Shown here piece by piece: positions 1-36,493 of a stretch of DNA of 36,493 bases. The position numbers and the translations under genes were made by a program. This stretch comes from Candidatus Pacearchaeota archaeon. GTDB lineage: Archaea; Nanobdellota; Nanobdellia; Pacearchaeales; GW2011-AR1. The notes under the pieces were generated by a model. The model was given only the letters and a program-made list of their open reading frames with translations. It was not told where the DNA came from and did no database searches. Each line of letters begins with the position of its first letter. The stretch's first letter is position 1. Where the stretch lies: positions 1 to 36,493 of the forward strand of contig JAGLQO010000026.1 in assembly GCA_023136775.1 (NCBI GenBank). Direction: 5' to 3'.

Positions 1-7
1 TTAAAAT

Positions 8-220
8 CTATTCTGGACAGCGCTCAGAAACGACTACATCTATAATAGCACAATAATCCTTAATCCTAAGTCTCCAAAGATTATTTCCTTTCAATTTTTT
101 AAGATAATGAAACGGATTCTCTCGTATAGAAAACATCTTCTTAGAAACCATTAGTTGATTCTCTTTTGACAACCTCTGAAAAAATTTATTAGCCAATCTA
201 GAAAATTCTAAAGAATACAT
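8..220 (-). CDS. RelE/ParE-family toxin, apparently prematurely terminated
   Basis: MYSLEFSRLANKFFQRLSKENQ...NPFHYLKKLKGNNLWRLRIKDYCAIIDVVV resembles RelE; ends at a TAG before the usual C-terminal IL.hGHR region; adjacent RHH antitoxin-like gene. Confidence 0.6.
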   Translation of the reverse strand: MYSLEFSRLANKFFQRLSKENQLMVSKKMFSIRENPFHYLKKLKGNNLWRLRIKDYCAIIDVVVSERCPE

Positions 221-258
221 TTTAACTCAACCTTAATCCTGCTTCTTTCATAACTATC

Positions 259-459
259 TCAATAGGGACTGTGCCATGTTTTTTTTATATCTTCTAAAGC
301 TTCTTGAATCTCAACAATTTCTTTATTGGTCAATTCTTCATCCTCATAATCATCCACTACAAAATTAATCACTTCATCATAAGATTCCCTTTCGAATCTC
401 TTCAAAGTCTTCAATCTCTCAAGAGTATCAACACTAATCTGTATCGTAGTTTTCTTCAT
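259..459 (-). CDS. Ribbon-helix-helix antitoxin-like protein
   Basis: Start at internal ATG: MKKTTIQISVDTLERLKTLKRFERESYDEVINFVVDDYEDEE; typical RHH N-terminus plus acidic tail, upstream of RelE-like ORF. Confidence 0.65.
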   Translation of the reverse strand: MKKTTIQISVDTLERLKTLKRFERESYDEVINFVVDDYEDEELTNKEIVEIQEALEDIKKTWHSPY

Positions 460-556
460 ACTATAACAAACTATAACTACCATATAAGACTTCTACTTCC
501 AACATTATCCCTCCTAGTATATAAATTATTAAATACTACACTAGATATGAAAAAAC

Positions 557-979
557 ATGAAAACGATTAGAGGACTAGGATCAGAACACTATAAAGAACC
601 ATCCGTAGTAATATTAGGACATTCGAATAGCGAAGAGGTAGCAACTATAGCTGGAGAATATTTGGGACTAGATAACGAAGATATGTATTCTAATAAAATA
701 AAATTTCTTGGCGAAACAAAAGAAATGGGAAACCTAGAAAAAAGTGCAAATACATTCTTCGAACATTTCGAAATAAAACTTCTTGCCAAGGGTGAACGTA
801 ATATAGTAGTTCAAAACAAAGGCGGAGGAATAAATATGAAACCAGATAATGGAAAAGTATACTACATCGACAAAATATCCCCAGAGAATAAAGGAGAAGC
901 CCAAATAACCCATACTAATATAGACAATACATATGTAACCATAGACAAAAAAGACTATATTATAGAACATCATCAGTAA
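557..979 (+). CDS. Hypothetical protein (140 aa)
   Basis: Intact ORF with ATG; no family recognised. Confidence 0.5.
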   Translation: MKTIRGLGSEHYKEPSVVILGHSNSEEVATIAGEYLGLDNEDMYSNKIKFLGETKEMGNLEKSANTFFEHFEIKLLAKGERNIVVQNKGGGINMKPDNGKVYYIDKISPENKGEAQITHTNIDNTYVTIDKKDYIIEHHQ

Positions 980-996
980 AATCAGTAATTAATTTT

Positions 997-1989
997 TTAT
1001 TTCCAAGTTACACTAACATCATCAGTTCTTTCTCTTGGAGCTATATCCACTTTCAATAAATCTTTTTCAAAAATTCCAGCCTTATACATTTTCAACCCCA
1101 AGTATCCAATCATTCCAGCATTATCAACCAACAAAGGACGTGGCGGACAAAAATATTTTACTCCTCGCTCCGAACACATTATTTTACACATTTCTTGTAA
1201 ACGAGAATTACAGGCAACTCCACCGCCTAGAAGCAATTCTTTTTTTCCAGTATGGGCTAACGCTCTTTCTGCCGCTTCAACGAGCATTGCAAAAATAACT
1301 TCCTGCAAAGAATAACTTAAATCCTTAATATCCTCACCCTTATCCAACAAATTTTTCAACTGAGTCTGAATCCCAGAAAACGAAACATCCATCCCCTTAA
1401 TAGAATATGACAACGGAATCAAACTATCTTTATTTTTGCACTCTTCTGCTAACTTTTGAATTTTCGGACCACCTGGGAACCCAAGTCCAGCATACCGAGC
1501 AAAAGTATCTATAAAATTTCCAACTCCTAAATCCAACGTCTCTCCAAAAACTCGATACTTTCCAGCCTCATATGCAATAATTTGAGTATTAGCTCCCGAA
1601 GCATAAAGCATAACAGGATCTGTCGCTCCAACGCTAGTTCCAATTTCTAAATGAGCAACACAATGATTAACTTTTATTAATGGAATATTTAGTTTCTCCG
1701 ATAAAGATTTCGCAAAAGCCATCCCTTCCAAAAGGCAAGGAGCAAGTCCTGGGGCATTTGAAAAAGCAATAGCTTCTAATTTATCCTCAAGTATACCAGC
1801 CTCTTTCAAAGCATCCTCAAACAATTTCGGAGCAACTTTAGCGTGATGTTTCCTAACTTCCATTGGAATCATCCCTCCTTTTTCTGTAGTATACATATCT
1901 CGAACATTACTAAAAATATTCCCCCCGAAATCCAAAACCGCAACACCAAAAGTATGCGCAGTTGTTTCAATTCCTAAAATATATTTCAT
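997..1989 (-). CDS. kae1: tRNA N6-adenosine threonylcarbamoyltransferase Kae1 (no Bud32 fusion)
   Basis: MKYILGIETTAHTFGVAVLD, HHAKVAPKLFEDAL, VNHCVAHLEIG, LYASGANTQI, LGGGVACNSRLQEM. Confidence 0.95.
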   Translation of the reverse strand: MKYILGIETTAHTFGVAVLDFGGNIFSNVRDMYTTEKGGMIPMEVRKHHAKVAPKLFEDALKEAGILEDKLEAIAFSNAPGLAPCLLEGMAFAKSLSEKLNIPLIKVNHCVAHLEIGTSVGATDPVMLYASGANTQIIAYEAGKYRVFGETLDLGVGNFIDTFARYAGLGFPGGPKIQKLAEECKNKDSLIPLSYSIKGMDVSFSGIQTQLKNLLDKGEDIKDLSYSLQEVIFAMLVEAAERALAHTGKKELLLGGGVACNSRLQEMCKIMCSERGVKYFCPPRPLLVDNAGMIGYLGLKMYKAGIFEKDLLKVDIAPRERTDDVSVTWK

Positions 1990-2021
1990 CCTATAAACCT
2001 TTTGGATTTAGCTATAGACGA

Positions 2022-2097
2022 GTGCTGGAGAACAGCGCAACAAACTCCTGTTACCCGTAACCCGTTACCTGTTACCTCGAGAAGTTTTACTTCTCGC
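2022..2097 (+). repeat. Family A dispersed repeat, copy R1
   Basis: gtgctg-gagaa-cagcgc hairpin, AACAA, then ctcctgttacccgtaacccgttacctgttacc and CGAGAAG/CTTCTCG hairpin. Confidence 0.7.
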
Positions 2098-2132
2098 GTA
2101 TGAGCAGTCGTTTCAATTCCTAAAATATATTT
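2098..2132 (-). pseudogene. Vestigial second copy of kae1 5' end
   Basis: 35 bp matching 1952..1986 with 2 mismatches; reads KYILGIETTAH without start codon. Confidence 0.6.
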
Positions 2133-2134
2133 TT

Positions 2135-2608
2135 CTACCACTTTTTAACACTCTTAGCATATTCTTTTACTTCTTTTGCAGACATATAACACTCCTTGTA
2201 TTTTTCAGGATGACCATATTTATTCTTAAACTCATATAGTCCCTTTGCATAACCTCTATCTATAGCAATTTTATCCGCTACATTTTCTTCTATCGTCCTT
2301 GCTCCCCTAAAAGTCAAATATCTAAAACCTCTCCAAGTATACCCAAAAAAACCATAACTCTTAAAACCAACAATATGCCCAAGTTCGTGAGCCAAAACTG
2401 ATTCTATTATCTCTTCCGAATAATCTCTCATTTTCTTACTTATTTTTAAAATTGAAAATAAAAAAACATATGTAACTGCTGCTGAAAAATATTTACTAAC
2501 CCATTTACTCGCCTCAGAAATAAAAATTTTATTTTTCTTTAATTCAGGAAAACTTTTTCTGACTAATTCATCAACAATTTTCTGATAGTTTTTTTTATTT
2601 TCTACCAT
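2135..2608 (-). CDS. Small HExxH putative zinc metalloprotease (paralog of upstream gene)
   Basis: SVLAHELGHIVGFKSYGFFGY; C-terminal AKEVKEYAKSVKKW shared with the neighbouring ORF. Confidence 0.6.
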   Translation of the reverse strand: MVENKKNYQKIVDELVRKSFPELKKNKIFISEASKWVSKYFSAAVTYVFLFSILKISKKMRDYSEEIIESVLAHELGHIVGFKSYGFFGYTWRGFRYLTFRGARTIEENVADKIAIDRGYAKGLYEFKNKYGHPEKYKECYMSAKEVKEYAKSVKKW

Positions 2609-3063
2609 TTCCCAATTTCCTTCGCATAAAGCTTGATTTCCTCATGAGACATAAATGTTTTATTCTTACACTTTGGATAAAGTTTTTCAAGTCGAATAGA
2701 AGAAAGAACTAAATATTTTGCATAACCCTTTTCTATAGCTAATTTATCCACCCTGTCTTCTTCATCTTTTCTTATCGGAGGATAAAACCAATAAATAAAG
2801 AAAAGAAAAAAATTCTTAAAAAAACCATACTTTCTACAAAATTCTGCATGACAAAGCTCATGAACCAAAATTCCTCGAATCTCATCAATTAGAAATTTTC
2901 TGCATAATTTATTAATTCCAACCCTATTGGTAATCGGCAAATAAATACCAAAAAGTTTCGAGAACTTCAATTCAAACACTTTTGGAATATTTTTTTCCAA
3001 TTCAGGGAAACTTTCCCTAACTAACTCATTAACAATTTTCTTATATTTTTGTTTATAATTCAT
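2602..3063 (-). CDS. Small HExxH putative zinc metalloprotease (tandem paralog)
   Basis: Start at internal ATG (MNYKQKYKKIV); GILVHELCHAEFCRKYGFF; C-term HEEIKLYAKEIGKW. Confidence 0.6.
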   Translation of the reverse strand: MNYKQKYKKIVNELVRESFPELEKNIPKVFELKFSKLFGIYLPITNRVGINKLCRKFLIDEIRGILVHELCHAEFCRKYGFFKNFFLFFIYWFYPPIRKDEEDRVDKLAIEKGYAKYLVLSSIRLEKLYPKCKNKTFMSHEEIKLYAKEIGKW

Positions 3064-3134
3064 AAAATATCTAAGATTATTAAATTTAAAAATCTTCACA
3101 TAAACTATAAATACTAAACTGTATTTTCTACAAT

Positions 3135-4178
3135 ATGGTCGCGGACAAAGAGAAAACATTCTTAGATTTTATAAAATTAGTCTCACCAGGAACTTCCCTT
3201 AGAACCGTAATTGATGATTTAGTTAGATCTGGACTTGGGGCGTTAATAGTATTTGACACAAAAGATTTTCAACAAAAAAACTTAAGCGAAGGAGGATTTA
3301 GAATCAATTGTAGATTTACAGCCCAAAAACTTTTCGAGCTTTGTAAAATGGATGGAGCAATTGTTGTTTCTAATGATCTTAAAAGAATTTTACATGCAAA
3401 TATGTTAATGATTCCAGATAGCTCCGTTCCCTCAATTGAAACTGGAACCAGACATAAAGCCAGTGAAAGAATAGCGAAACAAGCTCATACATTTGTAATA
3501 GCAGTATCTGAACGAAGGAAAAAAACAACCCTTTATTACGGATCTTCTAGATATTATCTAAAAACAACTGACGAAATAATTAGAACAATAAGCCCAACTC
3601 TGCAAGTTTTAGAAAAACAAAAAGAAACATTAACAGAACATGTGAACAACTTGAATATTTTGGAAATGTCTGATTTAGTTTCGGTTGGTGATGTATGTAA
3701 AGTAATTCAAAGAGCAGAAATGATTTTAAAAATTTCTGAATCCATTAAAAGAAGTTTCACCGAACTTGGAAAAGAAGGAAATATTATGCATATGAGGTAC
3801 AGAGAACTTCTTCGTGGAGTAGAGAAAATTGAAACTGAAGTTTTAAGAGACTATTCTATCATCCCAATTAAAAGATCAAAAACTCTTCTTTCAAATTTGA
3901 CTTTCGATAACTTGTTAGATAAAGATGCAATTGCAAGATTCATTTTCGAAAAACCGCTAGAAGAAAGTATAAGTCCAAGGGGATATAGATTTTTATCTCA
4001 TTTGACACTTTCAATGAAAGAAATTTCTTTAACGGTTAAATCACTTGGAAACTTAGAAAATATTTTGAAAGCAGATCCCGTAGATTTAGAATTAATTCTA
4101 AAAAACAGAGCAAGTATCATTTGCGAAGAAATTAGAAATTTGCGAGAACAAGTTTTAAGTGGGAAGGTAATTTGCTAA
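3135..4178 (+). CDS. disA: DisA-type diadenylate cyclase (DAC domain, linker, degenerate HhH C-terminus)
   Basis: FLDFIKLVSPGTSLRTVIDDLVRSGLGALIVF, KMDGAIVVS (DGA), ETGTRHKASERIAKQ (RHR-like), ISERRKKTTLYYG, SPRGYRFLSHLTLSMKEISLTVKSLGNL; matches bacterial DisA along its length. Confidence 0.9.
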   Translation: MVADKEKTFLDFIKLVSPGTSLRTVIDDLVRSGLGALIVFDTKDFQQKNLSEGGFRINCRFTAQKLFELCKMDGAIVVSNDLKRILHANMLMIPDSSVPSIETGTRHKASERIAKQAHTFVIAVSERRKKTTLYYGSSRYYLKTTDEIIRTISPTLQVLEKQKETLTEHVNNLNILEMSDLVSVGDVCKVIQRAEMILKISESIKRSFTELGKEGNIMHMRYRELLRGVEKIETEVLRDYSIIPIKRSKTLLSNLTFDNLLDKDAIARFIFEKPLEESISPRGYRFLSHLTLSMKEISLTVKSLGNLENILKADPVDLELILKNRASIICEEIRNLREQVLSGKVIC

Positions 4179-5209
4179 TGTTAAACAAAAAAGAATTAGA
4201 TGAAATAAAAGAAAATTTAGAAATGTCTCAAAATCCATTATTCTTCTTCGATAATGATGTCGATGGACTCTGTTCATTTTTAATTTTAAGACGTTCAATC
4301 GGAAGAGGAAGGGGGGTTGCAATTAAATCTTTCCCAGATCTAAAAGAACAGTATACCAGAAAAGTTGACGAATTAAATCCAGATGCAGTTTTCATTTTAG
4401 ACAAAGCAGAAGTGAGCAAAGAATTCGTAGACGCGGTTGAGATGAAAGGAATTCCAATAACTTGGATTGATCATCACGAATCAAAAACAAAAAAAGCTGT
4501 AATTGAAAAAACATCTTATTACAATTCAATGCCAACAGCAGAACCAGTAACTTACATTGCACAAAAAGTTTTCAACCGACAAGAAAATTTATGGTTAGCA
4601 ACAATTGGCTGTATCAGCGACGTATATATGCCAGATTTTGCAAAAAAATTCGAAGAAAAACATCCAGAATTATTTAATTCAAAATTATCCGCGTTTGACG
4701 CCCTGCATGGAACTACAGTTGGGAAAGTTGCAAAAATGTTAAACTTCGGATTAATGGATACTATAACAAACGTCGTCAAATTAGTAAAATATTTATTTAA
4801 AGCTACAGATATTTATTCAGTAATTGAAGAAAATCAAAATACAAAGCAATTCCACAAACGAGCAAAAGAACTAAACGAATTTTTTAACAAGCAAATGGAA
4901 AAAGCAGAAGAATGTTTCGATAAAAATTCACCAGTATTATTTTTTAGCTATTCTGGAAACACTTCAATGTCTTCAGAAATCGCGAACAAACTTTTCTACA
5001 ACCACAAAGATAAGTTAATCGTCGTCGCTTTCAAAAAACCAGACAAAACAAACATTTCAATCAGGGGTAAAGATGCATTAAAAATAACATACAAAGCAAT
5101 TGAAGGAATTGAAGGAGCTACAGGTGGAGGACACGTTGAAGCGACAGGCGCAATGGTGCCAATCGACGACTTTGAAAAATTCAAAGAAAATATAATGGCG
5201 TATTTTTAG
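4178..5209 (+). CDS. DHH/DHHA1-family phosphoesterase
   Basis: FFDNDVDGLCS, ITWIDHHESK (DHH), C-term ATGGGHVEATGAMV (DHHA1 GGGH); TAATG overlap with disA. Confidence 0.9.
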   Translation: MLNKKELDEIKENLEMSQNPLFFFDNDVDGLCSFLILRRSIGRGRGVAIKSFPDLKEQYTRKVDELNPDAVFILDKAEVSKEFVDAVEMKGIPITWIDHHESKTKKAVIEKTSYYNSMPTAEPVTYIAQKVFNRQENLWLATIGCISDVYMPDFAKKFEEKHPELFNSKLSAFDALHGTTVGKVAKMLNFGLMDTITNVVKLVKYLFKATDIYSVIEENQNTKQFHKRAKELNEFFNKQMEKAEECFDKNSPVLFFSYSGNTSMSSEIANKLFYNHKDKLIVVAFKKPDKTNISIRGKDALKITYKAIEGIEGATGGGHVEATGAMVPIDDFEKFKENIMAYF

Positions 5210-5226
5210 TAAAAAATTATTTCTAA

Positions 5227-5952
5227 TTAATAACAAGCTACCTGAGTTATCGGAGCACAACAGTCAAAATATGCTCTACTGCCATCTTTGCAATCATCCC
5301 AATCTTCCATGCCAAGTGTACAAAGAGTACTATATTCACAACAATCTATACCTTCTTCGCTCAACTCATGTCCTTCTGCAGTACAAGTAGTCATAAAAGT
5401 GGTCCGACCTCCACAAGTTGTTGTCTCTGTCCGCATCCAATCTTTATAACTTTTCCAGTCCAATGGACATGTTGTTCTATCGAATACACAAAAAGCATTA
5501 CTAAACCAAGTACTACTAATATCAATGCCACTTTCATAATCTATATCTCCCGTATAATAATTTTCATAATCCACTACCCCATTATAGTCTTTACAATTTG
5601 CATATGTATGATGATTATAGACTAAAGATGTATCAACTTCGTGTTCTTCTGGCCATACATCCCTACATTCGTCATTAAGACATATCTTAGAAACTATAAG
5701 CTTTAATACATTAATTTGATTTAAACCAGATTCCGTACTTTCTCCACATTCTAGTTTACCATTATAAATTTTCAAAATTTGATCATTAGAACAAGTATCA
5801 GGAATCGAAAATTCTCCCAAACTATGCCCCATAATCATAGGATTATTACCACCGAACGCTGTAACACCTACAGAAATAAAAGCTACCACTATAATAACTA
5901 TTATAAAATAGAATGCTTTATTTGATAAGTCAATATTAATTTTTTTTGTCAT
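5227..5952 (-). CDS. Cys-rich single-TM 'GHS' surface protein, paralog 1
   Basis: MTKKINIDLSNKAFYFIIVII..., MGHSLGEFSIPDTCSNDQILKIYNGKLEC, CLNDECRDVWPEE, C-term VACY. Confidence 0.7.
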   Translation of the reverse strand: MTKKINIDLSNKAFYFIIVIIVVAFISVGVTAFGGNNPMIMGHSLGEFSIPDTCSNDQILKIYNGKLECGESTESGLNQINVLKLIVSKICLNDECRDVWPEEHEVDTSLVYNHHTYANCKDYNGVVDYENYYTGDIDYESGIDISSTWFSNAFCVFDRTTCPLDWKSYKDWMRTETTTCGGRTTFMTTCTAEGHELSEEGIDCCEYSTLCTLGMEDWDDCKDGSRAYFDCCAPITQVACY

Positions 5953-5993
5953 TTTGTGTTGTGTATTTTTATTATTTAATTTTAATTTATTTC

Positions 5994-6641
5994 TTAATAG
6001 CAACCTATTTCCTTTATGGGAGCAAAATATCGTTCATATTGATCATCACCAGGATATAGACAATTACAATATTCTTGTCTTGTATTACTAAAATCATGAA
6101 ATTTAGTGTTACATGGCTGAAATGAAGGATCAAAAGGAAAAGGAAGATGTTCTCTACAATCATCTATAGGGATGGTCGTACTCCAATCGAGGAATTGATT
6201 CCAGCCAGTTGGACATGTTGCTCCGTCAAACCTACAAAAGGAGTAAATATCATCTTTGTATATTTCTCCACCCATTTCTGTACAATTTATATCTGTGTGA
6301 TCACTGTAAACTAAAGGAATGTCAACAACATAATCATAAGGCCACCCTTCACTACACCCTTCCTCAAAACATATCTCAGAAACATTAAGCTGAACAACAT
6401 CGACTAATCCCGATGCTAAAGAATCATCATAGTCACATATTAACTCGCCGTTATAAAATCTCAAAATTTGACCATTATAACAATCTTCAGGAGATGCTAT
6501 TTCCCCTAGACTATGTCCCATAACCTCTGGAATATCTTCGGCCAACACACTAATACTAACGGATGCTATAACTCCTACAGAAATAATTATCAATAAGCAA
6601 AATACTTTATTTGATATTGTTATATTTATTTGTTTCTTCAT
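5994..6641 (-). CDS. Cys-rich single-TM 'GHS' surface protein, paralog 2
   Basis: MKKQINITISNKVFCLLII..., MGHSLGEIASPEDCYNGQILRFYNGELIC, CRFDGATCPTGWNQF, C-term IGCY. Confidence 0.7.
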   Translation of the reverse strand: MKKQINITISNKVFCLLIIISVGVIASVSISVLAEDIPEVMGHSLGEIASPEDCYNGQILRFYNGELICDYDDSLASGLVDVVQLNVSEICFEEGCSEGWPYDYVVDIPLVYSDHTDINCTEMGGEIYKDDIYSFCRFDGATCPTGWNQFLDWSTTIPIDDCREHLPFPFDPSFQPCNTKFHDFSNTRQEYCNCLYPGDDQYERYFAPIKEIGCY

Positions 6642-6651
6642 TTTTTATTAT

Positions 6652-7311
6652 TTAATAACAACCCACCTTTGTTACTATTGCGTAAGCAGTTACATCTGTA
6701 CATACATAATTATCATTACTATTTTTTTTAACTTTCTGACCGTCACAACTTTCTATGCCTCTGTTCATGAATACATGACTTCCTGTTCTACAATCATCAT
6801 GGCAATCCTTACCCAAATAATTATCAATAACACCACTTCCTTCTGTTTCACTCCAACTTTCAAACTGAGTCCATCCATATGGACATATTGGTCTCTCAAA
6901 TTTACAAAAGGAATAAATGCTATCTTCGTATACTTCTCCCTCATATCTATCACAATCTATACTTGTATGTTCATTATATACCAAATTGGTTCTTTCAACA
7001 TAATCACGTGGCCATGTTTCTCTACATACCCCATTAAAACATATTTTAGTAGCATTTAATTGCGGCGTATCCAATTGATCTAAAACAAAAGAAGAGCTAT
7101 CTTCACATATTAATTTACCATTATATACCTTTAAAGCTTGATTATTTGAACAATCTGTAGGAATTGAAATAGATTCTAGACTATGTCCCGTATTAACTGG
7201 ATTGCTCCAATCAAAAGCACTGACTCCCACGGAAATAAGAATAGTTGCAAATAAAATTATTATAGAACAAATAATTTTATTCGATAAAGTAATATTAATT
7301 TGTTTCACCAT
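6652..7311 (-). CDS. Cys-rich single-TM 'GHS' surface protein, paralog 3
   Basis: MVKQINITLSNKIICSIII..., TGHSLESISIPTDCSNNQALKVYNGKLIC, CKFERPICPYGWTQF, C-term VGCY. Confidence 0.7.
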   Translation of the reverse strand: MVKQINITLSNKIICSIIILFATILISVGVSAFDWSNPVNTGHSLESISIPTDCSNNQALKVYNGKLICEDSSSFVLDQLDTPQLNATKICFNGVCRETWPRDYVERTNLVYNEHTSIDCDRYEGEVYEDSIYSFCKFERPICPYGWTQFESWSETEGSGVIDNYLGKDCHDDCRTGSHVFMNRGIESCDGQKVKKNSNDNYVCTDVTAYAIVTKVGCY

Positions 7312-7347
7312 CTTATTATGTATTGTTAACGATATATAAATATTTCT

Positions 7348-8034
7348 CTAATAACAACCTACTTCCGTTACTGTTGCACGAAGAGTCGACCAATCACCAT
7401 CTCTACAAGAAGTAAACCATACAGCAGTCCTATAATCACAAGTCTCTATTGCTTTATTGGCAAAACTATGACTCCCCGTTATACAATCATTACATATAAT
7501 AGTCCATCCAGAAACAGAAACAGTATTAGGGATTGTTTTGGTCCATTTGTCATATTGCTTCCATCCTGTTGGGCATACTGCTCCGTCAAATTTACAAATA
7601 TAATATTCTCCCAATTCGTCATCGCTATATAATTCTCCTCCATTAGCGCTATCACATTCTTCTTTTGTATGCTCTAATCCTACTAGCCAATCCTCAGTTC
7701 CTACTGGCCAGCTAGTTCTACAATTATTGGGATCTCCAATACATATCATGTCGGCATAAATTCTATATGCATTAACTTCACCAACATCTATAACTGGATT
7801 AGCATCACAATCCCATCCAGAATTCCCAAATTCATCTTTTACCACTCTTAAAACTTCTCCTTCAAGACAATAAGCTGGAACTTTCATTTCATCTACACTA
7901 TGTCCCATAACCTCTGGATTTCCAGATCCATCTGTAGTATAAGCATAAACACCAGCTATTAAAACAAATATTCCTAAAAATATAATTACATAAAACAATT
8001 TATTCGATAAAGTAATATTAATTTGTTTCACCAT
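7348..8034 (-). CDS. Cys-rich single-TM 'GHS' surface protein, paralog 4
   Basis: MVKQINITLSNKLFYVIIF..., MGHSVDEMKVPAYC, CKFDGAVCPTGWKQY, C-term VGCY. Confidence 0.7.
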   Translation of the reverse strand: MVKQINITLSNKLFYVIIFLGIFVLIAGVYAYTTDGSGNPEVMGHSVDEMKVPAYCLEGEVLRVVKDEFGNSGWDCDANPVIDVGEVNAYRIYADMICIGDPNNCRTSWPVGTEDWLVGLEHTKEECDSANGGELYSDDELGEYYICKFDGAVCPTGWKQYDKWTKTIPNTVSVSGWTIICNDCITGSHSFANKAIETCDYRTAVWFTSCRDGDWSTLRATVTEVGCY

Positions 8035-8045
8035 CTTATATTATG

Positions 8046-8059
8046 TATTGTTAACAATA
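8046..8059. promoter_or_regulatory. Palindrome TATTGTTAACAATA next to TATA box upstream of paralog 4
   Basis: Perfect 14-bp palindrome adjoining atatataaa; near-identical site at 7321..7334 upstream of paralog 3. Confidence 0.5.
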
Positions 8060-8072
8060 TATAAACATTCTC

Positions 8073-8354
8073 CTACCTTACTGTGAAAAGCCTATCATCA
8101 TGAACATCAAAAATCTTTAACCGAACTCCAGAATCCAACCACCCATGAGCATAATTCAAAGCCGCAAACGCATTCACAAAGTCACCCTTATCCTCAAAAT
8201 GATGTGCATCCGATAAATAATTAGTAACCATATCAACGATCTCTTTAGCACCCTCTTCCTTGTCTTCAATAATATTTTTCTTAACTTCACCCAAAGCCTC
8301 AGTAGTCAACTTAAAATACTTCGACAACTTCTCTTTGCTAATAATATTTTCCAT
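8073..8354 (-). CDS. DUF357 family protein
   Basis: NYLSDAHHFEDKGDFVNAFAALNYAHGWLDSGVRLKIFDV. Confidence 0.8.
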   Translation of the reverse strand: MENIISKEKLSKYFKLTTEALGEVKKNIIEDKEEGAKEIVDMVTNYLSDAHHFEDKGDFVNAFAALNYAHGWLDSGVRLKIFDVHDDRLFTVR

Positions 8355-8401
8355 AATAAAATAACACAAATCTAATTTTTAAAATTATCCTCTAAACACA
8401 A

Positions 8402-8566
8402 GCGTGGATAAACCACGCAACAATGTATTAAAAAACCCGTCACCCGTCACCCGTCACCTCCGTCCTGTTACCCCGCGTAGCACATGCCCGTCACCTCCGT
8501 CCTGTTACCTGTTACCCCGCGTAGCGCGTGCCCGTCACCTCCGTCCGTGAATCCCAAAGGATTCAC
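8402..8566 (+). repeat. Family A dispersed repeat, copy R2
   Basis: gcgtgg-ataaa-ccacgc head hairpin, AACAATGTAT, tandem CCCGTCACC / CTCCGTCCTGTTACCCCGCGTAGC, terminal GTGAATCC-CAAA-GGATTCAC hairpin. Confidence 0.85.
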
Positions 8567-9366
8567 ATACGTGGCTGCACCTTAATAACAAACCGAGAAC
8601 CAATAATATCTGATATAACAGCATTAATAGAAAATATGTCAACAGCAGCACGAAAAACACCATCCATCAACGGAATATGTGCAGCATCACTAACCTTTTG
8701 CAAAATTTGATCAATTTCCTTTTTATCCAAAATAATCTTAGTTGGTTGCCTTTGCCCTCTTCGAACAATCATAACGGGTTTCCCCACTCCAGGACACTCA
8801 ATAACAGTAATAGAAGAATCGCTCAAAAGGGGGGATATCTTCCCATAAAACTGAGTAAGTTCTTCTCCCTCACTAACCGGAGCCACAGGCATTACCATTT
8901 GCTGAACAGGCGAAACATTTCTCGGAGGTATAACTCGCAAAGGCTCTCTTCGCAAAGGTTTATTAGAAAATTGGGAACTTTGAATAGGTGGGGCAGGAAG
9001 CACTGGTTTTTGTTTCGGCAAAGAACTCTCACTACCCATAATACTAAGAACATCTTGCTGTAACAAACCTGACGATTTAGAATCAACTTCAAGAGATTCT
9101 TGTTTTAATGGCTTAGGAATAACTTTTGACTCAGGAAAAGTCTCTGCGGGCACACTCATCTCAGAAACAGGCTCCCTGCTTGGAGGCAACAATCTTTTAC
9201 CCATTGAAGCCATCATAACTTTTTCAGTTACCCTCGGAACCATATCTGCATGTAAAACATATTTCTGACCAGATAAATTCTTATGTCTAATAGATTTAAT
9301 AGCAGAACAAACAAAAACTCGAACGAAAGGAGCCAATGCTAACGTTGAAACATCTTCACTACTCAT
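8563..9366 (-). CDS. Hypothetical protein; C-terminal region resembles the N-terminal domain of GspE/FlaI-type secretion ATPases but has no ATPase core
   Basis: LLSDSSITVIECPGVGKPVMIVRRGQRQPTKIILDKKEIDQILQKV...INAVISDIIGSRFVIKV; no Walker A. Confidence 0.45.
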   Translation of the reverse strand: MSSEDVSTLALAPFVRVFVCSAIKSIRHKNLSGQKYVLHADMVPRVTEKVMMASMGKRLLPPSREPVSEMSVPAETFPESKVIPKPLKQESLEVDSKSSGLLQQDVLSIMGSESSLPKQKPVLPAPPIQSSQFSNKPLRREPLRVIPPRNVSPVQQMVMPVAPVSEGEELTQFYGKISPLLSDSSITVIECPGVGKPVMIVRRGQRQPTKIILDKKEIDQILQKVSDAAHIPLMDGVFRAAVDIFSINAVISDIIGSRFVIKVQPRM

Positions 9367-9956
9367 ATTCTTGGAAGAGGCTTTGGTCTAGATGGAATAT
9401 ATGGAGCCTTTGAAAGCATCGCTGATTTATGATGCTCAACTGGTTTTTGCCCTACACCCACCTTATGCCTTACATCGCTCCCAGATTTCCCAGCTTCAGC
9501 CACAGTCTTTTCTGCTTCCTTAGTCTGCTCAACCCTAGTCTTAACCCTCTCTTCCATAATAACTAAACCTTTAGCGATAGTTTTATTTTGATCAAGTAAA
9601 GAATCTATCTTAACAAGCATATCCTTATCGTCACTTTTATCTCCAACCACAAAGCCCTTAGCAGCTTCTTCAAAAACACTCAAAAGCTTACTCATATTAT
9701 CTGATAACATTCCAAACTTAATAGACATATTAGTCATAGCATGTTGTAACCCAACAAAATTCTCAATCAAAAGTTCATCTCTTTCCTTAGCAGTCATTCT
9801 TTTTTCTTTTAACTCACTTTTAGATTTAGCCTTAGATTTATCAGATTTCTTAAAATCGCCAACCACTTTTGGAGCATGCTCCTTAACAACAGTTTTCTTC
9901 ATACCGTCATCACTCGTAGTCTCAGTCACAGTCTTCTTCACAACTTTTTTCACCAT
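9363..9956 (-). CDS. Hypothetical Lys-rich coiled-coil protein, coupled to 8563..9366
   Basis: Intact ORF, 4-bp overlap with downstream gene. Confidence 0.6.
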   Translation of the reverse strand: MVKKVVKKTVTETTSDDGMKKTVVKEHAPKVVGDFKKSDKSKAKSKSELKEKRMTAKERDELLIENFVGLQHAMTNMSIKFGMLSDNMSKLLSVFEEAAKGFVVGDKSDDKDMLVKIDSLLDQNKTIAKGLVIMEERVKTRVEQTKEAEKTVAEAGKSGSDVRHKVGVGQKPVEHHKSAMLSKAPYIPSRPKPLPRI

Positions 9957-9997
9957 ACCAAAATTAAGAAGAAGTTATTTATAAATTTATATATCAA

Positions 9998-10107
9998 CAT
10001 TTTTTCTGGTGAAAAACTCGTTGGGAAATTTCTGCAGAAATTTAGATTCCGAACCCCTTACCGTCGAGGCCGCAGATGGTTCGATATATTGAGGGAATTT
10101 GTCCCAA
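9998..10107 (+). repeat. Family B dispersed repeat, copy B1
   Basis: 10043..10089 matches reverse complement of 36349..36395 (45/47); 5' part matches reverse complement of 11390..11475. Confidence 0.75.
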
Positions 10108-10247
10108 ATTCCCGTAGTTGGGCAACTGATGCTATGTAATTATATAAAAAAATAGATATAATCCTAAATCTGCTCCAGTGTTATAAGATAACTCAAAATT
10201 AAAATTAAAAGTTTCCTTTAGCTTTAAAGCGTTTAATAAAATAAAAA

Positions 10248-10318
10248 TGGGCGCGGAGGGAATCGAACCCCCTTCTAGCGGGTTGGAGCCGCTCATTCTA
10301 CCACTATACTACGCACCC
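10248..10318 (-). tRNA. tRNA-Trp(CCA), intronless, 3' CCA not encoded
   Basis: Acceptor GGGTGCG/CGCGCCC, anticodon stem AGCGG-CTCCAAC-CCGCT, T arm GGGGG-TTCGATT-CCCTC, discriminator A; short Gly-like D arm. Confidence 0.8.
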
Positions 10319-10405
10319 AGTATATTACAATTATGGACGTGTCCACTTTTAAATTTACCCAATTAGTTAATTTTATAAGTTTATTTTATCCTCAATTATT
10401 ATAAT

Positions 10406-10477
10406 GAGCTCGTAGTTTAGCGGATAGAATGTCAGGTTTCGGCCCTGATGACCGGGGTTCGAGTCCCCGCGAGCTCG
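10406..10477 (+). tRNA. tRNA-Arg(TCG)
   Basis: Acceptor GAGCTCG/CGAGCTC, anticodon arm TCAGG-TTTCGGC-CCTGA, T arm CGGGG-TTCGAGT-CCCCG; no encoded CCA. Confidence 0.9.
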
Positions 10478-10557
10478 TTTGTTTATTTTTTGCGCGGTGA
10501 CCGAACCTGGGGTTCTGCGAAGCATGACCCTACAAATCTTTGATTTGTGGTCCCGAT

Positions 10558-10572
10558 TCCCCGCGAGCTCGT
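10558..10572 (+). repeat. Duplicate of tRNA-Arg 3' end
   Basis: TCCCCGCGAGCTCGT identical to 10464..10478. Confidence 0.8.
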
Positions 10573-10624
10573 CTATATTTGTCGAATCCTTTGGGGTTAA
10601 AATTTCTTACAAATCTCACAAAAT

Positions 10625-10672
10625 TTCCACAAGAAATATTCGGCGCCAAAGGTGTCAATATTTCTTGTGGAA
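10625..10672. repeat. Long inverted repeat / hairpin
   Basis: TTCCACAAGAAATATT / AATATTTCTTGTGGAA (16 bp) with inner GGCGCC-AAA-GGTGTC. Confidence 0.85.
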
Positions 10673-10752
10673 TACAAAATTAAATTTTAGGTGCAGGTTG
10701 TCCACCTTTAGGAAGGACGGCACCGTAAAGAAATTTAATTTCGCCGTATATC

Positions 10753-10799
10753 GTTTAGTTAAAATCAATTTTTTATTAGAAAATTTATTTTAACTAAAC
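10753..10799. repeat. Inverted repeat
   Basis: GTTTAGTTAAAAT / ATTTTAACTAAAC, 13 bp perfect. Confidence 0.85.
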
Positions 10800-10817
10800 C
10801 TAACTAAGGGGGTACAC

Positions 10818-10843
10818 AGCCGAGGGGGATATCCCCCTCGGCT
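10818..10843. repeat. 26-bp perfect palindrome
   Basis: AGCCGAGGGGGATATCCCCCTCGGCT. Confidence 0.9.
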
Positions 10844-10881
10844 ACAACAATTCTTAAAACTCTAAACCTCCCATAACTTTT

Positions 10882-11253
10882 ATGCTAAAAATATTTGAAG
10901 AAAATCCAAAATTATCTTGGTTCGCAACTGTAATAATTGGAATTGGGATATTCATAATTTCATCCGTTCCATCTTACGGAACTGGTTCAGGAACTTCTCA
11001 CTTGGCCGTAATTTATCATTTCTCCGCATTCTTCTTTTTCGGATTATTCTTAATGATTTCTGCAACAAAGGGAAGACGTAAAGAGTTTTTCATCCCAGCA
11101 ATTATCCTTTCAATTATCTACGCATGCCTAGATGAACTTCATCAATATTTAATTCCAAGAAAATATTGTTCTTTCGGAGATATCCTAACTGACAGTGCAG
11201 GAATATTTTTTGCATTCTTAATTTATTTTTCCATAATAAAACTCCGAAGGTGA
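10882..11253 (+). CDS. VanZ-like membrane protein
   Basis: HFSAFFFFGLFLM...SIIYACLDELHQYLIPRKYCSFGDILTDSAGIFFAFLIY. Confidence 0.8.
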   Translation: MLKIFEENPKLSWFATVIIGIGIFIISSVPSYGTGSGTSHLAVIYHFSAFFFFGLFLMISATKGRRKEFFIPAIILSIIYACLDELHQYLIPRKYCSFGDILTDSAGIFFAFLIYFSIIKLRR

Positions 11254-11329
11254 TAGAACAGGGGCAACCCTATTAGACAAATTAACAAAAACCCGTCAAG
11301 CTGGAAATTTAGAATAAATTCCCTCATTA

Positions 11330-11475
11330 AATCAAATTCTCTGCGGCGTGTAAGGTTTGCCCCAACCAATATAATAAATATATTTGTGAGGATACGGTAG
11401 GAATTTGGAATCCAGAATTTCTGCAGAAATTCCTCCAACGATTTTTCACACCAGTGAAAAATGTTGACACGAGTT
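11330..11475 (-). repeat. Family B dispersed repeat, copy B2 (inverted relative to B1)
   Basis: Reverse complement tcaacatttttcactggtgtgaaaaatcgttggaggaatttctgcagaaattctggattcc matches 10001..10050. Confidence 0.65.
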
Positions 11476-11507
11476 AATCTTAAATATACTAATAATCACT
11501 TAATATC

Positions 11508-12956
11508 ATGGGCAAAAAAAAGACTTTCAATATTGATAAGCATGAAAACTTTAGCGAATGGTATAGCGAAATTTTAAATAAAGCAGAGGTTACCGATTTA
11601 AGATACGGGGTAAAGGGATTCGTTGTAATTAGACCATGGGGCGCTAGAATTATGGAAAAAATGTATAGAATTTACGAATCAGCTTTGAAATGCACTGGAC
11701 ACGATCCAGCATTTTTCCCGACGGTAATTCCTGAAGCAAATTTCAAAAAAGAAGCTGGACATGTAGAAGGTTTTGCACCGGAAGTTTTCTGGCTAGAGAA
11801 TAGACAAGGTGAAGACAAGTTAGCCTTAAGACCAACAAGTGAAACTGCGTTTTATGAAATGTATAATTTGTGGATTCGAAGCTACAGAGATTTACCTCTA
11901 AAAATTTACCAAAGAGCAAATGTATTTAGATTTGAAACAAAAGCAACAAGACCTTTAATTAGATCCAGAGAATTTCATTGGCTTGAAGCTCACGATTGTT
12001 TTGCAACTAAAAAAGAAGCCGAAAACCAAGTTCAAGAGGATATTCAAATGACCGAAGAAGTTATGCATAAAATTTTTGGAATCCCATTTTTACCAATGAA
12101 AAGACCTGAATGGGATAAATTCCCTGGAGCAGATTACACAGTTGGAAGTGATTGTATTTTACCAGACGGGAAAGTGATTCAGCAACCTTCAACGCATATG
12201 TTAGGACAACATTTCTCAAAAGCATTCGATGTAAAATATGTTGACGAAAAAGAAAAAGAACACCACGTATACCAAACTTGTTACGGACCAGCAATCTCTA
12301 GAATCATGGCTTCAGTCTTAGCAACTCACGGAGATGATAACGGATTAATTTTACCGTATACATTGTCCCCAGTTCAAGTTGTAATTATTCCATTTCATTC
12401 TGAAAAAAGTAACGATAAAATTAATGATACAATGAAAAATATTCGAGCTGAATTATTGAATGAATATATTGATGTTGAAATTGACGACTCTAATAAAAGA
12501 CCAGGAGATAAATTTTTCTTTTGGGAAATGAAGGGTGTTCCATTCAGAGTTGAAATTGGAGAAAAGGAAATTGAAAGTGGAGAAGCTACTGTTTTTATTC
12601 GAGATATTAAAGAAAAAGTTATTGTTAAAATTAAAGATTTAGGTGAAGAGATTAAAAATCTTGGAGCTGAATACGATGAAAGACTTCTTGCAAAAGCTGA
12701 TGAGTTCTTTGAAGGAAAAGTGATTGATTGTGAAGATAAAGATTCTATAAAGAAAGTTTTGGACTCTAGAAAAATTGCCAGATTTGGTTTTTGCTCTAAT
12801 GAAAAAGAAGGAGCTGCCTGTGCTGAATTTATAGAAAAAGAATTAACTGCCAGGGTCATGGGAACTTTTGCCAGTAAAAATGAAAAAGCAACAGGAAAGT
12901 GTCCCGTATGTGGCAGAAAAGCGACAGTCATTGTTTACGCTGGAAAGTCATACTAA
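11508..12956 (+). CDS. proS: Prolyl-tRNA synthetase (archaeal/eukaryotic type)
   Basis: FSEWYSEILNKAEVTDLRYGVKGFVVIRPWGARIMEKM, LALRPTSETAFYEMY, FRFETKATRPLIRSREFHWLEAH, YQTCYGPAISRIMASV. Confidence 0.95.
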   Translation: MGKKKTFNIDKHENFSEWYSEILNKAEVTDLRYGVKGFVVIRPWGARIMEKMYRIYESALKCTGHDPAFFPTVIPEANFKKEAGHVEGFAPEVFWLENRQGEDKLALRPTSETAFYEMYNLWIRSYRDLPLKIYQRANVFRFETKATRPLIRSREFHWLEAHDCFATKKEAENQVQEDIQMTEEVMHKIFGIPFLPMKRPEWDKFPGADYTVGSDCILPDGKVIQQPSTHMLGQHFSKAFDVKYVDEKEKEHHVYQTCYGPAISRIMASVLATHGDDNGLILPYTLSPVQVVIIPFHSEKSNDKINDTMKNIRAELLNEYIDVEIDDSNKRPGDKFFFWEMKGVPFRVEIGEKEIESGEATVFIRDIKEKVIVKIKDLGEEIKNLGAEYDERLLAKADEFFEGKVIDCEDKDSIKKVLDSRKIARFGFCSNEKEGAACAEFIEKELTARVMGTFASKNEKATGKCPVCGRKATVIVYAGKSY

Positions 12957-13004
12957 ATTCATGTCTCTAATTAAACTTATAAATTGAAAAGATATCTTAA
13001 TAAT

Positions 13005-13298
13005 ATGGCAGAAAAAATAGAAACATTAAAAATTGAGAAACAAAGCAAACCTATTGCCGAGGTGAAAGAGGGTGATTCCTTCTTTATCAACGGGAAAGAA
13101 ATGAAAGTTGATAAACAATATTTACTACAAGATCATGAACAAATGAAAGAAATGATTATTGAAATTTTTAATCCTACAAATGATAGAGAATATCAAGTTA
13201 GATATTTTAACGACCAGATAGAAACAAGTATTGAAATTTATGAATTACTAGAAGAATTTCAATATACCAGACGAGAACCAAAAACAGTTGCTTGGTAA
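13005..13298 (+). CDS. Hypothetical protein
   Basis: MAEKIETLKIEKQSKPIAEVKEGDSFFINGKEMKVDKQYLLQDHEQMKEMIIEIF; intact ORF, ATG at 13005. Confidence 0.55.
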   Translation: MAEKIETLKIEKQSKPIAEVKEGDSFFINGKEMKVDKQYLLQDHEQMKEMIIEIFNPTNDREYQVRYFNDQIETSIEIYELLEEFQYTRREPKTVAW

Positions 13299-13408
13299 TT
13301 TTATTTTAAAAACTCTTTCGCAAGAGACAACTTTAAATATAATAAATTCTTATTGTTAATAGTATTGACACCACGTCGATACTTAACTAAATTAAAGGGA
13401 GTGATAAT

Positions 13409-13885
13409 ATGGCACAATCAAAAAAAATGAATGCTGCTGGTTTTGCAAAATTAGTAAAAGAACTTGATTCAGTAGGTGAATTAATCTTAACTAAACAAAA
13501 CGAAAAGCAATCAGTAATGGACGATTTTGAAAAAGAAAAAGTTAGATATTCTAAGGGTAAAATCTCTGAAGATACTTTAGCTTCTTCGGCTAAGAAAGTT
13601 AACGTTGAACTTGCACGACTAGACAAGGGCATTAGGGAAGCTATTGTTAAAGTTGGAAAGATCTCTGTTTTATCTAAGGAATTTGCTGGAAGGCAAGCAC
13701 CTAAGATTTTAAAAGCAAGCGTTTCTGGACTGAAATGGACTAATAATCCTGCTAGAAAATCTACTGCTAAGAAAGTTGTTAAAAAAGTAAAAGACTTACA
13801 CCATAAGCATGGTACAAAAGCATCGAAGACAACTTTAGCAAAAGAAAAAGTTCTAGATCGTAAATTTAACAAGAAGAAGAAATAA
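13409..13885 (+). CDS. Hypothetical Lys-rich basic protein
   Basis: Intact 158-aa ORF, GGGAGTGAT upstream, Lys-rich C-terminus. Confidence 0.55.
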   Translation: MAQSKKMNAAGFAKLVKELDSVGELILTKQNEKQSVMDDFEKEKVRYSKGKISEDTLASSAKKVNVELARLDKGIREAIVKVGKISVLSKEFAGRQAPKILKASVSGLKWTNNPARKSTAKKVVKKVKDLHHKHGTKASKTTLAKEKVLDRKFNKKKK

Positions 13886-13996
13886 ATATATTTCTTATTC
13901 TACTTTTCTTTTTTTATTTTTTAATTATTTTAATAACATGACGAAAGTCTGACAAATTATTAGAGTGAATGTTAATGAACGATTAAATTAACACTT

Positions 13997-14176
13997 CATT
14001 GGAGCGAATTTTAATTCGCGATTAAATGGACAAGTCAATGAGACGAGCTGAAGCCGAAGGCGAAAAGTGCGAAGCACGTGCGAGCGAATAAATACGAGAA
14101 ACAAAGTTTCTCTAAATAAACCCCGTCCTGTTAGCTCCAAAAGAGCTCCCCCGTCCGTAAATTCCAAAGAATTTAC
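13997..14176 (+). repeat. Composite of dispersed repeat modules (family B-type module plus family A copy R4)
   Basis: CATTGGAGCGAATTTTAATTCGCGATTAAA resembles 36225..36256; GAGAAAC-AAA-GTTTCTC; CCCGTCCTGTTAGCTCC; GTAAATTC-CAAA-GAATTTAC. Confidence 0.65.
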
Positions 14177-14184
14177 TCCCACCA

Positions 14185-14214
14185 GATATCGAAAATCCAA
14201 AGATTTTCGATATC
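14185..14214. repeat. Perfect 13-bp stem hairpin with CAAA loop
   Basis: GATATCGAAAATC-CAAA-GATTTTCGATATC. Confidence 0.9.
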
Positions 14215-14226
14215 TTTATATATACC

Positions 14227-14267
14227 TGGTTACCATTAATATATTATCTGTTAAAAAATGGTAACCA
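14227..14267. promoter_or_regulatory. Putative operator: inverted repeat bracketing the start of the RHH-like gene
   Basis: TGGTTACCATT (14227..14237) / AATGGTAACCA (14257..14267), directly after tttatatata. Confidence 0.5.
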
Positions 14268-14431
14268 TACGAAATGATACAGCAGTGAGAATTAGCAAGT
14301 GGCTCGACGAAGAAGTCGAAAATTATATTTCAGAAAGAAAAATGAAAGTAGAGTTTCCATCGAAACGAAACTTTGTTGATAAAGCTGTTATGCAGTTTCT
14401 GGAGGAGAAAGGGGTGAATTTAACGAAGTGA
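14258..14431 (+). CDS. Small RHH-like DNA-binding protein (57 aa, not in ORF track)
   Basis: MVTIRNDTAVRISKWLDEEVENYISERKMKVEFPSKRNFVDKAVMQFLEEKGVNLTK; TATA box 14215..14224. Confidence 0.6.
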   Translation: MVTIRNDTAVRISKWLDEEVENYISERKMKVEFPSKRNFVDKAVMQFLEEKGVNLTK

Positions 14432-14501
14432 GAAAAAATCTCGCTTCGTTAAAGAATTAATCCTAGTTGGGAAATGGATTAATTAAATTGAGGAAAGAAA
14501 A

Positions 14502-14621
14502 ATGAATAATATTGAACAAGCTAGAGAAATTTTTAGAAAATTAGAAGAAGGCAGTTCTAGAAATGCTGCTGAAATTGCAAAACGAGCTTTTTGCATCCAA
14601 GAAAAACTAACAATAAATTAA
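14502..14621 (+). CDS. Possible 39-aa small protein
   Basis: MNNIEQAREIFRKLEEGSSRNAAEIAKRAFCIQEKLTIN; downstream of RHH gene. Confidence 0.3.
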   Translation: MNNIEQAREIFRKLEEGSSRNAAEIAKRAFCIQEKLTIN

Positions 14622-15544
14622 AGTAATTTAGCAGAACTTTTACCTCTTTTTTTAAGAAAAATAACCAATCCAAAACTGGCAAGTATTATTAAAACAAACA
14701 CTAAGGGCTGTCTAAGTAATTTGGATTTTGGAATCGTCGTATATATGAATGATTCTTCCGAAGTTGCTTCTTGATCATCCCCATAATAGATAGTTGTCCG
14801 AACAACATATTGACCATGCGGAATTTTTAAAGTATAAAAATTCTTAACCATAATTTCATCAGTCTCAACCGTCTTCTCATCAATTCCAGTAAAATACTCT
14901 TTACCCTCCATATCAATTACCGAATACACAACCCTAACATGAGTAACCCCTTCTCCAAAATTATTAAATTCAATTATCGCCGATAAATCCTGTGCAGAAT
15001 AAATCGTATGTGCTGCCAATCGAACCTGGATATCAAACAACTCGAAGTAATCAACATCATCTGGAATTTCCGTCTCAAAAAGACTCAACTCAACCCTAGC
15101 AAAAGACTCATTGACCAAATGTAAAGCAAATTGAAGATTCAAATAATCTATCTTAAAAATAACATAATCTCCAGAAGTTAATTCTTTATTAAATAAATTT
15201 TTCCCACTTCCAAGAAACGCAACATTCACAGAATCATTAGAAAAATTATTTACAACTATATATCTGTCAACCCCTCCAACCATAGTCTTAAATGCGGAAT
15301 CGTTATCTAAGTCAACTGTATATCCAATCTTCAAAGACCTTTCACTTATCTCATAAAATCTATCAATCGACTCTAAAAGCCCTGGATCCGCCCCTGGAAC
15401 TGTCGTAGTAATAACTTCTGAAAAAATACCTTGAGCACTTACCTGTGTAAAAAATAAAATAAATATAAAAGTAAAAGTAAAAGTAAAAGTAAAAACTAAT
15501 TTTAATAACATGCCACTAACTTTTTGTCTTCCCGTGTTTTCCAT
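14618..15544 (-). CDS. Secreted/membrane-anchored protein with signal peptide and C-terminal TM
   Basis: Hydrophobic N-term LLKLVFTFTFTFTFIFILFFTQVSAQG; C-term LVFVLIILASFGLVIFLKKRGKSS. Confidence 0.65.
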   Translation of the reverse strand: MENTGRQKVSGMLLKLVFTFTFTFTFIFILFFTQVSAQGIFSEVITTTVPGADPGLLESIDRFYEISERSLKIGYTVDLDNDSAFKTMVGGVDRYIVVNNFSNDSVNVAFLGSGKNLFNKELTSGDYVIFKIDYLNLQFALHLVNESFARVELSLFETEIPDDVDYFELFDIQVRLAAHTIYSAQDLSAIIEFNNFGEGVTHVRVVYSVIDMEGKEYFTGIDEKTVETDEIMVKNFYTLKIPHGQYVVRTTIYYGDDQEATSEESFIYTTIPKSKLLRQPLVFVLIILASFGLVIFLKKRGKSSAKLL

Positions 15545-15562
15545 ATTAAACTTTAAAATAAG

Positions 15563-15769
15563 CTACCTTGGGAAATAAACCTTAGCCATTCCAATAGGCC
15601 TAAATATTACCTTATTAGCTCCTTCAAGTCTGGCGAGGGCAGTTCTAACTGCAGAACGGGAGAGTTGGGAGATCTCTGTTAGTTCAGTTATAGTTCTGCC
15701 CTCCCCAGATGTCCTTAAAGTTTGTAGGACTTTTTTCTCGGGAGAATTTGACGCTTCTTTTTTCTCCAT
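15563..15769 (-). CDS. Winged-helix transcription regulator
   Basis: ILTELTEISQLSRSAVRTALARLEGANKVIFRPIGMAKVYFPR-type wHTH; ATG at 15769. Confidence 0.65.
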   Translation of the reverse strand: MEKKEASNSPEKKVLQTLRTSGEGRTITELTEISQLSRSAVRTALARLEGANKVIFRPIGMAKVYFPR

Positions 15770-16031
15770 AGTTTTTTCCCTAAGCATAAACGCTTAGATA
15801 ATAATACTATAATACCTAATTTTATTTAATCTTCTTCACGTCGATAAATGTCAAAATTAAACTATTTGCTTTAAAATTTTTACTTATTACAATAAAATAG
15901 ATATAAAAAAATCGTTAACAATATCAAAAAAATAAAATAATTTTTATAAAAATACCCAGTTATTTACGACAACAAAAACAATGTCGATGATATTATCATA
16001 TCAATAAACTCTACAAAATACTTATCTATTG

Positions 16032-16379
16032 TTATAAATCTGCAAATTCACTACTTGTAATTTTATCCGTCAACAAATCTTTCCTTGCTATAGCGATATA
16101 AAATGTTTTTGAATCAGTCTCAACCTTCTGATATGAAACATCTAAAAGATTTGTCTTCTTTCTAGATTTTAAACTCAATGGAACTGAAACTGTCTTAGAC
16201 CCAAGATTTACGCCCTTTTCAATTACCGATGTTTCATGAATACAAAGATTTTCACTAAACATATGAACCTTCTTCGCATGATTTTTTAACTGAATAACCT
16301 CCTCCAGAGGAAGCTCTAAATGAACCACGACTTTTCCATGAGGCAACGTTTTAGTTCTTAGAATTTGTCCCATACCCAT
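16032..16379 (-). CDS. Hypothetical, divergent paralog of 16513..16815
   Basis: MGMGQILRTKTLPHGKVVVHLELPLEEVIQLKNHAKKVHMFSEN...VETDSKTFYIAI. Confidence 0.6.
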   Translation of the reverse strand: MGMGQILRTKTLPHGKVVVHLELPLEEVIQLKNHAKKVHMFSENLCIHETSVIEKGVNLGSKTVSVPLSLKSRKKTNLLDVSYQKVETDSKTFYIAIARKDLLTDKITSSEFADL

Positions 16380-16512
16380 CTCCAAGAAAAATTTACTTAT
16401 AAATCTTACTTTGTTAACGTTTATGGATAAATATTTATACAATTTATCCCACTATTAAGGTAAAGTTTTCAAAGGGGCTATGTTTAAATATATCAAGGTA
16501 TTATTAATAACA

Positions 16513-16815
16513 ATGGGAACAATATTGGGGACAAAAATGACAAAAGATGACAAAGTTGTTTTTGAAGTAGAAATGGATTATGAAGACTCTCTAAAATTAA
16601 AAGGGCATATTAAAAATATTCATATATTCAGTGAAGATGCAGCAATAATAAAAACAAACTTATCTCAAAGAGGAACAAATGAAGCCACAAAATATTTTTT
16701 AATTCCCAGAGAATTACGAGATGGCTTAGATTTTAATAAAAATGTTAAATGTCAAAATATTGAAACAGATACAAGAAAAATATTTATTTTTGTAGTTGAC
16801 AAAACAGGAGTTTAA
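16513..16815 (+). CDS. Hypothetical, paralog of 16032..16379
   Basis: MGTILGTKMTKDDKVVFEVEMDYEDSLKLKGHIKNIHIFSED...IETDTRKIFIFV; TAATG overlap with next gene. Confidence 0.6.
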   Translation: MGTILGTKMTKDDKVVFEVEMDYEDSLKLKGHIKNIHIFSEDAAIIKTNLSQRGTNEATKYFLIPRELRDGLDFNKNVKCQNIETDTRKIFIFVVDKTGV

Positions 16816-17510
16816 TGGTATTTGAAATTAAGAGAGAACCTATTGGAATTCCAAACATTGACAATATGGTTAATGGAGGACTTCCGAAAGGTAGCGTTAC
16901 TGGAATTTCTGGACCACCTGGAGTTGGTAAATCTATATTTAGCCTACATTTTATTTTAGAGGGTGCTAGAAAAGGTCAAAAAAGTGTCTACATTAACTTA
17001 GAAGAACCACGTAGAAATATAGACAATATGATTCATCAATTTAATTTTAAAAAAGAATTTGAAGAATTTGAAAGAAGAGGACTTATTATTATCAAATGTT
17101 TCGACTATAATAAATACGAAAAAATTCATGAAGACTTATTAGACAAAATTCACGACGATAAAAATATTAGAAGATTAGTCATAGATAGTTTTAATTGTTT
17201 TTTTGCATCTAATTATGAATTTGAAAGTAAAGTCGATATGGCCATAAAAAGAATGATAGTAGAAGCCTTTTACAAATTAAGGCATACAAAATTAACCACA
17301 CTATTAACATTAGAAGACGGAAAAGAATCAAACTTCAATATTCCATATTTGGTTGATGGAATGATAAATTTAGATTATCTTGATTTAGGAACAATTGAGA
17401 GAAGAATTTCTATTCCAAAGATGAGATGGACAGATCAAAACAAAGAAGGCAAATCTTACGAAATATCCAAAGATGGAATTAAAATTTGTGAAGATTCCTG
17501 GGAAGGATAA
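16815..17510 (+). CDS. KaiC/RadA-superfamily ATPase
   Basis: IPNIDNMVNGGLPKGSVTGISGPPGVGKSIFSLHFILEGARKGQKSVYINLEEP (Walker A); RRLVIDSFNCF (Walker B-like). Confidence 0.85.
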   Translation: MVFEIKREPIGIPNIDNMVNGGLPKGSVTGISGPPGVGKSIFSLHFILEGARKGQKSVYINLEEPRRNIDNMIHQFNFKKEFEEFERRGLIIIKCFDYNKYEKIHEDLLDKIHDDKNIRRLVIDSFNCFFASNYEFESKVDMAIKRMIVEAFYKLRHTKLTTLLTLEDGKESNFNIPYLVDGMINLDYLDLGTIERRISIPKMRWTDQNKEGKSYEISKDGIKICEDSWEG

Positions 17511-18622
17511 TGAAGAACATTAAAAATTATGTTTTGAATAACTTATTCCTTTCAAAAAGAGTTATTATAGATAAACCTGGTTTCATAATTCATTGTGCTT
17601 CTGCTTTTTATGGATTAAAACAAAGTAAAAAAAGAATAATATACTTCTTTGAAGATGATTTTATCGACCTCCAAAAAAATACTATCAAAGATATAGGAAA
17701 AAAGAAAGCGTCTTTTCTTTATTACAAAATAGGAAAGGATTTTGTTACACGTCATTTAAATTTTTCAAGTTCTAAATCACCTCCTCTTTTTTTAAAATCT
17801 TATTTAATTAAAAGAATTTTTGAATCATTTTCAAGTGCTGGAATGTCAATTGGAGATAATGTTTCTTTTAATGAGAATAACAATTCTATTGTGCTTCACG
17901 GTAAAGATAATATAATTTCTAGAAAAACTAAAGATCTATCCCTCTTTTGCGGAATAGTAAGTGGTGTATTAAGTTATTTTTGTGGTATGAATATTGAAGC
18001 TAAATCCTTAAACAATGAAAAAATTATAGCGAATCAAAATATTAAAAAAAAATATATTTCTAATATTAATAAAAAGATTGATTTAGCAAAGTATAATAAA
18101 TCTAATCTTCCAATAAAAAATAACTCACACAATCCCATATATCCCTCTTTGAAAGATTTAATGAAATTTAATAAAGTTCGACACAAAGAAGGTAAACATT
18201 GGTTTAAAGAACATTTGATTATTCCAATGGAAATAGGTATACCTGAAATTTATGTAAAACATTACGAACAAAATGATTTACTTCATCTCTTAAAACAATC
18301 TTTATTGAAAAGTTCTGAAAAAAGAGCTAAATTTATTTTTGATAGAAAAAGTATTTCTGATGACATAATTAAGCTTAGCAGTATACTATGTGGATTAGGT
18401 TGGGGGAAATTAATTATTAAAATCGATAAGGGGGAAATTTCTTGCCATTTTATTTCTGCTCCAATTACTAGCGGGGACTTCCTTTTTCAGTCTCTTATTT
18501 TGAATGGATATTTAAATTATATACTAAATAGAAAATATTATTTTTCTTCTGTTGAGACTAGTACAACCAAAATTCCTAAAATAAAAATCATATACGAAAT
18601 GAAAGAAAAGGGTCCATTATAA
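17510..18622 (+). CDS. Hypothetical protein coupled to KaiC-like ATPase
   Basis: Intact 370-aa ORF, TAATG overlap with 16815..17510; no family recognised. Confidence 0.6.
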   Translation: MKNIKNYVLNNLFLSKRVIIDKPGFIIHCASAFYGLKQSKKRIIYFFEDDFIDLQKNTIKDIGKKKASFLYYKIGKDFVTRHLNFSSSKSPPLFLKSYLIKRIFESFSSAGMSIGDNVSFNENNNSIVLHGKDNIISRKTKDLSLFCGIVSGVLSYFCGMNIEAKSLNNEKIIANQNIKKKYISNINKKIDLAKYNKSNLPIKNNSHNPIYPSLKDLMKFNKVRHKEGKHWFKEHLIIPMEIGIPEIYVKHYEQNDLLHLLKQSLLKSSEKRAKFIFDRKSISDDIIKLSSILCGLGWGKLIIKIDKGEISCHFISAPITSGDFLFQSLILNGYLNYILNRKYYFSSVETSTTKIPKIKIIYEMKEKGPL

Positions 18623-19709
18623 AAAATTTAAATCTTAATAATATAAATCTTTTTAGTATTTCCTTTTTCCATTTTATCGGGATTTTTTTAGAAACTTCCT
18701 CTGGAAATTTAAATTTTTCTAATTTAATCATTTTTAAAAATATTTCTGGATTTTTTACAAGCATGTAACCTATAGCCAATCTGTCTTTAATATCAATTTT
18801 TCCAGATATAACCTTAAGATATCGGGATAAATATATTCTTTTCCATTCTTTGTCGAATAGTTTTAAATTGTTCTTTTTTATTGCCCTTGCTAACAACTCT
18901 GAAGATTCCAATATGGGTCTGACACCTTCGCCTACTGTTGGTATAACATTTCCCATACTATCTCCTAAAAATGCGAAATTCTTTTTTGTTAATGGCAAGA
19001 TAGGAGTCCCTGGAACCACTACCCTACTTTGTTTAATAAAACTAAGATTATTTAGAACCTTTGAGGAAAATTTCTGTTTAGGATATTTTATGCAATTAAA
19101 ATCTATTTTTTTTGTATAAGTCCAATGTCCAAGAGAAATCTGGTCAGAAGTAACATATATATCTTCTATAAATCCATTATCTTCTGCTAATAAATAAAAA
19201 TAATTTTCTTTTAGAATAGATTTACCTTCGCAAATATTTGTATTTCCTATCCAATAAAATAAAGGATTTTTCCTTTTTATAAATTTATTTAAAAAGGCAT
19301 TATGCCCCGAGCAATCTACTAAGAATTTAAAATGATATTTGTTTTTATTTGTTTCAAGTATATCTCGGAATATTCTTATAGCTTTTTCCTTTTTGAGTAT
19401 TAATGAAGATCGATTTAACAAGCTTGCACAAACTTCCTTATAATCTATTGCAAAAAAGGGTGCATCAACAGTTAAATATACCCCTTTTTTATTACCTATT
19501 TTCATTCCATCAAAAATATGTTTGTAAGGAAGATTATATTTATTTATAGTTTCTGAATATGTTATTCTTGAGCCATACCCTTCATTAAAGGCAATATCTT
19601 CCTTATCAATTATTAACGTTTTTTTTTCTGGACATATTTTATTTAAATGATAAGCCAAACCTACTCCTGCTATCCCCGCACCTATAATAATTACATCGAA
19701 GTGTTCCAT
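18588..19709 (-). CDS. FAD-dependent oxidoreductase of geranylgeranyl-reductase / lycopene-cyclase-like type
   Basis: FDVIIIGAGIAGVGLAYHL (Rossmann), FAFLGDSMGNVIPTVGEGVRPILESSELLA. Confidence 0.75.
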   Translation of the reverse strand: MEHFDVIIIGAGIAGVGLAYHLNKICPEKKTLIIDKEDIAFNEGYGSRITYSETINKYNLPYKHIFDGMKIGNKKGVYLTVDAPFFAIDYKEVCASLLNRSSLILKKEKAIRIFRDILETNKNKYHFKFLVDCSGHNAFLNKFIKRKNPLFYWIGNTNICEGKSILKENYFYLLAEDNGFIEDIYVTSDQISLGHWTYTKKIDFNCIKYPKQKFSSKVLNNLSFIKQSRVVVPGTPILPLTKKNFAFLGDSMGNVIPTVGEGVRPILESSELLARAIKKNNLKLFDKEWKRIYLSRYLKVISGKIDIKDRLAIGYMLVKNPEIFLKMIKLEKFKFPEEVSKKIPIKWKKEILKRFILLRFKFFIMDPFLSFRI

Positions 19710-20644
19710 TTTAACCCCTTGATAATTATTATTAATTGTATAAGTAAAATTCCACTACTAATTATTATAATTGTTAAGTTGGATGTAATACTCCAGATTA
19801 ATATTATCATAGAATTTATTAAATAAAATCTTAAATATATTAATGCTTGTTTTATTTTATTTTTACAAATTTGTCTTATGGTAAAGGACAACAAAATAAA
19901 TGGGAAAAACAAAAGCCAAATTTGTGTTGCATTAAGCACCCCATAAATTATTGAAATTATTAAGAATGAAAAACTCAGAAAAATTGCTGCTGTTAATCTT
20001 GGAGTTTTTATAGAATTAACTAGGGTTTTATATTTTCTTTTTTTATCTTCTTGGATATCTTTTAAATTTGTAGTTGGACCTATTGATATTCCTAAAAGAT
20101 ATGAAGCAAAACAAAGAAAAATAATTAATTCTAATTTTAATCCTACCAAAATAGATGAAATTGTTATTGGAAGAGCAAGATGGGTAATTCCTGCTACCAT
20201 TGCATCTCCCAAGATTATCCTCCTCGCTATTGTATGATAGATTAACCCGAGAACGATCCATAAACATGTTGCGATTAAAATGATTTTATTTGAAAAAGAA
20301 ATAATTAGAGCTGTTGTTAATAGAATTACAATAATTATAGGAAAGTAATTAGGAAGAACATAGTCATTATCACGATAAGCATTATATATACTAAATGCAA
20401 AGTAAATTAATGCTGGCACTGTAAGAAATAAAGCCAAGATTCTTGGAAAATTATTTGCATATGCCGCAGGTATTAAAATTATTGTTAGAACTGTTAGAAC
20501 TCTAGTAGCCCTAGTAGCTTTTAATAAGTTAACAAATTTTTCACCTCTCATATAATGCAAAAGTTTAATTAATTCTAATTTGTTATTACTCAATTTGGAT
20601 AAAAATATAGATATTTTCTTTAAATGAAGTTTTTTGTTATCCAA
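19691..20644 (-). CDS. UbiA-family prenyltransferase
   Basis: Multi-TM; YNAYRDNDY and NLKDIQEDKKRKYKTLV aspartate-rich motifs. Confidence 0.75.
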   Translation of the reverse strand: MDNKKLHLKKISIFLSKLSNNKLELIKLLHYMRGEKFVNLLKATRATRVLTVLTIILIPAAYANNFPRILALFLTVPALIYFAFSIYNAYRDNDYVLPNYFPIIIVILLTTALIISFSNKIILIATCLWIVLGLIYHTIARRIILGDAMVAGITHLALPITISSILVGLKLELIIFLCFASYLLGISIGPTTNLKDIQEDKKRKYKTLVNSIKTPRLTAAIFLSFSFLIISIIYGVLNATQIWLLFFPFILLSFTIRQICKNKIKQALIYLRFYLINSMIILIWSITSNLTIIIISSGILLIQLIIIIKGLKWNTSM

Positions 20645-20687
20645 ATCCAGTAATAAAAAATATAAGAAATTATGATCTAAATATATT

Positions 20688-21149
20688 ATGAGGTGCTTTT
20701 TTCGTATATCCGACTTAACAACTAAAGAATTAACTGAGATTCATGATTTAACTGATGAAATAACTAATTATGTCTTAGAATCTAAAATTAAAAATGGACA
20801 TCTTTTGATTCAACCAATGCATACTACCGTTGGAATTTATTTAAATGAGGGAGAGCCACGACTTATTAAAGATTTTATTTTAGAAATCAATAAACGTATC
20901 CCTATCCGAAGGAAATATTTGCATGATGATATAGATAAAAGAAAAGATTGTCCTCCAGATGAACCAATTAATTGCCATTCGCATTTGAAGGCAGCATTAT
21001 TTTCCAATCCTAGTTTATCATTAATAATTTTTGGTGGAAAATTACAAATGGGAAAATATCAACGTATTTTGATGAGCGAATTTGATGGTCCATGTCCAAG
21101 AAAACACAAAAGCAAAAGGAGGTATGCCATCAGCATAATCGGTGATTAA
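20688..21149 (+). CDS. YjbQ / UPF0047 family protein
   Basis: QPMHTTVGIYLNEGEPRL, NCHSHLKAALFSNPSLSLIIFGGKLQMGKYQRILMSEFDGPCPRKHK. Confidence 0.85.
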   Translation: MRCFFRISDLTTKELTEIHDLTDEITNYVLESKIKNGHLLIQPMHTTVGIYLNEGEPRLIKDFILEINKRIPIRRKYLHDDIDKRKDCPPDEPINCHSHLKAALFSNPSLSLIIFGGKLQMGKYQRILMSEFDGPCPRKHKSKRRYAISIIGD

Positions 21150-21153
21150 AAAA

Positions 21154-22260
21154 ATGAACGGAAATTTAATTTATGATACAACGCTTAGAGATGGAGAACA
21201 AATGCCAGGGGTTGTTTTTTCACGTAATGAAAAAATTAATTTGGCAAAAAAAATAAGTGAATTTGGAGCTACAATAATAGACATAATGCCAGCCGTCAGT
21301 AAAGAGGAATACGAAACTACTAAATATTTAGTAGACTTAAATTTAGATGCAGAAATTTCAGCTTCTACAATGATGAGAAAAAATGCAATTGATCTGGCTT
21401 ATAATTGTGGAGTTAAAAGAGTTTGTATGTTTTCTCCTGTTTCTAAAATCCAAATGGACAAAATGTCCAGCAAAGAAAATTTAAAAAGAGCCATAGAATA
21501 TGTTAATTATGCTAGCGACAAAGGACTAACGGTTGATTTTGCTGGAGTTGATTCTACTCGAGCAGACAAAAAATATTTAATTAATTTTATTAATACATTA
21601 GAAGGACAAATAGATTATTTTTTTGCTTGTGATAGCTTGGGAAAATTAACCCCTAAACAAACTGAAACTTTTGTTTCTATGCTAAAAAATGAAACAAATG
21701 TAAAACTAGGGCTTCATTGTCATAATGATTTTGGACAAGCTGTTGCTAATAGTTTAATTGGTTTGGAAGTTGGTGCAGATATTGTTTCTGGAACTTTTGG
21801 AGGGATAGGAGAAAGAGCAGGAAACGCTGCACTTGAGGAAATTGTAATGGGAATGAGGGAGCAATACGGCACAACTTTACCTATCAAATATGAAATGTTA
21901 AGTGAAATTTGCAAAGATGTTGCAAAATATTCTGGAATTCAACTACAAGAACATAAAGCGATTTCGGGTAAAAATGCATTTATCCATGAATCTGGCGTTC
22001 ATGTAGATGCAATGTTAAAAAACATAAAAAGTTATGAAAATTTTAATCCCACTGAAATTGGCAGAACTCGAAAATTTGTTGCAGGAAAACATTCTGGAGA
22101 AAATATTTTAAGATACTGGTTCGAAGATAAATTTAGCAATGAGGAATATAAAAATATGCTACAACAAATTAAAGATTGGTCAAGAAAATATAAAACGGCT
22201 TTCTGTAAAGACGACGTTTCAAAATTGCTTAAAGGAGAAATTTTATTTAATGGAAATTAA
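21154..22260 (+). CDS. LeuA/NifV/AksA-superfamily Claisen-condensing enzyme without C-terminal LeuA regulatory domain
   Basis: LIYDTTLRDGEQMPGVVFS, LGLHCHNDFGQAVANSL, GTFGGIGERAGNAALEEI, HESGVHVDAMLK; ATG at 21154. Confidence 0.85.
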   Translation: MNGNLIYDTTLRDGEQMPGVVFSRNEKINLAKKISEFGATIIDIMPAVSKEEYETTKYLVDLNLDAEISASTMMRKNAIDLAYNCGVKRVCMFSPVSKIQMDKMSSKENLKRAIEYVNYASDKGLTVDFAGVDSTRADKKYLINFINTLEGQIDYFFACDSLGKLTPKQTETFVSMLKNETNVKLGLHCHNDFGQAVANSLIGLEVGADIVSGTFGGIGERAGNAALEEIVMGMREQYGTTLPIKYEMLSEICKDVAKYSGIQLQEHKAISGKNAFIHESGVHVDAMLKNIKSYENFNPTEIGRTRKFVAGKHSGENILRYWFEDKFSNEEYKNMLQQIKDWSRKYKTAFCKDDVSKLLKGEILFNGN

Positions 22261-23296
22261 AGAAATTTTAAAACAAGAAGTTTTGGAAATAGATAAATTA
22301 ATCGAAAAATCTATTCCAAGAAATTGTAAAGGATGGATAAACAAAACTCTTGGAAATTCAAAATGGGAATATGATGAGAAAGCATGTAATGAATCTATCA
22401 CTAATCCTATCTGGAATTTGCTCGACAGGGGAGGAAAAAGATGGAGACCTTTTTTAATGAAATTTTCGTATTTTGCAACTGGAGGAAAAGAAAACATAAA
22501 TGAATTTTTATCTATTCCAGAAATTATCCATAATGGAACATTAATGATTGACGACATAGAGGACAGTTCAGATATACGTAGAGGAAAAGAATGTATTCAT
22601 AAAATCTATGGGAATGATATCGCTATTAATGCTGGAAATATGATGTATTATTTGCCCACTCTAGTTTTAACAAAAAATAATTCTTTAGACTTAGAAACAA
22701 AAGTCAAAATTTATGAATTAATTAACGAAGAAATGGTGAAATTGCATTTTGGACAAGGAATGGATATTTTTTGGCACAAGGGGAATAAAATTCCAAATGA
22801 AAAACAATATTTACAAATGTGCGCTTTTAAAACTGGGACGCTTAGCAGAATGTCTGCGAAACTAGGAGCAATACTTGCTGGAGCAACTGATTCTCAAATA
22901 GATGCACTCGGAAATTTTGCAGAATCAATTGGTATCGCATTTCAAATTCAAGATGATATTTTAAATATAACACCAAGTAAAAACTGGGGGAAGGATTTCG
23001 GAGACGATATCAACGAAGGAAAAAGAACATTATTAATAATTAAAGCATTAGAGAAAAATTCCGAAAACGACAAAGATGATTTAATCGGTATACTAAATAT
23101 GCAAACAAAAAATAAAGTTTTAATTTCAGAAGCAATTAAAATTATAAAAAAATCCAACGCTATAGAATATTCTTTCAATCTTGCGAAAAAAATAGTAAAC
23201 GATGCATGGGAAAAATTAGAATCAACACTAGAGGAATCAACAGCTAAAAATAAATTAAAACTCTTATCAGATTTTGTGATAAACCGCGACATATGA
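22250..23296 (+). CDS. Polyprenyl (geranylgeranyl/farnesyl) diphosphate synthase
   Basis: DRGGKRWRPFLM, LMIDDIEDSSDIRRG, FQIQDDILNITPSKNWGKDFGDDINEGKRTLL; ATG at 22250 overlaps previous stop. Confidence 0.88.
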   Translation: MEIKEILKQEVLEIDKLIEKSIPRNCKGWINKTLGNSKWEYDEKACNESITNPIWNLLDRGGKRWRPFLMKFSYFATGGKENINEFLSIPEIIHNGTLMIDDIEDSSDIRRGKECIHKIYGNDIAINAGNMMYYLPTLVLTKNNSLDLETKVKIYELINEEMVKLHFGQGMDIFWHKGNKIPNEKQYLQMCAFKTGTLSRMSAKLGAILAGATDSQIDALGNFAESIGIAFQIQDDILNITPSKNWGKDFGDDINEGKRTLLIIKALEKNSENDKDDLIGILNMQTKNKVLISEAIKIIKKSNAIEYSFNLAKKIVNDAWEKLESTLEESTAKNKLKLLSDFVINRDI

Positions 23297-23811
23297 AAGA
23301 TGAATTAATTTTAGTTGACACAGAAGATAATGAAATTGGATTCGAAGAAAAAGAAAAATGTCATGTAAAAAATGGAATACTACACAGAGCATTTTCTATT
23401 TTTATTTTCAACGAGGAAAAAGAACTTCTAATTCAGCAAAGAGGAAAGTACAAAATGCTTTGGCCTCTTTTTTGGAGTAACAGCTGTTGCTCTCATCCAA
23501 GAAAAGGTGAATCAATAGAAAATGCTGCATCTAGAAGAATAGTTGAAGAATGCGGAATCGCATGTGAACTAAAAAGAATTTACAAATTCAAATACTCTAG
23601 CAAATTTGAAGAAGTTGGAAGTGAAAATGAAATTTGCCATGTATTTATAGGAAAGAACAATAACAATCCAATCGTAAACTTAGAAGAAATTGAAAACTGG
23701 AAATGGATAAAAATTCCAGACTTATTAAATGATATATCTAAAAATCCAAATAAATACACTCCATGGTTCAAATTGGAATTAATAGAACTAAAGAAAAGAA
23801 ATTTATTATAA
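23293..23811 (+). CDS. idi: Isopentenyl-diphosphate delta-isomerase, type I (Nudix)
   Basis: ILHRAFSIFIFNEEKELLIQQRGKYKMLWPLFWSNSCCSHPRKGES...AASRRIVEECGI. Confidence 0.93.
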   Translation: MKDELILVDTEDNEIGFEEKEKCHVKNGILHRAFSIFIFNEEKELLIQQRGKYKMLWPLFWSNSCCSHPRKGESIENAASRRIVEECGIACELKRIYKFKYSSKFEEVGSENEICHVFIGKNNNNPIVNLEEIENWKWIKIPDLLNDISKNPNKYTPWFKLELIELKKRNLL

Positions 23812-23824
23812 AAACAAACCATAA

Positions 23825-23990
23825 GCGCGAAAAAAGAGCGCAACAATGTATCAAAAACCCCACTCACCCGTTACCTCCGTCCTGTTACCTGTTACCCCGC
23901 GTAGCACATGCCCGTTACCTCCGTCCTGTTACCCCGCGTAGCGTGTGCCTCCGTCCACAAACCCCAGTCCGTAAATTCCAAAGAATTTAC
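23825..23990 (+). repeat. Family A dispersed repeat, copy R5
   Basis: gcgc...gcgc head, CAACAATGTAT, CCGTTACCTCCGTCCTGTTACCTGTTACCCCGCGTAGC tandem, terminal GTAAATTC-CAAA-GAATTTAC. Confidence 0.85.
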
Positions 23991-24078
23991 TACAATATGG
24001 ACAATATTGCACCTTATTTCAAAAAATTTATCCCAAAAAGCGAATAAACATTAAAATAAAAGCACCCCTTAATAACTA

Positions 24079-26286
24079 ATGAGTGATGGACTTAGTAGTC
24101 AAAACGCTAACATAAGCGAATACATAGAGAAATTCAGGGGAGCAGAAAATTTTATAAAAAAAATAATAAATTCTATAACCGGTGAATTAAATATTGTTAA
24201 TGTAAATACCTTCGAAGTAGAAGTTTCTAATTCTAAAAATTTTAGACCAGGAATAAAATGTTACGAATTAATTAAAGAAAAATCAGAAGAATGCAAAAAA
24301 AGTGAATGCATAATTCATAAAGTAATGCTTAGCAAAAAGGAACAAACAAATTCATCAACACATAGCCAAGACGGAAAACTTCTAAAAGTAACTGGATATC
24401 CAATAATAGATGGAAATGGCAACGTCGCAAGTATAATTATGTATGAAACCGATATCTCAAAACAAACAAAAGTAAAAGAAAATTACAATATGCTTTATCA
24501 TACCATGAAAGATGGATTCTGCCTAAACGAAATGATTTATGAGAATGATAAACCGATTGATTGGAAAATTTTAGAAGTAAATGATGCGTATAAGAACATA
24601 TTTGGGAATCATGTAAAGAATATGAAAGCCAGTGAAATTATTCCAAACCTATATGGGAAATATATAGATCATTTCAACAAAGCAATAAAAAAAGATACCA
24701 TCCAAAAAACAAAAACTCCCGTAGAAATAAATGATAAATCTTATGAATTCATAACTTTCAAAGCTGGAAAAGATAGATTCATAAATTTAATAAAAGACGT
24801 AACTGATGAACACATTAACAATGGAAAACTCCTGGAAATAGAAGAAAAATTTTATGATATTCTACAGAATTCTCAAGATCTCGTATACCGATACAATTTC
24901 AGAGAAGATAAATTTGATTATGTAAGCGAATCTGTTTTTACAATTCTCGGATACCCTTTAGGAGAATTTATGGCAATGAAAAATGAAGACTTCAACAAGA
25001 AAATTCATCCAGACGATTTAAACAAATTCCAAATACCAAATACATTAGAACAAGAAGTATCTATATCCCTAGAATACAGATTCAAAAAACAAAATGACGG
25101 ATATGTTTGGATTAGGGGTAAACGAATTATATTCCGTGATGAAAAGGGAAAATTAGCATATGTAATAGAAGATATGAGAGACATTACATCTGAAAAGTTA
25201 ATCGAAGAAGAAAAAATTAATCTTGAAGAAAAAATTATGCAAATAAAAGGAAAAGAACTTGAAATAAAAGAAAGAATTGCCTTAACAGATAAAGAAAAAA
25301 TTGTTCTCTGGGGTCTTTGCAGATACCCCCTACTAAACGATGAAGAGCTTTCAAGCAAACTTAATCTAAAAAGATCTACTCTAACCGCAATAAAAAATAG
25401 GCTAAAAACAAAAAAATGGTTTAGTTTAATTTATCTTCCAAATTTTCATAAACTCGGATGTCAATTCACTTCCATTTTTGAAGGAAATTTAAGCAAAAGT
25501 GCAAAAGTGAAAACTTTGAATTTAACACTAATCAAAGAAACTCCTGAAGTATTCCTAAACAACTATCAAGATGATAAATTTTTTGGAATATTTGTTTCAG
25601 ATAAATTTGTTTCTTTCAAAAAATTCATTGATGCATTCACGGAAGACAACAAAGATATTTTCAGAATGGGAACAAAAGAAAATAATTTTTTTTATGGACT
25701 AGATAGCATAGAACTTTTAGGAGCCTCTGGAATGGTAAACAATTCATTTAATTTAGGAATGAAAGAAAAATCTATAATTTATAATTTTGAAGGAAACGGA
25801 CAACCCTTAAATACAAATGAAAAAAGAGTTTTGTTGGCAATGGTTAAAAATTCTGAAATGTCTTCTGCAGAAATATCAAAAAAAGTTTGGATATCAAAAC
25901 CGACAGTCATCAAAATTAAGAAAAAACTCATAGATGAAGAATATATTTACCCAATAATATTTCCCGATTTCAAAAAATTAGGATTTCCCTATGTCGCAAA
26001 ATTCTCCTTAGAATTTGATTCCAATATACCAAAAGAAATAAGTAAGGGCTCAAAGGATGCAAGAACCATTCTTAGAATAACTGAAAAGAAAAGATTAACA
26101 AAATTCCTCTTATTGACAAATGAAGAAGAATATAACGAAGAAGTAGAACTATTGCGTGAATCCTATAGAAAAAGTGGAATTTATTTTACATTAGAAAATG
26201 AATTATTTCCCCTTCAAAAAAGACATTCAAATAATTTCAAACTAGAAGAACTCATCAGCGATCTTTTATTCAGAGATGAAATATAA
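24079..26286 (+). CDS. Multi-PAS sensor with two winged-HTH units (one-component regulator)
   Basis: PAS3: FYDILQNSQDLVYRYNFREDKFDYVSESVFTILGYPLGEF...YRFKKQNDGYVWIRGKRIIFRDEKGKL; HTHs: LTDKEKIVLWGLCRYPLLNDEELSSKLNLKRSTLTAIKNRLK and LNTNEKRVLLAMVKNSEMSSAEISKKVWISKPTVIKIKKKL. Confidence 0.85.
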   Translation: MSDGLSSQNANISEYIEKFRGAENFIKKIINSITGELNIVNVNTFEVEVSNSKNFRPGIKCYELIKEKSEECKKSECIIHKVMLSKKEQTNSSTHSQDGKLLKVTGYPIIDGNGNVASIIMYETDISKQTKVKENYNMLYHTMKDGFCLNEMIYENDKPIDWKILEVNDAYKNIFGNHVKNMKASEIIPNLYGKYIDHFNKAIKKDTIQKTKTPVEINDKSYEFITFKAGKDRFINLIKDVTDEHINNGKLLEIEEKFYDILQNSQDLVYRYNFREDKFDYVSESVFTILGYPLGEFMAMKNEDFNKKIHPDDLNKFQIPNTLEQEVSISLEYRFKKQNDGYVWIRGKRIIFRDEKGKLAYVIEDMRDITSEKLIEEEKINLEEKIMQIKGKELEIKERIALTDKEKIVLWGLCRYPLLNDEELSSKLNLKRSTLTAIKNRLKTKKWFSLIYLPNFHKLGCQFTSIFEGNLSKSAKVKTLNLTLIKETPEVFLNNYQDDKFFGIFVSDKFVSFKKFIDAFTEDNKDIFRMGTKENNFFYGLDSIELLGASGMVNNSFNLGMKEKSIIYNFEGNGQPLNTNEKRVLLAMVKNSEMSSAEISKKVWISKPTVIKIKKKLIDEEYIYPIIFPDFKKLGFPYVAKFSLEFDSNIPKEISKGSKDARTILRITEKKRLTKFLLLTNEEEYNEEVELLRESYRKSGIYFTLENELFPLQKRHSNNFKLEELISDLLFRDEI

Positions 26287-26289
26287 TTT

Positions 26290-26378
26290 TGCCCCATCAC
26301 CCCAGACCAGTAAATTCCGCAGAATCACACCCACCGTAAATCCAAAGGATTTACCTCTACCTCGCGAAGCGCGTCTCT
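26290..26378 (+). repeat. Family A-related repeat, copy R6 (short)
   Basis: CCCCATCACCCCAGACCAGTAAATTCCGCAGAATC...GTAAATCC-AAA-GGATTTAC...CTCGCGAAGCGCG. Confidence 0.6.
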
Positions 26379-27397
26379 AATTTCTTGTAGCCAAAAAAAT
26401 CAGTCGTATAATTATATGCACCCGCATTAAGAAATGTCAAAGTATCACCCACCTTTGGATTATCCAATTTCACCTTATACCTAAAAATATCATCTCTCGT
26501 CGGAGAATTTCCCTTAATTAAATAAAAATCTTTACATGCATCATCATCAGATAATTCTTGCTTAACCAACATTTTAGTTCCAGTTAAAATACAATCAATC
26601 GCACCATTATACATCGTCATATTAACAATTAAATTATTTTCTTGAATTTGAATAATTTCCACATTAAGCTCAATACACGGTGCTGCAATAAATCTTCCAG
26701 GCTCAATTATCATTTCAATATCATGCTCCTCTAAAAATTCTCTGGCAACAACTAATTTCTTAAAAATATAAGGGAAAACATCTACCGTAGAACTTCGGTA
26801 TACCGCGGGCAAACCTCCACCAATATTAACTGAATTAATTCTTTCTAATGTAATTTTATCTAAAGAATCCTCAACTTCTTCTTGAATTTCCCACTCTGAA
26901 GTATTCTGAGATTTCCGATGAATATGAACTCCGATTTTATCAATCAACTCATTATCTTTTATTTCTAAAATTATTTCATTGACTTTTCTAGCTGACATTC
27001 CATAAACAAAATACTTTCCAGATCCAATTCTATGTTCTTGAAATTTCATTCGTAAAGATAAATTTATTTTTACACCTAACTCTTTACTGGCTTCTAAAAT
27101 CCTTTCTAAATCAATCTCGTTATCAACGACAAAAGTTTTAATTCCAGTTTTTAAAATACTTTTTAATTCGTCCACGGATTCAGCCTGAGTAAAAAAAGAA
27201 ATTTTAGATTTATCTTTAATCATTTCAATTTCTTGATCACTGTGAATAGAAAAATCAACTGATGGAGTCTCTATTTGTAAAATATCTCCAACTTGACGAT
27301 TAGTTTTATATGAATAAGAAACTTTCAATCCTAAATCTTCTAGAACTTTTACCTGTTCTGATAATTTAGATTTTGATAAAACAAACTGTGCTTCCAT
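26357..27397 (-). CDS. PLP-dependent alanine-racemase-fold decarboxylase (Orn/Lys/Arg/DAP decarboxylase class)
   Basis: VSYSYKTN (PLP Lys), INSVNIGGGLPA, IIEPGRFIAAP, FLNAGAYNYTTDFFGY; ATG at 27397 overlaps DHS stop. Confidence 0.85.
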   Translation of the reverse strand: MEAQFVLSKSKLSEQVKVLEDLGLKVSYSYKTNRQVGDILQIETPSVDFSIHSDQEIEMIKDKSKISFFTQAESVDELKSILKTGIKTFVVDNEIDLERILEASKELGVKINLSLRMKFQEHRIGSGKYFVYGMSARKVNEIILEIKDNELIDKIGVHIHRKSQNTSEWEIQEEVEDSLDKITLERINSVNIGGGLPAVYRSSTVDVFPYIFKKLVVAREFLEEHDIEMIIEPGRFIAAPCIELNVEIIQIQENNLIVNMTMYNGAIDCILTGTKMLVKQELSDDDACKDFYLIKGNSPTRDDIFRYKVKLDNPKVGDTLTFLNAGAYNYTTDFFGYKKLETRFAR

Positions 27398-28338
27398 TAT
27401 TCTAGCATTCCCTCTTCTTTCATATTGTCCATAACATTCATCATCATTAATGGAAATGTAATACAAACGTCACCCTTTACAGTTGCAGCCTGAGCATCAT
27501 CTTTTAACTTTCCCCAAGATTTCGCTTCTTGAGTCGTAGCTCCAGACATTGAACCTGATTGTGGACTCGATGTTGTCATGTATACCGCATAATCAAACCC
27601 TCCAGAAAGTAAGGCTGCAAAGATTGCATAATGTTTTGAAATTGATCCACCAAGAGAAATCAATCCTTTTTTATCATCAAAAGATAAATCCGTCACAACT
27701 CGCTCCATATCCTTAATTGTATCAACGATAAAATCATCGTGCTTTTGCTGAAACATAAAAAGCTGAAATCCAAATGAAGAATCAGCTATTCCTGGACAAT
27801 AAATTGGAATATTATTTTTTGCAGCTTGATAAAGAATTGAATTTTCATCATCAAGCAATAGTCCCAATTCATAAAGTAACTCAGAAACTGGCAATCTCTT
27901 TTTCTTCTCATAAATTTTTGTCAAATATTCTGTCATCTTATCCTCAAATTTCATATAAGATTCACTTCGAATAACCAAATTCCCAACCCTATTCTCCCCC
28001 CTCTCATGAAGAGCCGTATCATCAGCATGAAAATTTGAAATTTCAAAAGCCTCTCCAAATGATTTCATAATATCCTCTTCAATAGCGCCAGAAGTTGTAA
28101 CTAAAATATTTGGAATTTTCATTTTACAAAGTTGTGCAAAAAATCCACGAAGTCCAGTTGTCACCATATTGGATGTAAACGTCAAGAAAACCTTTGAACC
28201 ACTTCTTTTCATTTTAAGAACGACCTTTGCTGCTTCACTTAATTCAATCGCTTGATACCCCAAATTTCCAAATGAGTCCACGAGTTCATTTACCGTCATG
28301 TTCGGTTTCCATGTAAAATCTTTAACTTTTTTTGCCAT
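27397..28338 (-). CDS. dys: Deoxyhypusine synthase
   Basis: VFLTFTSNMVTTGLRGFFAQL, LVTTSGAIEEDIMK, QEAKSWGKLKDDAQAATVKGDVCITFPLM (catalytic Lys region). Confidence 0.93.
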   Translation of the reverse strand: MAKKVKDFTWKPNMTVNELVDSFGNLGYQAIELSEAAKVVLKMKRSGSKVFLTFTSNMVTTGLRGFFAQLCKMKIPNILVTTSGAIEEDIMKSFGEAFEISNFHADDTALHERGENRVGNLVIRSESYMKFEDKMTEYLTKIYEKKKRLPVSELLYELGLLLDDENSILYQAAKNNIPIYCPGIADSSFGFQLFMFQQKHDDFIVDTIKDMERVVTDLSFDDKKGLISLGGSISKHYAIFAALLSGGFDYAVYMTTSSPQSGSMSGATTQEAKSWGKLKDDAQAATVKGDVCITFPLMMMNVMDNMKEEGMLE

Positions 28339-28525
28339 TTTTGTTTATGTATATTGATACTCTTTCTAAGAGCCATAATATAATATACCAAAAGATAATA
28401 AATAATTTAGATAAAATAGAGTAGTGACTAGTAATCTTCTAGTACTTTGGTATTGGAATTGCCATACTCATATTTTTATTACCGATTAGTAGTTTAAAAG
28501 TGTTGCGGATTGGTATACCAATTCT

Positions 28526-30226
28526 TTATTTAGAATAAAACTCGAGAAGTTTTTCTTCTCTAGTATTCGGATCTCGAACTAAATCTAATCTCTGATCAAA
28601 TATTTTCAAAACTTCCGACAAGGACTTTTTCTTAAATGTTAATAAAACATCTCCAGATTCCCCATATCGATTAAATTCGAAATGTTTCGGTAAATCAGAA
28701 TATGACATTTCTTCTCCCATTGATAATGATATTTTATACATATGTTTAATCTCCTCTTTTAACGCACAAGTTTCCTTCCTATTTGATTCACCTATATCCC
28801 TGTAAAACCATCGCTGAGAAGAATGCACATGATCCTTTCCAATATTCGCACTAGCCATTGTATAGTCAACAATTACATCTTCATCCACCAAAGTATACCC
28901 CTCATCTTTTTTATTCTGAATACCAAATGCTTTCCTAAATTTCCCATTTTTACAAGCATGTTTGAATAATTCATTAAAATATTTTCCAACAAATTCATCT
29001 TGCCCCCCAGGAAAATAAAGTCTGGTATCTTTTTCCAGAGTATCTATCTGATCTGCCATAAGTCCACCCATCATTCTAGAATGCATATCATGAGGAGTTT
29101 TATTATATTTTTTTGTTCTAAATGTATTAGGTAAAAAAGATGCAAGATAAATCGCGATATCATCCCCCACGCCTCCACCCTTAGATTCTCTCATATATTG
29201 TCCAAGATACTCAGGATTATTAATAATATCAACTATACTAGAATCTTCTTTAATTTCATTCCAATTAGTTTTAGCAGGATTAAAATTGTTCCAATTAAAT
29301 TGTTTATCAAGAAATATCCCTCTATTAATTAATATGTCAATCTTTTTACTCGTCGATGCATCGTTCATAAATCCATACAACCCCTTATAATCTACTTTAG
29401 ACAAATCTGAAAGATTGATTCCATTCCTTTTTAGTCTTTGCATATCAACAAGATGAGACTCTCCTCCTCCCGCCATATGTCCATATTTCTCAAATCCCTT
29501 AGCTCTAATGTCATGCAAATTATCCATCAATGAAGTAAAATAAAAACCTCTTGCAAATTCAATCATATTTATTTCAAGACCATCATAAAAACTAAACCCA
29601 TTTAATGGAGTAACTCCATTTGAATTCGTTAAACAAGTTATAGCATCAGACGAACTCACATAATCAATATTCTTCATTGTTTTTTCAAACCAATCCTCTA
29701 CGGCATATACAATATTGTCAACAGCATGTTGATTTTGAGTTCTAAATTTTTCCTTAGTAAATAATTCTCCAGTTAAATTAGGGGCATCCATTTCAATAGT
29801 ATCTAGAATTTTATCCGTAGTCGTATTTGGGTTAGATTTTTTATAAGCCCCATGCCCAAAATGAGAATGCCCCTCTCCAGCTTTCAATGAAAAAATAGTA
29901 GACATTTCAGGTGAAGTAAACAACAAATTATCATCCTCCAAACTATATTCAGCATCTAAAATAATAGATTCATTTGGTGCAACATACTTATTCCAAAGCT
30001 CTTCTTTCTTTGATGCACTTTCTTCACTTTCAGCCACACTCATTATATCAACAATAACATCCGTAGGAATATCCGCAACATCTTTCACAGAATAAATTTT
30101 CTTCTCTAACCCTGAAGATTGTTCCTCAATACACCTTCGCCAGAACTGAGTTTGATTTTTCAAACTAACTCCCCGTCTATGAATCCCGTATTGTTTTGCA
30201 ATCTCACTAATAACTTCTTGAGACAT
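28526..30226 (-). CDS. Large hypothetical protein (566 aa)
   Basis: Intact ORF, no recognised family; contains HSHFGHGAYKK and GHMAGGGESH. Confidence 0.6.
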   Translation of the reverse strand: MSQEVISEIAKQYGIHRRGVSLKNQTQFWRRCIEEQSSGLEKKIYSVKDVADIPTDVIVDIMSVAESEESASKKEELWNKYVAPNESIILDAEYSLEDDNLLFTSPEMSTIFSLKAGEGHSHFGHGAYKKSNPNTTTDKILDTIEMDAPNLTGELFTKEKFRTQNQHAVDNIVYAVEDWFEKTMKNIDYVSSSDAITCLTNSNGVTPLNGFSFYDGLEINMIEFARGFYFTSLMDNLHDIRAKGFEKYGHMAGGGESHLVDMQRLKRNGINLSDLSKVDYKGLYGFMNDASTSKKIDILINRGIFLDKQFNWNNFNPAKTNWNEIKEDSSIVDIINNPEYLGQYMRESKGGGVGDDIAIYLASFLPNTFRTKKYNKTPHDMHSRMMGGLMADQIDTLEKDTRLYFPGGQDEFVGKYFNELFKHACKNGKFRKAFGIQNKKDEGYTLVDEDVIVDYTMASANIGKDHVHSSQRWFYRDIGESNRKETCALKEEIKHMYKISLSMGEEMSYSDLPKHFEFNRYGESGDVLLTFKKKSLSEVLKIFDQRLDLVRDPNTREEKLLEFYSK

Positions 30227-30301
30227 AATCTCAACAAATCAAATTTATTTATAAGAACTTAGATAATCAAAAATATATATTTAATTGCAAAAAATTCACA
30301 A

Positions 30302-32350
30302 TTAGATACTCTCTATTTTACTAACGCCATCTTTTTTTACCTTAATCACATGGTCAACAAAGCCATCAATCTTCTCCTCATGAGAAACTAAAATTATTTG
30401 CTCAGCTTTCAATTGATTAAAAATATCCCTCATCTTATCGATTTGCTCTGCAGAAAATCCATCAGTAGGCTCATCTAAAATAATAACATCTTTCGTTTTA
30501 ATCTGGGAAAGCATTGAATTCAAAACCTGATTTAAAGATAATCTATATGCAAGAGCAATAGCAGTTCGCTCTCCACCAGATAAAAAATCATAACTTATCT
30601 CATAACCCTGATTAGTAATTATCGGCGTAAAATCTTCATCCAACCGAACAGATAAGGAATCATTAACAAGCATAGAAAACCATTCACTAAAAATCTTAGA
30701 AAATTCAACTTTCAATTTTACCATAACATTCTTCTCAGTCAAGTTTATCATAGCAATAAATTTCTCTTGAATCCAATCCTGAAGTCCTCGAAGATTATTC
30801 AAATAATCTCTAATTTTTTCCTTATTAGCAATCTCACCAGACAATTCTTCCAACTTAATCTTAAGTAATTCAAGTTCTTTATTTTTAGTAGCAGATAAAA
30901 TCTCCTTAGTTCGAACTACTTCATTAACTGTTTGAAATTCCCCCTTAGCCTTATCGAAAACTTCTTGAGACCGTGAAAATGTTTCAATTTTTATTTCCAA
31001 TTCTTGCTTATGGGACTGCAAAGATTTAATCTCATTTGTTGTTCTATCCAAAACAAACGCATCAGATTTTAATTTCGTTTTAATCATAACCTGATGTTCA
31101 TACTTAATTTTATTCTGCTGTAAGGTTGCCTTATCTGAATCATATTCTCGAACTAATTTTTTTTCTCTCTCAATTTCTTGAAGCATACTCGTACGTTGTA
31201 TTAATTTTTGATCAAGCTCCCTATCAATATCTTCAATTTCAAACATAGTCTTTTTAGAAAGTCTATCCTTATGCTCATCCCCCACAGCCTGAAGACAAGT
31301 GGGACAATTTTCTAAAGAAATAATTTTTTCTTTCAAATTCAAAGGAGCTTCCTTTTTAGAATTCAAAACAGAAATCCGAGTAGAAAGCAACACAAACTCA
31401 TCATTTTTTTCTTCTAAAATTTTTTTATGTTTAGTTAATAATTCACCGACCCCTAAAAGTCTATCACTAGAAAAATCAATGTTTTCATGAATTTGTTTTT
31501 GCATTAAAACCATATCTCTTTTCATTCTAGATTCCAAATCCCTCTTGCCCAAAAGTTCAACCTCCAATTTAGAAAGACTCATAATAAATTCCTTTTTATC
31601 ATCTATTAATTTTTGAGAAGTTGACAAATTCTCCTCAACCCCATTCTTTCTAAGCAACAAATTCTGATATTCTATATTTAAATTATTAACTTCACGAGCA
31701 AGCGTAATTTTATTCTCGTTTTCCAAAACAAACTTTTCCTTCAACAAATTAAGCTCACTAACTAAAACCTCTTTAATCTTAATAGATTCTTTTATTTTTT
31801 GCAAAAGTATAGTAGCATTATCCTTAATTCTCTTATATCTATCAATTCCAAAAATATGACGCAAAGTATCCAACCTAATTTCTGCCCTCTCCTGAATAAT
31901 ATCTTTCATTTCATCTTGAGGAGTGTATACCGTAAATTTGTAAAGCAAATTAGATTTCTTAACAAACTGTTTCGGATACTGCAAAATTTTTATTACTCTA
32001 TCCTTCATTTCCAAAGTAGAAAGCTCTTCCCTAGAAGTTCCAATTGTAATAATATTAGAATCCTGAGTTATGCTCCCATTTTTAGACCTCTTAATAGTCC
32101 GCTCCAACGTCACAACCTTCCCATCAATTTCAACCTCCAAACAAACATAAGCATTTTCAGCTCCTTGACGAAGAATTGATGCCCCCTTTTGTCCAGGCTG
32201 CAAACCAAACAAAGCAAACTGCAAACCAAGAAGAATAGAAGTTTTTCCGCTCCCAATATCTCCTGATAAAAGAATAGATCCTCGTGGGAATTCAATTGTT
32301 AAATCTTCACAACTTCTTACATTCTGCAATGTTAATTTTTTAAATATCAA
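30302..32350 (-). CDS. rad50: Rad50-like SMC ATPase with zinc hook
   Basis: ILLSGDIGSGKTSILLGLQFALFG, LENCPTCLQAVGDEH hook, LSGGERTAIALAYRLSL, VIILDEPTDGF. Confidence 0.93.
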   Translation of the reverse strand: MIFKKLTLQNVRSCEDLTIEFPRGSILLSGDIGSGKTSILLGLQFALFGLQPGQKGASILRQGAENAYVCLEVEIDGKVVTLERTIKRSKNGSITQDSNIITIGTSREELSTLEMKDRVIKILQYPKQFVKKSNLLYKFTVYTPQDEMKDIIQERAEIRLDTLRHIFGIDRYKRIKDNATILLQKIKESIKIKEVLVSELNLLKEKFVLENENKITLAREVNNLNIEYQNLLLRKNGVEENLSTSQKLIDDKKEFIMSLSKLEVELLGKRDLESRMKRDMVLMQKQIHENIDFSSDRLLGVGELLTKHKKILEEKNDEFVLLSTRISVLNSKKEAPLNLKEKIISLENCPTCLQAVGDEHKDRLSKKTMFEIEDIDRELDQKLIQRTSMLQEIEREKKLVREYDSDKATLQQNKIKYEHQVMIKTKLKSDAFVLDRTTNEIKSLQSHKQELEIKIETFSRSQEVFDKAKGEFQTVNEVVRTKEILSATKNKELELLKIKLEELSGEIANKEKIRDYLNNLRGLQDWIQEKFIAMINLTEKNVMVKLKVEFSKIFSEWFSMLVNDSLSVRLDEDFTPIITNQGYEISYDFLSGGERTAIALAYRLSLNQVLNSMLSQIKTKDVIILDEPTDGFSAEQIDKMRDIFNQLKAEQIILVSHEEKIDGFVDHVIKVKKDGVSKIESI

Positions 32351-33543
32351 AGTATACCCTCCAACTCCAAAATATTTTTTAATTCCGATAAAAGTCTATC
32401 TTCATAAACAATTGATTTTTCATCTTCATTTTTTTCCAAAGAAAGTGCCATCATTAATTGAGATAAATATTTATTAAAATCTGCAGGATTCTTTTTTGAA
32501 TATTCATCCATTATCCTTTTCTCAATATTTTGAGGATTATCTGTCGGGAATGACTCCATTTCAAATTCAAGTTCCTGTAATTTAAGCGCAGAAATATTTC
32601 TCAAAAAAACACTCACACCCTTCTTCAAAACAAATTCCTCTATCTCATTAAAACGAATATCTCCAGTTTTCCCCTGTACTAAAGTTCCCCTTAACTTCAA
32701 CAAAACTATTTTGTCACGCAAATTAAGCTTATCTAACTCACTAATTATTTCTTGAGTTGCAGTCAACCCATTATCAATTACAATATTAACCGTAACAACT
32801 TCTTTAAGTGGAATTTTTATACTTCGAGTTTTAATATCAGGTCCATTAACCTCGACCATATGAAAACTCCCACATTGTAAATCTGACAACTCCTGAAAAT
32901 TATTCGGAAAAATAGGACCTGGATACACAAACCGACAATTAGATTCCTGCACATCAAATATTTGATGAATATGTCCCATAGCATAATAATTAGCCAAAGG
33001 TAACTTTTCTTTTTCAACAGACTCCATCGGGATAGTCCCAACAACATCTTTAATCGTAGTGTGAATCATGAAAATTGTAAACTGATGCATCGACTCAAAA
33101 TACACACTTGACAAATCCTCAACTTCCATCCCAGACTTTCGACCAGGATAACCATAAATTGCAATATCGCCATGAAATGTAGGCTTCAACTTTCGTCTCC
33201 CATCTTCTTGCATTTCCCAATCTTCAACATTTTTACAAAATCCAGCTTTTTCTAAAACATCAAGAAATGTCTTCCCAGAAGCTGAAAAATCATGAGAACC
33301 AGCTATTAAATATACTGGAATTTTCGCATCATGTAATTTCTTAAATTCCGCAAAAGACTCTTTTAAAATTTCAATCGGAGGATAAGCTGAATCAAACAAA
33401 TCCCCAGAAATCAAAACAAAATCAACTTTTTCTTCAACGCAATTACGAACCGCAACTTGAAAACTTTTAAAATTCAAATCCTGAAGCTCCCCTTGCCTCC
33501 AACTACCCAAATGACAATCCGACAAATGTGCAAATTTCACCAT
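32347..33543 (-). CDS. mre11: Mre11-like nuclease
   Basis: FAHLSDCHLGSWRQ, LISGDLFDSAYPP, LIAGSHDFSASG, AMGHIHQIFD; 4-bp overlap with rad50. Confidence 0.92.
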   Translation of the reverse strand: MVKFAHLSDCHLGSWRQGELQDLNFKSFQVAVRNCVEEKVDFVLISGDLFDSAYPPIEILKESFAEFKKLHDAKIPVYLIAGSHDFSASGKTFLDVLEKAGFCKNVEDWEMQEDGRRKLKPTFHGDIAIYGYPGRKSGMEVEDLSSVYFESMHQFTIFMIHTTIKDVVGTIPMESVEKEKLPLANYYAMGHIHQIFDVQESNCRFVYPGPIFPNNFQELSDLQCGSFHMVEVNGPDIKTRSIKIPLKEVVTVNIVIDNGLTATQEIISELDKLNLRDKIVLLKLRGTLVQGKTGDIRFNEIEEFVLKKGVSVFLRNISALKLQELEFEMESFPTDNPQNIEKRIMDEYSKKNPADFNKYLSQLMMALSLEKNEDEKSIVYEDRLLSELKNILELEGIL

Positions 33544-33672
33544 ATCTTTTCCTCATAAAATACCATGTACAAAAAACCCCTAATCAATATTTAAAGATAG
33601 TTGTGATTTAATGAGAAAATTATAAAATAAATATTAAATTACATTAATTGTCTCAACTATCCAAATAAAAAA

Positions 33673-34197
33673 TCAAAATATAATTTCATATACTATTAAT
33701 TCTTCCATAAAAACTCTTCTTTTAGCAACGGCTTTAGGTTTATATTTCCTAAGCTTATCCATAGGAGTAAGACTAGAAACCAATAGAAAAATTTTACCAC
33801 CAACATTAAGATGTTTCCTAGACTGTTTCAAAAATCTAAGCGAAGACTCATCTCCCCTCTTCCCCCCAGTTGTAGCAACCTGAGAATCCAAAGGTTCTCG
33901 TTTATCAAGTGGCAAATACGGAGCATTAAACGTAATTAAATCAAATTTCCCATCAATCTTTTCAAAAAAATCACTTTGAATTACATAGTACCCTCTATCA
34001 ACCAATTGCTTAACAGCTCTAGGATTAATATCAACCGCCAAAACATTTTTCTTCTCCAAATATTTCAACGCAGTAACAGACAAAATTCCAGAACCAGTTC
34101 CCATATCAAGATAAGTCTCAACCTTATGATTTTTCAAATATTTATCCAAAAACTCATCTAACAGAAATGAATCCTCAGCAGGTTGATAAATCCTCAT
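33673..34197 (-). CDS. HemK/Mtq2-like class I methyltransferase
   Basis: YQPAEDSFLLDEFL, YLDMGTGSGILSVTAL, LITFNAPYLPL (variant of NPPY). Confidence 0.85.
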   Translation of the reverse strand: MRIYQPAEDSFLLDEFLDKYLKNHKVETYLDMGTGSGILSVTALKYLEKKNVLAVDINPRAVKQLVDRGYYVIQSDFFEKIDGKFDLITFNAPYLPLDKREPLDSQVATTGGKRGDESSLRFLKQSRKHLNVGGKIFLLVSSLTPMDKLRKYKPKAVAKRRVFMEELIVYEIIF

Positions 34198-34769
34198 CAG
34201 AAAAATTTATCCCAATTTAATCCCAAATAAGCAACTCCACCCAAAACCAAAATACCCATAATAATTAACGTTATTACCAATCCAGGAGAAGCCTGTTTAC
34301 CCTGTCTTGGAGCAACCGATTTTGCAACTGGAGCATTAGCAAGATTAGGAGCTGGTACTGCATCAGAAGCTGGAACGCCAGAAGAACTATTAACTGGGGC
34401 TACGGCAACTGGAGCAACCTTCTTAGATTTTCCAAATAATTTTTTCTTGACAGGAGCTGCCTCAGGAAGTGGTTTACTTAGTCTGGACGAAATTTGTGGA
34501 ACCTTTTGAATAGCTGACTCAACTTCTTCTAATTTATACCCAGCATTAATAAAAGATTGTTTAGCCTTATCCATAGGCTCTCCTCGGTCAAGTGCATTTT
34601 TAAGACCTCCAATTATTTCATCAGCCCTACTTGGCACTAAAACAGGAGCAGTCGCAGGAGCAGTTACAAGATTAGGAACGGGAGCCACAGGGCTTACTGG
34701 AACATTTGTAGGAATAGGAGCTGTAATTTCTACAATTTTAAAACGCCTCCATCTTCCATTAGATGGCAT
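34197..34769 (-). CDS. Pro/Ala-rich protein with C-terminal TM anchor
   Basis: Low-complexity Pro/Ala/Val; C-term LVITLIIMGILVLGGVAYLGLNW. Confidence 0.6.
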   Translation of the reverse strand: MPSNGRWRRFKIVEITAPIPTNVPVSPVAPVPNLVTAPATAPVLVPSRADEIIGGLKNALDRGEPMDKAKQSFINAGYKLEEVESAIQKVPQISSRLSKPLPEAAPVKKKLFGKSKKVAPVAVAPVNSSSGVPASDAVPAPNLANAPVAKSVAPRQGKQASPGLVITLIIMGILVLGGVAYLGLNWDKFF

Positions 34770-36061
34770 TGTTTTCCTAGTTTATATCCAAGACTCCTAA
34801 CCAAATCAGCCATCGGCTCAGTTTTGTCACGCCCTCCATGAGAAGGAATAACATGCTGAGGATTTATAATTCGCATAATATCTCTAAGATCTTCCCTAGC
34901 CGCATGTCCAGAAACATGAGCATCTCTAAAAATCCTAGGACCAAACTTTCTCAACTTACTTTCCATTTTAGCAAATTGTTCTTGATTTACAGGAGTTGGA
35001 ATAACCGAAGAAGAAAAAATCAAACTATCATCTTTAGTAATCCTAAATGGAAGCTGATGCCTAGAAAGCCTCTCTAAAATTGAACCAGGCTCACCCTGAT
35101 GTCCAGTACAAACAATCATATAATCTTTCCTATTCTTCTCAACTTTATGCAAAGTTTTCTCAACTTGTCTTCGATATTTTGAAATTGAAACATTCCCCAA
35201 AAACGGAGCCAAATTAGCATTCTTTGCAGCCTGTGAATATTTATCCAAACTTCTTCCAAGAAAAACAACTTCTCTATTCAACTTCTTCCCATAATCTACA
35301 ATCGATTTCAATCTTGCAATATGCGAAGAAAAAGTCGTAACAATCAGTCCTGAACTTGTACTCTGCCCCGTATACAAAGACTCCTTAAGTAAAGATCGCG
35401 CGATATTCTCCGAGGGAGTTTTCCTCTCAGTACCCGAATAAAGAGCATCAACAATAAAACATAAAACACCTTCTTTAGCAAGTTCTCTTAATCGCTTATA
35501 ATTCGGCTTCAATCCAACAACCGGAGTATCATCCAACTTAAAATCATTAGCATAAATAATTGCCCCCTTTGGTGTATGAATTGCAATCATCAAACATTGA
35601 AGCGTAGAATGAGTTATATTAATAAAATCAATCATATACTTTTGATTTTTACCCTGAACATAAAATGTAGTATTAGGTTTAATCTGATATTTTTTATTTC
35701 TAATAGTTAAATCATTATCTCGCAAAAGGGAATCCAGAACTTCCATAGTAAACGGCGTTCCATAAATTGGAGCATCATACTTATCAGATAAAAATGGAAT
35801 AGCACCAACATGATCCAAATGAGCATGTGTAATAAACTGAGCCCTAACTTTATGTCTAATATTATCAATCACAGAATCATCCGGAACAGCTTCGATTTTT
35901 TTTAATCGTTTTTCAGTCATAACCTTGTCTCGCTCTTCCATAGAAACAATCGCAGGCAAAAAAAATCCTTCATCAAAAATAAATGCATCCTCTTCTAACT
36001 CGATTACAACCATATTCTTCCCTACCTCAGAAAATCCGCCAACCGTATGTATTTTTACCAT
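34730..36061 (-). CDS. rnj: Ribonuclease J (metallo-beta-lactamase/beta-CASP)
   Basis: VGGFSEVGKNMVVIE, FITHAHLDHVGAIPFL, IVCTGHQGEPGSILERLS, DAHVSGHAAREDL, VIPSHGGRDK. Confidence 0.92.
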   Translation of the reverse strand: MVKIHTVGGFSEVGKNMVVIELEEDAFIFDEGFFLPAIVSMEERDKVMTEKRLKKIEAVPDDSVIDNIRHKVRAQFITHAHLDHVGAIPFLSDKYDAPIYGTPFTMEVLDSLLRDNDLTIRNKKYQIKPNTTFYVQGKNQKYMIDFINITHSTLQCLMIAIHTPKGAIIYANDFKLDDTPVVGLKPNYKRLRELAKEGVLCFIVDALYSGTERKTPSENIARSLLKESLYTGQSTSSGLIVTTFSSHIARLKSIVDYGKKLNREVVFLGRSLDKYSQAAKNANLAPFLGNVSISKYRRQVEKTLHKVEKNRKDYMIVCTGHQGEPGSILERLSRHQLPFRITKDDSLIFSSSVIPTPVNQEQFAKMESKLRKFGPRIFRDAHVSGHAAREDLRDIMRIINPQHVIPSHGGRDKTEPMADLVRSLGYKLGKQCHLMEDGGVLKL

Positions 36062-36224
36062 TTATCTTAATTTTATATATTGTTGGTACTCATTACGAGA
36101 ACCATTTTTATTTTTAACAAAATGACTATGCAACATCACCATGTTACTTCACCATCTTAAACTAACAAGTCCCACGATGTTTTTAAAGTTTAGCAATCAT
36201 TTTTAATGGCGACAGGGATTATGA

Positions 36225-36395
36225 CATTGGAGCGGAAATTATTTCCGTGATTGAACAGCCAAATCAGCAGTCTGTGTATTTTTAGGACGAATGTCCGCTA
36301 AGAAAATGCCAGCTGCAAAATATGAGAATCGAAGATTCTCCTAAGGACATATATCGAACCATCTGCGGCGTTGACGGTAAGGGGTTCGGAATCTA
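36225..36395 (-). repeat. Family B dispersed repeat, copy B3
   Basis: 36349..36395 matches reverse complement of 10043..10089 with 2 mismatches; cattggagcggaaattatttccgtgattgaac resembles 13997..14029. Confidence 0.75.
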
Positions 36396-36493
36396 GAAAT
36401 GACATCCTCCCCGCCCTAAAGGTTCTCCCTCCAGCTCGCCTCCACGAGCCTCCGGTCGAATCGCGCGACGCGCGAACGGGGTATCCTGTGCAA
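36396..36493 (-). mobile_element. Probable right end of an IS200/IS605-family (TnpB/IS1341-type) element continuing beyond the window
   Basis: Reverse complement ...GGAGAACCTTTAGGGCGGGGAGGATGTCATTTCTAGATTCC carries the GGGCGGGGAGGATGTCA signature of archaeal tnpB 3' ends; abrupt GC rise. Confidence 0.6.

Follow-up and report, generated by a model that had tools for sequence, protein, structure and literature searches.

A DisA variant encoded directly upstream of a core DHH/DHHA1 phosphoesterase in an archaeal order

Does an archaeal gene pair that encodes a DisA-type diadenylate cyclase and a DHH/DHHA1 phosphoesterase make and clear c-di-AMP? This nucleotide has been shown in an archaeon, via DacZ, and it is established that DisA scans DNA in bacteria. 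The pair lies on a contig from a Candidatus Pacearchaeota archaeon of the small-genome, symbiont type (JAGLQO010000026.1, assembly GCA_023136775.1). We refer to the whole stretch that was analyzed (36,493 nucleotides, forward strand) as the window, and all coordinates use its numbering. The relevant features are as follows.

3106 to 3111, plus strand: TATA-box-like site (tataaa, within actataaatac), lying 29 bases ahead of the disA ATG
3135 to 4178, plus strand: disA, an open reading frame for a DisA-type diadenylate cyclase of 347 amino acids (NF010009, PF02457, PF10635, PDB 3c1y, and the predicted model)
Residues ~26 to 136 of the disA product: DAC domain (PF02457)
Residues 142 to 269 of the disA product: DisA linker (PF10635)
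Residues ~280 to 341 of the disA product: C-terminal domain, with room for the first HhH hairpin only
3351 to 3359, plus strand: codons for D73-G74-A75, the DGA motif, which is unaltered here as judged from the alignment of 117 DisAs
3450 to 3458, plus strand: codons equivalent to the RHR motif (R106-H107-K108, or RHK), from the same 117-row alignment
4077 to 4157, plus strand: residues 315 to 341, a single straight helix in the model, where the GIG second HhH hairpin stands in bacterial DisA
4178 to 5209, plus strand: DHH/DHHA1 phosphoesterase of the RecJ superfamily, 343 amino acids (PF01368 and PF02272 over their cut-offs; motifs; fold)

First, the upstream gene does encode a full-length, bacterial-type DisA, as an earlier note on this DNA had claimed. 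Its product scored 321.9 bits against NCBI's DisA model (NF010009; the cut-off is 201), 98.2 bits against the DisA linker (PF10635; the cut-off is 25), and 79 bits against the DAC domain (PF02457), which is above the cut-off. Its nearest solved chains are bacterial DisAs, and DisA from Thermotoga maritima (3c1y) matches residues 9 to 339 with an E value of 1e-54. An AlphaFold model, for which the input was the window, archaeal, and bacterial sequences, has a mean pLDDT of 94.8; it superposes on the DisAs of Mycobacterium tuberculosis and T. maritima (TM ~0.88), and its fold agrees with that of c-di-AMP-bound DisA. The gene is under strong purifying selection (dN of 0.04 versus dS of 1.0 for a pair of close relatives), and its product is the sole DAC protein detected in the source genome. 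Since their scores lie far above the cut-off of NCBI's model, archaeal proteins of this kind probably carry the name DisA in databases already.

The protein does depart from bacterial DisA at two places, and the first is the catalytic motif. The earlier note had reported DGA and RHR-type motifs. DGA is intact, but the second motif ends in a lysine (K108), so that it reads RHK and not RHR. Across the alignment, DGA is kept in 81 of 85 archaeal rows and in all 32 bacterial rows. Among the archaeal DisAs, 71 have RHK at the second motif, 9 have RHQ, and 3 have RHR, versus RHR in 31 of the 32 bacterial rows. If these changes, along with the altered C terminus, were to alter the chemistry, then DisA might make another product or merely bind nucleotides. 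The split between RHK or RHQ in 80 of 85 archaeal proteins and 1 of 32 bacterial ones is what one would expect, but D73, G74, R106, H107, E102, and S125 are conserved, the third motif residue is basic in most rows, and the modeled fold is that of a c-di-AMP-bound enzyme. As judged from the alignment, RHR to RHK is a conservative, clade-wide change, and we consider a different activity very improbable. DisA from M. tuberculosis loses its activity when RHR is replaced with AAA, and its activity drops strongly when the HhH domain is removed (PMC3328451).

The second difference lies in that HhH domain. The second hairpin (GxG) is present in just 1 of the 85 archaeal rows (from genome G039, which belongs to a distant family of the order) versus 30 of the 32 bacterial rows. 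In the window's protein it is missing from the sequence, and the model has one helix in its place, which bears out the earlier note's statement that this hairpin was lost. Although the score and the linker agree with NF010009, the tandem two-hairpin HhH domain is thus not found; because the DisAs of Fusobacterium and Collinsella also lack the second-hairpin motif, we file the window's gene as a DisA variant. Given the loss of the hairpin, the earlier remark that junction sensing may be weakened is reasonable, and it would extend to the whole archaeal clade as well as the window's gene.

The variant is not peculiar to this contig. The DisA linker was present in 33 of 57 relatives, including 14 of the 16 that belong to the same genus. 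Phylum-wide, DisA was over the cut-off in 62 of 380 genomes, and nearly all of these belong to the same family and order. The DisA-bearing relatives with names are Candidatus Pacearchaeota and unclassified Nanoarchaeota metagenome-assembled genomes. Because nearly all of these assemblies are incomplete, any one absence carries little weight, and the patterns rest on many genomes. We also considered contamination or mis-binning and rejected it, given the near-constant presence within the genus, the occurrence in several families, and the archaeal genes around disA.

In a tree of 117 DisAs, a single branch divides the 85 archaeal rows from the 32 bacterial rows (SH-aLRT of 99, by a quick method), and the archaeal group is nested inside none of the sampled bacterial lineages, which were Bacillota, Actinomycetota, Fusobacteriota, and Thermotoga. 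A tree of DAC domains with small archaeal DACs as the outgroup did not place the root, because the outgroup branch is too long. A search of phages for DisA gave no match. From the distribution, a transfer of disA from bacteria to archaea is likely.

Some of these archaea encode a second DAC protein of ~200 amino acids (loci L194 to L198, L201, and L202, in genomes G016, G023, G021, G026, G008, G043, and G014), which occurs beside DisA in some genomes and alone in others. It has a GTRH motif followed by S, A, or I as the third motif residue, and it has a hydrophobic C-terminal stretch. The three proteins tested were not above the cut-off of any NCBI model, and they may represent an undescribed class of DAC. 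In G016, which carries this small DAC, an in-frame TAA interrupts disA after the DAC domain and before the linker (L034, 5817 to 6944); this reflects either gene decay or an assembly error.

How closely, then, is disA tied to the DHH gene? The two are overlapping genes and not a fusion, which the title of the earlier note had implied. The note was accurate in stating that the second gene begins inside the disA stop: the ATG at 4178 shares one base with the TAA at 4176 to 4178. This overlap leaves no room for an intergenic promoter, so the sequence makes a single transcript for disA and DHH likely. Of the 13 close relatives shown, 12 have the TATA-like site at an identical distance, and a spacing of 29 bases would fit a leaderless disA transcript.

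The tight linkage is conserved across families. Among 81 archaeal disA loci, a DHH gene is directly downstream (within 222 bases) in 43 and within ~2.4 kb in another 9; it is not in the fetched stretch in 25, and the stretch ends too soon in 4, which leaves 77 assessable loci. In all 52 linked pairs, disA and DHH share a strand, and the gaps are mostly 0 to 60 bases. The pair spans four families (f1, f4, f5, and f8) whose other neighbors differ. The earlier note would have been undercut if DisA were widespread in relatives as an orphan: it is widespread, but only the 25 of 77 loci are unlinked, these come mostly from one subclade, and most genomes with an unlinked disA carry a DHH gene elsewhere. 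Every one of the 33 DisA-containing genomes in the near set has the DHH gene as well, and so do 58 of the 62 from the phylum set. By comparison, none of 71 bacterial disA loci from a genome scan had such a DHH neighbor, and radA adjoins disA in three annotated bacterial loci. An acetate-kinase-like gene precedes disA and DHH in G045 and G039, and it precedes DHH directly in G046 and G051. Because DHH abuts the same upstream gene in several relatives without DisA, disA was gained or lost as an intact unit.

We also examined a candidate for a natural DisA-DHH fusion (630 amino acids, on Pacearchaeota contig L108). It lacks both the DisA C terminus and DHH motif I, which suggests a deletion or an assembly join. 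Separately, disA appears on 12 Clostridioides difficile records that are classed as plasmids, of ~97 to 150 kb (L100 and others); in the one record that was opened, radA and a PIN/TRAM gene adjoin disA.

Other parts of the window contain genes of separate interest. Divergent from disA, at 2135 to 3063 on the minus strand, two adjoining small proteins have zinc-metalloprotease-like HELGH or HELCH motifs; the second of them had no match in Pfam. At 5227 to 8034, also on the minus strand, four tandem paralogous genes encode proteins that are rich in cysteines and carry a GHS motif and a hydrophobic segment at the N terminus. These are possibly cell-surface proteins; the one that was compared to Pfam had no match. 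A lipid-synthesis set at 18588 to 23811 comprises an FAD oxidoreductase, a UbiA-like prenyltransferase, an HMGL/homocitrate-synthase-like enzyme, a polyprenyl synthase, and a NUDIX protein that resembles type 1 IPP isomerase.

Next, what is the DHH protein? As the earlier note had found, it has the motifs of the DHH family: besides PF01368 and PF02272, all of the metal-binding motifs are complete (D25/D27/D29, D75, D98-H99-H100, and D148, with GGGH at 316 to 319). The catalytic motifs are invariant in 30 relatives, with the same residues whether or not DisA is present, and selection on the gene is strongly purifying (dN of 0.06 versus dS of 0.9 for a pair of close relatives). The likeness to GdpP and NrnA that the earlier note had proposed was not supported. 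By sequence profile, archaeal RecJ proteins rank first, and the model, which has a mean pLDDT of 88.6 and was built from six sequences only, matches RecJ-Cdc45 and RecJ2 best (E of ~1e-15), followed by a pAp phosphatase (1e-13), with NrnA well below (1e-9).

The earlier note had set against its own reading the outcome that the DHH protein falls among RecJ-type nucleases, and this applies in part, although the genome encodes RecJ-type proteins separately. The protein scored far below the cut-offs of the RecJ and RecJ_archaeal models (43.7 of 396.9 bits and 34.1 of 360 bits; TIGR00644, NF053576, and NF053575 were tested), and it had no match to the GAN model at E of 0.001. The genome encodes four other DHH proteins, which are RecJ_archaeal/GAN-like, HAN-like, a bacterial-type RecJ (over the cut-off), and a second short one. 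Given these low scores and the separate RecJ-, GAN-, and HAN-like proteins, the window's protein belongs to a separate short family. These results also bear on a shared role in DNA repair, with DisA sensing DNA structures and the DHH protein acting as a RecJ-like exonuclease at the same lesions. Such a role would suit the scanning activity of bacterial DisA and the placement of the DHH protein in the RecJ superfamily by sequence and fold. However, the second hairpin is gone from 84 of 85 archaeal DisAs, and the model shows one helix there. In addition, RecJ, HAN-like, and RecJ_archaeal/GAN-like proteins are encoded separately in the genome, all of them much longer than the DHH protein, and we view shared repair as unlikely.

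The DHH gene is also far more common than disA. It is present in 315 of 380 genomes from the phylum (215 of the 247 high-quality ones), mostly without DisA, and it is retained in most genomes that lack DisA, many of which have no detected DAC of any kind. Therefore, c-di-AMP is not its main substrate across the phylum, and it is not a dedicated partner of DisA. It is older and more general than disA in the phylum; it is a core gene with its own function, and any part in c-di-AMP turnover must be additional to that.

Is there such an added role? In 2021, the c-di-AMP-degrading enzymes of Haloferax volcanii were called unknown (PMC8646023). We looked for a PgpH-type enzyme and found none, and none of the genome's five DHH proteins matched the NrnA or GdpP models, which leaves the window's kind of DHH protein as the obvious candidate for the hydrolase. 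On the sensing side, the TrkA_C receptor domain was found in 5 of 57 relatives and is absent from the source genome, the Usp receptor was found in none of 28, and no c-di-AMP riboswitch was found. Thus, for these three types, the source genome has no known c-di-AMP receptor. Within the library that we searched, no paper joins Pacearchaeota with c-di-AMP or DNA integrity scanning with Nanoarchaeota.

Alternatively, DisA might make c-di-AMP while the DHH protein does no more than housekeeping, as a nanoRNase or pAp phosphatase. The two would then belong to no common pathway: their adjacency would have arisen once, when disA came to lie upstream, and would have persisted because the genes are transcribed together and gene order is lost slowly. 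This would account for the near-universal presence of the DHH gene without DisA, for catalytic residues that are indifferent to DisA, and for the gene's unchanged position where disA is absent; furthermore, the best length-matched fold similarity is to a short archaeal pAp phosphatase (8a8k). It accounts less well for a pair that has been kept across families, in the same orientation and with small gaps, while most other neighbors changed, or for the rarity of DisA without a DHH gene. We regard this alternative as a serious contender, albeit a doubtful one.

Our best reading is that an order-level DisA variant was inserted upstream of a core oligonucleotide phosphoesterase, which was probably recruited to clear c-di-AMP or pApA. 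Ancestrally, the DHH protein would have been a core enzyme of the phylum that acted on short oligonucleotides or 3'-phosphonucleotides. In the order's ancestor, disA would have been placed directly upstream, leading to co-transcription, and the two genes would now form an operon that is expressed from one TATA promoter. The archaeal DisA would condense two ATP to c-di-AMP; with its second DNA-contacting hairpin lost, it probably does not scan DNA junctions in the way that bacterial DisA does. The DHH protein would most likely help to clear c-di-AMP or pApA.

Several observations weaken this reading. The DHH gene is kept mostly without DisA. Also, the DHH pAp phosphatase of Pyrococcus yayanosii cuts neither c-di-AMP nor pApA (PMC8268124), linkage was lost in one DisA subclade, the AAA replacement of RHR abolishes activity in M. 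tuberculosis, and no known receptor was found. For the full reading, with an active cyclase and a DHH protein that helps in clearing c-di-AMP or pApA, we see the chances as about even. A bolder version is tentative, and we would sooner doubt it than accept it: disA-DHH would be a self-contained archaeal module for c-di-AMP synthesis and breakdown. In it, a core enzyme of the RecJ superfamily would have been recruited as the first phosphodiesterase for c-di-AMP or pApA in archaea, and a DisA freed from junction sensing would act on receptors that are not among the known ones.

Either way, a gene pair that is common to related archaea gives a concrete handle on how archaea may control c-di-AMP, and these two small proteins make its degradation and sensing in archaea directly testable. 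The natural series of DisAs, from the one in G039 that keeps the second-hairpin motif to those that have lost it, offers a handle on the role of the DNA-binding domain.

Overall, each protein resembles known systems in part. Bacterial DisA (from Bacillus subtilis, T. maritima, or M. tuberculosis) shares the three-domain order, the DGA motif, the linker, and the fold (TM ~0.88) with the window's DisA, which differs in having RHK instead of RHR, in lacking the second HhH hairpin, and in its separate branch in the tree; the locus differs in having a DHH gene downstream and no radA alongside. Archaeal DacZ (from Haloferax; the DacY/CdaZ class) is likewise a DAC-domain protein in an archaeon, but the DacZ model (NF041371) gave the window's DisA just 14.4 bits, compared to a cut-off of 430. 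According to the DacZ study (PMC6741144), the N-terminal domain of DacZ is of another kind, and its DAC domain branches apart from the other classes in bacteria and archaea. As for the DHH protein, the archaeal RecJ/Cdc45-like nucleases (RecJ2, RecJ-Cdc45, and GAN) share its DHH and DHHA1 domains and motifs and are its nearest neighbors by sequence and fold, but it is ~100 residues shorter, and the genome encodes proteins of that kind separately. GdpP and NrnA share the DHH-DHHA1 architecture, and NrnA is of similar length, but their fold match is clearly weaker, and the window's protein has a RecJ-type motif I (DNDVDG) and no PAS or GGDEF parts. The archaeal DHH pAp phosphatases (8a8k and the P. 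yayanosii enzyme) are, like the window's protein, short DHH-DHHA1 proteins; 8a8k has the top target-normalized TM score among the matches listed (0.67), at ~16% identity.
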